The position numbers and the translations under genes were made by a program. The notes under the pieces were generated by a model, which was not told where the DNA came from, made no database searches, and worked only from the letters and a program-made list of their open reading frames with translations. Below are positions 1 to 64,000 of a DNA stretch of 64,000 nucleotides, one piece after another; position 1 is the stretch's first letter, and every line of letters starts with the position of its first letter. Origin of the DNA: Saprospiraceae bacterium (GTDB lineage Bacteria; Bacteroidota; Bacteroidia; Chitinophagales; Saprospiraceae); assembly GCA_030729925.1 (NCBI GenBank), contig JANQWK010000016.1:62001-126000 (forward strand), in the 5' to 3' direction.

Positions 1-1720
1 CATTCAGGTTGAAATTATACAAGAAATTCAAGACCTGGTCGGTGATCCTGTTCTGACGGTTGGCTGTCTCCAGGAAACCATCAGGGTTGGATTGTCCCCC
101 TTTGTTTTGCTCTCGGATTGATTTCAACTGGTACTGGTCAATACCCACGCGATACAACGCATTCAACCATGGCGCGATCTCGTAAGAAGTCTCCAAAGTA
201 CCAAAGAAGCGCTGTACGTATTCAAAGTCACCTGCGTTGTTCAAAACCCATCTTGGGTTCTGAATCTGACCACCGCGGCGATAATATACGTTAGAACCGT
301 CAATCGGGCTTTGGTAGGGGATATTCATCAAGTCAATGGCACGGGGGGTAAACAACAAAGCGGCAAACAAACCGTTACCGTCACCTCCAAATGCCTGACC
401 AGTAATAGGCGTTCTTCTATCCGAGTTGACATAGTTGAAGGTACCTCTGACTTTCAAGCCATTGGCCAGTTTAGTGGACATACCCAAACCAAAGTTGTGC
501 TTTCTCAGGTAGTTGGACTTGCCACCACCTCTCTGAGCATCCAAAGCAGGTGTGAAACCACCATCGTCAATATAGCTATAGGTAGTACTCACAGAAGTAT
601 TCTCATTGACCCGGTTTTCGATAGAAATCGAAGTTTTGGTGGTAAGTGCCGGATCTGCAAAGAAGTCCTCGACCCCTGTATAAGCTCTGTGCTCATAAGG
701 CGCACCCTTCAATTCAGGGAAGTCGTCATTGAACTGTGCCTGATCATACGGGTGGGTTACCAATACATACCCATTTGGAGAAATCCCCTTATAATCAGAA
801 CCATACGCAGATGGGTTAGTGTCTGCAAAAGCAGCTCCCCAGTTGGAGAAAAACCATCCGAAACCACCGGAGAAACCGATGCCATAAGTGTTCTGGTAAT
901 CTGGCAGGTTCGCTACCTCAGAAAAGGCAACTGATTGGTTAACCGTTACTTCCAAACCTTTGTTCAGGTTCTCACCCGCTCTGCCGTTTTTAGTCGTAAC
1001 CAGGATTACCCCGTTTCTTCCGGCTTCACCGTACAGTACCGTTGCTGAAAGACCTTTCAAAATAGAAATCTCCGCAATCGCGTTGGGATCCAGATCCAGG
1101 AATCGGCTGGAAGCCGTTGCACCACCTGCACCAAAATCGCGGTCGGAGTTGGTCGAAGTGTTGAAAGGCACCCCGTCAATAACAAACAGCGGCTGGTTGT
1201 CACCCGTGATAGAAGAATAACCCCGGATAATCACGTTGGTACCCGATCCGGCAAGACCTGAGGTTTGTTGGATATCCACCCCGGTTGCCTTACCTCTCAG
1301 AATCCTGGATACATCCGATTCAATCCTTCCGGCAATCTCATCCTGAGCAAGCGTAGCGACCCCGAAGCCCAAGGCTTTTTTGTCTTTACGAATACCCAAA
1401 CCGGTTACAACCACCTCAGCAAGGGTCTCCGAAGCAGCCGCCAAAACGACATCCACGATGTCAGACGAGCCAATCTGAACCTCTGTGGTCTCGTATCCCG
1501 TGTAGGAAAATACCAAAGTAGTAGCTCCTTCCGGAACATCAAGGGTGTAAGTTCCATCTAAGTCCGTGACCGCTCCCGTAGAGGTACCCTTGACCATGAT
1601 ACTGGTACCAATCAAGGTCTCTCCACTGGCGTCCGTAACCCTTCCACTAATGGTTCGCTGAGCCAGCGCGGCTGCCATCGAAACAAACATTAGTGAAAAA
1701 ACGAGTAAGTGTTTTTTCAT
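1..1720 (-). CDS. SusC/RagA-family TonB-linked outer membrane receptor (partial, N-terminal part)
   Basis: The gene starts at the ATG whose complement ends at 1720 and runs off the left edge, so about 573 N-terminal residues are present. It has a signal peptide ending in AALAQ, then a carboxypeptidase-regulatory-like domain (about residues 22-100, with GRVTDASGETLIGTSI and FSYTGYE), then a TonB plug (about 110-240, with VIRGYSS and PLFVIDGVP), then the beginning of the beta-barrel. This order defines the SusC/RagA receptors, which import glycans or other oligomers across the outer membrane with TonB energy and an SusD lipoprotein lid. The expected susD partner would lie outside the window, beyond base 1, so the substrate cannot be told. 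No TAnnTTTG promoter is evident directly upstream. Confidence 0.93.
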   Translation of the reverse strand, partial: MKKHLLVFSLMFVSMAAALAQRTISGRVTDASGETLIGTSIMVKGTSTGAVTDLDGTYTLDVPEGATTLVFSYTGYETTEVQIGSSDIVDVVLAAASETLAEVVVTGLGIRKDKKALGFGVATLAQDEIAGRIESDVSRILRGKATGVDIQQTSGLAGSGTNVIIRGYSSITGDNQPLFVIDGVPFNTSTNSDRDFGAGGATASSRFLDLDPNAIAEISILKGLSATVLYGEAGRNGVILVTTKNGRAGENLNKGLEVTVNQSVAFSEVANLPDYQNTYGIGFSGGFGWFFSNWGAAFADTNPSAYGSDYKGISPNGYVLVTHPYDQAQFNDDFPELKGAPYEHRAYTGVEDFFADPALTTKTSISIENRVNENTSVSTTYSYIDDGGFTPALDAQRGGGKSNYLRKHNFGLGMSTKLANGLKVRGTFNYVNSDRRTPITGQAFGGDGNGLFAALLFTPRAIDLMNIPYQSPIDGSNVYYRRGGQIQNPRWVLNNAGDFEYVQRFFGTLETSYEIAPWLNALYRVGIDQYQLKSIREQNKGGQSNPDGFLETANRQNRITDQVLNFLYNFNLN

Positions 1721-2263
1721 AATAAATTGATTTTTGTAGCGTATTTAATAAAACGTTAACGAATTTAGGGATTAGTTGGCTATTTCCAATAAAATCCGTT
1801 ACATAATTGTTAAATTTTGTTAAATCGCCGAACTTACCTGTTTCTTGGGTGTTCCCTGTTTTTTGGATTTAAAATATTGATATACAGTATCCTATGGGTT
1901 ATTATTTTTTGGAAAACATTCTGTTTTTCCTTAAGAAAACCTTATATTTTTTGGTAGCAGGTGGGCTGGTGCAGGGGAAATTTTCCTAAAATGAGGGGAG
2001 GGGAGTTTTTTCAAAAAAAAGCAGCTAAACCAAATAATATTTTGAATAGTCGGGTTTCCGGCGAAAACATCCAAATGTGGTTTTTTGTTAGTAAAAAGCA
2101 AATTTTTTTGCTTTAAATTATTGTTTGTCAATAGTTTAAAGCACAAGTGCAAGGCACTTTAAGGTGCCTTGCACTTAGATTACCCTAATTAATACTACGG
2201 AGTCCTAAAAGGTAACCTTGTTTTAGGGTTTTTTGGAGGTGTAATTTGGGTAGGTGTCGGCTT
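1721..2263. other. AT-rich intergenic region between susC and the DUF4252 gene
   Basis: This 543-bp stretch has no convincing gene. A short reading frame at 1931-2152 on the minus strand is low-complexity and has no recognisable features. It holds the 97-bp dispersed repeat copy 1 (2121-2217). Bases 1911-1930 contain an imperfect inverted repeat (GGAAAAC...GTTTTTCC), possibly part of the susC leader. Nothing else is recognised. Confidence 0.6.
2121..2217 (+). repeat. 97-bp dispersed intergenic repeat, copy 1
   Basis: This is one of three gapless copies (the others are at 31277-31373 plus and 62203-62299 minus). The core palindrome lies at 2145-2176 with 13-bp perfect arms (AAGTGCAAGGCAC / GTGCCTTGCACTT) around TTTAAG. 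A conserved tail follows (AGATTACCCTAATTAATAC, 2177-2195) and ends in GGTAACC. A less conserved 24-bp leader (19 of 24 like copy 2) precedes it. By hand alignment the 73-bp core plus tail matches copy 2 at 62 of 73 positions. It sits 47 bp beyond the stop codon of the DUF4252 gene. Function is unknown: a REP/MITE-like element, terminator or small RNA are all possible. Confidence 0.85.
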
Positions 2264-2746
2264 TTAATTTTCGCTGAGGTTGATGTCCATATTGCGGAGG
2301 TCTTCGAGTTTGAAGAGGCCTTTGGCGCTGATGAGGAGGAAGTTGTCGGGGCTCCAGGACAGGATAACCGCTTCGGAGGGTTTTCCGGGAGCGGGTTCCC
2401 GGACAAAAAAACGCAGCTGGGTGCCTTCCTCCCGGGTTTCTACGAGGGTTTCATATTGGTCGGCGTTGAGTCCTGCGAGCAGTTGCTGAAAGGTTTTTTG
2501 GTCCATAGGATTGGGGGCACCCTCTTTGTTTTTGATCATCCGAAACGCTTGTATGCCCGTGTTGTTTTTGTTTGTCGTTTCGGGCGACTGAAAGGCTTTG
2601 AAGAAGGAGCCACTCATTTGAATGGAGTTGACGGCCTCCAGTTGTCCATAGCGCTCGAACAGGCTGGCGACGATTTTGTCGGATTGTTGGGCCTGCAAGG
2701 ACAAGAAAGTACCGATAACGAATAGTAAGATTTGTAGTGGACGCAT
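2264..2746 (-). CDS. DUF4252-family secreted protein (second of a pair)
   Basis: The chosen start is the ATG at 2746 (MRPLQILLF), which begins a clean signal peptide; an in-frame extension upstream would overlap the preceding gene and lacks that feature. The protein is 160 residues. The body after the signal peptide (QSDKIVASLFERYGQ, then WSPDNFLLISAKGLF, near the C-terminus DINLSEN) has the layout of DUF4252 proteins, which Bacteroidota commonly encode next to ECF sigma factors. Its upstream neighbour is a paralogue 10 bp away. The location is probably periplasm or outer membrane; no biochemical role is established that I know of. The four-gene set (sigma, anti-sigma-like, two DUF4252) reads as one transcript. 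Confidence 0.75.
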   Translation of the reverse strand: MRPLQILLFVIGTFLSLQAQQSDKIVASLFERYGQLEAVNSIQMSGSFFKAFQSPETTNKNNTGIQAFRMIKNKEGAPNPMDQKTFQQLLAGLNADQYETLVETREEGTQLRFFVREPAPGKPSEAVILSWSPDNFLLISAKGLFKLEDLRNMDINLSEN

Positions 2747-2756
2747 GTTTTGATTT

Positions 2757-3278
2757 TTAGTTGTCAGAAGATATTTTTTTCGCGAAGCGGGAGATATCGT
2801 CGAGGTTGAGGTTGCCGATAAAGCTGAGCAGTACAAATTCGTCGGGACTACCGGACAGGAGGAGGAGTTCCTGTACCTTCCCCGTTTTTTGGTCGGATTT
2901 GATCAGAAACTCGGTGTTTTTTCCGGCTTTTTCCCTTACGGTCATGAGGATTTCGTACAACTTGGTGTCTATCTTGCTTTTGGCCTCTGCATAGAATTGC
3001 AGTGGCGTGTCGTTGGTGCGCAGCACCCGGAGACCTTCGATGCCTTCGAGGTATCGGATGAGGTCGTTGTTGTCTGCGTTTTCATCGGATTGCAGTTCGG
3101 GTACACTGATGTTTTTCATGAGGCTGAACAGCTTTGCGCTGACATACACGACGCTGAACCTTTCGTCGTCCACGTAGTGGCTGAAGTAGGTGTCAATGGC
3201 ACTGATGTTGGCGGTTTGGGCCTGCAGCAGGAAGGGCCATAGGAAAAGGGGGATGAGGGTGTGCAATAATTTTTTCAT
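2757..3278 (-). CDS. DUF4252-family secreted protein (first of a pair)
   Basis: The protein has 173 residues and starts with a signal peptide (MKKLLHTLIPLFLWPFLLQAQ). Like its downstream neighbour it contains the pattern of alternating strands and the sentence-like motif LLLSGSPDEFVLLSFIGNLNLDDIS, where the neighbour has ILSWSPDNFLLISAKGLFKLEDLR; this shows the two are diverged paralogues. The family is DUF4252, known from Bacteroidota sigma-factor operons. The gene begins 18 bp after the anti-sigma-like gene and ends 10 bp before the second DUF4252 gene. It is likely co-regulated with, and possibly the output of, the ECF sigma factor upstream. Confidence 0.78.
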   Translation of the reverse strand: MKKLLHTLIPLFLWPFLLQAQTANISAIDTYFSHYVDDERFSVVYVSAKLFSLMKNISVPELQSDENADNNDLIRYLEGIEGLRVLRTNDTPLQFYAEAKSKIDTKLYEILMTVREKAGKNTEFLIKSDQKTGKVQELLLLSGSPDEFVLLSFIGNLNLDDISRFAKKISSDN

Positions 3279-3295
3279 ACCTGTTTTGGGTTGGA

Positions 3296-3778
3296 TTAAT
3301 CAAATTCGAGCATTTCAGTTGCATTTCGGATACGCTCGGCTGCAATCTGGGCATTTTGTTCGCTCTGATCCACGACTTGGGCCACCCGGATCAGGGCTTC
3401 GCGGGTGACTTGGTACGCGGTTTCGGCGGATGCGGCTTCATATTTTGTCCAGTCAATGCGGGTTAACGTTGCGGGTTGGTTTTTCGCCTTCGGCAAAAAA
3501 TAAGACCAGCTGGCAATAGCGATCAATAGTGCGAGTATGGCAGCAGCAGCGGTTTGAGCCTGCCAGCTGATCCGGCGTTGGGAGGGGATCATGGGCTGGA
3601 GCAGGGTAGTATCTGCTTGCCCGTTGTGGAGGTACCTGAACAGGTCGGCGTAAGGCTCCAACTCGGGGGCGGTTTCTTCCCTGCGGGAAAAATACCCTTT
3701 GAGGCGCCGCTCGTCATCCAGGCTGGTTTCAGCCTCAAAGTATTTGTGGATCAAGATCAGAACTTCTTCTTTTTTCAT
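3296..3778 (-). CDS. Single-pass membrane protein, probable anti-sigma partner of the ECF factor
   Basis: The ATG at 3778 (MKKEEVLILIHKYFEAET) is preferred; a start 15 bp upstream is also open. The product is 160 residues. The N-terminal about 55 residues are a helical cytoplasmic segment beginning with KYFEAETSLDDERRLKGYFS, which resembles the short segments at the start of Bacteroidota anti-sigma-like proteins. A single membrane helix (about residues 75-95, TAAAAILALLIAIASWSYFL) is followed by a periplasmic, alanine- and glutamine-rich helical tail. It overlaps the sigma gene by 44 bp, which supports translational coupling. No zinc-binding HxxxCxxC motif is seen, so an anti-sigma role is inferred from position and topology. 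Confidence 0.6.
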   Translation of the reverse strand: MKKEEVLILIHKYFEAETSLDDERRLKGYFSRREETAPELEPYADLFRYLHNGQADTTLLQPMIPSQRRISWQAQTAAAAILALLIAIASWSYFLPKAKNQPATLTRIDWTKYEAASAETAYQVTREALIRVAQVVDQSEQNAQIAAERIRNATEMLEFD

Positions 3779-4280
3779 ACAATTGGGCGGCAATGATTTG
3801 TTCTTGAATGGTTTTCCGAGCTCTGAACAGATTCGTTTTGACCTGTCCGAGGTTGATAGCCAGCATGTCGGCGATTTCTTGATAACTGTATTCTTCTACA
3901 TCTCTCAGGTGCAGCACCATGCGTTGTTGCTCGGGCAGGGCTTGCATCAGCTGCTGCACAAAAGAGAGGGTATCCCTTTGCTCGGCGATTTGATGAGGAC
4001 CGGGTACAGGGGAGGCGAAGGCAGCTAAAGTTTCTTCGCCCTGGTAGTGAAGGCGCTTGGTGCGGGTTTTGTCAATGGCCAGGTTGCGGGTCATTTTAAA
4101 GCACCAAGCTTCCAGGTTTTCTTTGGAAGCCTCCCAGTCTCCCCAATGTTTCCAGGTTTTCATCATAATTTCCTGAACCACATCAGCAGCCTCCTCCGAA
4201 TGGTGCAGGATGCTGAAAGCCAGGCGGAACAACTTTTCTCTCAGCGGAACGATTTGTTGTTGAAAGGTTTTGTAGTTCAT
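3735..4280 (-). CDS. ECF-type RNA polymerase sigma factor (sigma-70 family)
   Basis: I place the start at the ATG at 4280 (MNYKTFQQQIVPLREKLFRL), giving 181 residues. The longer frame upstream has no family similarity. Region 2 is visible at residues 15-85 (FRLAFSILHHSEEAADVVQEIMMKTW, WCFKMTRNLAIDKTR) and region 4 at about 115-165 (LPEQQRMVLHLRDVEEYSYQEIADMLAI, VKTNLFRARKTI, a helix-turn-helix). This is the standard two-domain ECF layout. It opens a four-gene minus-strand operon with an anti-sigma-like gene and two DUF4252 genes. The stimulus is unknown; envelope stress would be a guess. Confidence 0.93.
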   Translation of the reverse strand: MNYKTFQQQIVPLREKLFRLAFSILHHSEEAADVVQEIMMKTWKHWGDWEASKENLEAWCFKMTRNLAIDKTRTKRLHYQGEETLAAFASPVPGPHQIAEQRDTLSFVQQLMQALPEQQRMVLHLRDVEEYSYQEIADMLAINLGQVKTNLFRARKTIQEQIIAAQLYEKRRSSDLDPQIL

Positions 4281-4355
4281 AATGACATCAACACGAAGGG
4301 CGCTGAAAAAAGTTACACCGTGTAGGCCATTTATTTTTGGGAACCTATCCTGTTT

Positions 4356-4390
4356 TTTGCCGACAGGCATTGCAAATAGGCCTATCTTTG
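4356..4390 (+). promoter_or_regulatory. Candidate Bacteroidota promoter for lptF
   Basis: TATCTTTG (4383-4390) fits the TAnnTTTG -7 consensus, with TTTG at 4356-4359 as the -33 element, spacer 23 bp. It lies 22 bp before the lptF start. Confidence 0.5.
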
Positions 4391-4412
4391 TAGCTGTCAA
4401 CAGGTAAAACCG

Positions 4413-5990
4413 ATGAAGCGAATTGACCGTTTAGTCATTACGAGTTTTATTCCTCCTTTTATTGTAGCTTTTTGCATAGCGATTTTCGTGCTGGTGATGC
4501 AGACGCTTTGGCTGTACATTGACGATATTGCGGGGAAGGGGCTGGGTTTGTTGTTACTGGTAGAATTGCTGGCCTACAAGTCCGTTTCGCTGATTCCATT
4601 GGCGCTGCCTCTGGGTATTTTGATTTCTTCGGTGATGGTGATTGGCGGACTGGCCGAGCATTACGAGCTGTCGAGCATCAAGTCGGCGGGGGTACCTTTG
4701 CTCCGCACCATGCGCAGTCTCCTCGTTTTTGGCGTATTTGCCGCGGCTTTCTCCTACTACTGCTCTGCTACCCTCATTCCGGTGTCCAACCTGAAGTTTG
4801 GTTCCCGGATGTGGGATATCCAGCGGCAAAAGCCGGCCCTTCGGCTGGATGAGGGGATCTTCAACGACGATTTCGAGGGCTACACGATCCATATCGGCAA
4901 TAAGAAGCCGGACGGCCGACATATAGAAGAGGTCTTGATTTACGACCAGAGCGAGGCTGGCCAGGGGCGCCTTGTCCAGATTTCTGCCGAAAAAGGAGAG
5001 ATGTACGCGAGTGCAGATGGACAGTTTTTTGTCATGGAACTGTACAATGGGCACCAGTACATGGAGTCGCGTCCGGGTGCCGGCAACAACAAAAGCTACC
5101 CCTTTGTCCGGAGTAATTTCAGCAAATGGACCAAGGTCTTTGACTTGGGGGAGTTTAACCTCAAGCGCACCAACGAGGAATTGTTCAAGCAGAACCGCAG
5201 CATGCTGGGGATTCACGAACTAAAAATTGTGGCCGATTCGCTGGCTGTGACCATCCGGGAAAAGGAGCAGGGCATGGCAGAGAGTTTTGCCAACTATTTC
5301 CACCCGCTGTTGTATCCGGATACGAGTGTGGCGGTAGTGCCCGAACCTGTATCCGAACCGAATCCCGTACCCTCGGGGCAGTTGCGTGCGAGCGTTTCAG
5401 CCAGTCCACGGCATCCTGAGGGCGGAGAAGCCCCGGTCGCTCCCCGACCGGAAAACTACATTCCCCAATCGCCTGTATTGCGACAAATCGTGGATCGGCC
5501 TTGGTCTGACTATACCAGCATCGCGGAAACCTTTGAAGAAAAAGAACGCGCGGGGCTGATTGGCCGAGCCAAATCCTTTGCCCGGAGCATGCAGGGACAG
5601 TCTGAAGGCACCCTGCGGGTATTGGATGGCCTGTCGGAAAACAGGGTCAAGCACATCTACGACCTGCACACGAAGTACAGCATGGCGGTTGTATGTCTGA
5701 TTTTTATGCTCATCGGTGCCCCCATGGGAGCCATCGTGCGCAAAGGTGGCTTTGGTGTCCCTATCTTGGTTTCCATTTTATTCTTTATTGTCTTTGTAGT
5801 ATTGACGATTTTTTGCCGCAAAATAGCGGAGAGTCTGATTATCCCTGCTGCGCTGTCGGCCTGGCTACCGGGTCTCGTCCTTTTCCCGATAGGGGTATTG
5901 TTGACCAAAAAAGCGATGAACGACTCCCGTTTCGACGGATTTGCCAACTTCTTCAAGTGGGTAGGGGCTTTGTTTCGTCAAAAAAAATAG
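4413..5990 (+). CDS. LptF/LptG-family (YjgP/YjgQ) lipopolysaccharide export permease
   Basis: The family forms the membrane part of the LptB2FG ABC transporter that extracts lipopolysaccharide from the inner membrane. The 525-residue product has an N-terminal bundle of three membrane helices (about residues 10-125, starting MKRIDRLVITSFIPPFIVAF), a periplasmic domain (about 125-260), and three C-terminal helices (about 430-510, with the typical IFMLIGAPMGAIVRKGGFG). It is clearly longer than the usual about 360 residues because of a hydrophilic, proline-rich insert (about residues 290-410). Such inserts also occur in other Bacteroidota LptF/G proteins. It is followed after 3 bp by a PAP2 phosphatase gene, implying co-expression. 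Whether it is the F or the G type cannot be decided from one gene. Confidence 0.88.
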   Translation: MKRIDRLVITSFIPPFIVAFCIAIFVLVMQTLWLYIDDIAGKGLGLLLLVELLAYKSVSLIPLALPLGILISSVMVIGGLAEHYELSSIKSAGVPLLRTMRSLLVFGVFAAAFSYYCSATLIPVSNLKFGSRMWDIQRQKPALRLDEGIFNDDFEGYTIHIGNKKPDGRHIEEVLIYDQSEAGQGRLVQISAEKGEMYASADGQFFVMELYNGHQYMESRPGAGNNKSYPFVRSNFSKWTKVFDLGEFNLKRTNEELFKQNRSMLGIHELKIVADSLAVTIREKEQGMAESFANYFHPLLYPDTSVAVVPEPVSEPNPVPSGQLRASVSASPRHPEGGEAPVAPRPENYIPQSPVLRQIVDRPWSDYTSIAETFEEKERAGLIGRAKSFARSMQGQSEGTLRVLDGLSENRVKHIYDLHTKYSMAVVCLIFMLIGAPMGAIVRKGGFGVPILVSILFFIVFVVLTIFCRKIAESLIIPAALSAWLPGLVLFPIGVLLTKKAMNDSRFDGFANFFKWVGALFRQKK

Positions 5991-5993
5991 ATC

Positions 5994-6662
5994 ATGATGC
6001 AATCAGGACTTCAGCGGCTGTGGATGGCCATTCGGAGCTATCCGGTATTTTTTGCGGGAAACGCCCTTTTTCTGCTGGTCGCGCTGGTTTTCCGGCTGCT
6101 CGCCGAAAAAGGAGCCTTGTTGCTGTATTTCAGTGCCCACAGGGGGGAGTTTTGGACCTTGTTTTTCAAATTTGGCACCCTGCTGGGGGAGGCGTATGTC
6201 TATATCGCAGCTACTGGGATCCTGGCATTTGTAGCCTATCGCATGGCTTTGGCAGTACCTTTACTGGGAGTGGGTGTTACCTTGGCGAGTTTCATCCTAA
6301 AAAAAATATTTAGTCAGCCGAGACCTCCGGCTTATTTTACCGAACTGGGTCGTTTTGACGAACTGTCGCTGATAGCGGGTGTGAAAGTGTATATGGGATA
6401 CAACAGTTTCCCTTCGGGACACACGATGTCGGCCTATGCCTTATTTACCTTTTTGCTGTTGGCCTTGGAGCGGCGAGCGGGATCCGGCATACAATTGCTA
6501 TTTGCCGGCATTGTCATCACGGTAGGACTTTCCCGGGTATATCTGATGCATCACTTTATCGAGGACGTATGGCTGGGAGCGGTAACGGGTATGTTGATGG
6601 GGTGGTTGTGGTACGATCAGGTAGCTCCGCGGTTGCCGGTGGCAGGAAGATGGAAAAAATAA
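5994..6662 (+). CDS. PAP2-family membrane phosphatase
   Basis: The 222-residue integral membrane protein carries the three PAP2 signature motifs: KKIFSQPRP (about residues 101-109), FPSGHT (about 140-145, with the catalytic histidine) and SRVYLMHHFIEDVWLGA (about 181-197, with the nucleophile histidine and supporting aspartate). Members remove phosphate from lipid substrates such as undecaprenyl diphosphate, phosphatidate or lipid A. The start ATG at 5994 is 3 bp after the LptF/G stop; an ATG at 5997 is equally possible. The pairing with an LPS permease makes a lipid A or carrier-lipid phosphatase plausible, but the substrate is not shown by sequence. Confidence 0.88.
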   Translation: MMQSGLQRLWMAIRSYPVFFAGNALFLLVALVFRLLAEKGALLLYFSAHRGEFWTLFFKFGTLLGEAYVYIAATGILAFVAYRMALAVPLLGVGVTLASFILKKIFSQPRPPAYFTELGRFDELSLIAGVKVYMGYNSFPSGHTMSAYALFTFLLLALERRAGSGIQLLFAGIVITVGLSRVYLMHHFIEDVWLGAVTGMLMGWLWYDQVAPRLPVAGRWKK

Positions 6663-6689
6663 AGCCGCTCCTGGGGAGGAACGGCTTTA
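6660..6689. terminator. Bidirectional hairpin terminator between convergent genes
   Basis: TAAAGCCGCTCC and GAGGAACGGCTTTA form a near-perfect stem that begins in the stop codon of the PAP2 gene. It lies between that gene and the converging AGCS symporter, and A/T-rich flanks are present on both sides. Confidence 0.7.
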
Positions 6690-6701
6690 CCTTCGGAAAA
6701 A

Positions 6702-8258
6702 TTAATTTTTGGCGATTTCGCCGGACTTTATTTTTCGCATATATTCGTTGAAGGCCCGCTTTACATTGGGAAGCAGGAAGTACAAGCCCAGTACGTTGGG
6801 GAATGCCATGGCAAAAATCATGGCATCGCCGAAGTTGAATACCGCGCCCAGACTCATAGAAGAACCTACTACCACAAACAGACAGAAGATAAATTTATAG
6901 GAAAGATCTGCAATTCTGTTTTCTCCGAAAAGGTACGTCCATGCCTTCAATCCGTAGTAAGACCAGGAAATCATGGTGGACAGGGCAAACAAAATCACCG
7001 CAACGGAAAGTACCACCGGAAACCAGCTGATGACAGAACCAAAGGCAGCAGAGGTAAATCCGATACCCGCTGCATTGCCCCCTGCAGATCCCAGTCGGTA
7101 AGCTTCTTCCGAACCAATACCACCATAATTGGTAATCACAATCACCAATGCCGTCATGGTACAAATCACCACCGTATCAATAAACGGCTCCAACAAAGCC
7201 ACAATACCCTCAGAGATAGGCTCATCGGTCTTTACCGCAGCATGTGCGATGGAAGCAGAGCCGATACCGGCTTCATTAGAAAAAGCTGCCCGGCGGAAAC
7301 CCATAATCAGTACCCCTACAAAGCCACCATACATAGCATCGGCATTAAAAGCACCGGCCAAAATTGTGCCGAAAGCTGCCGGGATATCGGTAATGTGCAC
7401 TGCCAGTACAAACAAACCGGCGCCGAGGTAGATACCCACCATCAGGGGAACAATTTTATCCGTGACCTTTGCAATGGATTTGATTCCACCAATGATAACA
7501 AACGCTACCAATACCGCCATCACTACCCCAAAGATCCAGCCTTTTCCGTACAGGAAGCTGCTTTCTCCACCGAGTACCTCAATCAGCTGCTGGGTAGCCT
7601 GGTTGATCTGCACCATGTTGCCCCCACCAAACGAACCGCCAATACAAGCTATCGCAAACAATACGGCCAACACCTTTCCAAACTGCGCAAAACCAGGGCC
7701 GCGCTCGGCCAATCCTTTCGACAAATAATACATAGGTCCTCCCGACACCGTACCATCCGCATTGTAATTGCGGTACATGGTTCCGAGTGAACACTCCACA
7801 AACTTGGACGACATCCCGAACAAACCGGCAACGATCATCCAGAAGGTAGCACCCGGGCCGCCCATAGACACTGCAATGGCCACACCCGCAATGTTTCCTA
7901 CGCCCACTGTTCCGGATAATGCAGCCGTAAGTGCTTGAAAGTGAGAAACTTCTCCCTTGTCGTCGGCTTTGTCGTATTTCCCTCTGACGACATCCAGGGC
8001 GTGTTTGAAGGAGGTGATATTGATAAAATTCATATACACCGTGAAGAAAATGGCTCCGAAGATCAGCCAGATGAGTACAAAGGGAATTTCAAAGCCTCCG
8101 ATCGTAACGGTAAAAAACACCACGGATTCGATGGCAACGGTAATGGGTGCAAAGACATCGTTGATCCGCTCGTCAATGGTTTTTGAGTTGGCATCCTGTG
8201 CGAAAGCCAGCAAAGGGGTCAACAAAGAAAGTAGAATAGCAAGGTATTTTTTTCTCAT
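6702..8258 (-). CDS. Sodium:alanine/glycine symporter, AGCS family
   Basis: I choose the ATG at 8258 ([21 protein letters not shown]); the open frame extends four codons to a TTG. The 518-residue protein is highly hydrophobic with about ten membrane helices. It has the family hallmarks: [16 protein letters not shown] (sodium/substrate-binding helix 1), [24 protein letters not shown] and [13 protein letters not shown] carriers import alanine or glycine with sodium. An N-terminal signal-peptide-like helix followed by a short periplasmic stretch precedes the conserved core, a common layout in Bacteroidota. A CAAATTTA on the plus strand at 8356-8363 is a possible -7 box for this gene, but no matching -33 box is well placed. 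Confidence 0.93.
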
Positions 8259-8417
8259 GAGTTGGTACAAAGTTTTGAGTTGATCAGGTTTGATTTTTCT
8301 GGAAACCGGCCTTAAGGTATTTGATTATTTTTGTTTTTTCAAAATAAAATAGTTTCAAATTTAACAGTTCTGCCATTTTGGCGGATTTTTTACACAAGCT
8401 TCACGGGCTGCTGACAA

Positions 8418-9788
8418 TTAATCTATATTCATTCTGATGCGCCATTCTTTGGGGTAGTAGTTATTTATCCTTGAGCCAATATTTTTGAGCAGGGCGATGG
8501 GGGTATTTTCGAAAGCCGCTACGATCCAGCCTTTGGGGGCATGGGGGACTTCGATGTTTTCTTTTTTGAGGCAGCGAAGGGCGCTTGTCGTATCGAGGTT
8601 ATACAGGGGAATATCGGGAGAGAGGAGGGTACTGACGATCAGGTCGTGTGCGGGGATGAACTCCTGTCTGAGGAGTTGTCCGATGGCCACGCCGGGTTCT
8701 GCCCCCGGGAAGCCGCGCATCAGGTCCAGGATATCGTTCGTATGGATGGAAGGCCAGGCCCGGAGCTGTCCTTGTTCGTTGCTAAACACATCCAGTTGGT
8801 CCGGGTTGTGGAGCCATGACTTGAGGGGATCCATGTTTTTCCCCGCAAGGGGTTTCCAGTAGGATTTTCCGACATTTTTTTTGGGGGCATGATAGGGCTG
8901 TCCACCTGTTTTCTGCAGGCAGGCCATGTAAAAGCCCTCGCCTTTGACCAGGTGGGGAAAGCACTGGTAGCCGGCTCCCATAGACAGCACCCCCCAGGAT
9001 TCGGGTAGCGCAAGACGGATGGGTTCAAATCCGAAATCTTCCTGCAGCCAGCGCACATTGGCTTCATTTTCATCGGGATTGTAGGTACAGGTGCTGTAGA
9101 GAAGCCAGCCGCCGGGTCGGACTGCGGCCACTGCACTGCTGAGGATTCTCTTTTGCCGTCCGGCGCAAAGCTGCTGGTTGTGGAGCGACCATTCGCCCAC
9201 GGCTTGGGGATCCTTCCGGAAAAGGCCTTCTCCGGAGCAGGGGGCATCTACCAGAACCACATCAAAAAAGCCACTGTACGCCTCAAATGCGGACGCATCT
9301 GCATTGGTCAGCAATTTATTGGGATATCCCCATTTGACCAAATTTTCCCGGAGGATGGGGTAGCGGTTTCGGATGACTTCGTTTGCCACCAGCAGACTTT
9401 GATCGGAAACCACAGACTGGATAAGGGTGCTTTTTCCACCGGGCGCGCCGCAGAGATCCAGTATTCTGGGCGATTGAGCTGCCCCGGGCAACTGTTGCAG
9501 GATCCACCCAATCAGCATAGACGCGGCTTCCTGCACATAATACACTCCGGCGTGAAAGAGCGGATCCAGGGTAAAACTTTTTCTTTCATCGAGGTAAAAC
9601 CCATAGTCAGACCATAGAACCGGTGCATACTCGGGCAGTGGTTGCCCCTTTTTCTTGGGATGGTACCGAATGCTCAGGGGGGCTGCCGTTTGGGTGATCG
9701 CCGTGATCAGTGCTGCTGCAGCTTCCTCGCCCAGTAACAAATTGAGTTGTGCTACAAAAGCATCGGGCAAATCCTCGGGGTGCATCAT
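8418..9788 (-). CDS. RsmF/RsmB-type rRNA cytosine-C5 methyltransferase
   Basis: The protein (456 residues from the ATG at 9788) is an S-adenosylmethionine-dependent m5C methyltransferase of the NOL1/NOP2/Sun family. Visible motifs are: LDLCGAPGGKST (SAM-binding motif I, about 112-123), VLVDAPCSGEGLFRKDP (motif IV with the P-C pair) and YSTCTYNPDENEANV (motif VI with the catalytic T-C cysteine). The long C-terminal section (about 310-456), with NDILDLMRGFPGAEPGVAIGQ and FIPAHDL, fits the PUA-like tail of RsmF/YebU, which methylates C1407 of 16S rRNA in E. coli. The exact target base here is inferred. The gene stands alone, divergent from the secreted-protein gene at 9876. Confidence 0.88.
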   Translation of the reverse strand: MMHPEDLPDAFVAQLNLLLGEEAAAALITAITQTAAPLSIRYHPKKKGQPLPEYAPVLWSDYGFYLDERKSFTLDPLFHAGVYYVQEAASMLIGWILQQLPGAAQSPRILDLCGAPGGKSTLIQSVVSDQSLLVANEVIRNRYPILRENLVKWGYPNKLLTNADASAFEAYSGFFDVVLVDAPCSGEGLFRKDPQAVGEWSLHNQQLCAGRQKRILSSAVAAVRPGGWLLYSTCTYNPDENEANVRWLQEDFGFEPIRLALPESWGVLSMGAGYQCFPHLVKGEGFYMACLQKTGGQPYHAPKKNVGKSYWKPLAGKNMDPLKSWLHNPDQLDVFSNEQGQLRAWPSIHTNDILDLMRGFPGAEPGVAIGQLLRQEFIPAHDLIVSTLLSPDIPLYNLDTTSALRCLKKENIEVPHAPKGWIVAAFENTPIALLKNIGSRINNYYPKEWRIRMNID

Positions 9789-9875
9789 GTTTGAATTTTG
9801 ATAAATCAAAGAAGCTCAGGGTAAAAGAAAAAACGATATCTTTCGTTAAATTTAAAATAAATCAAACTTAACTAT

Positions 9876-10571
9876 ATGGCAAAGAAAATCGCTGCAGTAT
9901 TGCTGTTATTTTGGCAATGGATGATTCCAGTTGCTGCACAGGGCACTTGCGAGGTATTTTATGTACTCGAAGCAGGGAAGCGATGGGAGTACCAGACCTA
10001 TGATGCCAAGGGAAAGCCGGAAAGTCGCATTTATCAGGAAGTTAAGTCTTTAGCGCAGCAGCCGGAAGGCGGCATGGAAGCGTTGATCGAAAATCGAGCT
10101 ACTGATAAGAACGGCAAAGCGCTTACTCAGGGCACATTTAGGCTCATTTGCAAGGAGGATGTCCTGAAAATGGATCTGATGACCTCCTTGTCGCCCGAGG
10201 TCATGCAGTCGCTGTCGAACATGGAAATTACGGTTGAGGGTACCGAGATGCTTCTCCCGGCGGCACTGAGTAAGGGACAAGAACTTCCAGATGCTTATAC
10301 CAATATCAAGGCGGGTATGCAGGGGGTCGCGATCGTCAACATGACCATTGCCTCTACGAACAGGAAGGTGGAAGACCAGGAGTTGCTGCAAACACCGGCG
10401 GGCAACTTTGACTGTTACCGCATCTCTTATGATTTGTCCATCAAGACGCTTATCAAAAAGACCTACAGGGTTGTAGAATGGTATGCGAAGGGTGCGGGAA
10501 TGGTGCGCAGTGAAACTTACGACCAGAAAGGCAAACTGGAACATTCCATGGAGCTGGTAGTGTTAAACTGA
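9876..10571 (+). CDS. Secreted TapB/DUF3108-like protein of unknown function
   Basis: This 231-residue protein begins with a signal peptide (cleavage likely after PVAAQ) and is otherwise soluble. The pattern GKRWEYQTYDAKGKPESRIYQ ... TPAGNFDCYRISYDL ... VEWYAKGAGMVRSETYDQKGK is that of a beta-rich lipocalin-like domain found in Bacteroidota proteins named TapB or DUF3108; I recognise the motif type but cannot confirm it by search. It probably acts in the periplasm or outer membrane. A near-consensus -7 box (TATCTTTC, 9837-9844) lies 31 bp upstream. The gene converges on the type-B T9SS mini-protein with only 3 bp between them. Confidence 0.6.
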   Translation: MAKKIAAVLLLFWQWMIPVAAQGTCEVFYVLEAGKRWEYQTYDAKGKPESRIYQEVKSLAQQPEGGMEALIENRATDKNGKALTQGTFRLICKEDVLKMDLMTSLSPEVMQSLSNMEITVEGTEMLLPAALSKGQELPDAYTNIKAGMQGVAIVNMTIASTNRKVEDQELLQTPAGNFDCYRISYDLSIKTLIKKTYRVVEWYAKGAGMVRSETYDQKGKLEHSMELVVLN

Positions 10572-10574
10572 CCG

Positions 10575-10958
10575 TTATCGGATAAGCGCCAGATCGCCGC
10601 TGATTTTTCCGGATGACAGGGAGTCGGCAGACTCAAACGTATAAGAAATCATGTAGGTATAAACATCGGCGGGGGCGGGTTCTCCGCCGGTTTCTCCATT
10701 CCAGCCATCCTCTGCGGATCTGCTGTTGTACACAAGTTGCCCCCAGCGACTGAAGATTTTCATCTCGAAAGAAGCAAATCCGCAACTGCTGGAGGGCTTG
10801 AAGGTGTCGTTAAGGGCATCTCCGTTGGGAGAAAATACGTTAGGTACGTATAATTCGCAACTATGATTTGGTACGGTGTACTTCGCATCGGGCATACCAT
10901 CCGAAACGGGTATCAGTAAGGAGGTAAAATAACCTGCAAGCAGGATAAAAAATTTCAT
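10575..10958 (-). CDS. Mini-protein consisting almost only of a T9SS type-B sorting domain
   Basis: This 127-residue product has a signal peptide (MKFFILLAGYFTSLLIPVSDG), about 20 linker residues, and then a complete CHU_C / gliding-motility-associated C-terminal domain: YVPNVFSPNGDALNDTF, MKIFSRWGQLVYNS, DGWNGE, APADVYTYMISYTF, and the final SGDLALIR. This domain normally directs a large passenger through the type IX secretion system (with PorP/SprF-like partners) to the cell surface, yet here there is no passenger. The next gene upstream encodes a LamG protein with the same tail; the two tails align well (both end SGDxxLIR), so this may be a remnant or duplicate of that tail, or a genuine small surface protein. 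Confidence 0.88.
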   Translation of the reverse strand: MKFFILLAGYFTSLLIPVSDGMPDAKYTVPNHSCELYVPNVFSPNGDALNDTFKPSSSCGFASFEMKIFSRWGQLVYNSRSAEDGWNGETGGEPAPADVYTYMISYTFESADSLSSGKISGDLALIR

Positions 10959-11085
10959 GAGATTATAACTTTCAGTAAAGGTATTGGTGTCTGATCATAT
11001 TACCAACCATTTTGCCTACCGTTTCGGGTAGGGTAGCCCTGCCAGTTTATCGGTAGGTTTGTTTGAGGAAATGGCGGGTATGGAT

Positions 11086-12342
11086 TTACCGAATCAGGGT
11101 AACATCTCCGCTGACCACCTCAGAAACGGGGTTCCCATTGTTGATGCCTTCTTCCCGGTAAGTAAAATCAATGACCCAGGTGTAGGTATCGGAGGGAGCG
11201 GGTTCGTTTTTGAATTCTCCATTCCAGCCTGTGCGGTAATCGTTGGTCTCGAATACCAACTGTCCCCAGCGATTAAAGACCTTCATATTGAAGGCCAGAA
11301 TGTCCTGGCAGTAGGTCAGTACACGAAAACTCGAATTGAGTTCATCGCCGTTGGGTGTAAAGGCATTGGGGATGCGTTCGTCCTCTTTGTTTTTCAAGGG
11401 GCAGGTACAATCAATACTGGTAACCTGGATATCATCGCCGGCGGAAAAACACGCATTGGACACCTCGACCGAGTACGTTCCTGCGCCGCTTACCACAAAG
11501 GAGGTGCCTAAAGAACCATCCTGCCAGCGAATGTCATAACCCTTGTACGGGGGGACGACCAGGGTGAGTTCGTCCGACAAACAGATGGTGGTATCTGCGC
11601 CGAGGTTGATGCGAGGTACGGGAATGGTTTCGGACAACTGGGCGATCTCCAGGCGGGTCAGGGGTCTGTCATACACCCTGATCTCATCCAGGGCGCCCTG
11701 GAAAAACTCGGAGTACGTCTCCGGGCTTGTAAAACCTGCCAATGCGCCGAAGGTGAAAGTCCCGTTGCTCAATACGGGAATCTGGGTGCGGGAATCTGTT
11801 CCTGCGAGGGTACAATCTATATACAATTGCATCTCAGTCGGGGTACGCTGGGCAATTACATGGTGCCATTGTCCGTCGAACAACAGCCCTGTGCGGTCGT
11901 GCACAAAAGCCGACTGATCTGCCTGACTGCTCAGGTATGACATTGGCTGACCAGCATTAGCTGCATTGATTTTTATCCAGGTATTGGCTGCGGGCGAACT
12001 GTCCTGGCCAACGTGAAAAAGTGTCTGTGTGGGGGTTTGTTTTTCTGCCTTTACCCAAAAAGCCACCGCATAGGGAGCCTGATTGACATCCAGCTGGTCA
12101 TTGAGGATGCGCAGGAAGCTGGATGTCCCGTTGAAATACACGGCTGCATCCGGTCTGCCCCTCCTGTCGTTGACCAACACCAGGTCGGTCGCTTCCAATT
12201 CCGACATTGCAGGACCCTCGTCCAGCAACAATGCCCCTTCAATGGGCAGGAATGCGATGAGGCCTTGGGCGATGTTTTGGGCGTTGAGGCTTATGGTCGC
12301 CAAAGTAGAGAAACTTATCAGGAAAAGGACTATTCGGATCAT
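11086..12342 (-). CDS. LamG-domain surface protein with T9SS type-B sorting domain
   Basis: I start the protein at the ATG at 12342 (MIRIVLFLISFSTLATISLNAQ, a signal peptide), giving 418 residues. Residues about 25-215 form a concanavalin-A/LamG-like jelly roll (AVYFNGTSSFLRI, YAVAFWVKAEKQTPTQTLFH, WHHVIAQRTPTEMQLYIDC, GALDEIRVYDRPLTRLEIAQL). An Ig/PKD-like stretch follows (LGADTTICLSDELTLVVP, then SGAGTYSVEVSNACFSAGDD). The C-terminal about 90 residues are a CHU_C type-B sorting domain (RIPNAFTPNGDELNSSFRV, FNRWGQLVFETNDYRTGWNGE, ending SGDVTLIR). It should be exported by the type IX secretion system and displayed on or released from the surface; LamG domains generally bind glycans or peptides. 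It is 127 bp from the mini-CTD gene. Confidence 0.9.
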   Translation of the reverse strand: MIRIVLFLISFSTLATISLNAQNIAQGLIAFLPIEGALLLDEGPAMSELEATDLVLVNDRRGRPDAAVYFNGTSSFLRILNDQLDVNQAPYAVAFWVKAEKQTPTQTLFHVGQDSSPAANTWIKINAANAGQPMSYLSSQADQSAFVHDRTGLLFDGQWHHVIAQRTPTEMQLYIDCTLAGTDSRTQIPVLSNGTFTFGALAGFTSPETYSEFFQGALDEIRVYDRPLTRLEIAQLSETIPVPRINLGADTTICLSDELTLVVPPYKGYDIRWQDGSLGTSFVVSGAGTYSVEVSNACFSAGDDIQVTSIDCTCPLKNKEDERIPNAFTPNGDELNSSFRVLTYCQDILAFNMKVFNRWGQLVFETNDYRTGWNGEFKNEPAPSDTYTWVIDFTYREEGINNGNPVSEVVSGDVTLIR

Positions 12343-12410
12343 CGGTAAATTTTTATGCAAAACAAATCAAAGGAACCAAAATGAAATTAATCAAAAATTC
12401 AGGAACAGGC

Positions 12411-13721
12411 TCATTTGGTTGTACTAATTTCATGCAATAGACCTGCCAGCTTTTTGGTCTGGTTAAAATTGGAAAAGACACTATAATCCGGTCTTTCGGA
12501 ATCGTGCTTAAACTGTTGTTGTTGAAAAAAATGGTATTGTCGCTGCATAAATTCCTTTATGTGACGGGTATCTTCCCAGGGAAAATTTTCCCCTAGTTCA
12601 TATTGTTTCATGATGTATTCAATATCTGTACCTGTAGGCCCTAAGCTCATCACAGGGCGGTTTGCGCGGATATACTCATAAAACTTCCCGGGCATTCTGC
12701 CCCCTACATTATCAGCTTTATTCAGCGGAAGGAGCAGTACCCAGGAATTAACCAGTTCCTGTAGGGTCTGTTTCCGAGGTAAAGTGCCCAATTGTACGAC
12801 TTGTTCCTGAAGACCGAGTGCCTGAATATTTTGCAGCACGGTGTGGTCAATTTGTCCGATGAGTTTGATTCTGGCAAACTCCTTGAAACCTGGCAACTCT
12901 TGATTCAAAGCTGCAAATGCTTGCAGAAAGTTATCTGGATTTCGGTCGGTACCCAGTAGCCCTGCATGGGTGAAAGTGAAAAAAGCATCGGGTTGAACTT
13001 TCAAGGCAGCAAAATCGTCCTCATCGTAGCCATAATAAATGACCTCTACATCTTTTGCGCCTATTGCCATCAAATCCTTTTTCCAGGTAGGGCTGGCGAT
13101 GGTAATTTTGCGGGCGGTATGAAAAGTCTCTTGCTCGAGTTTTTTGTGTATGCGATCGGCTCGTTTTCCAATCTTGAAAAGCTTATAATAATCCACCTGT
13201 GTCCAGGGATCCTGAAAGTCTGCTAAATAAGGAATACCTGTTTTTTGCGCTACCTGGGTTCCGATAACGGTATTGGTATGGGGCGGGCCATCGGTGAGGA
13301 TAGCATCTACTGGGTTTTCCCGCAGGTAGTTTACCAAAAAGCCCACAGCAGGTTTGATCCAAAGCGCACGTGCATCAGGAATAAAAAAATTTCCCCTGAT
13401 CCAGATGGCCAGGTTGTCGAACCAGGTTTGTTTGTCTTTTACATGGACGATATTGTTCAAAGGTGTGTTTTTCCGATTGGTCAGGATCTTAAACAAGCGG
13501 AAAGGTTCCCTTATGGGATATTTGATCACTTGGACATTGTCCGGGATGTCCCGAAAATTACCCTCATCCAGATACGGATAATCGGCATTTTCGGGAACAA
13601 AGACAATTGGCTCCCAATCAAAATTCCGCAGGTACTTGACAAATTTCAGGTTGCGAAGTACTCCGATTCCGCCGGAGGGAGGCCAATAATAAGATATGAT
13701 CAGTACCTTTTTTAAGGCCAT
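12411..13721 (-). CDS. Glycosyltransferase, GT4-like (GT-B fold)
   Basis: The 436-residue cytosolic protein begins with the Rossmann opening of GT-B enzymes (LKKVLIISYYWPPSGGIG). It has an acceptor-domain segment (DAILTDGPPHTNTVIG, YLADFQDPWTQVDYY) and a donor-domain segment (FTHAGLLGTDRNPDNFLQAF, IGQIDHTV, GRMPGKFYEYIRANRPV). The last of these is the nucleotide-sugar-binding E(x7)E-like region. It would add a sugar to a lipid-linked or surface glycan. The gene is the second of a pair, starting 3 bp after the stop of the YfhO-like membrane protein gene, so the two are probably co-transcribed. Substrate is not predictable. Confidence 0.85.
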   Translation of the reverse strand: MALKKVLIISYYWPPSGGIGVLRNLKFVKYLRNFDWEPIVFVPENADYPYLDEGNFRDIPDNVQVIKYPIREPFRLFKILTNRKNTPLNNIVHVKDKQTWFDNLAIWIRGNFFIPDARALWIKPAVGFLVNYLRENPVDAILTDGPPHTNTVIGTQVAQKTGIPYLADFQDPWTQVDYYKLFKIGKRADRIHKKLEQETFHTARKITIASPTWKKDLMAIGAKDVEVIYYGYDEDDFAALKVQPDAFFTFTHAGLLGTDRNPDNFLQAFAALNQELPGFKEFARIKLIGQIDHTVLQNIQALGLQEQVVQLGTLPRKQTLQELVNSWVLLLPLNKADNVGGRMPGKFYEYIRANRPVMSLGPTGTDIEYIMKQYELGENFPWEDTRHIKEFMQRQYHFFQQQQFKHDSERPDYSVFSNFNQTKKLAGLLHEISTTK

Positions 13722-13724
13722 GTG

Positions 13725-16253
13725 CTATTTCTTCTTGTTTTTTCGGTTGCTGACTACTGCTGCTGTTTTTGTTGACGCGGCGGGGCTTTGGGGTGTTTCA
13801 GGAGCTTCCACCGGCATATTCCTAAAGTACTGCCATCCGGAATATCCGGCATAGCCGAAGAATCCTAGAAGGATGAGGTTGGAAAAAATCCGGGTGAGCA
13901 GGGTACCGATCTGGTAGGTTTTGGGGGCAAATACAAACTCGATCGTGTGGTCGCCTGCGGGAACCTTCATGGCTCGGAGCACGTAGTTGGCGCGGATATG
14001 ATCCACCGGTTCCCCATCCAGATAAGCCTGCCAGCCCTTTTTGGGACCGTACCATATTTCAGAGAATACCGCCAGTTGTTCCGAACCGGTTTTCACGGCA
14101 TAAGTCAGTCGGTTGGGCTTGTACTCCAGCAACCGGATATTGCCATTGGGCTCGGGGGTCAGGTTGCCGATGTAATCATTAAATTCTTTGTGGATGACGA
14201 CATCCTCGGCCGGATTGATATTGGACAACAAGTTGAGTTCATCCCGGTTGGAGTTGACGAAGTTGATATTTTGTACAAACCAGGCATTGCCGAGCGCTCC
14301 CGGGTTGATCCGGGCTGCCGGACCGCTGCCGTCATTGACGATAAAATACTTGGTATTGAGCATGTCGAGCACGCGCTGATTGCCTTTACTGATCTGATAG
14401 TCAATCAAATCTTGATAGCGCTGCAGCTTTGCAGCGTGGTATCCTCCTACCGATTTGTGGAAGTTGGAGGCGCGGGCAGACTGAAACGGACTTTCTGTTT
14501 GGTCGAGGACCCGATAATGGATATCGGGATCCTGCAGGATCTGCTGGTCGGCCGCATTGGGTTGTGTCGTTACAGCATTGCCTATCTGGGGACTGACAAA
14601 TTTGTCCGCTCCGAGGTAGCGCTGTCCTACCGTCCACATGTCAAAAACGACAATGGCTCCTATTCCGGCAAGACTGAGCGCGTAGCTCAGTTTTTGGTTG
14701 ACCCAAGCCCAGATAATGCCACCTATCAGTAGCACAATAGCCAGGCTCCTCAGCGCATCGCCCCGCATCAATTCTTTCCTGGCTTCAATCAAAGGATTGA
14801 GGTTCAGTCCTGCCTGCGCAAAACGGCCATCCGATGCCCCGCTGAAGTCGAAGGCAGAAGGACCAATGACAATAAAAAACAAACAAACAGCAGCGCTGAT
14901 TCCTCCTGCGATGTACAGACTGCGGGTAATTGCTGCCGACTGGAATTTGCGTTGGAAAATTCCGGAAAGGGTCATAAAGGCCAGCAAGCTGACCAACAGC
15001 GCCGTCACGCTGAGCACGGAGTTGGGCGTCCGGAATTTGTTGTACAAGGGGAAATAGTAAAAAAACAATTCATTGAACCACTCCAGGTTTTTCCCGAGGG
15101 ATAGCAGTAAAGTCAGCAGGGTACCCAGACCCAGCCACCATTTTACAGGACCTTCGATCAGGAATAGCCCCAAAATAAAGAGAAAAACCAGTCCCGCACC
15201 AAAATATATCGGACCGCTGGTAAAGGGCAGCGCGCCCCAGTACAACGGCGCTGAATTGCCCTGCATCTGAACAACCTGTCGCCAGTTGGGGTCGCGGTTG
15301 AGCGCAGATCCCTGATCCACCGTTTCATTGCTGCCTCCTCCCACAACACCGGGAATAAAGGAAGCCATTAGATCCAGAGAGTTGTTGCTCCACTGCATGG
15401 CATAATCCCAGGCAAGTCCGTCCGTCTCGCTGCTGCTACTGGAAGCATTCCCCCCGTCGGCATTTGCTACCGGCTCCAGGACAGGTTTTCCGCGCATGGT
15501 ATCCTGGGAGTACTCGAAAGTCACAAAAACGTTGTTGGCCGCTGAGGCCAAAGCCATTGCCGAGCAAAGCACCAGGATGGCATTGCTCTTCACAAAATCC
15601 ATCAACTGCTGGTTTCGGATATCATGTACGAGTTTGGCCACTACAAAAATCAGGGTTGTGATCACAAAATAGTACAACATCTGGGGGTGGTTGGCCAAGA
15701 GCGCCGCTCCTGTACCCAGACTAAACAGCGCTGCACCCCATAGATAACGCTTTTGATAGACGAGGATCATCCCCGCCGCAACATAAGGCAGGTAAAAAAT
15801 GGTGTTGAGTTTGGTCACGTGTCCGGCCTCGTACAACACAAAATTATTGGTCGAAAAGGCAAAACCTATGCCGCCTATCATAGCCAGCCAAGGCGAGGCG
15901 CCCAAACTCACTAACAGGATATAAAAACCGATCATACCGGCGATGAACATCCCAGCGGGAGCCCCAAAGCGCAGTCGGAGGAAGCGGTCGAGTGTACTCA
16001 ATTGGTTGCCTTCGCTGATACTATTGATTTGAAAAGTCGGCATCCCCCCGAACATGGAGTTGGTCCATAGGCTGGTTTCGTTGTTTTGGCTGGCAAATTT
16101 GTTGACCTCTGCCGACATACCGTAATACTGAATCAAGTCGCCCTGTCGGATGACTTTTCCTTCGAGCTGGGGATAAAAATAAATCGCAGCGATGGTGGCG
16201 AATGCGAGCACTGCGACTGCATGGGGGAGAATTTTCTTCAAAATTGGGTTCAT
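13725..16253 (-). CDS. YfhO-family polytopic membrane protein (GT-C-like)
   Basis: The 842-residue protein has about a dozen membrane helices over the first about 560 residues, a periplasmic region (about 560-780), a final helix (about 785-805) and a lysine-rich end (RKNKKK). The N-terminal segment (YFYPQLEGKVIRQGDLIQYYGM) and GMPTFQ, LYEAGHVTKLNTIFYLPYVA and the C-terminal VFSEIWYGPKKGWQAYLDGEPV with LRAMKVPAGDHTIEFVF are the typical YfhO signature. YfhO proteins resemble lipid-dependent GT-C transferases and in Gram-positives help glycosylate lipoteichoic acid; in Bacteroidota the role is open. The adjacent GT4-type gene suggests they act together in surface glycan assembly. Confidence 0.85.
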   Translation of the reverse strand: MNPILKKILPHAVAVLAFATIAAIYFYPQLEGKVIRQGDLIQYYGMSAEVNKFASQNNETSLWTNSMFGGMPTFQINSISEGNQLSTLDRFLRLRFGAPAGMFIAGMIGFYILLVSLGASPWLAMIGGIGFAFSTNNFVLYEAGHVTKLNTIFYLPYVAAGMILVYQKRYLWGAALFSLGTGAALLANHPQMLYYFVITTLIFVVAKLVHDIRNQQLMDFVKSNAILVLCSAMALASAANNVFVTFEYSQDTMRGKPVLEPVANADGGNASSSSSETDGLAWDYAMQWSNNSLDLMASFIPGVVGGGSNETVDQGSALNRDPNWRQVVQMQGNSAPLYWGALPFTSGPIYFGAGLVFLFILGLFLIEGPVKWWLGLGTLLTLLLSLGKNLEWFNELFFYYFPLYNKFRTPNSVLSVTALLVSLLAFMTLSGIFQRKFQSAAITRSLYIAGGISAAVCLFFIVIGPSAFDFSGASDGRFAQAGLNLNPLIEARKELMRGDALRSLAIVLLIGGIIWAWVNQKLSYALSLAGIGAIVVFDMWTVGQRYLGADKFVSPQIGNAVTTQPNAADQQILQDPDIHYRVLDQTESPFQSARASNFHKSVGGYHAAKLQRYQDLIDYQISKGNQRVLDMLNTKYFIVNDGSGPAARINPGALGNAWFVQNINFVNSNRDELNLLSNINPAEDVVIHKEFNDYIGNLTPEPNGNIRLLEYKPNRLTYAVKTGSEQLAVFSEIWYGPKKGWQAYLDGEPVDHIRANYVLRAMKVPAGDHTIEFVFAPKTYQIGTLLTRIFSNLILLGFFGYAGYSGWQYFRNMPVEAPETPQSPAASTKTAAVVSNRKNKKK

Positions 16254-16295
16254 GACAAGGCGAATCTTTTGATGACTATTTTTGAAAGAGGAAAT

Positions 16296-17342
16296 TTAAA
16301 GAAAATCAACATCAACATCATACGGATAGACCATTAAATAATCCAACACCCGGTTGATATCGTAGTTTTCAAAAACAATATGGTACAAACTATCTGTTAT
16401 GGGAACCTTCAATTTGTAGTACCGAGCCAGGGACTTTGCAATGCGCAGCGTCCGAACTCCCTCGGCCAGTTCGGGCATGGTCTCCTGAATCTGGGCAGTA
16501 TTTTCCCCGCTGCCCAGCCGAAGCCCAAAGGTATAGTTGCGACTCTGTTCGCTGGTGGCTGTAGCGATGAGGTCTCCAATGCCGGCGGTGCCGAAAAAAG
16601 CACTACTGTCCGCCCCCATGGCTTTGCCGAAATGAATCATTTCCATCAGCCCGCGGGTAATCAGCATGGCTTCGATGTTTTTCCCCAGGCCTTTCCCCTT
16701 GAGAATACCCGATCCCAGCGCGATGATATTTTTCAGTGCTCCTGCCAGTTCCGCACCCAGGATGTCAAAAGTGCCAAATACATGAAAATTTTTGCTGCCC
16801 AGCACCTTTTTTCCCGCATCAATGACCTCCTTGAACCGACTTCCGATGACGGTAGCGGTGGGCAGTCCCTGCATGATTTCTGTGGCCAGATTGGGGCCGG
16901 ACAAACAGCCTACCTTTACCACGACGCTTTCTTGTAGGATGACCTCACTCATGGTATGAACCCGGGAACGGGTAACCGGTTTTTCCGGGGCATCACCTCC
17001 TTCCGGATCGGTGATGTCAAAGCCCTTAGTACCGTGGATCAGCATGTGATAGGGCCTGAGAAAAGGACCAAGTTGCTGCATCATGTCCCGAAAATTGACC
17101 GAAGGGACTACCGGGAAAATCAGATCACAGGTATTGGCAATTTCTTCCAGGGACAGGGTAGCGCGTATGCGTGGGGACAGGGTCAGGTCGAGGTGTCGGC
17201 CTTCTTGATTGATCGCCGCAGCCTGGTCGGCATTGCGGGTGTACATCAGCACGTCCGTATTGCAGGCCAGGAGATTGGCAAGGGCTGTTCCAAAGCTTCC
17301 AGCCCCGATAATTCCCACCGGTTTTGATGTTCCCAACTGCAA
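16296..17342 (-). CDS. gpsA: NAD(P)-dependent glycerol-3-phosphate dehydrogenase
   Basis: GpsA reduces dihydroxyacetone phosphate to sn-glycerol 3-phosphate for phospholipid synthesis. The 348-residue product has the N-terminal dinucleotide fold (VGIIGAGSFGTALANLL), VVPSVNFRD, GTKGFD, the catalytic lysine region (AGALKNIIALGSGILKGKGLGKN) and the substrate loop GIGDLIATATSEQSRNYTFG. The frame has no ATG between an upstream stop (17370-17372) and the GxGxxG motif, so the start is a TTG, best at 17342 or at 17336. The gene lies 42 bp upstream of the YfhO gene and 62 bp downstream of truB. Length is typical for the family (about 335-345). Confidence 0.93.
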   Translation of the reverse strand: MQLGTSKPVGIIGAGSFGTALANLLACNTDVLMYTRNADQAAAINQEGRHLDLTLSPRIRATLSLEEIANTCDLIFPVVPSVNFRDMMQQLGPFLRPYHMLIHGTKGFDITDPEGGDAPEKPVTRSRVHTMSEVILQESVVVKVGCLSGPNLATEIMQGLPTATVIGSRFKEVIDAGKKVLGSKNFHVFGTFDILGAELAGALKNIIALGSGILKGKGLGKNIEAMLITRGLMEMIHFGKAMGADSSAFFGTAGIGDLIATATSEQSRNYTFGLRLGSGENTAQIQETMPELAEGVRTLRIAKSLARYYKLKVPITDSLYHIVFENYDINRVLDYLMVYPYDVDVDFL

Positions 17343-17404
17343 TTTTTTTCGGGTATTTGAATTGATGCTTTAAAAATACAATTTTCCCGTAACACTTTTC
17401 CCAT

Positions 17405-18130
17405 TTATTCCTGGCGCAGCTGGCGGATAGCCGCCACCAAATCTGCGACTTCCCAGGCATGGGTTACCGAAAACTGTCCGATGCGGGTCCGGTGGAGTGC
17501 AGTGAGATAAGCACCGCTGTCCAGGGCTTTGCCGAAATCGTGGGCCAGGGATCGGATGTAAGTTCCCTTACTGCAGGCTACGAGAAAGTCAATTTCAGGA
17601 ATGGCGATGCGGGTAAGCTCAAAGCGATCTATCCTGACCTCCCGAGCCTCGACTTCAATGACTTCCCCTTTTCTGGCCCGCTTGTACAGGGGCTGCCCAT
17701 CTACTTTTATGGCAGAAAACATCGGGGGAATCTGTCGGATAGGCCCCAAAAACTGCTGTCGGGCCGCTTCTATGGCTTCAGGGGTAATATGGTGGGTCGG
17801 AAATATCTCTTCTTCCGGTGTTTCGGCGTCATACGAGGGCGTGCAGGCTCCAAGTTTGAGGGTACCGGTATATTCCTTGGGCAGGTTCTGAAAGTCCCCC
17901 AGTTGCCGGGTAGCCTTACCGGTACAAAGGATGAGCAAACCGGTTGCCATCGGATCCAGCGTGCCGGAGTGTCCTACTTTGATTTTCTTTAACCCCAGCA
18001 CCTGCTTGAGGGTGTTTCGAACCTTATTGACCACGTCAAAAGAGGTCCATTCCGCCGGTTTGTTGACCAGCAATATTTTCCCTTCGGTAAAATCGTCCCA
18101 GGCAAAACCGGAATCAGGGGGTGGATTCAT
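17405..18130 (-). CDS. truB: tRNA pseudouridine-55 synthase
   Basis: TruB makes pseudouridine at position 55 in the T-loop of tRNAs. The 241-residue protein shows LLVNKPAEWTSFDVVNKVR at the N-terminus, then KVGHSGTLDPMATGLL (residues 51-66), which includes the catalytic Asp59, KEYTGTLKLG, RKGEVIEVEAR and CSKGTYIRSLAHDFG. It is slightly shorter than E. coli TruB, lacking much of the C-terminal PUA part, as is common in Bacteroidota. The ATG at 18130 is 6 bp after the uppP stop codon, so the gene is part of the ftsX-DUF3098-uppP-truB minus-strand operon. Confidence 0.95.
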   Translation of the reverse strand: MNPPPDSGFAWDDFTEGKILLVNKPAEWTSFDVVNKVRNTLKQVLGLKKIKVGHSGTLDPMATGLLILCTGKATRQLGDFQNLPKEYTGTLKLGACTPSYDAETPEEEIFPTHHITPEAIEAARQQFLGPIRQIPPMFSAIKVDGQPLYKRARKGEVIEVEAREVRIDRFELTRIAIPEIDFLVACSKGTYIRSLAHDFGKALDSGAYLTALHRTRIGQFSVTHAWEVADLVAAIRQLRQE

Positions 18131-18136
18131 ATTTTT

Positions 18137-18931
18137 TCAACTGTAGTAAACAAACAAAGACAGGCTGGCGATGCCCACGCAGTACAAGGCAAATACCCAT
18201 AACTTGCTGCGGCGCACGAGTCTGATCATCCATACACAAGCAAGGACTCCCGTGAGGAAAGCCGCTGCAAAACCTGCCACCAAAGGCATCCATCCAATGC
18301 TGTGGTTGCTGACATCTCCATCGAGTATATCCAGCAACATTTTTCCCAGAATCAAGGGAACCACCATCAAAAACGAAAAACGCGCAGCGCGCTCGCGGTC
18401 AACTCCCAGCAGCAGTGCCGTCCCAATGGTTGCACCCGATCGAGAGATGCCAGGAATAATGGCGATAGCTTGGGCTATGCCTATCCACCAGGCCTGTGAC
18501 AGTCCTACCGGCCGGTTATTTTGCCGGGCGCGATCTGCCCAAAACAACAATACTCCGGTCAACATCAGCATCAAACTCACCAACGGAATCTGTCGGTCAA
18601 ACAAAGCACTGATCTGCTCCTCCAGCAACAATCCAACCAGCCCTGCCGGAATCATGGAAACCACAATGTTGCGCACAAAACGGGTTTCTTCATTCCAACT
18701 CAAGCGAAACAAGGCTTGTAGCAATATCCCAACCTCTTTCCTAAACACGAGTACCGTGCTCAGCGCAGTAGCAGCATGCAGCGCAACCGTCATAAAAAGG
18801 TTGTCCTGGGCGTTGTCACCCATGTCGAGGTAAAATCGAGCCAATTCCAAATGACCGCTGCTGCTGATGGGCAAAAATTCGGTTAAGCCCTGAACAATGC
18901 CCAGGACAATAGCTTGCAGGATTGCTTCCAT
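18137..18931 (-). CDS. uppP: Undecaprenyl-diphosphatase (BacA/UppP)
   Basis: UppP recycles undecaprenyl pyrophosphate to the monophosphate lipid carrier for peptidoglycan and O-antigen synthesis, and can confer bacitracin resistance. The 264-residue membrane protein has the two signature regions: LTEFLPISSSGHLELA (about residues 16-31, glutamate-rich active-site helix) and IPGISRSGATIGTALLLGV (about 158-176, with the S-R-S-G active-site segment). About eight membrane segments are predictable. The gene is tightly packed, with 3 bp to the DUF3098 gene upstream and 6 bp to truB downstream. This is envelope-cluster synteny that is common in Bacteroidota. Confidence 0.96.
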   Translation of the reverse strand: MEAILQAIVLGIVQGLTEFLPISSSGHLELARFYLDMGDNAQDNLFMTVALHAATALSTVLVFRKEVGILLQALFRLSWNEETRFVRNIVVSMIPAGLVGLLLEEQISALFDRQIPLVSLMLMLTGVLLFWADRARQNNRPVGLSQAWWIGIAQAIAIIPGISRSGATIGTALLLGVDRERAARFSFLMVVPLILGKMLLDILDGDVSNHSIGWMPLVAGFAAAFLTGVLACVWMIRLVRRSKLWVFALYCVGIASLSLFVYYS

Positions 18932-18934
18932 GTA

Positions 18935-19318
18935 TTAAGACGGGGTCTGGGTATTGATGGCGGGAGACTCATCAGACTTTTCCTTCACAAAAATGGCATA
19001 TATTTCCACGACGAGGCCGGCTACAATCAATATGGGTGCAATAACCGTCCGCCGGGGGCTATAGATAATATTGTCGTCCCAAACGTTTGGATCTGGCATA
19101 CTGCCACCGCTCATCAGGATTAATCCCAATGCAATCAAGCCTGCTCCAATAGCCATCCAGCGATAGTTAGTTTTACCGAAGGTGAGCGCTTCTGCTTCCG
19201 GGGCATTTCGCTTTTTTCGGGTGATACCCGGAGCCGCAGCTGCACTTTTTCCTTGGGACTTGTTGTCAGATGTTGTGGTAACGACTACTTTTTTCTTGGG
19301 CGGCTTGCTGGAACTCAT
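18935..19318 (-). CDS. DUF3098-family small membrane protein
   Basis: The 127-residue product begins with a basic, disordered tail (MSSSKPPKKKVVVTTTSDN), followed by the family core: ALTFGKTNYRWMAIGAGLIA, a periplasmic loop SGGSMPDPNVWDDNIIYSPRRTV, and a second helix IAPILIVAGLVVEIYAIF. This matches DUF3098, a two-helix inner-membrane family whose genes usually sit between ftsX and uppP in Bacteroidota, as here. Function is unknown; the constant neighbourhood suggests a role in cell-wall synthesis or division. Confidence 0.88.
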   Translation of the reverse strand: MSSSKPPKKKVVVTTTSDNKSQGKSAAAAPGITRKKRNAPEAEALTFGKTNYRWMAIGAGLIALGLILMSGGSMPDPNVWDDNIIYSPRRTVIAPILIVAGLVVEIYAIFVKEKSDESPAINTQTPS

Positions 19319-19418
19319 ATTTTTGCTGGATTAATTTTTGCGATTGTTTAGATATAGCTGCAAAGTTCACAACTTTTTACGAGCAGTACAATAATTTTTC
19401 GGGATAATTCCGCTTTTG

Positions 19419-20294
19419 TCAATAAAGGTCGTCCATGCGCAGTTTGAGATACCGCCTAACGACGCGATAGGTGCTTAGCACTGCAATGCCCGTGCCGAGC
19501 AAGAGGATGCCGGTGTAGAGCAGCAAAAGGGGCAGGTCAAACCCGGCAAGGGCTGCTATCCCGAGGTACATTGCCGATCCTTCCAACAATAGTGCGATCC
19601 CTACAACAGCCAAGAGGCTGCTCGATAAGCCGTAGAGCAGCGCCCTGCGCAGAAAAGGTCGGCTGATATGTGCCCAGGAAGCGCCCACCATCTCCATGTT
19701 TTTGATCAGAAACCGATTGGCGTACAGCGCCAGCCGAAAAGTGTTGTAAACCAGGTGATACGCCAAAAAAAGCAGGAGTGCTGACAACAACAAGCTGACC
19801 TCTCCGATCCTGGAGAGATTGCTGAAGGCCTGATCCAAAAATAGTTCCTGATAAAAGAGGTCGTGTACGCCGGGCAATTGCGTGATCTCCTGTCTGAGTT
19901 GCTTCAGGTTATCTTGCCGGAGCGCCTCTGACGGTAGGTTGAAGGTAATGACATCATGCAGGGGATTGGGCAATCCGAGGTTGGCAAAGTCTTCACCAAA
20001 ATCTTGTCTGAGCAACTCCGCTCCGGCTTCCTTGCTGATAAAGGAAACCGATCCGGGCAATACCTGCGGGTGGGTTTCCAGTATGGCGATCAGGTTCCGG
20101 ATGTTTTCCCGGGGGGCATCCTGTTTGATTTCCACCATGATATCTATGTTTTCCCGGTATTGTTGCAGCCATTCGTTACTTTTTAGCAGGACAGCTGCCA
20201 GCAGGCCTATCACAAACAAAATGAGCGCCTCGCTGATGATCGCATACACGTAGTTGGGTCTCGCCTTAAATGTTTCTCTTTTTTTAGGCTTCAT
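19419..20294 (-). CDS. ftsX: Cell-division ABC transporter permease FtsX
   Basis: FtsX, with the ATPase FtsE, activates cell-wall hydrolases at the division site. The 291-residue protein has an N-terminal helix (residues 16-40, ALILFVIGLLAAVLL), an extracytoplasmic domain (about 45-160, with SFISKEAGAELLRQDFGEDF and NPLHDVITFNL, which matches the FtsX ECD pattern) and three C-terminal helices (about 170-285, with LIKNMEMVGASWAHISRPFLRR as the coupling loop). No ftsE gene is in this window, which is the usual case in Bacteroidota. A near-consensus -7 (TATCTTTA on the minus strand, about 20312-20319) lies upstream. It begins the minus-strand operon ftsX-DUF3098-uppP-truB. Confidence 0.92.
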   Translation of the reverse strand: MKPKKRETFKARPNYVYAIISEALILFVIGLLAAVLLKSNEWLQQYRENIDIMVEIKQDAPRENIRNLIAILETHPQVLPGSVSFISKEAGAELLRQDFGEDFANLGLPNPLHDVITFNLPSEALRQDNLKQLRQEITQLPGVHDLFYQELFLDQAFSNLSRIGEVSLLLSALLLFLAYHLVYNTFRLALYANRFLIKNMEMVGASWAHISRPFLRRALLYGLSSSLLAVVGIALLLEGSAMYLGIAALAGFDLPLLLLYTGILLLGTGIAVLSTYRVVRRYLKLRMDDLY

Positions 20295-20394
20295 GCGTTT
20301 GGATTGGTGGCTAAAGATACGAACAGGTCACCGAAGTTCCGCACTTTGCCGACAAACAGCTACCTTTATAGCGCTTATTTATAAAATTTTTCCC

Positions 20395-20973
20395 ATGCGC
20401 TGGTTTTTTTGTCTGATTTTTTGGAGTTTCCTGCAGTCGGGTCAAGCGCCCGCACAAGCGTACCTCAACAATGGTTTCTTCGAAGGAGAAGCCCAGGATG
20501 CGACCGTTCCGGCGGGTTGGCATGTGTGTGCTCCGGGAAGTACCCCCGATATACTGCCCGGCCCCTGGGGGGTATTTCTTGAAGCCTCCGAAGGCGAAAC
20601 CTACATCGGGCTCATTACCCGGGAAGATGGATCGTTTGAAAGTATAGGTCAGCGCCTCAGTCAGCCACTTGCCACCGGGCAGTGTTACGAATTGCGGGTT
20701 GACCTGGCGCATTCCCTTACCTATGCCGGCTACAAAGGCCACCTGCAATTGCGGATATGGGGCGGAACTTCCCGCTGTGGGAAAGACCAATTGCTGTTCG
20801 AGTCGCCTCTGATCAAGAATAGCGACTGGCAAACCTACAGCCACAAGTTTACCGCAGAAAAGCCTGTACAGTACCTCACGTTGGAAGCGTACAACCCGGA
20901 TGGGGAAGTCTATCAGATGGGTAATATCCTGATAGACCATCTTTCCGGTATTCGCTTGTGCAGTAGGGCTTAA
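20395..20973 (+). CDS. Secreted jelly-roll (carbohydrate-binding-like) protein
   Basis: The open frame begins inside ftsX, but the first plausible start is the ATG at 20395, which opens a signal peptide (MRWFFCLIFWSFLQSGQAPAQA); this gives 192 residues. The mature part is one all-beta domain with NNGFFEGEAQDATVPAGWHVC, PDILPGPWGV, GETYIGLITREDGSFESIGQ, YELRVDLAHS, HLQLRIWGGTSRCG and GNILIDHLSGI. The same pattern (NPSFE...P..W..C...PD..PG) occurs in surface proteins of Bacteroidota ahead of OmpA or sorting domains and looks like a galactose-binding-type fold. Here it stands alone. It could bind glycans at the surface or in the periplasm; no catalytic motif is seen. Confidence 0.68.
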   Translation: MRWFFCLIFWSFLQSGQAPAQAYLNNGFFEGEAQDATVPAGWHVCAPGSTPDILPGPWGVFLEASEGETYIGLITREDGSFESIGQRLSQPLATGQCYELRVDLAHSLTYAGYKGHLQLRIWGGTSRCGKDQLLFESPLIKNSDWQTYSHKFTAEKPVQYLTLEAYNPDGEVYQMGNILIDHLSGIRLCSRA

Positions 20974-20978
20974 ACGGA

Positions 20979-21434
20979 TTAATTGCCGCTTCCCGACTCC
21001 AGCTTTTTCATCAAGGCTTCTGTTTCGCGGAGGAGCGACTCCCAGTTTTTGCGCAGCTCATTGGTGTCCTTTGCGCTGCTGGTGCCGGTTTGGTCATAAG
21101 ACTGCAGACCCTCTCCGGAAAGTTGTTGCTCGAGCGCCTGTCGGTGCTCCTCGAGTTTGGTAGCCTGATCAATCAAATTGGGGTCTTTGAGTGTAGCCGC
21201 CTTATCGCGGAGCGAATCAATCAGACTGCCAATTTTGCCCAGCGCCTCATCGTATTTGCCCTGGTCCAGTTTCTCTTTTTCGGACTTGAGGAGGTTCCAT
21301 GCGGCTGCACCCAGGTCGCGGGCCTCGTTGAAGATAGCCTTTGACTGTTGCTGTTCCTGTTCGTCGCCATAAAAATAATTATAGACCAGGATGCCCAGAA
21401 CCAGGAGCAATGCGAGTTGGATCAAAGTTTTCAT
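20979..21434 (-). CDS. Membrane-anchored coiled-coil protein, unknown function
   Basis: The ATG at 21434 gives a 151-residue protein. It has one N-terminal membrane helix (residues 3-20, LIQLALLLVLGILVYNYFYG) followed by a highly charged helical stretch rich in lysine, glutamate and glutamine (for example LLKSEKEKLDQGKYDEALGK, and LEEHRQALEQQL), probably coiled coil. There is no signal-peptidase site, so it should be an inner-membrane protein with a large soluble domain. I do not recognise a named family. It converges on the jelly-roll gene (5 bp gap) and is followed upstream by the secreted protein at 21459-22199, 24 bp apart. Confidence 0.65.
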   Translation of the reverse strand: MKTLIQLALLLVLGILVYNYFYGDEQEQQQSKAIFNEARDLGAAAWNLLKSEKEKLDQGKYDEALGKIGSLIDSLRDKAATLKDPNLIDQATKLEEHRQALEQQLSGEGLQSYDQTGTSSAKDTNELRKNWESLLRETEALMKKLESGSGN

Positions 21435-21458
21435 AACCAAAATTTTTATTGTCGGAGA

Positions 21459-22199
21459 TTATTCTTGCTCGAGTGCTTGTAACAACTGAACGAACCCTGC
21501 CTCTGTTTCCGTATCCCAGCCATTTTTTTTGATCAGGCTTTGTACCCTTGCTTCCCTGCCGGGAAAAAATCCGGGCACTTGCTTGGACTTGAGTTTGATC
21601 TTTTCAAAGCTTTTTTGGTCGGCAGACAAATAATACCCTTCTTCCATCAGGAACTCGTCATACCTTCGATCAGCGCTATATGCTCCCTGGTAGTCGGCTT
21701 TTTTCAAAATTTTGTCCGCCGCAGCCAAGAACAGGTATTTATCTTGGTGCAGTACCCGGTAAAATTTCCATTTGTCGCTTTTTTTCCCCGCTACCTCCGC
21801 CTCCGGAAAACTCCGCCAGGTGCTGCCATTTTCCAGGATCACCGACTGAACCGATTTCGCGGGAAGCGTCCCCGTGACCTTGTCGCCAATGCGAAAATAG
21901 ACCACCTGGTTGTACAGGTCGAGCTGCAAGGGAATACTTTTATCCAATTTGCCTTTACCCTGAATCACCACATACCCATTTTGCCAGGTATCATACCAGT
22001 ATGGCGAACCCTTTACCCCCTCATACCGGTTGTCGAAGCCCGTCACTCCAGGCGAGTAAGGCGTGATGTTGCCCAGGTTACGCAACTCTTGTTCGGTAAA
22101 GGCATTACTGACTACCTGCTGGGCAATGGCGGCCAGCGGCAGATAAGCAATCGCAATCATCAAAAGCCATTTGTAAGCAGCGAAAAGCGTAGTCTTCAT
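21459..22199 (-). CDS. Secreted protein of unknown function
   Basis: The start is set at the ATG at 22199 (MKTTLFAAYKWLLMIAIAYLPLAAIAQQ), because this is a proper signal peptide; the frame upstream has none. The protein is 246 residues. It contains KGSPYWYDTWQNGYVVIQGKG, LQLDLYNQVVYFRIGDK, KFYRVLHQDKYLFLAAADKIL and the YDEFLMEEGYYLSADQKSFEKI element. The general pattern (two beta domains with a central lysine-rich part) resembles uncharacterised Bacteroidota proteins that begin with a modified gene-product sheet; I cannot name the family. It is likely periplasmic, divergent from leuS. Confidence 0.62.
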   Translation of the reverse strand: MKTTLFAAYKWLLMIAIAYLPLAAIAQQVVSNAFTEQELRNLGNITPYSPGVTGFDNRYEGVKGSPYWYDTWQNGYVVIQGKGKLDKSIPLQLDLYNQVVYFRIGDKVTGTLPAKSVQSVILENGSTWRSFPEAEVAGKKSDKWKFYRVLHQDKYLFLAAADKILKKADYQGAYSADRRYDEFLMEEGYYLSADQKSFEKIKLKSKQVPGFFPGREARVQSLIKKNGWDTETEAGFVQLLQALEQE

Positions 22200-22342
22200 C
22201 GTTATGGGGTTAGTTGGTGCACAATTGCCCGGCGTTCCTTTTTGCTGCCGAACGGTTTTAAACCATTTATAGCTCATATTTTCCATATTTATGGATATTT
22301 TTGCGGAAAATTACAAAATCAAAGCGACTAAAAAACTATTCC

Positions 22343-25216
22343 ATGGAATACAATCCGAGGGTCATCGAAAGGAAATGGAGGGAAAACTGGGAGCAGGATA
22401 AACTCTACGAGGTGAGCAATACCAGCGAGAAGCCTAAGTTTTATGTGCTGGATATGTTCCCCTATCCCTCTGGCGCAGGCTTGCACGTAGGTCACCCCCT
22501 GGGCTACATCGCCTCCGATATTTTCTCCCGGTACAAGCGACTGAAGGGATTTCATGTCCTGCACCCCATGGGCTACGATGCATTCGGATTGCCGGCCGAA
22601 CAGTATGCGATCCAAACCGGTGTGCACCCCGCGATCTCGACTGCCGAGAATATCGCCCGGTACCGCAGCCAGTTGGAAAACCTCGGGCTGAGTTTCGATT
22701 GGTCGCGCGAAGTGAGCACGGCTTCTCCCGATTTTTACAAATGGACACAATGGATATTCATCCAGTTGTTCGAACATTACTACGATCTGGAGGCCGATAA
22801 AGCCCTTCCGATCGCCGATCTGGTGCAGCGCTTTTCGACTTCAGGCAACGCCGGGGTACGCGCAGCGTCTAATCAGGAACAGGTGTTTTCCGCGGCAGAT
22901 TGGGCCGCCCTCACTCCTGTACAACAAGAGGACATCCTCATGAATTACCGCCTGGCTTACCGCAAAGTGACCTTCGTAAATTGGTGCGAGGCGCTGGGGA
23001 CCGTATTGGCCAACGATGAGGTGAAAGACGGGGTATCCGAGCGCGGTGGGCATCCTGTGGCGCGCAAGCCCATGTTGCAGTGGTCACTCCGAATTACCGC
23101 CTATGCCGAACGACTGCTGAACGACCTCCAGAACCTGGAGTGGTCCGAGGCGATGAAAAAAATGCAAAGCAACTGGATCGGAAAGTCTATCGGTGCCCAG
23201 GTGTTTTTCCCGATAAAAGATAGCACGGAAAAGATTGAAATTTTTACAACGCGCCCGGATACGATCTTCGGTGCGACCTTCATGGTGCTGGCACCCGAAC
23301 ACGATTTGGTTGCCCACCTGACGACTCCCGCCCAACAGGCTGAGGTAGCTGCTTACCTGGACTACGTCAAAACCCGCTCAGATCGCGACCGCATGGCCGA
23401 GGTAAAAGAGGTCACCGGGGCATTTTTAGGGGCTTACGCCGTTCATCCTTTTTCAGGCGAAGCTATTCCGATCTGGATCGGCGAGTATGTGCTGAAAGAC
23501 TACGGAACCGGTGCCATCATGGCTGTTCCGAGCGACGACGATCGCGATTACGCTTTCGCGAAAAAGTTCGATCTGCCGGTGATTCCGGTGGTGGACAAAA
23601 CGGATTACCCGGGAGCGAGCCGACAGGAAAAAGTGGGCAAAATGATCAATTCCGGCATGCTGGACGGAATGGAGGTCGCCGATGCAATCGAACATATCCT
23701 TACTGCGGTCGAGGAGCGCGGACTGGGTCACCGCAAGGTCAACTACAAACTCCGGGATGCGATCTTTAGCCGCCAACGCTACTGGGGCGAACCTTTCCCG
23801 ATTGTTTACGATGCAGCGGGCATACCCCAGGCACTTCCTCTGGAGGCGCTTCCGCTCACGTTGCCTGATCTCGACGATTTTCAACCCGCTTCAGGGGGAA
23901 AGTCTCCGCTGGCCAGGGCCGAAGACTGGGTGAATCAATCCGGCGGTTTTACCCGTGAAACGGATACCATGCCCGGCTTTGCAGGCTCTTCCTGGTACTT
24001 CCTGCGGTACATGGACGCTCATAACCCCGATGCCTTTGCCGGCCCGGAGGCGATTGACTACTGGCGGGATGTGGATTTGTATGTGGGGGGAACCGAGCAT
24101 GCAGTCGGACACCTGATGTATTCTCGTTTTTGGCATAAATTTTTGTACGACAAAGGCTTAGTGCCTACTCCCGAACCCTTCCGCAAACTGATCAACCAGG
24201 GGATGATACAGGGGGTGATCGAGTACATCAACCTGCAAAAAGAAAAAGTGAATGGGGTCAACCGCTTTGTTTGCGCCGGTATCGCGGCCAAAGAGCAGGA
24301 AGCCGGCAAGGAGTTTGTCAAGATTCCCATTCATGTTGATTTTGTGAAAGACTACGGCACAGATCGCTCCTTCCTGAATACCGATAGCCTGGATCAGTTC
24401 CGGGAGTGGAGATCCGAATACCGGGACGCGATTTTCGAATGCACCAATGGGGTGTATCAATCGGGTAAGTTCCATCCACATCCGGAGAAGGACGGATCGG
24501 GTAGTCACCTCTTGACGAGTTCGGAGGTCGGAAAAATGTCCAAACGCTATTTCAATGTCGTAAACCCCGACGATGTCGTCGAAAAATACGGTGCCGATTG
24601 CTTCCGGATGTACGAAATGTTCCTGGGACCCATTGAGCAGGCCAAACCCTGGGATACGAAAGGCATAGATGGGGTGAGTAAGTTTTTGCGCAAGTTTTGG
24701 GGCTTGTTTTTCAACGAAGCAGGTACCTTTGAGCTGTCAGATGAGGCTCCTGCACGCGAGGAACTCAAGGTGCTGCATACCGCTATCCGCAAGATCAGTG
24801 AGGATATCGAGCGCTTTGCCTTCAACACCTGCGTGAGTGCTTTCATGGTGGCTACCAATGAATTGAAAAAATCAGGCTGCCGCAAACGCGCAGTGCTGAG
24901 CGATATGGTGGTGATGATCGCACCTTTTGCGCCCTACATGGCGGAGGAGTTATGGCAATTGATGGGCAGACAAGGCTCTGTGCACGAGAGCACTTTTCCG
25001 CAGTTCAATCCGGCCTACCTGGTAGAGGACATGCTGGATTATCCGGTGAGCATCAACGGGAAAAGAAGAGCCAATGTGGCTATACCTGCTGATGCCGACG
25101 ATGCTTTTATCGAAAGAGCCGTGATGGAACTGGAGGAGGTTCGCAAATGGGTGGAGGATAAACCTGTCAAAAAGGTGATCATCGTACCCAAGCGAATGGT
25201 GAATATTGTGCTATAA
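22343..25216 (+). CDS. leuS: Leucyl-tRNA synthetase
   Basis: This class I synthetase charges tRNA-Leu. From the ATG at 22343 the protein has 957 residues. The HIGH motif is HVGH (residues 48-51, after DMFPYPSGAGL) and the KMSKS motif is KMSKR (731-735). The CP1 editing domain is visible at about 225-420 (TRPDTIFGATFMVLAPEH and the GTGAIMAVPSDDDRDYAFA threonine/aspartate editing site). A long insertion between FRKLINQGMIQG and KMSKR (about 630-730) is typical of Bacteroidota LeuRS. The anticodon-binding helix bundle follows at about 790-900. TATTTTTG (22296-22303) fits the -7 promoter consensus but lacks a clear -33 box. Confidence 0.97.
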   Translation: MEYNPRVIERKWRENWEQDKLYEVSNTSEKPKFYVLDMFPYPSGAGLHVGHPLGYIASDIFSRYKRLKGFHVLHPMGYDAFGLPAEQYAIQTGVHPAISTAENIARYRSQLENLGLSFDWSREVSTASPDFYKWTQWIFIQLFEHYYDLEADKALPIADLVQRFSTSGNAGVRAASNQEQVFSAADWAALTPVQQEDILMNYRLAYRKVTFVNWCEALGTVLANDEVKDGVSERGGHPVARKPMLQWSLRITAYAERLLNDLQNLEWSEAMKKMQSNWIGKSIGAQVFFPIKDSTEKIEIFTTRPDTIFGATFMVLAPEHDLVAHLTTPAQQAEVAAYLDYVKTRSDRDRMAEVKEVTGAFLGAYAVHPFSGEAIPIWIGEYVLKDYGTGAIMAVPSDDDRDYAFAKKFDLPVIPVVDKTDYPGASRQEKVGKMINSGMLDGMEVADAIEHILTAVEERGLGHRKVNYKLRDAIFSRQRYWGEPFPIVYDAAGIPQALPLEALPLTLPDLDDFQPASGGKSPLARAEDWVNQSGGFTRETDTMPGFAGSSWYFLRYMDAHNPDAFAGPEAIDYWRDVDLYVGGTEHAVGHLMYSRFWHKFLYDKGLVPTPEPFRKLINQGMIQGVIEYINLQKEKVNGVNRFVCAGIAAKEQEAGKEFVKIPIHVDFVKDYGTDRSFLNTDSLDQFREWRSEYRDAIFECTNGVYQSGKFHPHPEKDGSGSHLLTSSEVGKMSKRYFNVVNPDDVVEKYGADCFRMYEMFLGPIEQAKPWDTKGIDGVSKFLRKFWGLFFNEAGTFELSDEAPAREELKVLHTAIRKISEDIERFAFNTCVSAFMVATNELKKSGCRKRAVLSDMVVMIAPFAPYMAEELWQLMGRQGSVHESTFPQFNPAYLVEDMLDYPVSINGKRRANVAIPADADDAFIERAVMELEEVRKWVEDKPVKKVIIVPKRMVNIVL

Positions 25217-25299
25217 GCGACAAATCATAAGCTTTTTAAAAATAAACAGACGACCGCAGTTGTTTCATTGATCTTTTCAAGTTACAATCTAAGGTCTAT

Positions 25300-28200
25300 A
25301 TGCGTCTTGCACTGTTGTTGGCTGTCCTGGGGGTGAGCCCTTGTTTCGCGTCACCCTCCCCGCTGCTGACCAATCCCTCCGCATGTATGCTGGGATGGCA
25401 GCTAAGTGATAACAATTGCCCGGAAGGATCCAATTTTGGAACTTCCGACGTGTTTTCTATTGCCGTAACGGATGCAGGAGGGCAAAGTTTGGGCGAAGAT
25501 GTTTATTTGGCCGAACTTCGGCTGCTCATCGCACACAGCTGGGTGAGTGACCTGAATATTTCCCTGGTTGCACCAAGCGGGAAGCGCATTGACCTGAGCA
25601 GCGATAACGGGGGAGCAGGACAGCACTACGGCGATCCCGGCGCAGCGGACTGCAGCGGATATACTACCTTTGCCTACGAAGCTTGTACTTCCATCCAAAC
25701 AGCTGCTGCACCGTTTGCAGGGCGCTACTTGCCGGAAGAAGATTTTTCGATATTACACGATGGTACGGATCCAAACGGGATCTGGCGTTTGGAGATCTGT
25801 GACGACATCCCCGAGGATGTGGGCACCCTTGAATACGTAGCCCTCATTTTTGAGCCGCTGTCCTGCCTGTCGGCAAAAAATGTTCGCGTACTGAGCCAGG
25901 ATTCCACCGCTGTGGTGCTGACCTGGGAGGGAGCCAACGATTGTTCCCAAACCTGGATCGAATATGGTCCTCCCGGATTTGTGCCGGGCACAGATAGTCT
26001 GCCTGGAACCGGTACGCTGGTGCCCCAAGCTTGCAGTCCTATGTTGCTGACGGGGATGTTGCCCAACACCCGGTATGAGGTGTATGTCCGGACTTTTTGT
26101 CCGGTATCCGGGCGATTTAGCGCCAATTCCTGTGCCTTGCGCGTCGAAACGGGCTGTGCGCCGGGAGGTATCACCAGCCGGGAAGATTTTAACACCCAGG
26201 ACGACTGCATACCCGGCTGTGCGACTCCTTGTCCGCTGACCGGGACCTGGTACAACGAAGTTGGAGATGATTTGGACTGGACGGTAGGCCGGGGCGCAAC
26301 GCCCACCTTCGAAACCGGGCCGTCGGGCGATGCAGAGGGTTCCGGAAAATACCTTTTTCTCGAAACGAGTTTCCAGGCTTGCAGCGTAAACAAAAATGCT
26401 TTCCTGCGTTCGGCGTGCATGACCTACATCGGCAGTTCTTCCGACGACTGCGATTTTTCCTTTGAGTACCACCTGTATGGTTCCCAAATTGGTTTTTTGA
26501 GTTTGCAGCTGAGTACGGACGGAGGAAATAGTTGGTCGGAGATCTGGCGAGTGGCGGGCAACCAGGGCGATTCGTGGAAAAAGGCCTATGTGGACTTGCC
26601 TGGAATGGCAGCAGGGACGCTGTTTCAATTGCGGTTTGTAGGTGGGGGAGCCAAAGGCCCGAAGGGGGACATGGCCTTGGACAACCTCGTTTTTTATCAG
26701 GCGCGCGAGGCAGAAAATACGTATGTATATTATCGGGATGGCGATGGGGATGGGTATGGCCTTACGGCAAGCTGGATAAAAAGTTGTAGTGCTACTCCTC
26801 CGCCCGGTTATGCTGTTTTTTCCGGCGATTGCCGGGACGATGTGGCATGGATACATCCCGGTCTCGCCGAGATTCCCTGTGATGGGCTCGACAATAACTG
26901 CAACGGAATAGCGGATGACTACCTGCTTCCGCCGCTATCGGTTATCGGGGACACCATCTGTGCCGGTGAGCGGCCTGTGTTGTGCGTGATCGGCGATCCG
27001 GAACGTTTCGTATTCTGGTATGCCACTGCGGAGGGAGACGATCTGGTAGGCATAGGCAATTGTTTTTCCCCGGTTTTACCGGAAAACATCGGATCATCTC
27101 CGGTGGTGTACCGTTTTTATGCGGTAGAATCAGACTTTATCTGCACGTCTTCGGTCCGTTCGGTTGCTGAAGTGTTGGTCTATCCCAAACCTGCGCTGTC
27201 GCTTGCTGTATTGCCGGAAATTTGTGCAGGGGAGGAGTTACGGCTCGAATCGGTGGCCTTGCGCGACACCCACACTACAGGAGGCGTGCTTCGTTTTCAT
27301 AGCAGTTTGCCGGCCACCGAGGCCAATGTGCTGGATGGAACCTCCCTTTTGCCATCGGCAGATACCCTGATCTACGCTCAGGTGACCAATCCCTTTGGTT
27401 GTAGTGCCACGCTGCCTGTGCCTGTCAGGGTCAAGCCCCTGCCCGAAGTTCAGATTTTTCCGCAGGACAATTTTGACCTCTGCCTTAATAGCGAAGCCGT
27501 ATTGCGGGCTGTTGGTGCCAGTGGGACAGCTCCTTACACCTTCCGGTGGAACGTGGGGGGGACAGCCGACACCTTGTTGGTGGAGGCGGGAAGTACTTCC
27601 GGAGTGGTAGAACAATATGTGGTTAGTCTGACCGATGCCAGTGGGTGCCGCGCTTTGGACACCGTGCGGGTCAACCCGATTGCGCGAATATCGGCATTCA
27701 GTCGCAATATCCGTGCGGTGAGTGCTTGTGGCGCATCCGACGGCGAGGTCGCTTTGCTTCCCCTCGACGGATTGCCGCCTTTCCGTTATGCATGGGAAAA
27801 TGGTCGCGGGCAGCGGGGAGACACTTCCGGGATTGAGGGAGCCTTTGTATTGGGACAGCTGGAGCAGGGCAACTATCGGTTTACGATCAGCGACAATTCA
27901 GAGCAGGCCTGCGTATTTGTTACTCCTGCTATGTTGGTGGGCGGGCCGGGAGCGGTATTGGCAGAACCTGTCATTACACCACTGAGTTGTTACGACTCCG
28001 GCGACGGCAGCATTTGCATCCCTGTTTTGAGCGGAAATGCCAGTTTCCGCTGGAACACAGGTGCCGAGGAGGCTTGCATCAGCAACCTGGCAGCCGGAAC
28101 TTACTCCGTAACGGTAGTAGCCGGAGCCTGTACGACCATTTTTTCGGATTTGCAGGTCGCGTCACCTGAACCTGTTCGCATCAACTGGGAATTTACGGAG

Positions 28201-31200
28201 CCGGATTGCGCCGATGCCACCAATGGAACCATTCAGGCCAAGGTAGGCGGCGGCACCAGTGGATACCGCTATGCATGGAGATCGGGTCAGCGAACGCCTT
28301 CGATTGGGAATTTGGGTTCGGGGAAGTACGTTTTGTCGGTCCGCGATGCGAAAGGTTGCGAAGCAACAGACAGTGTGTTGCTTCGCGCACCGGATGTGCT
28401 GCAGATACAGGCGGACAGCATTCGACCAGTGTCCTGTAGTGTAGCTGCCGACGGATGGATTCGCGCAGGGGTGACTGGCGGCACAGCACCCTATACCTAT
28501 CGTTGGGACAATGGGCAAAATACCGCCCTTGCGGCCGGACTGTCTCCGGGTTCGTATCAATTGACGGTCACAGACGCCAACCATTGCATCGCCATAGCCG
28601 CCTTTACCCTCGAAGCCCCCTTACCCTTGGAGCTCGAACTGACTGCCCTGCACCCGCCGGTTTGTCCTGGCGACGACAGTGGCTCGCTTGCGGTTCGGCT
28701 CAGTGGGGGCAGCGGTGGATACCGTTACCGTTGGAGTACGGGCGACACCTTGGCCACAATCAGCGGATTATCGCCCGGTTCCTATACCCTGACCGTTTCA
28801 GATGGCATATTTTGCGAGGTGTTGGTTCGGAGTTTTGTGCTAAACGCACCTTCCGGGATTACGCTGGACGCTGACCTTAACCTTCCCACCTGTGTAGGAA
28901 GTCGTGACGGGGGGATTCATTTGGGGGTCTCATCCGGTCAAGCCCCGTTTGAGATCAGTTGGGCTAACGGTGCCTCGGGTAACACCCTGCGGGATCTTCC
29001 GGTGGGGGAGTACCCTGTGCACATCCGCGACGGTCGGGGCTGCGAGCTCGATACCAGTTTTTGGTTGACTGCACCCCAGGTATTTGACCCGGAGTTCACC
29101 ACCCTTGACCCAACCTGTTCGGGCAGTGCAGATGGGCTCATTCAGGCAAGGCTGCCCGGGAACCTGGCAGCACCGGTACAATTTTCCTGGAGTACGGGCA
29201 GCGAAGGCGGCTTACTGACCGGGTTGCCGGCGGGCGCTTATCAGCTCCGGTTGAGCGACAACAGGGGTTGTAGTTTTACCAGCGACTCCCTTCGACTGAA
29301 CGATCCTTTGCCTGTGGGAATAGAAGTATTGCACCACAGCGGCACGACCTGTCCGGGGGAAGCCTCCGGGTCGGTAGAAGTCCTGGCCTTTGGAGGAAAA
29401 GCGCCTTACACCTATCGCTGGTTGCCGGGTCTTTGGGATGTTCCGGCACTGGATGGATTGGGAGCGGGATCTTACCAGGTTCAGGTCAGGGACAGCCAGG
29501 GATGCCCGGCAGACACAACCTTGTCCATAACAGCCTTAGCTCCTATGCTGGTGGACATAGACTACGACCTCAACGAGCGTTGTATAGACAACACGGCCAA
29601 TCGCCTGCGGGCTGCTATCTCAGGAGGAGTCCCGCAGTATCGTTACGAATGGAGCGACGGAAGTACCACACCGGCATTGGAAAACGTGCCGCTAGGCGAT
29701 TATGCGCTGACCGTAACGGACGAAGCTGGTTGCAGCGCCAGCAGCAATGTAGTAAAAATAAAAGCTGCCTATAATCCCCTTCGACTGGAGCGGGCGGAAA
29801 TCCTTCCGGTGACCTGTTTTGGCGCAGCTGACGGCAAGTTTGTCGCCCAGGTATCGGGTGGGTCTGCCAACTATCGCTTTCACTTCAGCAACAACCGGGT
29901 GATCACGACAGCAGAGCCGGAAATTACCCTTGACAACTTACTTCCGGGCAGGACGTATGCGGTCACCATAACCGACATGGAGACCGGATGTGCCGTCACT
30001 TCTGCCAGGTTGCCGCTACAGTCCACCGCCCCCCTTCAGATCTATGCTCCTCAGGCCAGCGATGCCTTTTGTGCCGGAACGGCTGGTGGTCGGATTGCCG
30101 TCACCGTAGTTGGGGGAACGCCGGCTTATACCTATTCTTGGTATGACCAGTCGGGGCGGCAAGTGGGGACGGAAAAGATATTAAACGGCATTCCTTCCGG
30201 AACATACAGTCTGTGGGTGAGGGATGCCAACCAATGTGTGGACAGTCTCACCAGCATTGTCGTCAACAACCGCTTTCCGGAGATCCGGGTCCCCGATTCA
30301 TTGATCACCTTGCGCCCTGTTTCCTGTAAAGGTGGCAATGATGGTGCCATCAATGTGGCTCATCTGGGTGGATCGCCGCCGATCACTTATACCTGGGGCG
30401 ATGGTTATCGTGGAACCACGCGTACAGGTTTGGCTGCCGGGCGGTACAACATCACGCTCACAGACAGCAAAAACTGTCAACTGGAACTGTCGGATCTAAT
30501 TCTTTCCGAACCGGACTCAGCTTTAGGTTTGGACATCTTTTCGGGGGACATATCCTGTTATGGCGACAATGCTGGCTACCTTACTTTTTTCCCGAAGGGA
30601 GGAACAGCCCCTTATCACTTGGAAACAGGCGGGCAGGTCATAGCTTACCCTTACCATTTGGACCACCTCACAGCGGGGACTTATCCGGTAGTCTTGCGGG
30701 ACGCCAACAGCTGTGAAACAGTTGCGCTGGCGAGGGTCGAAGAAGCAGCGCCTTTGCGCATTCAATTTGATCTGTACCCCGATCCTGTTGCGGGAGGGAG
30801 CATTGTGGCGCAGGTCACGGGAGGTCAGCCGGATTACCGCTATCTTTGGAACACGGGTGACACCACTTCTCGGCTCACAGAATTGGATCAGGGAGTATAT
30901 GCGCTTACCGTTACGGATGCTTATGGCTGCGAAGCCAGTCAGCAAGTCCTCTTTGTGGATAACACAGAACCGGCACCGGATCCGGTAGGCTATCGCATTT
31001 TCCCCAATCCGGCCTCGGATTTGTTGTACTTAGAAAGCATTGGTTTTGCAGAAGCGAACCAGACCATCGCCTTGTACAATCCTTGGGGCATGCGGGTCAA
31101 AGCGTGGGATCAGCCCTTACCCCCCCGTGGGATGGCGACCTTAGCCGTAGCTGATTTGCCCCGTGGACTCTACTGGCTCTGCATCCTGAAGCCGAATGGA

Positions 31201-31236
31201 ATTTTAGCCTTTAGGTATCCGCTCTTACTGCAATAG
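25300..31236 (+). CDS. Giant multidomain SprB-repeat surface adhesin with T9SS type-A sorting tail
   Basis: The 1978-residue protein begins with a short signal peptide (RLALLLAVLGVSPCFASP). In order I see: a proprotein-convertase P-like domain (about 25-185); a fibronectin type III domain (about 195-280, LPNTRYEVYVRTFC); a MAM-like jelly roll (about 290-465, CDFSFEYHLYG, LSTDGGNSWSEIW); a MopE-type metal-binding motif (about 473-545, YYRDGDGDGYG, then CDGLDNNCNGIADD); Ig-like strands (about 550-640); then about 13-14 SprB-type repeats of about 80 residues (each with GG..PY.Y.W..G.....L..G.Y.LTV.D..GC); and a type-A sorting tail (about 1895-1978, YRIFPNPASDLLYLES). SprB-like proteins are surface adhesins exported by the type IX system and moved by the gliding machinery. 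It is 84 bp after leuS and probably has its own promoter. Confidence 0.92.
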   Translation: MRLALLLAVLGVSPCFASPSPLLTNPSACMLGWQLSDNNCPEGSNFGTSDVFSIAVTDAGGQSLGEDVYLAELRLLIAHSWVSDLNISLVAPSGKRIDLSSDNGGAGQHYGDPGAADCSGYTTFAYEACTSIQTAAAPFAGRYLPEEDFSILHDGTDPNGIWRLEICDDIPEDVGTLEYVALIFEPLSCLSAKNVRVLSQDSTAVVLTWEGANDCSQTWIEYGPPGFVPGTDSLPGTGTLVPQACSPMLLTGMLPNTRYEVYVRTFCPVSGRFSANSCALRVETGCAPGGITSREDFNTQDDCIPGCATPCPLTGTWYNEVGDDLDWTVGRGATPTFETGPSGDAEGSGKYLFLETSFQACSVNKNAFLRSACMTYIGSSSDDCDFSFEYHLYGSQIGFLSLQLSTDGGNSWSEIWRVAGNQGDSWKKAYVDLPGMAAGTLFQLRFVGGGAKGPKGDMALDNLVFYQAREAENTYVYYRDGDGDGYGLTASWIKSCSATPPPGYAVFSGDCRDDVAWIHPGLAEIPCDGLDNNCNGIADDYLLPPLSVIGDTICAGERPVLCVIGDPERFVFWYATAEGDDLVGIGNCFSPVLPENIGSSPVVYRFYAVESDFICTSSVRSVAEVLVYPKPALSLAVLPEICAGEELRLESVALRDTHTTGGVLRFHSSLPATEANVLDGTSLLPSADTLIYAQVTNPFGCSATLPVPVRVKPLPEVQIFPQDNFDLCLNSEAVLRAVGASGTAPYTFRWNVGGTADTLLVEAGSTSGVVEQYVVSLTDASGCRALDTVRVNPIARISAFSRNIRAVSACGASDGEVALLPLDGLPPFRYAWENGRGQRGDTSGIEGAFVLGQLEQGNYRFTISDNSEQACVFVTPAMLVGGPGAVLAEPVITPLSCYDSGDGSICIPVLSGNASFRWNTGAEEACISNLAAGTYSVTVVAGACTTIFSDLQVASPEPVRINWEFTEPDCADATNGTIQAKVGGGTSGYRYAWRSGQRTPSIGNLGSGKYVLSVRDAKGCEATDSVLLRAPDVLQIQADSIRPVSCSVAADGWIRAGVTGGTAPYTYRWDNGQNTALAAGLSPGSYQLTVTDANHCIAIAAFTLEAPLPLELELTALHPPVCPGDDSGSLAVRLSGGSGGYRYRWSTGDTLATISGLSPGSYTLTVSDGIFCEVLVRSFVLNAPSGITLDADLNLPTCVGSRDGGIHLGVSSGQAPFEISWANGASGNTLRDLPVGEYPVHIRDGRGCELDTSFWLTAPQVFDPEFTTLDPTCSGSADGLIQARLPGNLAAPVQFSWSTGSEGGLLTGLPAGAYQLRLSDNRGCSFTSDSLRLNDPLPVGIEVLHHSGTTCPGEASGSVEVLAFGGKAPYTYRWLPGLWDVPALDGLGAGSYQVQVRDSQGCPADTTLSITALAPMLVDIDYDLNERCIDNTANRLRAAISGGVPQYRYEWSDGSTTPALENVPLGDYALTVTDEAGCSASSNVVKIKAAYNPLRLERAEILPVTCFGAADGKFVAQVSGGSANYRFHFSNNRVITTAEPEITLDNLLPGRTYAVTITDMETGCAVTSARLPLQSTAPLQIYAPQASDAFCAGTAGGRIAVTVVGGTPAYTYSWYDQSGRQVGTEKILNGIPSGTYSLWVRDANQCVDSLTSIVVNNRFPEIRVPDSLITLRPVSCKGGNDGAINVAHLGGSPPITYTWGDGYRGTTRTGLAAGRYNITLTDSKNCQLELSDLILSEPDSALGLDIFSGDISCYGDNAGYLTFFPKGGTAPYHLETGGQVIAYPYHLDHLTAGTYPVVLRDANSCETVALARVEEAAPLRIQFDLYPDPVAGGSIVAQVTGGQPDYRYLWNTGDTTSRLTELDQGVYALTVTDAYGCEASQQVLFVDNTEPAPDPVGYRIFPNPASDLLYLESIGFAEANQTIALYNPWGMRVKAWDQPLPPRGMATLAVADLPRGLYWLCILKPNGILAFRYPLLLQ

Positions 31237-31276
31237 CTTTTTAAGGGGAAAATAGTCCATAAAAATAAATAAAATA

Positions 31277-31373
31277 TTGGCTGTCAATGTGTTAAAACAC
31301 AGGTGCAAGGCACCTTAAGGTGACTTGCACCTAGATTACCCTAATTAATACCTCGACATCCAAAAAAGTAACC
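31277..31373 (+). repeat. 97-bp dispersed intergenic repeat, copy 2
   Basis: This copy lies between convergent genes, 41 bp after the adhesin stop and 24 bp before the stop of the PorE-like gene. The core palindrome is at 31301-31332 (AGGTGCAAGGCACC TTAA GGTGACTTGCACCT, one mismatch). The tail AGATTACCCTAATTAATAC is identical to copy 1, and the last bases are GTAACC. It matches copy 3 at 68 of 73 core-plus-tail positions by hand alignment. It may also serve as a bidirectional terminator here. Confidence 0.85.
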
Positions 31374-31396
31374 ACGACTTGGGATGCTGTCGGTGA

Positions 31397-33382
31397 TCAC
31401 TCAATGATGGTAAAAGTCGTACGTCGGTTGGTTTGGTGTTGTTCTTCGGTACATCGGGCGCAGATACAATCTACGGCGGGTAAGCTTTCGCCGTATCCTT
31501 TGGCGGCCAGTCGGTCGGGTGATATCCCTTTAGAAATCAGGTACTCTACTGCGGAAATGGCCCTTCGTTGCGACAACTGTTCGTTGTAGGCGCTCCCGCC
31601 CCGGCAATCGGTGTGGGAAGACAATTGGATATTGATATTGGGATTGAGCAGCAGGTTATCGGCCAGTGCATTGAGGGTAGGCATAGCATCCTCTCGGATA
31701 TCCCATTTGTCGAAATCGTAATAAATATTTTCCAGCACAATCTCCTGTCCCAGGAAAATTTTATCCAGAACCACTTCGATTTCGAAGACCTGTTGGGGAT
31801 TATTGGGGTCCTCTCCGATACCTGCGGTTGAGAATAAAGCTTGGTTGTTGAGATAGCCGTTGGCGGAGCCCAGGAAGCGGTAGTCCTTATCCTTATCCAG
31901 ATCTATGCTAAAGAACCCATCTTCGCCGACCACCACGGTTGTTTTCAATCCGGGAGCTTCGATCTGCACGCTGGCGCCATTGAGGGGTTTGCGACCGATC
32001 ACTCGGCTATTGGGATTATTGGGATCCTGATAAATTTTTTCCAGCACATAGCCTTCCAGTTTCATCGAATACACGATGGCCTGTTCTTGTTCCTCGGCAG
32101 GAGGCTCTGGTTTGGGCGGCAGCACCCGTTTTTCGAAGCGATAGATATCATCATTGCCGATACCTTCGAAGCGGGTAGAACTAAAAAATCCGGTTTGAAG
32201 GACATCCTGTTGAGGATCGGACGCGTACACGACCAGACCGAAATCATCTCCACCAGAATTTACGGGAGGTTTGAGGTTAAACGGCGGAGCCCAGGTATTG
32301 GCATTCAGGGGATAGGTTTTGAAGATATCCAACCCGCCCATACCTGTGTGGCCATCGGAAGAAAAGTACAGGGTATCGGCATGCAGGGTAGGAAACTTTT
32401 CATTGCCTGTAGTATTGATATTGCGTCCCAGGGTTTGGGGATCATCCCAGCCCCCATCTGCATTTTTCCGGCTGAACCAGATATCGTAACCTCCCCATCC
32501 GTCCGGATCATTGCTGGAAAAATAGAGGGTTTGGCCATCGTCGGAAAGCCAGGGACTGGAATAATTGACTTGATCTTTGACAAACTCCAGCGGGCGTGGT
32601 TCGGACCAGACTCCATTTTTGAGAAAGCTGTACATGATTTTACAATAGCTATCCTCTTTTTTATCCCCGAAGCATCGGGAAAAAAAAGCCTCGGTAAACG
32701 AGCGGTTGAAGCAGATCGTACCCTCGTTGTTGTCGGTATTGAAAGGAAGTTCCAGCGTATTAACGGCACCGGATCGGAGATCGGCCACAAAAAAATCAGA
32801 AAACTTGTTACCTGTCCAGAAGTAGGTACTTTTTCCTTGGCTGGGCTGTCTATCGGAGGTAAACACCAGTTGGTCATTTTCCCACAACACGGGCGAATAC
32901 TCTGCAAAACCTGTATTGAAATCTGCCAATTCAGTTTGGTATTCCACTTCTTGGATACCTTGCCAGCCGAGAGCGATTTCGCAGGCATTGATCTCGCGTC
33001 GGAACTCGTAGGGGCTGCCAATTTCCAGGCCCAGTTCCTTGAATGCCTGCATGGCCTCGGTATAGCGTTCGGCTTTTTTCAGGGTAAAGGCATACGCTTT
33101 GAGGGCATCAATACCGTATTGGTTGTCATAAGCCTTTTGGTACCAATCCAGTGCGGCATCGCTTTGATTGGTTTGGCTGTAGGACTCTGCCAGCATAAAA
33201 GCCAGTTTGCCCCTTTCCAATCTGGTTTTTGCCTTTTTAAAATCCTTTTGGAGCAAAGTAATGGCAACTGCATACTGTTTGCGTTCGAAAGCGGCGGTAC
33301 CCTCTTTGAGTTGCTGGGGGGTATTGCAGGATACAGACAGCGCCAGGATAAGCAGCAGGGCTATGGAATTGGCTTTAGGCAT
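31397..33382 (-). CDS. PorE-like OmpA-family lipoprotein (TPR, beta-propeller, CRD, OmpA)
   Basis: The ATG at 33382 begins a lipoprotein signal (LLLILALSVSC, lipidated Cys19); the product has 661 residues. Domains in order: TPR helices (about 20-155, KRGKLAFMLAESYSQTNQSDAALDWYQKAY-like), WD40/PD40 propeller strands (about 165-410, QLVFTSDR, TLYFSSNDPDGWGGYDIWFS, TLYFSSDGHTGMGGLDIF), a carboxypeptidase-regulatory beta domain (about 440-520), and an OmpA peptidoglycan-binding domain (about 540-661, YYDFDKWDIREDA, SSHTDCRGG, NEQLSQRRA, KGYGESLP). This is the architecture of PorE, which anchors the Porphyromonas type IX secretion system to peptidoglycan. Other OmpA proteins share it, so the exact name is an inference. 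CAAAAATA at 33425-33432 could be the -7 box. Confidence 0.85.
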   Translation of the reverse strand: MPKANSIALLLILALSVSCNTPQQLKEGTAAFERKQYAVAITLLQKDFKKAKTRLERGKLAFMLAESYSQTNQSDAALDWYQKAYDNQYGIDALKAYAFTLKKAERYTEAMQAFKELGLEIGSPYEFRREINACEIALGWQGIQEVEYQTELADFNTGFAEYSPVLWENDQLVFTSDRQPSQGKSTYFWTGNKFSDFFVADLRSGAVNTLELPFNTDNNEGTICFNRSFTEAFFSRCFGDKKEDSYCKIMYSFLKNGVWSEPRPLEFVKDQVNYSSPWLSDDGQTLYFSSNDPDGWGGYDIWFSRKNADGGWDDPQTLGRNINTTGNEKFPTLHADTLYFSSDGHTGMGGLDIFKTYPLNANTWAPPFNLKPPVNSGGDDFGLVVYASDPQQDVLQTGFFSSTRFEGIGNDDIYRFEKRVLPPKPEPPAEEQEQAIVYSMKLEGYVLEKIYQDPNNPNSRVIGRKPLNGASVQIEAPGLKTTVVVGEDGFFSIDLDKDKDYRFLGSANGYLNNQALFSTAGIGEDPNNPQQVFEIEVVLDKIFLGQEIVLENIYYDFDKWDIREDAMPTLNALADNLLLNPNINIQLSSHTDCRGGSAYNEQLSQRRAISAVEYLISKGISPDRLAAKGYGESLPAVDCICARCTEEQHQTNRRTTFTIIE

Positions 33383-33487
33383 GGTTGCTCGATTAAAGAA
33401 CTTTGATGATAAAGGATTAAAGTACAAAAATAACAGCTAAGGGGAAAGCTTGGTTTTGGGTTTATAGGCTGGAGCCTCAAAAAATAA

Positions 33488-33521
33488 AAGCGCTTCCGGT
33501 CAAAAAAGTCCGAAAGCGCTT
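33488..33521 (-). terminator. Intrinsic terminator of secDF
   Basis: A 12-bp stem with one mismatch (AAGCGCTTCCGG / CCGAAAGCGCTT) encloses a 10-base loop. On the minus strand it is followed by TTTTATTTT, so it fits a rho-independent terminator 32 bp beyond the secDF stop. Confidence 0.78.
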
Positions 33522-33552
33522 CTGAAAAGAACAAAAATTTGGTTAGTTGATT

Positions 33553-36500
33553 TTATCTGGCTTTTTCTAATGCCTTAGAAAACGACTTGCGGGTTTTGCG
33601 GCTACCACCTCCTTTAGGGGTAAAGTCGGAAGTAAGATCCGCCATCACCGGTGTCGCAATGAAGATAGAAGAATAAGTACCCACGAGGATACCGAGTAGT
33701 AGGGCAAAAGCAAAACCTTTGATGCTGGCTCCGCCAAAAACAAACAGGATGAACACCACAAAGAGGGTGGTCAAGGAAGTAATGATGGTACGGCTAACGG
33801 TATTATTGACAGCCATGTTCACCACTTCGTGTTTGTCTTTGTTGATGTACAGGTTCATGTACTCCCGGATTCTGTCGAACACCACCACCGTGTCATTGAT
33901 CGAATAACCGATCACGGTAAGCAGTGCTGCAATCAGCGCCTGGTCAATCTCCATAGAGAAAGGCAGGATACCGTGGAACAGGGCAAAGAAGCCCAGTACA
34001 AACAATACATCGTGGAAAAGTGCCACAACCGCACCAAGGCTGTACTGCCACTTGCTGAATCGGATGAAAATATAGAGGAAGATCAACAACAACGCAAAGA
34101 TGGTTGCGTAGAAAGCGCTATCCTGAATATCATCTGCGATCGTTGCACCTACCTTGCTTGAGCTGGCTACATAAGTACCTGATCCGTCGGGATTTTTGAA
34201 ATTCTCAAAATTCAGATCGCCACCTGCCACTGCATTGACACCGGCAAACAACTGTGCCATCACTTTTTCTGCTGCCTCATCGCTATCGTCGTCAATCATG
34301 TAGTCTGTAACTACATTGAAAGTATTATCGGTATCTACGGCCTTTACAATAGGCGTATTGCCCTCGAAAGCCGTAGTAAGTGCATTGCGAAGCGATTCGA
34401 TATCGGTATTGTCTTCAGCGGCGAAAGAGACATTGTAAGAATAACCGCCTTTGAAGTCCACGCCCAGTTCAAAACCTTTGGTTACGATAGCGATAAGTCC
34501 GATCACCAAGAAAGACCCGGAGAAAATATAGGCTATCTTGCGCTTGCCCAACCAGTCAATATTAAGGTTGGAAAAAGCATTTTTAGAAACGGAAGTTTCG
34601 AAACTAATACTCTTATTGCGTCCCGTCCAGTAGTCTATCATCAGCTTACCCACCAATACGGCAGTAAACAAAGAAGAAAGTACACCGATGATCAACACTA
34701 CAGCAAATCCTTTGATGGGACCCAGACCAAAATAAGCCAGTACCATAGCGGTCAGGATCGTTGTCACGTTGGCATCAATGATGGCAGAATACGAATTTTT
34801 GAAACCATCGCCGATGGCGGCAATCAGGGTTTTTCCTTCCCGAAGCTCCTCTCGAATCCGTTCAAAAATGATAACGTTCGCATCCACAGCCATACCGATC
34901 GTCAACACAATACCGGCAATACCTGGAAGCGTAAGAACGGTACCGTAGGAAGCCAGTGCCCCGATGATAAAGAAGATATTGAGGAATAGCGCGAGGATAG
35001 ACACCACCCCTGCGCCGGCGTAGTAAGCCATCATAAACACAAACACCAATGCGAAGCCGATGAACAAGGCCGTCTGGCTTCTGGCGATATTATCCTTACC
35101 GAGTGTCGGCCCTACCAGGGACTCCTGGATGATTTTCGTCTCGGCGGGCAACTTACCAATCTGCAAGATATTGGAAAGGTCTTTTGCCTCCTGGATAGAA
35201 AAATTACCGGTTATGGAAGAGCGGCCATCCTGAATCGGGTTGATTACCCGTGGTGCGGATACCACTTCATTGTCCAGCACGATAGCAATTTCGCGGTTGT
35301 TGTCCTGAGCAGCAGCTGTAGTAAGCTGACCCCAGATTTTTGCACCCTGACCATCCATAGCCAGTGAAACAGCTACCTCATTGGTTTGCGGATCCGGGTT
35401 AGCGGAAGCGTTGGTCACGCGATCACCTGACAAAGGAGGATTATCGGCACCTTTATCGGCGCGGATAGCATACAGCTCGTACTGATCTGTCTGCTCACCC
35501 GTAGTAAAATCAACATAAGGATCTTTCGACCAAATGAAAAGTACGTCTCTTGGGAAAAGGATTTTGATTTCAGGCCTGTTGAGGTAATCGCTTACCAGAT
35601 TGCGCTGATTTTTGCGGGCGGTACCCATTACAGCGGGGCTGAGCGTACCCTGGTTCAGGGTAAGCGCAGAAAACAGCGGACCGTTGGCCAGTCCGAGGTT
35701 ATTTCCATAAGTAGTATCTATGCTTACCACCTGGCTTCTGTCCACATTGCCCAAAGAATCTATTGCAAAAGTCGTATCTATGCTGGAGATCGTAGTCTGG
35801 TTACCCGCGCCGAGGGAAGCAGACAACTTCTCATTAGCTGCGATAAAAGCCTGCTGAACCCCCGGATCCATGACGCGATAAACATTCCAGAACTCCAGTT
35901 TGGCAGCAGCTTGCAGGAAAGTTCTTGCCCGCTCTGGGTTATCAATGCCGGGCAGCTCCACCACAATCAGGTCTCTACCTGCATCCAGCGAAACATTGGG
36001 CTGGGTCACACCCAGTTTGTCAATCCGCTCTTTGAGTCTTTTGAACGTCAGGTCAACCGTCTCGTTGGCCTTGCTTCTAATTAGTCGGATCACCTCGCCA
36101 TCGGAGGTCTCAAAATTGATCTCCTCTCTCAGCCCTTCGTTTCGGGCAAAAATCGGAGCCAGTTTTTTATCACCTGCTACTTTGCGGAACTCATCCGCAA
36201 AAAGCGTCACATAATCAGACTGTGCACTTTTCTGTGCGATAGAAGCTTTGTCCAGGGCTTCCAAAAAGGCAGGATCTTTACTGTCATTGGCAAGTGCGGT
36301 AATGAAATTCCTCAGATCCACTTGCAATACCACGCTCATACCTCCTTTCAGATCCAGACCAAAAGCCAATTGCTGGCCTTTTAGTTCCTGATAGGTGTAT
36401 GACTTCAAAAGCGGGATGCTGAAAACTTCCTCCGTTGACATGGAGTCCAAATAAGCTGTCCGTGCTCTCTTAAAAGACACTTTTTCCTCCGCCGTACCCT

Positions 36501-36633
36501 CAATGTTTCCAAACATACCGGCATACTCGTCAGCATTTCGTTCTACCTTCAGGGTCGGCAGGATCAACCCATACTGCGCCAAAGTCACGAGGGTCATCAC
36601 GACAAGGAAGAACTTAACAACTCCTTTTCCCAT
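33553..36633 (-). CDS. secDF: Fused protein translocase subunit SecDF
   Basis: SecDF uses the proton gradient to help pull secreted proteins through SecYEG. The 1026-residue fusion has a first membrane helix (residues 5-25), a large SecD periplasmic domain (about 60-500, LKGQQLAFGLDLKGGMSVVLQVDL, KERIDKLGVTQPNVSLDAGRDLIVVELPGID), the SecD helices (about 515-690, GALASYGTVLTLPGIAGIVLTIGMAVDANVIIFERIREEL with the proton-carrying aspartate), then SecF (about 700-1026, GKRKIAYIFSGSF, VDFKGGYSYNVSF, ALLTVIGYSINDTVVVFDRIRE). Separate secD and secF are the rule in many bacteria, but the fusion is standard in Bacteroidota. A possible -7 box is CAAATATA (36767-36774, minus-strand promoter). Confidence 0.97.
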   Translation of the reverse strand: MGKGVVKFFLVVMTLVTLAQYGLILPTLKVERNADEYAGMFGNIEGTAEEKVSFKRARTAYLDSMSTEEVFSIPLLKSYTYQELKGQQLAFGLDLKGGMSVVLQVDLRNFITALANDSKDPAFLEALDKASIAQKSAQSDYVTLFADEFRKVAGDKKLAPIFARNEGLREEINFETSDGEVIRLIRSKANETVDLTFKRLKERIDKLGVTQPNVSLDAGRDLIVVELPGIDNPERARTFLQAAAKLEFWNVYRVMDPGVQQAFIAANEKLSASLGAGNQTTISSIDTTFAIDSLGNVDRSQVVSIDTTYGNNLGLANGPLFSALTLNQGTLSPAVMGTARKNQRNLVSDYLNRPEIKILFPRDVLFIWSKDPYVDFTTGEQTDQYELYAIRADKGADNPPLSGDRVTNASANPDPQTNEVAVSLAMDGQGAKIWGQLTTAAAQDNNREIAIVLDNEVVSAPRVINPIQDGRSSITGNFSIQEAKDLSNILQIGKLPAETKIIQESLVGPTLGKDNIARSQTALFIGFALVFVFMMAYYAGAGVVSILALFLNIFFIIGALASYGTVLTLPGIAGIVLTIGMAVDANVIIFERIREELREGKTLIAAIGDGFKNSYSAIIDANVTTILTAMVLAYFGLGPIKGFAVVLIIGVLSSLFTAVLVGKLMIDYWTGRNKSISFETSVSKNAFSNLNIDWLGKRKIAYIFSGSFLVIGLIAIVTKGFELGVDFKGGYSYNVSFAAEDNTDIESLRNALTTAFEGNTPIVKAVDTDNTFNVVTDYMIDDDSDEAAEKVMAQLFAGVNAVAGGDLNFENFKNPDGSGTYVASSSKVGATIADDIQDSAFYATIFALLLIFLYIFIRFSKWQYSLGAVVALFHDVLFVLGFFALFHGILPFSMEIDQALIAALLTVIGYSINDTVVVFDRIREYMNLYINKDKHEVVNMAVNNTVSRTIITSLTTLFVVFILFVFGGASIKGFAFALLLGILVGTYSSIFIATPVMADLTSDFTPKGGGSRKTRKSFSKALEKAR

Positions 36634-37012
36634 AAATCACTTGTTTTGAATGTTAGTATTGTTTCTGTTTCTGTGGACAACCAATAGACTGCGCGATGTA
36701 CCTATTTCTCATTGATTGCGTCCGCAATGATAAAAATTTAGAAGCTTACTGAATAAAAAAGCGCCGCAAATATAGTTTTTTTAGATTTAAGAATGAAATT
36801 GTATATCCGGTAAATCAAGTTGAACATGACCCGGTTAGGCATTTATTTTCGATTTGTCCTACCAGCCGGCGTGGAATATGAGCTAAAGATACCAATTCTT
36901 TGTAGATTATGGCTGTTCGCTTTTCCGCGATCGGGCTTTTTGTTTGGCAGCAAAGTTTTTTGCCGAAGGCTCAACCTTCAGGGGGCAGGAGGTGTATAGG
37001 AAATAAAAAATC
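36634..37012. promoter_or_regulatory. Intergenic region with a possible secDF promoter
   Basis: This 379-bp spacer separates divergent secDF and the small membrane-protein gene. CAAATATA (36767-36774) fits the complement of TAnnTTTG and could be the -7 box for secDF, without a well-placed -33 box. AGGAGGTG (about 36987-36994) resembles a Shine-Dalgarno sequence 18 bp before the small gene, unusual in this phylum. A reading frame on the minus strand (36907-37314) is antisense shadow. I see nothing else. Confidence 0.4.
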
Positions 37013-37246
37013 ATGAAAGATTCACCTACCTTTATCAATGATTGGAAGTTGGTCGGGATGCTTTGTCTGACGCTCGGGCTGGCTCCTTTTTTCCCGGAAC
37101 CACATATTTGGGGCAAACTTAAGTGGCTGGCTGGAGGTGCCGCAGGGATGGGGCCAATGGATTGGTTTGATGTCGTGTTGCACGGACTTCCTTGGGTACT
37201 GTTGCTGCGTTTGGCCGGCAAATCGCTGCTGGGGCTGGCTCGGTGA
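37013..37246 (+). CDS. Small conserved membrane protein
   Basis: The 77-residue protein has two hydrophobic segments (GMLCLTLGLAPFFPEPHIWG and LHGLPWVLLLRLAGK) separated by a loop (KLKWLAGGAAGMGPMDWFDV). Short proteins with this layout, GLAPFFPEPHxxGKxxW and GMxxxDWFDLxLHGxPW, are familiar from Bacteroidota genomes, but no function is known to me. It is upstream of, and in the same direction as, the fatty-acid hydroxylase gene (66 bp apart), which could put it in the same transcript. Being short and conserved in pattern, I accept it as a real gene. Confidence 0.72.
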   Translation: MKDSPTFINDWKLVGMLCLTLGLAPFFPEPHIWGKLKWLAGGAAGMGPMDWFDVVLHGLPWVLLLRLAGKSLLGLAR

Positions 37247-37312
37247 CAGGGATCACAGCTCATTTTGGGGCAATATGCGATCTTTGTGGAGAACAAATAA
37301 AAACATTTTTTC

Positions 37313-38344
37313 ATGAAGTACTGGAACCTTTTTGTAGAAGGATATAAGGGATATGCCAGCTATTTGTGGCACGAGATTACGCACCCGGGCTTGTACAATT
37401 ATTTTTACTGGCTGTTTGGGGTGTCGCTGTTCTTTTTTATGTTGGAGTGGTTGAGTCCCTGGCGCAAGGAGCAGCCGAAGTTTCGCAAGGATTTTTGGCT
37501 GGATTTTTTCTATATGTTTTTTAACTTCTTCCTGTTTTCGCTGATTATCTACAATGCCGCCTCTATGGTGGTGGTCAATTTTTTCAACGAGCTTATCCTG
37601 GGGGTGAGTGGGTTTGACTTACAGGCTTCGAACCCCATGCGCTACTGGCCTGCTTGGGCAATTTTGCTGACGGGGTTTGTGGTGCGTGATTTTGTGCAGT
37701 GGTGGGTGCACCGCCTGCTGCACAGTTCTGAGCGGCTCTGGGAGTTCCACAAGGTTCACCACTCTGTGGAGGAGATGGGTTTTGCAGCTCACCTGCGTTA
37801 CCACTGGATGGAAAATGTGGTGTATCGGAGTATTGAGTACCTTCCGCTTGCGCTGTTGGGGATAGGATTGTACGATTTCTTCGTGATTCACATTTTTACC
37901 CTGGCGGTTGGACATTATAACCATTCCAATATCAGCGTGTCCGGCCGGGTTACCGGAGGCATTGTGGGCGGATTGATCGGATTGGCGATTGCAACGGGTT
38001 CTTTCGACATTGCGTTGCTTGGTGCTGATTCCGGATTTGTTTGGCAATTGGGTGCATTTTTGGCGAGTGTGGGAGTCGGGGTACTGATCCTGGGGCCTGT
38101 GATGAAGATTTTGTTCAACAGCCCGGAGATGCATATTTGGCACCACGTGTATGATTTGCCGGAGGGGCATCCCAATGGGATCAACTATGGCATTACCTTG
38201 GCGATTTGGGATTATCTTTTTGGTACGGCCGTGATTCCGAAAGATGGTCGTGACATCAAACTGGGTTTCCCTGGTGTAGAGGAGTTTCCGCAGGATTTTA
38301 TCGGTCAGAACCTGCATGGTATTGCAGGTTCTGACCGCAAATAG
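37313..38344 (+). CDS. Fatty-acid hydroxylase / sterol desaturase family membrane enzyme
   Basis: The family are diiron membrane enzymes using O2 to hydroxylate or desaturate lipids. In this 343-residue protein the histidine clusters are HRLLH (residues 133-137), HKVHH (146-150), HYNHSN and HIWHHVYDLPEGH near the C-terminus. These are the H-x3-H, H-x2-H-H and H-x-x-H-H boxes, embedded in about six membrane helices. Similar Bacteroidota proteins are annotated as sterol desaturase family; sterols are not needed, so the substrate may be a fatty acyl chain, hopanoid or carotenoid. The last codons form a perfect 15-bp hairpin (see separate entry), which makes the C-terminal residues GQNLHGIAGSDRK partly structure-constrained. 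Confidence 0.87.
   Translation: MKYWNLFVEGYKGYASYLWHEITHPGLYNYFYWLFGVSLFFFMLEWLSPWRKEQPKFRKDFWLDFFYMFFNFFLFSLIIYNAASMVVVNFFNELILGVSGFDLQASNPMRYWPAWAILLTGFVVRDFVQWWVHRLLHSSERLWEFHKVHHSVEEMGFAAHLRYHWMENVVYRSIEYLPLALLGIGLYDFFVIHIFTLAVGHYNHSNISVSGRVTGGIVGGLIGLAIATGSFDIALLGADSGFVWQLGAFLASVGVGVLILGPVMKILFNSPEMHIWHHVYDLPEGHPNGINYGITLAIWDYLFGTAVIPKDGRDIKLGFPGVEEFPQDFIGQNLHGIAGSDRK
38302..38337. terminator. Perfect 15-bp hairpin at a convergent junction
   Basis: The arms CGGTCAGAACCTGCA (38302-38316) and TGCAGGTTCTGACCG (38323-38337) are perfect reverse complements around TGGTAT. It lies within the last codons of the hydroxylase gene, 8 bp before the converging cytochrome gene's stop codon. No U-tract follows on either strand, so terminator activity is an inference. 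Confidence 0.6.
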
Positions 38345-38345
38345 G

Positions 38346-39737
38346 TCAAAGTGTTTTGAGGTATTCGATCAGGGCTTTTCTTTCCGCGCCGGAGAGTTTG
38401 TCCCCGAACGTATGTCCAACATTGCTATAGGCAGGTAAGCGGGTATTATAGGTCCACTTACCTGCCTTTTTTGTTTTGGCTTCGTATTTCCAGCCTACTT
38501 TAACCGGGTCGTAGTCGCGGGAGTCTTCGCTGCGTTCCCATATTGCGGGTCGTCCGGGGCTGTAAAGAAGGTCTTCAAGGGTAGGAACGGATCCGTTGTG
38601 CAGATAAGGGGCACTTGCCCAGATACCGTCGAGGGGCGGTGCTACGTACCCCGCTTGGGGTTCGAACCAGGATTTGGGTTCGGATAGGGCGAACCAGCTT
38701 TGGTTGTACCATTCCACGATGGGCGCGTCCACGGCGTAGGAGGCATACCAGGGGTCGGTTTTTACCACTTCGAGAGACACCACTTTATTGGGATAGCCGG
38801 GGTTTTCACCGTAGGTGCCATGACACTTGCTGCAATGCTCGTTGAACAGTTTTTCTCCTTCCGCGGCCAGTTGTTGATTTACCGGAAACGGATATTCGGG
38901 CGCTTCGAGCGTTTCCAGCCAGGCGAGTACGTCTTTAAATCGGGTGATCGCTACCCGGGCTTGGGTAGAATCGGGGATGCCAAGCAGCGCAGCCTGGAAG
39001 AGCAATTTGGTGAAGTCGCCCCTGCCCACGGCGGTGTAGTACAAGCTATTTTTCTTTTTCATGAGCCACAGCGGGGGAACGTCTGTGGCGATATTGTAGT
39101 CCGGCATCTCAAAGTTGGGTTGTTCCCGGTAGCTGAGGTCGCTGGGATCCCGGTGCATGGCGCAGGCTTCGGCAAGCCGTGCCGCCGTATTCACACCGGG
39201 TTGATTGGTTCGGATGCGCGGGGCGATGGCTTTGAAATAGGCGCCAAAATCTTCGTAGGCGGCCCATTCTTCCGAATCTTTTTTGTAGCGCAGGCGCATG
39301 ACGGTATTCATGCCTTTAGACATAACGGAAAAGTTGTTCCTAAAGTCGGAAAAACTATTGCCCAGCCCCAGTACGAGCTGGCCGTTGATTTCAGCCGAAT
39401 GGCAGGTAAAGCAATTGCCATTGACCACGCTTATCTGGTTGGCGGTCTCAAAAGCGGTAACCATGTAGGGCAGGGTGGCGTTGATGCCGGGTCGGTCGAG
39501 GATACTGTCTCGCCGAGAAGTCCTTTTCCCGAACAGGGACAGCGGAACACCTGATCCGATATAATCGCCATTGAGCAGATAATCGAATCCGACTTCCGGG
39601 TCACCGCCTGTTTGTTGGGGGTAAGGTGGAATTTCTCTGACTTTAAAGCCTGTTTGGGTCACTTTTTCGGGTAAACCGACGTAAGTGTTGCAAGCATACA
39701 GCAAGAGCAAGCCTGCGACAATGGTTATTTTTTTCAT
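38346..39737 (-). CDS. Diheme c-type cytochrome lipoprotein
   Basis: The 463-residue product starts with a lipoprotein signal (MKKITIVAGLLLLYAC, Cys16). Two covalent-heme sites are present: CFTCH (residues 109-113) and CSKCH (302-306, followed by GTYGENPGYPNKV). Near the C-terminus YLHNGSVPTLEDLL is seen. The last is a signature of di-heme cytochromes in the cytochrome-c-peroxidase/RoxA-like group. It would be anchored to the outer or inner membrane, facing the periplasm, and transfer electrons or oxidise a small molecule. The exact reaction is unknown. It converges with the hydroxylase gene (1 bp between the stops) and precedes the alcohol dehydrogenase gene upstream by 23 bp, so the latter two may be co-transcribed. 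Confidence 0.85.
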   Translation of the reverse strand: MKKITIVAGLLLLYACNTYVGLPEKVTQTGFKVREIPPYPQQTGGDPEVGFDYLLNGDYIGSGVPLSLFGKRTSRRDSILDRPGINATLPYMVTAFETANQISVVNGNCFTCHSAEINGQLVLGLGNSFSDFRNNFSVMSKGMNTVMRLRYKKDSEEWAAYEDFGAYFKAIAPRIRTNQPGVNTAARLAEACAMHRDPSDLSYREQPNFEMPDYNIATDVPPLWLMKKKNSLYYTAVGRGDFTKLLFQAALLGIPDSTQARVAITRFKDVLAWLETLEAPEYPFPVNQQLAAEGEKLFNEHCSKCHGTYGENPGYPNKVVSLEVVKTDPWYASYAVDAPIVEWYNQSWFALSEPKSWFEPQAGYVAPPLDGIWASAPYLHNGSVPTLEDLLYSPGRPAIWERSEDSRDYDPVKVGWKYEAKTKKAGKWTYNTRLPAYSNVGHTFGDKLSGAERKALIEYLKTL

Positions 39738-39760
39738 GGGGTGCTGGGGATTGGCTTCGC

Positions 39761-40801
39761 CTAAAAATGATCAATTACCGTAACACCGGTAGGGGGCTGT
39801 GTGTTCATGCGCTGCAGGATTTGTGCGCCGGTTTCGAGATTGACCTTTCGGGTGAGCAGTCTGGCGGGTTGTAGCACCCCGCGTTCGATCATGCGGAGCA
39901 TTTCGGGATAGCGGTGCGCCTGCATGCCATGGCTGCCGAGAATTTCGAGTTCGTGCGAAATGACCCGACCCATCGGAATGGGTGGCAGGCTATCCTGGGC
40001 GGTCATCAGGCCCACCTGGATGTGTTTGCCGCGTTTGCGGAGCGATCGGATGCCTTGTACGCAGGTCGTGATGCTCCCCAGCGCATCGAGCGACACATGG
40101 CAACCTCCCCCGGTTATGGCCTGCACGGCTTCCGGAATATCCTTTTCGAGGGCAGCATTGAGGGTATAGGCCGCTCCCAGCGCTGCGGCCAGGGCGAGTT
40201 TTTCGGCATCAATGTCCACGGCAATCACGGTGGCTCCGCAGGCTACGCCAATGAGTACGGCCGACAAGCCCACACCGCCGCAACCTATAACCAGCAAGTA
40301 TTGTCCGGCCTGGATGCGACCCTGATCCACCACTGCCCGGAAGGAAGTAATAAACCGACAGCCCAGCACCGCAGCTGTCTGGAAATCTATCTCATCCGGC
40401 AGGTGTACGAGGTTGGTGTCGGCATAGGGAATCGCCGTAAACTCGGCAAAAGAACCGGGCAGGGTAAAACCGGGTTGTTGGTAATGGTCGCAAATTTGTT
40501 GGTGTCCACAAGTGCATTGGGGACAACTGCCACAGCCCAGACAAAACGGCAAGGTCACCCGGTCTCCTTTTTGAAACCGTTTTACCCCCGACCCAACCGC
40601 CACCACTGTTCCGGCAAACTCATGCCCTGGAATCTGGGGCAAGCGCACATCCGAGTCGTGGCCCATCCAGCCGTGCCAGTCGCTCCGACAAATCCCGGTA
40701 GCACCCACTTCAATCACTACTCCGCTATCCGGGCAGGCGGGATCCGGTACCTCCGTGACGGCAATTTCGCCGCCAAAAGCATAATATATAGCTGCTTTCA
40801 T
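39761..40801 (-). CDS. Zinc-dependent medium-chain alcohol dehydrogenase
   Basis: The 346-residue protein is a zinc/NAD(P) alcohol dehydrogenase. Seen motifs: catalytic-zinc ligands in GICRSDWHGWMG and GHEFAGTV (Cys, His, Glu), the structural zinc site CLGCGSCPQCTCGHQQIC, and the dinucleotide fold VIGCGGVGLSAVLIG. The Asp in VDIDAEK at the end of the second strand suggests NAD rather than NADP. Substrate unknown. It sits between a diheme cytochrome (23 bp downstream) and an Ate1-like transferase gene (6 bp upstream), and the three probably share a transcript. Coupling with the diheme cytochrome would make sense for a periplasmic quinohemoprotein, but this enzyme is cytosolic, so I do not infer a joint pathway. 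Confidence 0.9.
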   Translation of the reverse strand: MKAAIYYAFGGEIAVTEVPDPACPDSGVVIEVGATGICRSDWHGWMGHDSDVRLPQIPGHEFAGTVVAVGSGVKRFQKGDRVTLPFCLGCGSCPQCTCGHQQICDHYQQPGFTLPGSFAEFTAIPYADTNLVHLPDEIDFQTAAVLGCRFITSFRAVVDQGRIQAGQYLLVIGCGGVGLSAVLIGVACGATVIAVDIDAEKLALAAALGAAYTLNAALEKDIPEAVQAITGGGCHVSLDALGSITTCVQGIRSLRKRGKHIQVGLMTAQDSLPPIPMGRVISHELEILGSHGMQAHRYPEMLRMIERGVLQPARLLTRKVNLETGAQILQRMNTQPPTGVTVIDHF

Positions 40802-40807
40802 GGTTTT

Positions 40808-41878
40808 TCAGTAATTGAAAAAGAACATTTTGGGAATGGGGAAAATATAAGGAACCAAGGACTCCGCAGAGAATAGCTTTTTTTCTTGGACAAACAGCAC
40901 CGCTGGATACATAAATCGCTGATTCCGGTTGCGTAGGTCGTTCCAAAAATCGGGTTCAAAATTATCCAACACACTGCAGCTCCAACAATCGTATCGGTTT
41001 TGGTGAGGGTCGTAGGTAATCGCAGCCAAGTGCTGATGATCAGGATCCTCGTCAAAACTCAGGAGGAAACAAGGAGCATCAATGAACTCCATTTCCTCGG
41101 TTTTATAAAAATTTGCCTCCAGAATAGAATTGTAGATCACCTTGTGCAGCTTTCCCGTTTCCGTAAGGATATCCGAGAAGGCCATGATTTTTTGTTCGAT
41201 GCGTTCGAAGGGCAGTATTTCGGACAACACCAGGTCTGAAGGAAGCCATTGCCGAGAATATAGATCATAACTTTCCGTAGATCCGCTGCGGAGCTTGTAG
41301 TCGAACCGGGGATTCCCGGGTACGACATAACCGGGATAAAACCATTCATAGCCGTTTGCGGCTCCGTATTGTATCTCGAAGAGCAGGGTGGCCATACCCA
41401 GACTGTACTTGCGGTAATCGGGGTCATACACTCCTATAATGCTGGCAATGCTTGTTTTGCCGCAATCAAAAACGCTGTACGCGATCAAGCTCCCCTGGTC
41501 GCGGAGCGTGACTTCCCAGGAATCGTATATATTATAAGGAAACTCCTCGTGCAGCGACTCTTTCAGGCTGGGCGCCAGTATGCCCGGAAAATCAGAGCGG
41601 TATTTTTGATAGAGCAGCTCTTTTTCTTCGGTAAGCTCCAGGGGCTGGTAGTGCACTTCAAAGGCATTGGAGCAGGTGCGGAGGATCTTTCGGTTGCTTT
41701 TGCTAAATTGAAAATCCCGAAGCCCAAGCCGGATCCAGATCGCGTTGAATACTTTGGATTCAAAAAAAAGAAACTGTGTCGTAAAAATAGCCTGCCCCAG
41801 CCTGTACCAGCCCTGGTACAAGTATTCGTCCAATTCCTCGGGACTCAGGTGGTCGGGATAATTTTTTGCAGAAAACAT
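40808..41878 (-). CDS. Ate1-like aminoacyl-tRNA-protein transferase (GNAT-related)
   Basis: Arginyl/leucyl-tRNA-protein transferases add an amino acid to protein N-termini and mark them for degradation. In this 356-residue protein the typical segments are YLYQGWYRLGQAIFTTQF (residues 19-36), SKSNRKILRTC (about 59-69), VYDPDYRKYSLGMATLLFEI (about 150-170) and GYVVPGNPRFDYK. They correspond to the conserved R-x-R-x2-Y-x-like, tyrosine/leucine-rich and GYYI..CPKMxYK parts of Ate1/Bpt. The N-terminal zinc-binding cysteines of Ate1 (CGYC-like) are absent. It is a recognisable homologue but its substrate could differ. The gene is upstream of, and near (6 bp), the alcohol dehydrogenase gene. Confidence 0.68.
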   Translation of the reverse strand: MFSAKNYPDHLSPEELDEYLYQGWYRLGQAIFTTQFLFFESKVFNAIWIRLGLRDFQFSKSNRKILRTCSNAFEVHYQPLELTEEKELLYQKYRSDFPGILAPSLKESLHEEFPYNIYDSWEVTLRDQGSLIAYSVFDCGKTSIASIIGVYDPDYRKYSLGMATLLFEIQYGAANGYEWFYPGYVVPGNPRFDYKLRSGSTESYDLYSRQWLPSDLVLSEILPFERIEQKIMAFSDILTETGKLHKVIYNSILEANFYKTEEMEFIDAPCFLLSFDEDPDHQHLAAITYDPHQNRYDCWSCSVLDNFEPDFWNDLRNRNQRFMYPAVLFVQEKKLFSAESLVPYIFPIPKMFFFNY

Positions 41879-41969
41879 GGGGGTTCAGACTTCTATTGAG
41901 ACAGCTTTTTCTGAAACGACTTAATCGCTTAAAATTACATTTAAATTAAAAAAAATGAATTAATAATCC

Positions 41970-43799
41970 TTACCCCAGTCCGTATAGTTCCCCGCCTTTG
42001 GCAAAAAGTTTGTCCACGCTTGCCTTTACGGTCGGATCTTCTACCAGGATAGGAGCGTGATGGGGTTTGATGCGGGCATCAATGACCAGTGGTCCTTCGC
42101 AGCCCCAGTGTTTGTGTCGGATAAAACTATCCACACCATGGATGTCGCGAGAAGGGTTGGCTCGGGTGAAGGTCGTCCAGAGGAAATTATTGAGGGTAGC
42201 GGCTGAAAATTGGCTGTCATCGGCCAGTACCAGCAGTGGGATGCCTTCCCAATTGACGTGGGATACCGCTTTACAAAAAGCCTCTGCCTGGGTATAGCTG
42301 TCGGTTCCGGTAAACGCGGGAGCTTTGATCATCAGGATGCCTGGCAGGGCAAACTCCGGGTTGGAAAAGCCATCGGGCAGGTGGAGCTCTCGGGGAAGTT
42401 CCTGGCGCAGTTGTCGGAGGGGATTCCCGCGGGCAGCCATCACGACCTTGGAGCCGGCATTCCAATCTTCTCCGGAATAATCCAGGGTATCAATGGTCGT
42501 TTTGGTATAAAAGTGAAGATCTCTGCGCCAGTCAATGCGTTCCAGCAGGTATTTGAAGAAGGCTGGAATATCTTTGGCGGAGACCTGCTCTCCGGATTCG
42601 GGGGCGGTGATGAGCAGGAACTTGGCGAGGGATGTTTGGCCGGAACCAATAATCCGGTTGGCTTGGGTCAGGATCTCCTCCGGTTTTTTATCGCGGAAGG
42701 GCATATACCGCTCGCTGCCTACGGCGAGTAAAAGAGGGTGTACGCCGGCAGCATCTACGGCGTTGATGCTTTGGATGCCGGGGAACTCTTGCGGGGTAAG
42801 CTGTCGCACCAATTGGTGAATCAGGTAGCCGAAGCTCGAGTCTTCCTGCGGAGGGCGACCTACCACCGTAAAATGCCAAAGTGGGTTTTTGCGGTGATAG
42901 ACCCGTTCGACCTTCATTACCGGAAAATCGTGTTGCAGGCTATAATAGCCCAAATGATCGCCAAAAGGCCCTTCCGGTTTTTTGACCCCTTTCTGCACAA
43001 TGCCGGTAATCACAAAATCAGCATCGGCAGAAAGCACATGGCCATTTTTTTTGACGTAGCCAAAAGGTCTGCCGCCCAACATCCCTGCGAAAGTCAGTTC
43101 GCTCAGTCCCTCCGGCATGGGCATGATCGCAGCAAAGGCATGGGACGGGGGACCACCCACGAAAATCGAGGCTCGGAAAGGCTCCTCTACCTCGTTGTAA
43201 GCGGTATGGTGTACGCCGATACCTCGGTGCAACTGATAGTGCAGGCCTATTTCTTCATTCGGCACATAATCATTGCCCGTCATTTGTATGCGGTACATTC
43301 CCACATTGCCCTCCATCATGTTGGAAGAACCCGGGGGGAGCGTAAACACTTGGGGAAGGGTGATAAATCCACCTCCGTCCATCGGCCAGGAAACCAATTG
43401 AGGCAGCTGGTCAATTGTCGTATTACCATATAATATAGGTGCCCCGAAACGCTTTTTTCGCGGAAGCGCTTTAAGTGCCGTAAACGGGGCGGTGACGTAG
43501 CGCAAGGGATTCCGGAAAAAACTACCCGGATCTGCCTTGAGCTCGATCACCCGCTGAAGTCGTTCTATCGTATGTCGGAAAAGAAAATCCGTACGATCGT
43601 AGGTACCATATATATTTGATATGGCCTCGAAAGGACTCCCTTTGACGCGTTCGAACAGCAGTGCAGGGCCACCTGCTTCAAAAACCCTCCGATGAATCTC
43701 TCCCATTTCCAGACGGGGATCTACCGGTGTCTTGATTCTCACTAAGTGCCCGTGCCGTTCCAGGTCGTTGGCGCAATCTCGCATGCTTGTATAAGACAT
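41970..43799 (-). CDS. UbiD-family prenylated-FMN decarboxylase
   Basis: UbiD-type enzymes use prenylated FMN (made by UbiX) to decarboxylate aromatic or unsaturated acids, in ubiquinone or menaquinone pathways or in catabolism. The 609-residue length is longer than E. coli UbiD (497). Visible segments are: the N-terminal FERVKGSPFEAISNIYG; the central HLGYYSLQHDFPVMKVERVYHRKNP with the family's conserved Glu-Arg positions; and the C-terminal LVLADDSQFSAATLNNFLWTTFTRANPSRDIHG. The same length and end-part (HKHWGCEGPLVIDARIKPHH) is common in Bacteroidota. It is divergent from thyA with 153 bp between. No ubiX gene is in the window. Confidence 0.88.
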   Translation of the reverse strand: MSYTSMRDCANDLERHGHLVRIKTPVDPRLEMGEIHRRVFEAGGPALLFERVKGSPFEAISNIYGTYDRTDFLFRHTIERLQRVIELKADPGSFFRNPLRYVTAPFTALKALPRKKRFGAPILYGNTTIDQLPQLVSWPMDGGGFITLPQVFTLPPGSSNMMEGNVGMYRIQMTGNDYVPNEEIGLHYQLHRGIGVHHTAYNEVEEPFRASIFVGGPPSHAFAAIMPMPEGLSELTFAGMLGGRPFGYVKKNGHVLSADADFVITGIVQKGVKKPEGPFGDHLGYYSLQHDFPVMKVERVYHRKNPLWHFTVVGRPPQEDSSFGYLIHQLVRQLTPQEFPGIQSINAVDAAGVHPLLLAVGSERYMPFRDKKPEEILTQANRIIGSGQTSLAKFLLITAPESGEQVSAKDIPAFFKYLLERIDWRRDLHFYTKTTIDTLDYSGEDWNAGSKVVMAARGNPLRQLRQELPRELHLPDGFSNPEFALPGILMIKAPAFTGTDSYTQAEAFCKAVSHVNWEGIPLLVLADDSQFSAATLNNFLWTTFTRANPSRDIHGVDSFIRHKHWGCEGPLVIDARIKPHHAPILVEDPTVKASVDKLFAKGGELYGLG

Positions 43800-43867
43800 A
43801 ATCAGGATTTTGTTAACCTACAATCAAACTTTGGGGACAATTGTTTTATCGAAGACAAAAAAAGGAG

Positions 43868-43899
43868 TTTGCGAACAAATAACCGGGTTAATACCTTTG
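43868..43899 (+). promoter_or_regulatory. Candidate promoter P1 for thyA
   Basis: TTTG (43868-43871) and TACCTTTG (43892-43899) fit the -33 and TAnnTTTG -7 consensus with a 20-bp spacer. The start codon lies 53 bp further on. Confidence 0.55.
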
Positions 43900-43925
43900 T
43901 CAAGTAAGCGGCTTTTGTATTTTTG
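43896..43925 (+). promoter_or_regulatory. Candidate promoter P2 for thyA, overlapping P1
   Basis: TATTTTTG (43918-43925) is a second -7 fit. Its -33 TTTG (43896-43899) is the final part of P1's -7 box, spacer 18 bp. It is 27 bp before the thyA start. Confidence 0.5.
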
Positions 43926-43952
43926 ACATTTATTTGACACAAGACAGCTGAC

Positions 43953-44747
43953 ATGCGTCAATATCATGATTTGTTGCAGCACATACTGGATCATGGGATC
44001 GCAAAGGCAGACCGCACGGGTACGGGTACCCGCAGTGTTTTTGGATATCAGATGCGTTTTGACCTCGATGAGGGGTTTCCGCTGCTGACGACCAAGCGAC
44101 TGCACCTCAAGTCCATTATTCACGAACTGCTCTGGTTTCTCAAGGGCGATACCAATGTTCGCTACCTACAAGAAAACGGCGTGCGGATATGGGATGAATG
44201 GGCCGACGAATCGGGTTCACTCGGGCCAGTGTATGGCAAGCAGTGGGTAGCATGGGAAGGCCCTGACGGGAAAACGATTAATCAGATCGCTATGGCGGTC
44301 CATACGATCAAAACCAACCCTGACTCCAGGAGGATTATCGTGAATGCCTGGAATCCGGCCGAGCTGGATCAAATGGCGCTCACTCCCTGTCACGCGATGT
44401 TCCAGTTTTATGTCGCTGAAGGCAAATTGTCCTGTCAACTCTATCAGCGGTCGGCAGACGTTTTTCTGGGGGTGCCCTTTAATATCGCCTCTTACGCATT
44501 GTTTACGCTGATGATGGCTCAGGTATGTGACCTGCAGCCCGGAACTTTTGTCCACACTTTTGGGGACGTACATTTGTACAACAACCACCTGGAGCAAGCC
44601 AGGCTGCAACTTTCCCGCAGCCCCAAACCCTTGCCACGGATGTTGCTCAACCCCAGTGTTAAAGACATATTTGCATTTGAATATCAAGATTTTACCCTTG
44701 AAGGATACGATCCCTGGCCCCATATCAAGGCAGCGGTATCGGTGTAG
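43953..44747 (+). CDS. thyA: Thymidylate synthase
   Basis: ThyA methylates dUMP to dTMP using methylene-tetrahydrofolate. It has 264 residues, exactly the E. coli length, with all key elements: [14 protein letters not shown] (folate/nucleotide N-terminal part), the catalytic cysteine at residue 146 in [13 protein letters not shown], the dUMP-phosphate arginines in [12 protein letters not shown] and [21 protein letters not shown], and [12 protein letters not shown]. No frameshift is visible. It is followed by the respiratory operon in the same direction 148 bp later; a separate promoter for actA makes read-through unnecessary. Folate-dependent dihydrofolate reductase is not encoded next to it, although folA commonly follows thyA elsewhere. 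Confidence 0.97.
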
Positions 44748-44812
44748 TGGCAGGTGTATAGATAGAATTTAATTTAGAAATTATCTAAATAAACTGTGTC
44801 AATACAGTTTTA

Positions 44813-44843
44813 TTGTTAAAAAAGTTAACGAATTTTATCTTTG
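44813..44843 (+). promoter_or_regulatory. Candidate promoter of the Alternative Complex III operon
   Basis: TTG (44813-44815) and TATCTTTG (44836-44843), spacer 20 bp, match the Bacteroidota TTG / TAnnTTTG consensus. It lies 52 bp before the actA ATG at 44896, in a very AT-rich stretch. Confidence 0.62.
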
Positions 44844-44895
44844 CCACAAACATGAAGGAGTGTTTGTATATAGGAACGAAAAATTTACATTAAAC

Positions 44896-46320
44896 ATGAT
44901 AAAGAAGCTTGTTAATCAACTCTTTTTATTGTTAAGCCTGCTGTTCACGTTGACGACGGGCTATGCACAAGAAGGTGCACCGGATCTGGATGCGGGTAAA
45001 ACTTTGTTCCGCAACAACTGTGGTCAGTGCCACGCCCGGGATATGAAAAGCAATTTGACTGGTCCTGCGTTGGGGGGTGTAGAAGGCAGATGGGCGGATT
45101 ACCCCAAAGAAGATTTATACTCTTGGATTCGCAATTCACAGGGTATGATCAATGCTGGGCATCCTAAGGCGGTAGAGCTTTGGAACGAGTGGAAGCCTAC
45201 GGTGATGAATGCTTTCCAGCAGCTCACTGATCAGGAGATTGCCAACATATTGGCTTACATAGACGGGGTTTATACGGGTACTTACGGTGCCAAGACGGAT
45301 GTTGCCGGCGGTGCTGCGGTTGCTACAGAGGCACCACCTACTGACAACACGCCTATGCTGATCGCTTTGGCTTTTGTGTTGGTGATTTTGGCGATAGCCT
45401 TGGCGCGTATCGTTTCCAACCTCAACTACATGGTCAAGTTGCAAAATGCAGCTCCTGGTGACGAACTGCCTCACAGGAAGACCCTGGTTGAGATCCTCAC
45501 CAGCAAGGGGGTCATTGCGTTTGTTGTCTTTTCTTTGGTTGTGTTGGGCGGATATACTACGGTCAACAATGCCATCATGATGGGGCGCCAGCAGGGGTAT
45601 CAGCCTGAGCAGCCGATCAAGTTTTCCCATGCTACGCATGCGGGCTTACAGCAGATTGACTGCCAGTATTGCCACGACGGTGCCAGAAGGAGTAAGCATT
45701 CTGTGATTCCGGCTGCAAATACTTGTATGAACTGTCACGCTGCGATCAAAGTGGGTTCTCAGTATGGAACTGCGGAGATCAGCAAAATTTATGCATCTAT
45801 TGGTTTTGACCCGAGCACAGATACTTATATCGAGAACTACGACCAATTGTCTGAGTCGCAGATCGAGCAAATTTTCAAAAAGTGGTTTGCAGATTCTTAT
45901 ATCCTTGAGAAAGGTTTGTTGGATGACAAGGGTGACGAGTTGATCGAAACCCAGTGGGAGGACTTGAAGGCTTCGTTGACCAACGAGACCAAGTCAAAGA
46001 TCCAGGGGCCGATCGAGTGGGTTCGCATCCACAATCTTCCCGACCATGCTTATTTCAACCATGCGCAGCACGTGACAGTGGGTCAGTTGGAGTGCCAGAC
46101 CTGCCATGGTCCGGTTGAGGCCATGGAAGAGGTGTACCAGTATTCTCCTTTGTCTATGGGTTGGTGTATTAACTGCCACCGCCAAACGGAGGTGAAATTT
46201 GCAGACAATGAGTATTACAAATCTTATGAGCGATACCACAAAGAACTGGCCAACGGTGAGCGCGATAAAGTTACTGTAGAAGACGTTGGAGGTTTGGAGT
46301 GTCAGAAGTGCCACTACTAA
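44896..46320 (+). CDS. actA: Alternative Complex III subunit A, multiheme cytochrome c with N-terminal cytochrome domain
   Basis: The complex oxidises menaquinol and reduces periplasmic cytochrome c or an oxidase. From the ATG at 44896 the protein has 474 residues: a signal peptide (to about 24), a monoheme cytochrome domain with CGQCH (residues 42-46), two membrane helices (about 155-178 and 205-228), and a pentaheme part with CQYCH (256-260), CMNCH (277-281), CQTCH (400-404), CINCH (424-428) and CQKCH (469-473). Pentaheme ActA with an anchor is the classical form; the extra N-terminal heme domain gives six CxxCH motifs here. It opens the actABCDEF cluster; the next gene begins 63 bp later. 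Confidence 0.93.
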   Translation: MIKKLVNQLFLLLSLLFTLTTGYAQEGAPDLDAGKTLFRNNCGQCHARDMKSNLTGPALGGVEGRWADYPKEDLYSWIRNSQGMINAGHPKAVELWNEWKPTVMNAFQQLTDQEIANILAYIDGVYTGTYGAKTDVAGGAAVATEAPPTDNTPMLIALAFVLVILAIALARIVSNLNYMVKLQNAAPGDELPHRKTLVEILTSKGVIAFVVFSLVVLGGYTTVNNAIMMGRQQGYQPEQPIKFSHATHAGLQQIDCQYCHDGARRSKHSVIPAANTCMNCHAAIKVGSQYGTAEISKIYASIGFDPSTDTYIENYDQLSESQIEQIFKKWFADSYILEKGLLDDKGDELIETQWEDLKASLTNETKSKIQGPIEWVRIHNLPDHAYFNHAQHVTVGQLECQTCHGPVEAMEEVYQYSPLSMGWCINCHRQTEVKFADNEYYKSYERYHKELANGERDKVTVEDVGGLECQKCHY

Positions 46321-46383
46321 TCGTCCAAGGCTGATTTTTGTTGAGTATCCATTTATTTGTGCAAAATCTGATTCTATCATACA

Positions 46384-49300
46384 ATGAAAAAAAATCAAAA
46401 TAACATCTGGCTCGGCGTTGAACAGATTCAAAATAGCCCGGACTATCACGGATCCACGGACAAGGAGTTTTTGGAACTTCCGGTGATAGATCAAATTACG
46501 GAAGAGGCTTTGTCGGTCGAAACGAAGCGTCGCGATTTTCTGAAATATCTTGGTTTTGGTTTGGGAGCAGCCACTTTGGCTGCCAGCTGTGATATTCCGG
46601 TCAAGCGTGCGATACCTTATGTAATTAAGCCGGATGCTATTGTGCCCGGTGTGGCTACTTATTATGCTTCAACGTTTGTTTTTGGAGGTGATTATTGTCC
46701 GGTACTGGTAAAAACCCGCGATGGCAGACCGATCAAGGTAGAGGGTAACAGTCTTTCTTCGATTACCCGCGGGGGTACGAGTGCCCGTGTGCAGGCGAGT
46801 GTTTTGGGATTGTATGACAACAGCAGAATCAGTGGGCCTTACCGCGTAGAAAACGGCCAAATTCAGTTTCCCAAGCGCAGAGGTTTGTCAGGTCCCGGGT
46901 GGGCTACCATAGATGCTGAGATTATGGGCAAACTTACCCCAGACAGCAAGGTTCGCATCTTGGGTAATACAAATATGAGTCCGAGTTCGAAAAAGGCGAT
47001 GGAAGCTTTTGCGGCAGCATATCCGAACACCCAAGTGGTGACTTACGATGCGGTGTCGAGCGCAGCCATCCTGGAGGCCAATGCGGCTTCTTTTGGCAAG
47101 GCCGTTGTTCCTTCTTATCATTTTGACAAGGCGCAGGTGATCGTGAGTTTTGATGCCGATTTCCTGGGCACTTGGATTTCGCCGATCGAGTTTGCATCGC
47201 AGTATGCGGTCAACCGTAAGATCAGCGATGTGAAGAATGCGCGGATGTCGCGGCACATCCAGGTAGAGAGCCACATGAGTCTTACGGGATCCAATGCGGA
47301 TAACCGTATCATGGTGAAGCCATCTGAGCAAGGTGCGGCTATCGTTGCGTTGTACAATGCAATTGCTGCGGCCAAAGGTGCTGCTACCGTATCGGGTCCG
47401 AAATTAGACGCCGAAAAGCAAGCGAAGTTGGCTAAAGTGGCAGAAGAATTGTTGGCGAATGCAGGGAAGGCTTTGATTGTGTCCGGATCGAACAACACAG
47501 GAGAACAGATTTTGGTAAATGCTGCCAACGAATTGTTGGGCAGCTATGGCACAACGATAGATATTACGGTTCCTTCTTACCAGCGTCAGGGAATGGACAA
47601 GCATGTTCAGGCGCTTGTGAAGGAAATGAATGCAGGAGGCGTGGATGCGCTGTTTGTGATGGATGGTGCCAATCCTGCTTGGGATCTTCCGAATGCCGGT
47701 GATTTTGCCGCAGGCATGGAAAAAGTGGCCCTTAAAGTGAGCTTTTCCATACTGCCCAATGAAACGGCGCTGCTATGCAATTATGTAACGCCTACGCATT
47801 ACTTCCTGGAGTCATGGGGTGATGTGGAAGCGAAGAAAGGAAAATATTCGCTGATCCAGCCTACGATTGCTCCTTTGTTTGACACCCGTCAGGCGGAAGA
47901 GAGTCTGCTGGTATGGTCGGCCAAGGAAGGGGATAATACTTCTTACTACGACTTCATTCGCGCGCACTGGGAAGAGAACATTTTCTCTGAGCAGGATCGC
48001 TTTGCGACTTTCCAGGCTTTCTGGGACAATACCTTGCACGATGGTATTTTTGAGATGGATGCGAAAGAGGAAGTCAGTGCATTCCAGGCGGATGTAGCTG
48101 CTGCCGCTTCGCGGGTTCGCAAGCCTGCTTCAACGGAGCTGGAGATCAGTTTCTTCGAAACGGTCAATGCGGGTGCGGGTCAGTACGGCAACAACCCTTG
48201 GTTGTTGGAGATGCCGGATCCGGTGCACCGATGCAGCTGGGGTAACTACTTGGCTATTCCGGTGGCGTACGAGGGTGGTTTGGACTTCAAAGCATTAAAT
48301 GGCTTGAACGGCAACGAAATCAAGGGTAAAGCGGATGTCGTGGAAGTGGATGTCAACGGACAAAAAGAAGCTTGCACGGTAGTCCGTCAGTTTGGCCAGA
48401 TGGAGGGCACAGTTGGTTTGGCGCTGGGTTATGGCCGTGTCAATACCGGTAAACTGGGTCTCGCGCTGGGCAATAAAGTGGGTGTAAACGTGTATCCTTG
48501 GCTTTCGATAGACGAATACGGCAACACACAGTATTATGCTACAAGTGTTGCGGTATCTGAAAAAAAGGGAGAAGACAAAGAATTTGCCTGTGTGCAGTAC
48601 CACCATTCCATGGGCTTGAAGGGAATGGATCCCGATTCAGGTCAGGAGATCAACATTGACGAAAAGGTGGCCAATACGCTTCCTGATCCATTCAATGAAG
48701 CTGGTTTCCAAGGTGGTATTACGGAGCGTTCCATCATTTACCAGAGCAATTTGTCGGAATTGGACGAATTGGTTCACCACATTGAAGAAAAGCGTACGGA
48801 GGCGGAGAAGCTCAATTCCCACACCATTTATCCTTACGAAGAATACAAAAAGAACTACTATAGCCAGGGTCACCACTGGCAGATGCACATAGATTTGAGT
48901 GCATGTATTGGTTGCGGAGCTTGTCAGGTGGCGTGTATCGCTGAAAACAACGTGCCTATTGTGGGCAAAAGGGAAGTATCACGACACCATGAGATGACCT
49001 GGATCAGGATTGACCGGTATTTCTACGGTGATTTTGAGAACCCCAACGTGGTGTATCAGCCGATGATGTGTCAGCACTGTGACAATGCGCCTTGCGAAAA
49101 CGTTTGTCCGGTCGCTGCTACCAACCACAGTTCTGAGGGTTTGAACCAGATGACGTACAACCGTTGTATTGGTACCCGTTACTGTGCCAACAACTGTCCT
49201 TATAAAGTGCGCCGCTTCAACTGGTTGGATTATACTACCGCGGATCTTTTCCCTGTGAACGAGCCAACTGCCAACGGAGAAGAATTGCCATTTGGTGCAG

Positions 49301-49635
49301 ACAACCTCACTCGTATGGTCTTGAACCCTGATGTAACGGTAAGATCACGTGGGGTGATTGAAAAATGTAGCTTCTGCGTACAGCGCATCCAGGAAGGAAA
49401 ACTGACCGCCAAAAAAGAGGGTAGATCTCTGCGCGATGAGGATGTCAAAACGGCTTGTCAAACATCTTGTCCGACAGGTGCCATTATCTTTGGAGATGGC
49501 AACAACGCCAAAGGACAGGTAGCTGCTGCGTTGAACCATCCATTGAACTATACGGTGCTGGAGGAGATTAACACCAGACCATCTGTGACGTATTCTGCAA
49601 AAATTATTAACCGAAACGAATCTCTGGATGCCTAA
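46384..49635 (+). CDS. actB: Alternative Complex III subunit B, molybdopterin-oxidoreductase-like iron-sulfur protein
   Basis: This 1083-residue periplasmic subunit passes electrons through iron-sulfur clusters to the hemes. It has a twin-arginine signal set back from the N-terminus (KRRDFLKYLG, residues 48-57, then LAASC with a possible lipid Cys69), a large molybdopterin-enzyme-like domain (about 90-740) that lacks obvious cofactor residues, and a C-terminal ferredoxin-type domain with cysteine runs: CIGCGACQVAC (841-851), CQHCDNAPCENVC (896 onward), CIGTRYCANNCP and CSFC / CQTSCP. Those supply the [3Fe-4S]/[4Fe-4S] clusters. It is the largest subunit, between actA and actC. Confidence 0.94.
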   Translation: MKKNQNNIWLGVEQIQNSPDYHGSTDKEFLELPVIDQITEEALSVETKRRDFLKYLGFGLGAATLAASCDIPVKRAIPYVIKPDAIVPGVATYYASTFVFGGDYCPVLVKTRDGRPIKVEGNSLSSITRGGTSARVQASVLGLYDNSRISGPYRVENGQIQFPKRRGLSGPGWATIDAEIMGKLTPDSKVRILGNTNMSPSSKKAMEAFAAAYPNTQVVTYDAVSSAAILEANAASFGKAVVPSYHFDKAQVIVSFDADFLGTWISPIEFASQYAVNRKISDVKNARMSRHIQVESHMSLTGSNADNRIMVKPSEQGAAIVALYNAIAAAKGAATVSGPKLDAEKQAKLAKVAEELLANAGKALIVSGSNNTGEQILVNAANELLGSYGTTIDITVPSYQRQGMDKHVQALVKEMNAGGVDALFVMDGANPAWDLPNAGDFAAGMEKVALKVSFSILPNETALLCNYVTPTHYFLESWGDVEAKKGKYSLIQPTIAPLFDTRQAEESLLVWSAKEGDNTSYYDFIRAHWEENIFSEQDRFATFQAFWDNTLHDGIFEMDAKEEVSAFQADVAAAASRVRKPASTELEISFFETVNAGAGQYGNNPWLLEMPDPVHRCSWGNYLAIPVAYEGGLDFKALNGLNGNEIKGKADVVEVDVNGQKEACTVVRQFGQMEGTVGLALGYGRVNTGKLGLALGNKVGVNVYPWLSIDEYGNTQYYATSVAVSEKKGEDKEFACVQYHHSMGLKGMDPDSGQEINIDEKVANTLPDPFNEAGFQGGITERSIIYQSNLSELDELVHHIEEKRTEAEKLNSHTIYPYEEYKKNYYSQGHHWQMHIDLSACIGCGACQVACIAENNVPIVGKREVSRHHEMTWIRIDRYFYGDFENPNVVYQPMMCQHCDNAPCENVCPVAATNHSSEGLNQMTYNRCIGTRYCANNCPYKVRRFNWLDYTTADLFPVNEPTANGEELPFGADNLTRMVLNPDVTVRSRGVIEKCSFCVQRIQEGKLTAKKEGRSLRDEDVKTACQTSCPTGAIIFGDGNNAKGQVAAALNHPLNYTVLEEINTRPSVTYSAKIINRNESLDA

Positions 49636-49672
49636 TCGTAGGATTGTCCAGACGCTAATAAAATAATTAATT

Positions 49673-51097
49673 ATGAGTGCAGTAGTTTCTCCGATCAGGG
49701 AACCGTTAATTGAAGGCAACAAAACGTATCATCAGATTACTGAAGATATTTGTTCTCCTACCGAGAAAGCACCGGGTATGGCCTGGGTGATGGCCTTTTT
49801 GGTGGCTATTTCTTTGCTTGCGGTATATATCTTTTCGTTGGGTTGGACCGTTTGGAATGGTATTGGTACCTGGGATTTGAACAGGACGATAGGATGGGGC
49901 TGGGACATTACCAACTTTGTATGGTGGGTAGGTATCGGTCACGCGGGTACTTTGATTTCTGCGATCTTGTTGTTGTTCCGCCAAAAATGGCGTACGGGGG
50001 TTAACCGTGCGGCAGAGGCGATGACCATCTTCGCGGTAGTCTGTGCGGGACAGTTTCCGCTCATCCACATGGGGCGTGTCTGGTTGGCATTTTTTATTTT
50101 CCCTTATCCCAATACGAGGGGGCCGTTGTGGGTAAACTTCAACTCTCCGCTATTGTGGGACGTATTTGCGATTTCTACTTATCTAACGGTGTCCTTGTTG
50201 TTCTGGTACACTGGCTTGGTACCTGACTTTGCAACTTTGCGAGACCGTTCGAAGGGCTTCCGCCGCAAGATATACAACCTGTTTTCTTTTGGTTGGACGG
50301 GAGCGGGTAAGCACTGGCAGCGATGGGAGAGTTTGTCGCTGATTCTGGCAGGTCTTTCCACACCGCTGGTATTGTCCGTGCACACGATTGTATCCTTTGA
50401 CTTTGCCACTTCTGTTATTCCGGGATGGCATACCACGATATTCCCTCCTTATTTCGTTGCGGGAGCGATCTTCTCGGGTTTTGCCATGGTGCAGACCTTG
50501 ATGGTGATTACCCGAAAAATTTTGAAACTGCAGCAATACATTACGCTTGAGCATATTGAAAGTATGAACAAGGTAATCTTGCTTACGGGAACCATGGTAG
50601 GGGTTGCCTATCTGACTGAGTTATTTATTTCCTGGTATTCTGGGTACATCTATGAGCAATATGCCTTCTACAACAGGGTTTTGGGTCCTTACTGGTGGTC
50701 GTATGTGGGTATGATGGCTTGTAACGTAATTTCTCCCCAGTTTTTCTGGGTGAAAAAATATAGAAGAAGTGTTGTGTTTACCTTCTTCATGTCCATCTTC
50801 GTCAACATCGGGATGTGGTTTGAGCGATTTGTGATCATCGCCACTACGCTGGCTCGTGATTATCTGCCATCCAGCTGGAGCTACTATGCACCTACCTGGG
50901 TAGAGATCGGACTTTTCGTGGGAACTTTGGGTTTGTTTTTCACCTTGTACCTCATTTTCACTCGGGTAGCACCGGTGATTGCGGTAGCGGAGATCAAGAG
51001 TATTTTGAAATCTGCGGGTGATCAGTATGTAGGCCCTAACGCGACGCACCACCACGATGATCATGGAAAGGGCAAGGTACACGCGGGAACGCACTAA
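49673..51097 (+). CDS. actC: Alternative Complex III subunit C, NrfD/PsrC-like quinol-site membrane subunit
   Basis: The 474-residue protein has about ten membrane helices, for example GMAWVMAFLVAISLLAVYIF, VWWVGIGHAGTLISAILLL and WHTTIFPPYFVAGAIFSG. It is the NrfD/PsrC family, which forms the menaquinol-oxidising site of Alternative Complex III. The histidine- and aspartate-rich polar features GIGHAGT and HTTIFPPYFVAG are the expected membrane-embedded residues. A histidine-rich tail (THHHDDHGKGKVHAGTH) closes the sequence. It lies 37 bp after actB and 49 bp before actD; the paralogous subunit is actF. Confidence 0.94.
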   Translation: MSAVVSPIREPLIEGNKTYHQITEDICSPTEKAPGMAWVMAFLVAISLLAVYIFSLGWTVWNGIGTWDLNRTIGWGWDITNFVWWVGIGHAGTLISAILLLFRQKWRTGVNRAAEAMTIFAVVCAGQFPLIHMGRVWLAFFIFPYPNTRGPLWVNFNSPLLWDVFAISTYLTVSLLFWYTGLVPDFATLRDRSKGFRRKIYNLFSFGWTGAGKHWQRWESLSLILAGLSTPLVLSVHTIVSFDFATSVIPGWHTTIFPPYFVAGAIFSGFAMVQTLMVITRKILKLQQYITLEHIESMNKVILLTGTMVGVAYLTELFISWYSGYIYEQYAFYNRVLGPYWWSYVGMMACNVISPQFFWVKKYRRSVVFTFFMSIFVNIGMWFERFVIIATTLARDYLPSSWSYYAPTWVEIGLFVGTLGLFFTLYLIFTRVAPVIAVAEIKSILKSAGDQYVGPNATHHHDDHGKGKVHAGTH

Positions 51098-51146
51098 TTA
51101 GTTTGACGATCAGAAAACAAGTCATCCACTTTTAACGATCAACATC

Positions 51147-51677
51147 ATGAGAAAATATAATAAAAACGTTCTATACGGTCTTTACGACGATGATGAGCAG
51201 TTGTTGGCTGCGATTCACAGTGCCAGGGAGGCGCATTTGGAGATAGACAACGTATATACCCCATTTCCGGTACACGATTTGGAGGAGGCCATGGGGCTTT
51301 CAGAAAGCCGTTTGCACATGGCGGGTTTTGTGTATGGAGGGATTGGTGCTTTGTTTGGGTTTCTGTTCATGACCTGGGTATTTACCCGTGACTGGCCGAT
51401 TATTTTTGGCGGTAAGCCTTACTGGTCTGTGCCGGCGTTTATTCCCATTACTTTCGAGCTTACGGTATTGTTTGCGGCGATAGGGATGGTTGTATCTTTC
51501 TATACGGTCTGTGGTTTGTGGCCGGGGGTAGAGAATCCTACCTTGGATGATCGCATCACGGATGATAAATTTTGTCTGGCCTTTGACGTAACGAATGCCG
51601 ACGGTGGCAAGGTGGATGCGCTACGGTCTTTTTTGTCTGACAGTGGTGCATCTGAAGTTAATCAAAAAGCTATTTAG
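51147..51677 (+). CDS. actD: Alternative Complex III subunit D (DUF3341)
   Basis: The 176-residue protein begins with a soluble part (LYGLYDDDEQLLAAIHSAREA, VYTPFPVHDLEEAMG), followed by two helices (MAGFVYGGIGALFGFLFMTW and IPITFELTVLFAAIGMVVSF) and the loop WPIIFGGKPYWSVPAF. This is the DUF3341 family, the ActD subunit that binds alongside ActB/ActC in the membrane. Gene order (A-B-C-D) and the short spacings (49 and 24 bp) are those of the operon. Confidence 0.93.
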   Translation: MRKYNKNVLYGLYDDDEQLLAAIHSAREAHLEIDNVYTPFPVHDLEEAMGLSESRLHMAGFVYGGIGALFGFLFMTWVFTRDWPIIFGGKPYWSVPAFIPITFELTVLFAAIGMVVSFYTVCGLWPGVENPTLDDRITDDKFCLAFDVTNADGGKVDALRSFLSDSGASEVNQKAI

Positions 51678-51701
51678 AAACCTGACCAGAACATTGTTCT
51701 T

Positions 51702-52580
51702 ATGAAATCAATAAAGCATTTCTTTGTTATTTTACTGGTGGCTGTTCTGTTTGAGTCTTGCTCACCGCCAAATAAAAATTTTGCAGGCAGCGAGTACATG
51801 CCTGATATGGGACACTCTGTTGCATACGAGGCTAATGTATTCACCTATTATTATTACAATACCTGGGATAGCATGAGTACGTTCCGGCTCAAGGATTTGT
51901 CCATGGTGCGACCCCCTGTTGCAGGAACGGTGCCACGTGGATATGCGGGTATTTACTTTGCGGGTGATGCCGCTGCTCAGCAGGATATGACTCGGACTTT
52001 GAGGGGAGGAGATGCTGTAAACAGCATTGCCGTTCCTGTAAATGGTCATGTTCCGTATTATTATGACAACACAGAAGAGGAGCGTTTGCGCGCAACGGCG
52101 GAGGTGATCAATAATCCTTTCCCGATCAGTGCAGCAGATATGGCGAGGGGTAAGGAGTTATATACCACTTTCTGTGCCATTTGTCATGGCGACAAGGGCG
52201 ACGGAAACGGCTATTTGGTGAGTGAAGAAAATCCGAATGCCAAATATCCGGTTGTTCCGGCTAATTTTTTGACAGATGAGTTTGTTTCTTCCTCTAACGG
52301 TCGGTATTACCACTCGATCATGTACGGAAAGAACGTGATGGGGGCTTACAAGGATAAAATTTCTTACGAGGAGCGCTGGCAAGTGATTCATTATATCAGA
52401 AGTTTGCAGGCGAAGGACAGGGGATTGGCGTACAGTGAGGAGGAAAATACCCTTAATACTGCCTTTGGTACTCCGAAAAGCCAGATCGTAATGCCGGCGG
52501 TACCTGCAGAAGCTGAGGTATCGGATGCGGGGATGGCTGCGCACGACGATGAAGCACATACTTCTGGTAGTGGTCATTGA
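51702..52580 (+). CDS. actE: Alternative Complex III subunit E, monoheme cytochrome c lipoprotein
   Basis: The 292-residue protein carries a lipoprotein signal (FVILLVAVLFESC, Cys20) and one heme site (CAICH, about residues 158-162, in ELYTTFCAICHGDKGDGNG). YHSIMYGKNVMGAYKDKI later contains the likely Met ligand of the heme. The first about 130 residues (YEANVFTYYYYNTWDSM, RGYAGIYFAGD) are ActE-specific. A histidine-rich tail is present. It is the exit heme of the complex in known structures, so it may hand electrons to the oxidase. It lies between actD and actF. Confidence 0.92.
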   Translation: MKSIKHFFVILLVAVLFESCSPPNKNFAGSEYMPDMGHSVAYEANVFTYYYYNTWDSMSTFRLKDLSMVRPPVAGTVPRGYAGIYFAGDAAAQQDMTRTLRGGDAVNSIAVPVNGHVPYYYDNTEEERLRATAEVINNPFPISAADMARGKELYTTFCAICHGDKGDGNGYLVSEENPNAKYPVVPANFLTDEFVSSSNGRYYHSIMYGKNVMGAYKDKISYEERWQVIHYIRSLQAKDRGLAYSEEENTLNTAFGTPKSQIVMPAVPAEAEVSDAGMAAHDDEAHTSGSGH

Positions 52581-52649
52581 TAGAGAGGGGAGGCGTTTGT
52601 TTCCGAACAAAGATTAATACACTTTAGAAAAGAAAATTCAGGCTATATC

Positions 52650-53930
52650 ATGAATCAATTCACATTTACCGCCAAACAAAAAACATTCCTGTTGTCCATG
52701 ATGGGGGTGGGGCTGTTGAGTATGGTGCTTACCTTCTTTACAGATGATGCCTTGCACACTCGTTTTTGGTCAAATTACTTGCATAACGCGACCTTCTTTA
52801 CCGGGGTTGCTTTTACTTCGCTGTTTGTTCTGACTGCTTTCATCACGGCATGGTCGGGTTGGCATGTATTGGTAAAGCGCGTTTGGGAAGCGTATGCTTT
52901 GTTTTTGATCCCAGGACTTGTGTTGTTGTCCGTCTTGATCATTGGATTGTATGGCGGTTTCCATCACTTGTACCACTGGGCTGATGCGGAAGTGGTTGCT
53001 GCGGATCCTATCCTGAAGGGAAAAGCTTCATTTTTGAATAAAGGCTGGTATTCGATCGGAACTTTTGTGGTTGTGGGGGCATGGATTTTCTTTGCACTCA
53101 AACTGCGTCAGTTGTCTATCGCTGAAGAGACCATGCAAGATGCGAACTTTTCTGTGCACAAAAAAATCCGGGTTTGGTCGGCTGTATTCCTGCCGATAGC
53201 TGGTTTTTCGAGTGCGGCGATTATCTGGCAGTGGTTGATGTCTATTGATTCGCATTGGTACAGTACCATGTACGCATGGTATGCTACTGCGAGCTGGTTC
53301 GTCTCGGCCATGGCACTTACCATTATTACCCTTGCTTATCTTAAATCTTTGGGTTACTTGCAGATAGTAAGTGATCACCACTTGCACGACATCGGCAAGT
53401 TTATGTTTGCGTTCAGTATTTTCTGGACTTACCTTTGGTTCTCTCAGTATATGTTGATTTGGTATGCCAACGTGGGAGAGGAAACGGTATATTTCCAAGA
53501 GCGTTTGGACAATTATCCCGTATTGTTTTACGGCAACCTGATCCTGAATTTCGTGGCGCCTTTCTTTATCTTGATGCGCAACGATAATAAGCGAAAGTAC
53601 GGAACCCTTGTTTTTACGGCAATCATCGTACTACTTGGTCACTGGTGGGATTTCTTCTTGATGATCAAGCCGGGAGTGTACCACACTGCCCAGGAGGTAT
53701 TGGCACATTCAGCAGCACACGCCGATGAGGCAGCCCACGCTGCCGGGCATCATGCTTCCAGTTTCGCTGCGGGCTTTACCCTTCCGGGGTTGCTCGAAAT
53801 TGGAACCTTTATTGGATTTTTGGGCTTGTTCTTCTTCTTCGTATTCAGCCGCTTGACTAAAGCGTCGCTGGTTTCAACAGGTGACCCCTACTACGAAGAA
53901 AGTGTACACCACAGGGTGTGGCCTTTTTAG
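52650..53930 (+). CDS. actF: Alternative Complex III subunit F, second NrfD-like membrane subunit
   Basis: The 426-residue membrane protein is paralogous in fold to ActC, with about ten helices (MMGVGLLSMVLTFF, LFLIPGLVLLSVLIIGLYGGF, SWFVSAMALTIITLAYLKSL). The segment ADEAAHAAGHHASSF forms a hydrophilic His/Ala-rich loop before the last helix. In Alternative Complex III ActF is a proton-path candidate rather than a quinol site. Its stop is followed by 101 bp with a new promoter before coxB, so the Act genes end here as a transcription unit. Confidence 0.92.
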   Translation: MNQFTFTAKQKTFLLSMMGVGLLSMVLTFFTDDALHTRFWSNYLHNATFFTGVAFTSLFVLTAFITAWSGWHVLVKRVWEAYALFLIPGLVLLSVLIIGLYGGFHHLYHWADAEVVAADPILKGKASFLNKGWYSIGTFVVVGAWIFFALKLRQLSIAEETMQDANFSVHKKIRVWSAVFLPIAGFSSAAIIWQWLMSIDSHWYSTMYAWYATASWFVSAMALTIITLAYLKSLGYLQIVSDHHLHDIGKFMFAFSIFWTYLWFSQYMLIWYANVGEETVYFQERLDNYPVLFYGNLILNFVAPFFILMRNDNKRKYGTLVFTAIIVLLGHWWDFFLMIKPGVYHTAQEVLAHSAAHADEAAHAAGHHASSFAAGFTLPGLLEIGTFIGFLGLFFFFVFSRLTKASLVSTGDPYYEESVHHRVWPF

Positions 53931-53963
53931 AATGAGTCTAAATAAGAACAGTGAACTAAGTTT

Positions 53964-53997
53964 TTTGCGCAATTGCTTGTGCGAACAGCTATTTTTG
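53964..53997 (+). promoter_or_regulatory. Candidate promoter upstream of the oxidase genes
   Basis: TTTG (53964-53967) and TATTTTTG (53990-53997), spacer 22 bp, fit the TTTG / TAnnTTTG consensus. The coxB start is 34 bp downstream. It would allow the oxidase genes to be expressed separately from actA-F. Confidence 0.55.
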
Positions 53998-54031
53998 AAG
54001 GAAATTTTATAACCAATAGAAGAAGTAAACC

Positions 54032-55174
54032 ATGACAGCTTTAGTGGTATTTCTTTGTTTGATCTTGTTTGCCATCATTATTGTTCAGATTGGCAAAGTA
54101 ACGGAATTAGCCGCCAAGATCCGGGGAGAGGAGGAGGTACAGGACATGGCCAACAGGCGCCAGGCATCCTACTCGCTCATTTTTATGATTGTCTTTTTGG
54201 TTGCCTGTGTGGTATCGGGTGCCTACTACAAGAACTACATGCTGGGATATGGTCCGCACGAGTCGGCTTCTGAGCATGGTTCGAGCATTGACAGTCTTTT
54301 CAGTATAACCTTATTCTTTACAGGTATTGTATTTTTCATCACGCAGATTTTGTTGTTCTATTTTGCGTATAAATTTCGTGCGCAGAAGGGACGGAAAGCT
54401 GCTTACATTTCGCACAACAACACCCTGGAGTTGGTATGGACGGGTATTCCAGCCATCGTAATGGCCTATTTGGTGATTGGTGGATTGGATGTGTGGAATG
54501 AGGTGATGCCGGATGTAGGGCCGGATGATGAATTTATTGAGGTTGAGGCGACGGGATTTCAGTTTGCCTGGCAGTTGCGCTACCCCGGTCCTGATGGACA
54601 GTTGGGTACCCGTGATTTCCGAATGATCAAAGAGGGTGTCAATCCATTGGGACAAGATTGGTCGGATGTAAAGAACCACGACGACTTTTTGCCTAATGAG
54701 TTGGTATTGCCGGTGAACCAGAAAGTGAGGGTTCGAATTACTTCCCGCGACGTGTTGCACAACTTTTACCTGCCTCATTTCCGGGTGAAGATGGATGCAG
54801 TTCCGGGTATGCCTACTTATTTCATTTTTACACCTACCAAGACAACCGAGGAGTACCGCCAGCAGTTGAGCAAGTACCCTGAATATCAGGTACCGAGCCC
54901 GGCTGACAGCGAAAAGCAAATGTGGGAAACGTTTGAGTATGAGTTGGCTTGCGCGGAATTGTGCGGTAAGGGACATTATAGTATGAAAAAGTTGGTTCGC
55001 ATTGTGTCGCAGGAAGAATACGAGCAGTGGTTGAGCACGCAAAGTTCTTACTATCTGGGTAACATTAAGGGAACGGAGTATGATCCTATTCAGGAGGCTA
55101 CTACATCAGCACCTGCGCCTGTAGTGGAAGAAGCCACTCCTGTAACGGAAGAAGCTGCGGCTCCGGAGCATTAA
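54032..55174 (+). CDS. coxB: Cytochrome c oxidase subunit II (CuA protein)
   Basis: Subunit II accepts electrons at the binuclear CuA centre. The 380-residue protein has an additional helix near the N-terminus (residues 1-20), two conventional helices (about 50-68 and 95-120), the cupredoxin domain (about 170-325) and the CuA motif Cys307-ELC311-GKGHYSM, with His315 and Met318. DVLHNFYLPHFRVKMDAVPG is the other ligand loop. The C-terminus after Met318 is an alanine/glutamate-rich tail; there is no CxxCH, so this is an aa3-type rather than a caa3-type oxidase. It is placed between actF and ctaD, consistent with an ACIII-oxidase supercomplex. Confidence 0.93.
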   Translation: MTALVVFLCLILFAIIIVQIGKVTELAAKIRGEEEVQDMANRRQASYSLIFMIVFLVACVVSGAYYKNYMLGYGPHESASEHGSSIDSLFSITLFFTGIVFFITQILLFYFAYKFRAQKGRKAAYISHNNTLELVWTGIPAIVMAYLVIGGLDVWNEVMPDVGPDDEFIEVEATGFQFAWQLRYPGPDGQLGTRDFRMIKEGVNPLGQDWSDVKNHDDFLPNELVLPVNQKVRVRITSRDVLHNFYLPHFRVKMDAVPGMPTYFIFTPTKTTEEYRQQLSKYPEYQVPSPADSEKQMWETFEYELACAELCGKGHYSMKKLVRIVSQEEYEQWLSTQSSYYLGNIKGTEYDPIQEATTSAPAPVVEEATPVTEEAAAPEH

Positions 55175-55288
55175 TATGTTTGTTTCAGCAAACCTAAACT
55201 ACCTGAAGTTGTTTTTGGGTTGGTACAGGGTTTCAAAAAACAATGAAGTTTCAGTAATTTAACGGATGATATTCAAATAAACAATACA

Positions 55289-57145
55289 ATGGCGACAACA
55301 GTAAATCCAACAATCAAAGACAAAGATGATCTTCTGATTGAAGATCTGGGGTACGATGATCACTTTCATGAGCACCATGACGGGGACAAGTACCAGTCGA
55401 GCTTCATCACGACGTATATTTTTAGTCAGGATCACAAAATGATTGCCAAGCAGTTCCTGATCACAGGGATGTTCTGGGCGATTATTGGTGCGTTGATGTC
55501 TCTGGTTTTCCGTCTTCAGCTCGGATTCCCGGATGACAGTCTTGCCTGGTTGAAACCCGTTTTGGGCAAATGGATCCAGCTTAATGCTGAGACCGGCATG
55601 GGTACGCTGGCTCCAGAGTTTTACTACGCATTGGTAACGATGCACGGTACTATTATTGTATTCTTTGTATTGACGGCGGGTCTGAGTGGTACCTTCAGTA
55701 ACTTGCTGATTCCTTTGCAAGTAGGTGCCCGCGATATGGCTTCTCCGCTATTGAACATGCTTTCTTATTGGTTCTTTTTCCTTGCGGGGGTAGTGATGTT
55801 TGCCTCTTTGTTCCTAAGCACAGGACCATTTGCAGGGGGTTGGACTGCTTATCCGCCATTGAGTGCATTGCCACAGGCTTCTTCGGGATCTGGGGCAGGT
55901 ATGACGCTATGGGTGGTTAGTTTGGTGTTTTTTGTGGTATCGGTTTTGCTCGGAGGGGTAAACTACATCACCACGGTACTTAACCTGCGTACCAAGGGAA
56001 TGAGCATGTGGCGTTTGCCTTTGACCATTTGGGCATTTTTCATTACTGCCATCATTGGTCTATTGTCTTTCCCGGTATTGGTTTCCGGTTTGTTGTTGAT
56101 CATGTTTGACCGTGGACTGGGTACCAGTTTTTATTTGAGTGAAATCTTCATTGGGGGTCAAGCCCTGGATCACGTGGGTGGTAGCCCTATTCTCTACCAG
56201 CACTTGTTCTGGTTCCTTGGACACCCGGAGGTATATATTATCATCCTTCCTGCGATGGGTATTGTATCTGAAGTACTTTCTGTACATGCACGCAAGCCTA
56301 TTTTCGGGTATAAGGCCATGGTATTCTCTATTTTGGCGATTGCATTCTTGTCGTTCATCGTATGGGCGCACCACATGTTTATGTCTGGGGTAAACCCATT
56401 CATCTCTAACTTCTTCGTGGTATTTACCCTGATCATTGCGGTTCCTTCTGCGGTGAAGGTGTTTAACTGGATTGCCACCCTGTACGGAGGTAACATCCGG
56501 TTCAACTCGGCGAGTTTGTTCAGTATAGGATTTGTATCGCTGTTTATTTCCGGAGGTTTGACGGGTATCTTCTTGGGTAACTCTGCGTTGGACATCCAGT
56601 TGCACGATACTTATTTTGTAGTGGCACACTTCCACATTGTAATGGGTGTTGCGGCGTTTTTCGGGATGTTTGCCGGAATTTACCACTGGTATCCCAAGAT
56701 GTTTGGCCGTTTCATGAATGAAACACTGGGCAGAATTCATTTCTGGGGAACCATTGCAGGTTCTTACGCGATCTTCTGGCCGATGCACTATTTGGGAATG
56801 GCTGGTGTACCACGCCGGTACTACCGTTTCGATACTTTTGATTCCTTCTCTCACTTTACCGATATGAACCAGTTCATCACGATTGCAGCTATTGTGGTGT
56901 TCGCGCTACAGGTGTTGTTCGTGATTAACTTCTTCTATTCCATCTGGTATGGCAAGAAGATGACGGTTAAGAATCCATGGCAGGCTACCACATTGGAGTG
57001 GACTACGCCCATCAACGTGGGTCACGGTAACTGGGAAGGCAATATTCCTACTGTTCAGCGTTGGGCTTATGACTATGGAAAGGATGGTCATGATTTCATA
57101 TCGCAGATAGAGCCTTTGAAAGAAGGCGAGCAGACCGCGCATTAA
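55289..57145 (+). CDS. ctaD: Cytochrome c oxidase subunit I
   Basis: Subunit I holds heme a and the heme a3-CuB site, reducing O2 while pumping protons. The 618-residue protein has about 12-13 helices, preceded by a hydrophilic acidic/histidine-rich N-terminus (residues 1-45). Key segments: TMHGTIIVFFVLTAG (heme a ligand), WFLGHPEVYIIILPAMG (CuB ligand His and cross-linked Tyr), VWAHHMFMSG (two CuB histidines) and HDTYFVVAHFHIVMG (heme ligands). Those show it is an A-type heme-copper oxidase. A strong terminator follows the gene 17 bp downstream. Confidence 0.96.
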   Translation: MATTVNPTIKDKDDLLIEDLGYDDHFHEHHDGDKYQSSFITTYIFSQDHKMIAKQFLITGMFWAIIGALMSLVFRLQLGFPDDSLAWLKPVLGKWIQLNAETGMGTLAPEFYYALVTMHGTIIVFFVLTAGLSGTFSNLLIPLQVGARDMASPLLNMLSYWFFFLAGVVMFASLFLSTGPFAGGWTAYPPLSALPQASSGSGAGMTLWVVSLVFFVVSVLLGGVNYITTVLNLRTKGMSMWRLPLTIWAFFITAIIGLLSFPVLVSGLLLIMFDRGLGTSFYLSEIFIGGQALDHVGGSPILYQHLFWFLGHPEVYIIILPAMGIVSEVLSVHARKPIFGYKAMVFSILAIAFLSFIVWAHHMFMSGVNPFISNFFVVFTLIIAVPSAVKVFNWIATLYGGNIRFNSASLFSIGFVSLFISGGLTGIFLGNSALDIQLHDTYFVVAHFHIVMGVAAFFGMFAGIYHWYPKMFGRFMNETLGRIHFWGTIAGSYAIFWPMHYLGMAGVPRRYYRFDTFDSFSHFTDMNQFITIAAIVVFALQVLFVINFFYSIWYGKKMTVKNPWQATTLEWTTPINVGHGNWEGNIPTVQRWAYDYGKDGHDFISQIEPLKEGEQTAH

Positions 57146-57161
57146 TCGTTTTAGCATACAC

Positions 57162-57206
57162 AGGAGGTGTTGCGGCCGGTTTTCCGCTGGAGCAACACCT
57201 CCTTTT
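57162..57206 (+). terminator. Intrinsic terminator between ctaD and the heme O synthase gene
   Basis: A perfect 12-bp stem (AGGAGGTGTTGC / GCAACACCTCCT) with an 18-base loop, followed by TTTT, lies 17-61 bp after the ctaD stop. It could lower the expression of the genes that follow in the same direction. Confidence 0.8.
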
Positions 57207-57224
57207 GATATAAAGCAATAAGAC

Positions 57225-58130
57225 GTGTCATCTAACCCGGAAAGTGTTCAGCAAATAAAGGAGAGTCTGATCCTGCAAAAGGTATCGGACTACAAGTTGC
57301 TTGTAAAACTCCGACTAAGTTTAACGGTGGTATTTTCTTCCGTGATCGCTTATTTGATTGCACTGCCATCGGGGCCAATCAACTGGCAGGGTGCGGCATT
57401 GCTTGCCCTGGGTGGTTTTTTGGTTACGGGTGCTGCCAATGCCTTGAACCAGGTATTGGAGAAAGACTACGATCGTTTGATGAAGCGCACCGCCAATCGT
57501 CCGCTGGCAGCGGGGCGTATGTCGGTATCAGAGGCAGTACTTGCGGCCGGATTTATGAGCTTGTTCGGTATTGTGCTGCTTGCCTTGTTCAATCCTTGGG
57601 CTTCTTTTTTTGGGACTTTGGCTTTGGTGTTGTATGCATTTGTCTATACGCCATTCAAGCGCATTGGACCAGTTGCGGTATTGATTGGGGCTGTCCCCGG
57701 GGCACTGCCTGTATTGATTGGGGTAGTAGCTGTTGATGCGCAACTTTCTGCTTTAGGGCTCATTTTGTTTGGCATACAATTTTTCTGGCAGTTTCCGCAC
57801 TTTTGGGCCATTGGTTGGCTGGGGCATGAAGATTATAGCAGAGCGGGATACAAACTGTTTCCATCCGTAAACGGCGAGCCGGATTCGGCTGCCGGATTAC
57901 AATCGTTTGTCTATGCCTTGTTGTTGATGCCCTTGTGTTTTGGGCTGTACGTTATTGGCATGGGGACTTTGATTGCGGCTTTGGTGGCACTGGCACTGAC
58001 GATAGGATATGCCGTGTTTTCCTGGAATTTTTACCGTCAGGGCAGCCGCAAAAGCGCCCTTTGGTTGATGTTTTATTCTTTTGGGTATCTTCCATTGGTA
58101 TTGCTTACCTTTTTCATAGATAAAATCTAA
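57225..58130 (+). CDS. Protoheme IX farnesyltransferase (heme O synthase)
   Basis: This enzyme makes heme O from protoheme and farnesyl diphosphate, the first step to the heme A of cytochrome aa3. The 301-residue membrane protein has the UbiA-family signature NALNQVLEKDYDRLMKRTANRPL (residues 72-94, with the D-x3-D-x-like Mg-binding motif) and the second site GEPDSAAGLQSFVY. The start is a GTG at 57225, in the sequence GTGTCATCT, 19 bp after the terminator tail. Its stop is 4 bp before the following subunit III-type gene. ctaA (heme A synthase), the usual partner, is not present here. Confidence 0.93.
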   Translation: MSSNPESVQQIKESLILQKVSDYKLLVKLRLSLTVVFSSVIAYLIALPSGPINWQGAALLALGGFLVTGAANALNQVLEKDYDRLMKRTANRPLAAGRMSVSEAVLAAGFMSLFGIVLLALFNPWASFFGTLALVLYAFVYTPFKRIGPVAVLIGAVPGALPVLIGVVAVDAQLSALGLILFGIQFFWQFPHFWAIGWLGHEDYSRAGYKLFPSVNGEPDSAAGLQSFVYALLLMPLCFGLYVIGMGTLIAALVALALTIGYAVFSWNFYRQGSRKSALWLMFYSFGYLPLVLLTFFIDKI

Positions 58131-58134
58131 TTTG

Positions 58135-58710
58135 ATGGCTATTACCGTATCTGATACTACTTACACCCGCAACAAAATCCACCCCAAGAAATTTGCGCTT
58201 TGGGTAGCTTGTGGGAGTATGCTCATGATGTTTGCGGGGCTATCCAGCGCATATATGGTACGTGAAGCTGCAGGTAACTGGCTGGAGTTTCGCTTGCCCC
58301 AGGTTTTTAACCTGAGTACGATTATTATTTTGTTGAGCAGTGCCGCGCTGCATTTTTCTTTCTTTCAGTTCAAAAGGGGGAATGAGCGCAATTATAAGTT
58401 ATTTCTGGTATTGGCTTTGTTGCTGGGCTTTGGTTTTATCGTGACCCAATACCAAGGCTGGTTGGCAATGGTAGAGATGGGGGTACCCCTCAAAACAAAT
58501 CCATCCGGCGATTTCATTTACGTGATTTCGGGCATCCACGCGGCTCACGTGTTGGGTGGCATAGGAACTTTGATTGTAGCATTGATCCACGCTTTTGCCT
58601 TGCCTTTTCAGGTAACACCTGGTCGGAAGCTCCGCTTTGAGCTGACGCTTACGTTTTGGCATTTCGTGGATTTCCTTTGGATCTATTTGTTCGTATTTTT
58701 GAGCATGTAG
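58135..58710 (+). CDS. Cytochrome oxidase subunit III-type protein, short form
   Basis: The 191-residue protein has five membrane helices (ALWVACGSMLMMFAGLSSAYMV, STIIILLSSAALHFSFFQF, LFLVLALLLGFGFIVTQYQGW, GIHAAHVLGGIGTLIVALIH, LTLTFWHFVDFLWIYLFVFL). It is a subunit III family protein of heme-copper oxidases, recognisable from SSAYMVREAAGNW, SGIHAAHVLGG and FWHFVDFLWIYLF. It is shorter than classical subunit III (about 260) and has the five-helix layout of CyoC. A longer subunit III-type gene follows after 51 bp. Confidence 0.88.
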   Translation: MAITVSDTTYTRNKIHPKKFALWVACGSMLMMFAGLSSAYMVREAAGNWLEFRLPQVFNLSTIIILLSSAALHFSFFQFKRGNERNYKLFLVLALLLGFGFIVTQYQGWLAMVEMGVPLKTNPSGDFIYVISGIHAAHVLGGIGTLIVALIHAFALPFQVTPGRKLRFELTLTFWHFVDFLWIYLFVFLSM

Positions 58711-58761
58711 GTTGGTTGAGAAAGCTTAAACAAACCGAAAATATTTATTAAACTTTTACGA

Positions 58762-59634
58762 ATGGCGACAACAGAAACGCTTACCGAAAATGAAGTACAA
58801 ATGACCGAAGATTGGTCAGGTGCCGGTTCTCCCTTCCGGGCCAGCTATGGCAAGCTGATGATGTGGTACTTCTTATTATCCGATGCCTTTACTTTTGCAG
58901 GTTTCCTTATTGCTTATGGTGCCTTGCGATTCAGTTCCCCTACTTGGCCGGTTCCCGATTTTGTGTTTTCCACGCATCCGTTTGGTAGTGGACACGCGCC
59001 TTTGATCTTTGTAACGGTCATGTCTTTCCTTCTCATCATTTCGTCGGTTACGATGGTTCGTGCCGTGCAAGAGGGTCATAAGGAAAACAAAAACGGGGTT
59101 GTTTTCTGGATGTTGCTTACGATTATTGGCGGTGCGGGCTTCCTCGGCTGCCAGGCATGGGAATGGAATAACCTGATCGCGCATGAGCACATGACGGTGA
59201 CGACCAATCCTTTCGGTACGCACGTAGTGGATGGTGTTTATTTGGACGATGACCATGGTCACGCTTATGCCAATGCTTCCGAGCGGGAGACCTTCAAGAG
59301 AGGAGAGAGTTATCTGATTCACAAGGATGAGGAGAGCAGTGAGTGGATCCAGCGTCGTTTTGAGTACAAAGACGAGGAGAGTGGTCAGGCTATGATGGGT
59401 GTTCAGAATTTTGGCCCCAAGGCTTTTGGTGCACTTTTCTTCTTTATTACCGGTTTCCACGGTTTCCACGTATTTTCCGGGGTACTGTTTTTGTTGATTA
59501 TCATGATCAACGCAGCAAGTGGTTTGTATGTGGCCAGAAAAAATGGTTACGAGATGGTTGAAAAGATCGGGTTGTACTGGCACTTCGTGGACTTGGTATG
59601 GGTATTTGTATTCCTGGTATTCTATTTGTTGTAA
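58762..59634 (+). CDS. Cytochrome oxidase subunit III-type protein, long form
   Basis: The 290-residue protein carries the five conserved helices of subunit III (KLMMWYFLLSDAFTFAGFLIAYGAL, LIFVTVMSFLLIISSVTMV, WMLLTIIGGAGFLGCQAWEW, PKAFGALFFFITGFHGFHVF, and GLYWHFVDLVWVFVFLVFYLL) plus a hydrophilic insertion of about 70 residues (about 135-210, with a histidine/aspartate-rich HVVDGVYLDDDHGHAYA and KDEESSEW) between helices three and four. The inserted part is likely to face the periplasm and could contact ACIII in a supercomplex; that is inference. The short paralogue is just upstream. Confidence 0.9.
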   Translation: MATTETLTENEVQMTEDWSGAGSPFRASYGKLMMWYFLLSDAFTFAGFLIAYGALRFSSPTWPVPDFVFSTHPFGSGHAPLIFVTVMSFLLIISSVTMVRAVQEGHKENKNGVVFWMLLTIIGGAGFLGCQAWEWNNLIAHEHMTVTTNPFGTHVVDGVYLDDDHGHAYANASERETFKRGESYLIHKDEESSEWIQRRFEYKDEESGQAMMGVQNFGPKAFGALFFFITGFHGFHVFSGVLFLLIIMINAASGLYVARKNGYEMVEKIGLYWHFVDLVWVFVFLVFYLL

Positions 59635-59655
59635 AATTCGTAAATCTGAACTGAT

Positions 59656-60084
59656 ATGGGACATATGACTTATGAGCAGGCGATCAAGCGCGTTTATTAC
59701 GGTCTTTATCTGCTGGGCGCCGTTACTTTGGTCGAGGTGTTCTTTTCTCTGCTAGGGAAAGGGCACGTTATTAGCGGGCTGGAGGATGTATCCTGGATTG
59801 CCTATGCGGTGGGGTTACTTTTGATTGTTCTTTCTTTGTATAAGGCGTACTTCATCATCTTTGAGTTTATGCACATGAAGTACGAGGTGAAAGGATTGGC
59901 ACTAAGTGTACTGCTGCCTACCATGCTTCTGATTTGGGCTATTGTGGCTTTTTTCCAAGAAGGGGATTCTTGGAAAAACCGCCGGGAGTATATCAAGCAA
60001 AAGAATTCCGAGCAACCTGTACAGGCTCCTGCACAGCAGAGCAACTTAGCTCCGGATGTTTTTGTTCCTACTTTTAAGGGCTAA
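59656..60084 (+). CDS. Cytochrome oxidase subunit IV family protein
   Basis: The 142-residue protein has three membrane helices (YGLYLLGAVTLVEVFFSLLG, ISWIAYAVGLLLIVLSLY and LALSVLLPTMLLIWAIVAFF). The pattern KAYFIIFEFMHMKYEVKGLALSVLLP is the signature of the small subunit IV (CtaF/COX4-pro) proteins of aa3 and cytochrome bo oxidases. It ends the oxidase operon, 21 bp after the long subunit III-type gene; a strong terminator follows. Confidence 0.9.
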   Translation: MGHMTYEQAIKRVYYGLYLLGAVTLVEVFFSLLGKGHVISGLEDVSWIAYAVGLLLIVLSLYKAYFIIFEFMHMKYEVKGLALSVLLPTMLLIWAIVAFFQEGDSWKNRREYIKQKNSEQPVQAPAQQSNLAPDVFVPTFKG

Positions 60085-60091
60085 GCCCGGA

Positions 60092-60129
60092 GACAAAGGC
60101 GAATGACAAACATTCGCCTTTGTCTTTTT
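60092..60129 (+). terminator. Intrinsic terminator of the oxidase operon
   Basis: The 14-bp perfect stem GACAAAGGCGAATG / CATTCGCCTTTGTC encloses a five-base loop and is followed by TTTTT (60125-60129), 8 bp after the subunit IV stop codon. Confidence 0.9.
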
Positions 60130-60201
60130 AAAGTCAATTTTTTCCTTTCCTTCAACCATTGCCGTGGTTGCTTGTTCCTTCTGTAATCAAGGATTCAAAC
60201 G

Positions 60202-60855
60202 ATGAAAAAATCTCGTACTTTTCTGGTTTCTGCCACGATCATCTTGCTGGCATTACTGGTGGTTTTCCCAGCATTATCCTGGTTGTACCTCCAGCGGGGT
60301 ATGGATTTTCGCAAGGAGATCCTCAATGACCTGGCTGATTTGGGAACCATTGTGGAGTTCGAAATAGATTATGAGGTGGCGCTGCCTTTTACGCCTTCCG
60401 TGTATCCGGACAAATTGGTGCTGGCTTCTTTTTTCGATCCCACCAATGAATCCGACAAACAGTTGATGGGGGAGTTGCTGGTCAAACTCCACGAACAGTT
60501 CGATGAACGCTCCGATTTGTTGCTGGTCAACAACCTCCGGACAGGTAATGAACTGCTTTTGAATGATTTCCTGACGACCCACCAGCTTGCTGATCCCGAT
60601 CAGATCTATTTCAACCTGATTCCGCCTTCGCGCTGGGAGGGTTATCTGACTGCCTACTGCCAGATTGGCAAGGAGCGCTATGCGGAGTATGCGAATCAGC
60701 CATTCTTTTTATTGATTGACTTGGGCGGAAGGGTCAAACGCATTTATCGAGCAGCCGATAAGGAAGAAATCAAGCGGATGGTCGCACAGACAGCCATGAT
60801 TCTACCCGTGCGCAAAGAGCGGGAGTTGATCTTTGAACGTGAATCTGAAAAATAA
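60202..60855 (+). CDS. Sco1/SenC-like thioredoxin-fold protein lacking the copper-binding cysteines
   Basis: Sco proteins deliver copper to the CuA site. The 217-residue protein starts with a membrane anchor (residues 9-31) and a thioredoxin-like domain. The position of the usual CxxxC copper motif, after a strand VLASFF, is occupied by DPTNESD (residues 79-85); only one cysteine remains in the whole protein (about residue 152, YCQIGKERY). Other Sco-like landmarks, FFLLIDLGGRVKRIYR near the C-terminus and the location between the oxidase operon and DUF420, point to the family. Without the cysteines it cannot bind Cu(I) in the standard way. It may be an assembly factor or a divergent relative. 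Family assignment is by pattern and context only. Confidence 0.66.
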   Translation: MKKSRTFLVSATIILLALLVVFPALSWLYLQRGMDFRKEILNDLADLGTIVEFEIDYEVALPFTPSVYPDKLVLASFFDPTNESDKQLMGELLVKLHEQFDERSDLLLVNNLRTGNELLLNDFLTTHQLADPDQIYFNLIPPSRWEGYLTAYCQIGKERYAEYANQPFFLLIDLGGRVKRIYRAADKEEIKRMVAQTAMILPVRKERELIFERESEK

Positions 60856-60863
60856 GTTTTGCT

Positions 60864-61442
60864 ATGCAACCCAATATGGTTTTGGCTCGTAAACTGAATA
60901 TCGCTGCAGGAATCTTTTCTGTGGTGGTGCTCCTCTTGGTGGGACTAATGCGCCGGGTAAAAATTACCTTGCCCGAGGGCGTTGATCTTGGCTTTCTGCC
61001 TCCTTTTCACGCAACCCTCAATGCACTGACCGCCATTGTACTGGTGCTGGCTTTGTATTTTATCAAGCAAAAAAATGTGGAAGCCCACCGGAAGTCAATT
61101 TTCGTCGCTTTTACGTTTTCACTGCTGTTTTTACTTTCGTACGTAGCCTACCATTTTACAACCCCCGAAACGATCTTCGGAGATGCCAGCGGCGACGGGG
61201 TACTTTCGGTAGAGGAATTGGCTAATATCGGCTCCATGCGCACGGTCTATTTGGTTGTCTTGTTGACCCATATCGCGCTGGCCGCCTTGTCTTTGCCTTT
61301 CATTTTGCTTACCTTTATAAGGGCATATACCAACCAGATAGCCCGGCACCGACAAATGGCTAAATGGGTTTTCCCAATATGGCTCTACGTTGCCATTACA
61401 GGGCCTATCTGCTACTTTATGCTAATGCCGTATTATCCATAA
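60864..61442 (+). CDS. DUF420-family membrane protein with an EF-hand-like loop
   Basis: The 192-residue protein contains four to five membrane helices: ARKLNIAAGIFSVVVLLLVGLM, HATLNALTAIVLVLALYFI, IFVAFTFSLLFLLSYVAYHF, VYLVVLLTHIALAALSLPFI and WVFPIWLYVAITGPICYFML. DUF420 proteins are linked to cytochrome oxidase assembly (CtaM in Gram-positives). Residues 107-118 (DASGDGVLSVEE) form a 12-residue loop with the Ca-coordinating pattern D-x-S-x-D-G-x-L-S-x-x-E of an EF-hand, between helices three and four. This is uncommon in the family as I know it. The gene lies 8 bp after the Sco-like gene. Confidence 0.83.
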   Translation: MQPNMVLARKLNIAAGIFSVVVLLLVGLMRRVKITLPEGVDLGFLPPFHATLNALTAIVLVLALYFIKQKNVEAHRKSIFVAFTFSLLFLLSYVAYHFTTPETIFGDASGDGVLSVEELANIGSMRTVYLVVLLTHIALAALSLPFILLTFIRAYTNQIARHRQMAKWVFPIWLYVAITGPICYFMLMPYYP

Positions 61443-61455
61443 CCCCGCATAGCTC

Positions 61456-61719
61456 ATGAAAAAGAACCTTCGTATTCCGATATTTCTTGTGCTGATCGCA
61501 CTTTTCCTGGTTGCCATCCCCGAAGTAGCCGCCCAGTGTCCCATGTGCCGGATGTCGGCAGAGAGCAATCTCCAAAATGGGGGGTCTGCCGGAAAGGGAC
61601 TTAACAATGGCATTCTGTACATGCTGGCTACCCCATACCTGCTTATTGGTCTGATCGGCTATATGTGGTGGCGCAACCGCAAGCGCGATGACGCTAAAAC
61701 TCCAGAACAGGAGTGGTAA
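61456..61719 (+). CDS. Small membrane protein with a CPMC motif
   Basis: The 87-residue protein has a signal sequence or first helix (residues 8-27, ending AAQ), a CPMC motif (Cys28 and Cys31, CPMCRMSAES), and a second helix (about 52-71, ILYMLATPYLLIGLIGYMWW) with a basic tail. Proteins of this layout (AQCxMC at the cleavage site followed by one helix) occur in many Bacteroidota beside cytochrome-oxidase and DUF420 genes; no proven function is known to me. The cysteine pair in the periplasm and the position next to Sco-like and DUF420 genes suggest copper or redox handling. Confidence 0.78.
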   Translation: MKKNLRIPIFLVLIALFLVAIPEVAAQCPMCRMSAESNLQNGGSAGKGLNNGILYMLATPYLLIGLIGYMWWRNRKRDDAKTPEQEW

Positions 61720-61734
61720 TTTGACCGCTTAGGT

Positions 61735-62121
61735 TTACTTTTTTTTGCCGACAGGCAGCAACAGCAAACCCCAACCGATAATAAACAGGGTTCCCCCAAT
61801 GGGTGTGACAGGTCCCAACCAAGACAGGTTCACGCCCAGGGCATCTTGTGCTGCTAACAGGTAAAGCGATCCGGAAAACAGACAGATGCCTGCTACAAAC
61901 AGCCATCCCGTTCTATGCAAATGCTTGCTTTCAAGGTGCTGCTGCAGTAGCCCTGCCAGGATCAAGCCCAGCGCGTGATAAAACTGATAGCGCACCCCAA
62001 TTTCAAAGGTTTCCAATTGTGCAGACTCAAGCACTTCCTTTAGGGCATGCGCCCCGAAAGCACCCAATACCACTGCCGTCATTGCGAAAATGGCTCCCAG
62101 CCTGATGAATGTTCCCTGCAT
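61735..62121 (-). CDS. DUF423-family small membrane protein
   Basis: The 128-residue protein (start ATG at 62121) has four membrane helices: AIFAMTAVVLGAFGAHAL, YQFYHALGLILAGLLQ, GWLFVAGICLFSGSLYLLAA and TPIGGTLFIIGWGLLLL. It contains the family hallmarks GAFGAHALK at the N-terminus, YHALGL, CLFSGSLY and GPVTPIGG near the end. DUF423 (YgdD in E. coli) is widespread, with unknown function. The gene is convergent with the CPMC gene (15 bp apart) and has no close partner in this window. Confidence 0.9.
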   Translation of the reverse strand: MQGTFIRLGAIFAMTAVVLGAFGAHALKEVLESAQLETFEIGVRYQFYHALGLILAGLLQQHLESKHLHRTGWLFVAGICLFSGSLYLLAAQDALGVNLSWLGPVTPIGGTLFIIGWGLLLLPVGKKK

Positions 62122-62202
62122 GATATGTCTTCTTTTTGCTTGCCAAATTTAGCTGCTTTCGCACAAAAAACAAAAGTAGCTGAAAAGCTTCAACCCCTGT
62201 GC

Positions 62203-62299
62203 GGTTACTTTTTTGATCGTCGAGGTATTAATAAGGGTATTCTAGGTGCAAGTCACCTTAAGGTGCCTTGCACCTGATTCTTAAAACATTTAAAGTCAA
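62203..62299 (-). repeat. 97-bp dispersed intergenic repeat, copy 3
   Basis: On the minus strand this copy reads from 62299 to 62203. The palindromic core (62275-62244) is identical in its 32 bases to copy 2; the tail differs from copy 2 at 5 of the remaining 41 positions by hand count and ends in the same CAAAAAAGTAACC. It lies 17 bp downstream of the ung stop codon and 82 bp upstream of the DUF423 start, so it could affect one or both genes. Confidence 0.85.
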
Positions 62300-62315
62300 G
62301 CTATTAGACAAAAAT

Positions 62316-62993
62316 TTATTGTGGTAATTCCCAGTTGATGGGGGGGATTCCCTGTCGGGAAAAATACGCATTGGCCTGGGAAAAGTGTTTGCTGCCGAAA
62401 AAGGCACCACGAGCGAGTGGGGAGGGGTGGGCTGCTTCCAGGATGAGGTGTTTTGACGCGTCAATCAGGACTTTTTTCTTTTTGGCATAATTGCCCCAGA
62501 GCATAAAGACCAGTTGATGGCGTTCTTGTGACAATCGCTGAATGACGGTATCCGTGAAGTTTTGCCAACCGATATGCTGGTGAGATTGCGGTTTGTTTTT
62601 TTCTACCGTCAGCATGGCATTGAGCAGGAAGACGCCTTGTGCTGCCCATGCACTGAGATCCCCATGTGCCGAAACCGGGATGCCGAGATCGTCTTGGAGT
62701 TCTTTGAATATATTGGAGAGGGATTGGGGCGTACGGACATTTCGGGGCACAGAAAACGATAGTCCCATGGCTTCTCCGGGGTTGTGGTAAGGGTCCTGAC
62801 CGAGGATAACCACTTTGACCTTATCGAAAGGACATAACTGAAAGGCTTGAAAGATAAGCGCTCCCGGAGGGTAAATGGTCTTACCGGCTGTCTTTTCTGC
62901 ACGCAGAAACGCTGCCATTTCTTCAAACCAGGTTGTTTCGAACACATCCGCCAGAACGGACTTCCAGCTTTCTTCTATGTTTACTTGACTCAT
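62316..62993 (-). CDS. ung: Uracil-DNA glycosylase
   Basis: Ung removes uracil from DNA. The 225-residue protein has the family-1 active site GQDPYHNPGEAMGLSFSVP (residues 65-83, catalytic Asp67), the uracil-recognition segment LLNAMLTVEKNKPQSH, VFMLWGNYAKKK (polar pocket), and the DNA-intercalation loop HPSPLARGAFFGSKHFS, including the catalytic His. Length is typical. The gene ends 17 bp before repeat copy 3 and starts 17 bp after the stop of the alpha/beta hydrolase gene, so the two may be co-transcribed. Confidence 0.97.
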   Translation of the reverse strand: MSQVNIEESWKSVLADVFETTWFEEMAAFLRAEKTAGKTIYPPGALIFQAFQLCPFDKVKVVILGQDPYHNPGEAMGLSFSVPRNVRTPQSLSNIFKELQDDLGIPVSAHGDLSAWAAQGVFLLNAMLTVEKNKPQSHQHIGWQNFTDTVIQRLSQERHQLVFMLWGNYAKKKKVLIDASKHLILEAAHPSPLARGAFFGSKHFSQANAYFSRQGIPPINWELPQ

Positions 62994-63010
62994 CGGGCGG
63001 ATAACTTAAA

Positions 63011-63922
63011 TTATTGAGCAGCCAGTTTGGCGTGGCCGCTGCTTTCCAGTAGTTTTTGCAAACCTTTTACCAGTTCATCCCTTTTGTTCCAAAGCAGGTC
63101 GTGTCCCCTGCCCTCGAACAAACGAAAATCAATCAACTGTGCATTGGTCAGTTTGTTCCTGGCAAAATACGCATTTTCCGGATAGATCAGTTCGTCTATG
63201 GTGCCGTGCATGATGATGGTCTTAGCTTTGATCTTATCCCACAGCTGAGCCATCTTTTCGAGTTGTGGCCGGTGGTTGAGTTTTTCCGCATTGGCCACAT
63301 TGATGGTGGGGGGCATCAGCCAGCGCAGGAGCCAGTGACTGGTAGGATAACTGATCCAGTAGGTTTTTTCTTCCCCTGGAGCCAAGGATGCCGATTGCAA
63401 CAGCATACCGTTGAGCAATTCCGGATAATCCATGGCGAGTCGCGCAACGACCGTCCCGCCATACGAGGAGCCATGCGCAATAATCGTCTGGTGCTGTTGT
63501 TTCTTCGTTTCGAGGACAGTAGCAATCAGCGCCGCCTGTTTCTCCACCGACACTTCCGGTTTGCCAAACCCCGAATAGCCATATCCGGGTCTGTCCACTG
63601 CCAACAATTTGGCTTCTTTGAGTAAGACGGTGTCGGTCATCATACTCTGCCAAAAATTAGAAGAACTCGGTGCGCCGTGGATAAACACAATCAAAGGCAA
63701 ACTGTCATGCCCGATCTCCACATACCTGATCTTGCGGTAGCCTTGTTCGAGGTACTCGATCCGAGGTTCCAGACCATAAGGATTTTCTGCAAGTGCTTCC
63801 ATCAGATCACCGTCGCTCAACCTGAGTTCCAGGCTTTTGTGTATAAACAAAAAGCCCCCCAGCAAGAGCAGAGCCGCAAGAAAACGCTTTCGGCGCAACA
63901 ATCTTCGCAACTTTTGAGCCAT
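63011..63922 (-). CDS. Membrane-anchored alpha/beta hydrolase
   Basis: The 303-residue protein begins with a basic run and a helix (RRLLRRKRFLAALLLLGGFLFIH, a probable membrane anchor). The alpha/beta hydrolase fold is then clear: the oxyanion HGAPSS, AVDRPGYGYSG, the nucleophile elbow HGSSYGG (Ser in G-S-S-Y-G), an acid in the HGTIDELIYP segment and the histidine in EGRGHDLLWNK. It has the layout of esterases/haloperoxidase-like hydrolases; substrate unknown. It is upstream of ung in the same direction. Confidence 0.87.
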   Translation of the reverse strand: MAQKLRRLLRRKRFLAALLLLGGFLFIHKSLELRLSDGDLMEALAENPYGLEPRIEYLEQGYRKIRYVEIGHDSLPLIVFIHGAPSSSNFWQSMMTDTVLLKEAKLLAVDRPGYGYSGFGKPEVSVEKQAALIATVLETKKQQHQTIIAHGSSYGGTVVARLAMDYPELLNGMLLQSASLAPGEEKTYWISYPTSHWLLRWLMPPTINVANAEKLNHRPQLEKMAQLWDKIKAKTIIMHGTIDELIYPENAYFARNKLTNAQLIDFRLFEGRGHDLLWNKRDELVKGLQKLLESSGHAKLAAQ

Positions 63923-64000
63923 ACGATAATTATTTTTTATGTAACAACGACCTTAGCAAATAGTTGTTTGTTCAACTTTTATCGGGAAAATCCTTGTTGG
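63923..64000. other. Right-hand end of the window
   Basis: These 78 AT-rich bases upstream of the hydrolase hold no gene that I can see and probably carry its promoter; no clear TAnnTTTG on the minus strand is present. Confidence 0.5.

Follow-up and report, generated by a model that had tools for sequence, protein, structure and literature searches.

A covarying palindrome in a Saprospiraceae genome is probably the recognition hairpin of an atypical REP/RAYT-type DNA repeat

Among described systems, the closest relatives of the repeat considered here are the REPs and their RAYT transposases. REPs keep their palindromicity, suggesting complementary mutations (PMC2817692), and roles in transcription termination or mRNA stabilisation have been hypothesised for them (PMC3733652). 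In the stem of the E. coli REP, a mismatched bulge is needed for activity (PMC8266576). In the RAYT classification, the repeats of the subclass 2.6 RAYTs of Bacteroidetes are described as atypical and lacking the tag, and REP-like sequences were not found next to subclass 2.1 genes (PMC6006769). The Saprospiraceae repeat has the marks of a REP/RAYT system in the broad sense: an encoded HuH/Y1 transposase, cognate repeats beside it and high-copy extragenic palindromes. We consider it highly probable (about 0.88) that this is a non-autonomous single-strand DNA repeat of that kind, with the palindrome as its recognition hairpin; it is atypical in its ~115-nt unit, its missing GT[AG]G foot, its mostly single copies and its near-constant single mismatch. 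With E. coli TnpA_REP and the Y and Z REPs (subclass 2.2) it shares the transposase fold, an imperfect, mismatched hairpin, high copy number, intergenic location and a RAYT gene beside its own repeats; unlike those REPs, it has no GTAG foot and occurs mostly singly rather than in BIMEs. GTAG-tagged REPs, moreover, are about 20–65 nt long, whereas conservation here extends over the whole of the longer, untagged unit.

Three copies lie in the window, that is, the whole stretch of 64,000 nt that was analysed. The original prediction placed 32-nt cores at 2145–2176, 31301–31332 and, on the minus strand, 62244–62275, and both the positions and the differences it described are correct: copy 1 has A-T at pair 2/31 and T-G at pair 14/19, where copies 2 and 3 have G-C and C-G, and in the latter two copies an A at position 23 faces G10. 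Exactly one non-Watson-Crick pair is found in each of the three hairpins. The features of the window are as follows:

2103..2218, plus strand: repeat copy 1, full element of ~115 nt (covariance model R1, 115.3 bits, E 7e-23)
2106..2146, plus strand: AT-rich inverted repeat I1 of copy 1, holding the TTGA-N3-TCAA module at 2121–2131 (TTGTTTGTCAA in copy 1)
2145..2176, plus strand: GC-rich hairpin of copy 1, 14 bp with a TTAA loop, T.G at 14/19 and A-T at 2/31
2177..2196, plus strand: conserved 3' module of copy 1 at the hairpin foot, consensus GATTACCCTTATTAATACC, here AGATTACCCTAATTAATACT (from column conservation)
2207..2217, plus strand: sharp right end of copy 1, AAAARGTAACC, with no conservation beyond it (from column conservation)
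31259..31374, plus strand: repeat copy 2, full element (121.9 bits)
31301..31332, plus strand: hairpin of copy 2, G.A at pair 10/23
62202..62317, minus strand: repeat copy 3, full element (117.4 bits)
62244..62275, minus strand: hairpin of copy 3, G.A at pair 10/23

Copy 1 was itself among the rows from which the covariance model was built. On the window the model finds exactly these three places, at 115–122 bits, and three weaker matches (37–44 bits) are opposite-strand readings of the same places. A search of the window with the core of copy 1 at up to three mismatches recovers copy 1 alone, and 100 shuffles of the window yield no match to it at that tolerance. Copy 2 sits between convergent genes (ORFs 25300–31236 on the plus strand and 31397–33427 on the minus strand), and copy 3 overlaps by 2 nt the stop codon of the minus-strand ORF 62316–62993, the next ORF after it being 61735–62121, also on the minus strand.

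The genome to which the window belongs (G000; 3.74 Mb in 104 contigs) carries at least 150 copies of the ~115-nt repeat, all 150 of the 150 candidates scored by the model being matches (the weakest at 94.6 bits); this count is a lower bound, at least two known copies being absent from it, one abutting the RAYT gene described below (98.6 bits) and one of two neighbours in L011. A strict hairpin pattern occurs at 69 places and the conserved motif TACCCTTATTAAT at 114 exact places (63 forward, 51 reverse), and the 150 copies are divided 79/71 between the strands. The order of the unit is an A- or T-rich tract, the AT-rich TTGA-N3-TCAA module, the GC hairpin (consensus AGGTGCAAGGCACC-TTAA-GGTGCCTTGCACCT), the foot module, ~10 nt of variable sequence and the AAAARGTAACC end, so that the hairpin itself occupies 32 nt of the conserved length. 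On the minus strand, GTAA lies within 9 nt 5' of the hairpin in 86 of 97 aligned copies; GT[AG]G was found 0–2 nt 5' of the hairpin, on either strand, in none of the 97. TTAC is the target of IS608. A hairpin with a TTAC-like motif at the end of the unit and a complement to that motif at the foot recalls the ends of IS608 and the IS200/IS605 elements, with the differences that the repeat unit here has no transposase gene and that the guide pairing between hairpin foot and right end is one we can only infer, because both motifs are nearly invariant.

The copies lie between genes: of the 84 that have 700 nt of sequence on each side, none shares over 30 nt with a gene as called by a simple and crude codon-usage script, and the few that touch a gene end do so by 2–7 nt. 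For 75 of the 84, both neighbours could be called (27 convergent, 18 divergent and 30 tandem). The copies are mostly single, with a median spacing of 11.3 kb over 93 gaps in a list that lacks some close copies; inverted pairs are not the basic unit, as they are in REPIN and BIME arrangements, since only six of the 93 gaps in that list are under 2 kb, four of them inverted. Many contigs start or end inside a copy or within ~100 nt of one (e.g. the ends of C2 and C34 and the starts of C16, C39, C54, C79 and C101); the repeat is probably one cause of assembly fragmentation, and some copies may have been missed. We infer the mobility of the repeat and its exact ends: comparison with the same-genus genome G001 gave no clean empty site, coding synteny being at 71–77% identity and intergenic DNA not alignable. 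The repeat is unnamed in the titles and abstracts found by a literature search that covered few subscription journals.

For covariation within the genome, 108 rows were fetched, 101 parsed and 97 kept, seven being dropped for want of the palindrome pattern (some of them plainly spurious) and four as too short. Window copies and copies from searches favouring a given hairpin make up 41 of the 97; the remaining 56, fetched by the tail motif alone and thus blind to the hairpin, were counted apart. Selection on pairing, which the original prediction had read from three copies, is borne out when more copies are tested. Base pairing of the arms is kept: 93.4% of hairpin cells are paired in the 97 copies against 91.5% in shuffles, and both sides have changed in 20 cells against a shuffled mean of 7.5, neither value being reached in any of 500 shuffles. 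Counts of doubly changed pairs (3 against 2.5) and of further pair types (7 against 6.1) are not above shuffles in the same copies, and nine of the 14 pairs of the stem are invariant. Nearly all of the within-genome signal is carried by pair 6/27 (alignment columns 49/70), which is C-G in 77 copies, G-C in 18 and C.C in two. Among the 56 tail-motif copies it is complementary in 55, against 32.7 expected from column make-up, and in the other 41 copies in 40 (36.3 expected).

The two pairs that had first drawn attention are weak evidence beside this strong one. The double change at pair 2/31 is real, but A-T occurs in copy 1 alone of the 97, with one G.T (L039, an intermediate) and two G.G; the wobble at 14/19, argued to preserve RNA pairing, does not generalise, since 29 of the 97 copies have C.A there, which is unpaired as RNA on this strand. 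Substitutions in the two arms independent of each other, the outcome set against the claim in advance, are seen at pair 10/23 only, where 17 of the 56 tail-motif copies are complementary against 21.2 expected (24 of the other 41, with 25.6 expected). As a control, the AT-rich consensus palindrome shows covariation at or below shuffles in the same 97 copies, and its candidacy as a second selected hairpin was rejected: the consensus is palindromic, without covariation beyond shuffles. Two small hairpins, one per half-arm, were likewise rejected, half-arm pairing not being kept across the tabulated letter combinations. On a tree of the flanks, pair 6/27 changes 18 times against a shuffled mean of 18.8, and other labels tried gave no clustering, so the 18 G-C copies may not all be separate events.

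It is worth noting that matched arms can also arise by mutation. Template switching in an imperfect palindrome, a known kind of mutation that yields exactly matched double changes, would copy one arm onto the other and make the arms agree without any function, and perfect hairpins of the kind it would produce do exist (8 of the 97 copies). The distribution of mismatches makes this account unlikely. Exactly one non-Watson-Crick pair is present in 84 of the 97 copies and two in five. Pair 10/23 is non-Watson-Crick in 56 copies and unpaired in 55, in several letter combinations (states C.C, G.A, G.G, C.A and G.T), whilst pair 6/27, four pairs away in the same stem, is unpaired in two; a blanket correction of the arms should mend both, so that a mismatched 10/23 beside a paired 6/27 argues for position-specific selection and not for general repair of the palindrome. 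Template switching would also leave the linkage with RAYT genes, set out below, unexplained. Pair 14/19 is non-Watson-Crick in 31 of the 97 copies, and mismatches at 10/23 and 14/19 never co-occur, ten copies having neither (Fisher p 5e-17, a value that overstates independence because shared descent can produce part of the exclusion). Among the 101 parsed rows, the 31 that carry an A at position 19 all agree in their letter combination elsewhere in the stem, which is the reason for this caution. The varied states at 10/23 set against strict pairing at 6/27 are the better argument.

Hairpins in relatives extend the picture beyond one genome. Across 398 genomes of the family, with the best nine candidates per genome scored, the covariance model matched the genome of the window and, marginally, one place in G005 and one in G358. 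Raising the number of scored candidates to 149 in 25 of these genomes brought weak matches in G005 (3), G023 (3) and G358 (2), and the other 22 gave none at E 0.1. The relatives' matches follow a common scheme, AG-N5-AGGCA-loop-TGCCT-N5-CT, in which the AGGCA/TGCCT core is constant. As a pattern, this scheme is frequent in some genera, matching (forward/reverse) 17/17 times in G023, 11/13 in G005, 8/7 in G316 and 78/78 in the genome of the window, against 0 to 2 for reversed-pattern controls; it is present in 122 of the 398 genomes, mostly with one or two matches, as by chance. In G001 (same genus, 88% complete), the model did not find the repeat, and the loose AGGCA pattern occurs twice forward and once reverse.

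The outer arms of the relatives' hairpins constitute the strongest evidence that pairing rather than sequence is kept in the outer stem. Among the matches listed, 42 hairpins from 16 genomes matched on both strands, a condition that fixes the AG/CT ends and the core and leaves the five outer letters free; one-strand rows were left out, and likely chance rows (G217 and one of G214) were kept. The outer 5-nt arms are fully complementary in 35 of the 42, with 24 distinct sequences. Overall shuffles of the arms give a mean of 1.9 (maximum 9) and within-genome shuffles a mean of 20.6 (maximum 31), and none of 10,000 reaches 35 in either case. In G005 (L131, L142 and L145), the inner hairpin is nearly constant and the outer arms differ completely between copies: those of L131 (TTTAACGCGAAT) and L142 (TTTGTGGAGTT) are both still palindromic, and those of L145 are not.

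The original prediction had left the choice between RNA and DNA undecided. If the transcript were what is selected for pairing, as a terminator, a 3'-UTR stabiliser or a small RNA, this would accord with a 14-bp intergenic hairpin, with convergent gene pairs as the commonest single context (27 of 75) and with the short T-rich stretch that follows the hairpin on the minus strand (consensus TGTGTTTTAAAA), where a simple scan flags a terminator-like site in copy 2; such roles have, as noted, been hypothesised for REPs (PMC3733652). Nevertheless, every gene orientation is represented, terminator-like sites number 0, 1 and 0 in copies 1, 2 and 3, the C.A at pair 14/19 recurs in nearly a third of copies, and no Rfam family reaches its gathering score in the window. 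Rfam matches below threshold in 2080–2240 number 14, all far under their gathering scores and taken as chance; the one with the lowest E is to a microRNA family (E 1.6e-4, 29.6 of 69 bits). A function in RNA would also leave the RAYT linkage unaccounted for. We therefore regard it as quite improbable, and of the two levels originally proposed, the RNA reading is unsupported, the probable cognate protein being a single-strand DNA transposase.

That protein came to light through a relative. In G005, a Y1-transposase gene has its own cognate hairpin on both sides, and its product has one intact homologue in the genome of the window, 47% identical:

G000:C94, L179:1498–2127: probable cognate RAYT, intact ORF of 209 aa, HuH/Y1

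Two full copies of the repeat lie upstream of this gene in opposite orientation, one at -492 to -377 (plus) and the other abutting the ATG (minus); with 150 copies placed at random, two would come within 500 nt with a probability of about 0.002. Repeats are seen here only 5' of the gene, an assembly (N) gap beginning 257 nt after the stop codon, so that repeats on both sides of the RAYT gene are seen only in G005. The predicted structure (pLDDT 81, from 18 sequences) was searched against 350,542 PDB chains, and its best match is 4er8, TnpA_REP with a REP hairpin (E 5.6e-6, TM 0.50/0.62, 15% identity), followed by IS200/IS605 transposases. Sequence profiles score below their cut-offs: NF047646 REP_Tyr_transpos gives E 2e-15 and 56.9 bits in two stretches against a cut-off of 80 bits, a second profile gives 20.6 bits against 23, and a sequence search of the PDB gave no match. 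An insertion that splits the match plausibly accounts for these scores, and the structure model contains a low-confidence insertion before the Y-motif helix.

The first RAYT genes met in the genome of the window (C9, C77 and C20) were rejected as the cognate, being different genes that have an internal tandem repeat and are cut by contig ends. The repeat is absent from the 1.4–4.3 kb seen beside at least two of these cut genes, which at first looked like evidence against a REP/RAYT system; the probable cognate was found only through the G005 protein. These at least two further RAYTs survive as halves at contig ends (C9 end, C77 start and C20 end; L126, L127 and L125), and in the C77 and C20 pieces the break falls within a short tandem repeat that keeps the frame (..VGAQKDVGAQ..) and separates the HuH half from the Y half, which recalls reports of subclass 2.4 genes with repeats inserted in them. 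About 170–210 nt upstream of another RAYT gene, L126:1279–1317 holds two tandem copies of AAAAATGTCATGAGTGACA.

The repeat might instead be a protein-binding site, such as a nucleoid or chromosome-organising signal, spread for that reason, or an ordinary MITE of some other transposon. Wide spacing of the copies and the resemblance of the TTGA-N3-TCAA module to a dimer site would suit such an origin. Yet that AT-rich module is without covariation, the strands are used almost equally, and both the repeat (by the model) and a homologue of the RAYT are unmatched in the 88% complete genome G001. The inverted repeats seen at copy 1 are internal, whereas those of a MITE are terminal. An origin of either sort is, on this evidence, very unlikely.

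Beyond the genome of the window, at least 80 related RAYT loci were collected in Bacteroidota, 70 of them with both flanks. A long palindrome lies within 400 nt at 42 of the 70, against 5 of 61 controls at 1000–1400 nt, and the same palindrome stands on both sides at 21 of the 70, against none of the 61 distant controls; at some loci, L228 and L268 among them, the two flanking palindromes show, when compared, changes in one arm matched by changes in the other. The mere presence of a RAYT homologue does not track the hairpin, given that in a search of 40 genomes homologues also occurred in genomes without the hairpin pattern and were missing in some with it. After the stop codon of the G005 RAYT, L120:1789–1841 holds a longer nested palindrome that resembles two repeats joined at their tips. 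Around other RAYT genes in the family there are 13 (L195, G175), eight (L202, G250) and five (L186, G067) hairpins of quite different sequence, those at L195 partly forming a regular tandem array.

The motifs of this RAYT clade are mixed between subclasses 2.6 and 2.1. Subclass 2.6 (group 5, Bacteroidetes) agrees in its Bacteroidota host, its YIH[QN]NP Y motif (55 of 74 relatives here), repeats without GT[AG]G, further copies at other genomic sites and an insertion before the Y-motif helix, which is of low confidence here (PMC6006769). It differs in that NH[LIV]H and WQ are listed for it and a weaker secondary structure is described there (PMC6006769), whereas here the unit is 115 nt, the HuH motif is NHFH in 73 of 74 relatives, in part through selection, as the search that fetched them was built on MPNHFH[WF], and F stands at the W position in 72 of 74. 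Subclass 2.1 (group 1, TIRYT) shares longer proteins and, as listed in the same source, NH[YF]H and FQ (PMC6006769); unlike the description of that subclass, hairpins flank the RAYT gene here.

Read as a REP/RAYT-type repeat, the unit would work as follows. The RAYT would bind the hairpin folded from single-stranded DNA, on the lagging strand or otherwise exposed, would nick near the conserved TTAC/GTAAC motifs and would thereby have spread the unit, by copying or moving it, among intergenic sites. Compensatory changes that preserve pairing would be expected if the hairpin is the substrate of a RAYT. The one mismatch that most copies carry, usually at 10/23 and otherwise at 14/19, may be part of the recognised shape, as with the bulge of the E. 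coli REP stem, and could help to distinguish the strands of an otherwise near-symmetric palindrome. A more specific proposal, which we offer tentatively and regard as somewhat doubtful, is that a clade of Bacteroidota RAYTs uses an untagged ~115-nt unit with a single hairpin, in which the stem is under opposing constraints, strict co-variation at most of its variable pairs and enforced non-pairing at one position (mostly 10/23, else 14/19); the mismatch would be a strand mark replacing the GT[AG]G foot, and TTAC/GTAA would supply an IS608-like guide and cut site.

A suspicion drawn from three copies has thus become something measurable. A single genome gives about 100 natural hairpin variants together with a probable cognate enzyme, and relatives add further hairpin/RAYT pairs, so that the rules of recognition become readable from sequence and testable. 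The covariation here, moreover, is better accounted for by single-stranded DNA than by RNA, and as such is a caution for RNA-discovery pipelines. Finally, it extends REP/RAYT biology in a phylum whose repeats published work calls atypical.
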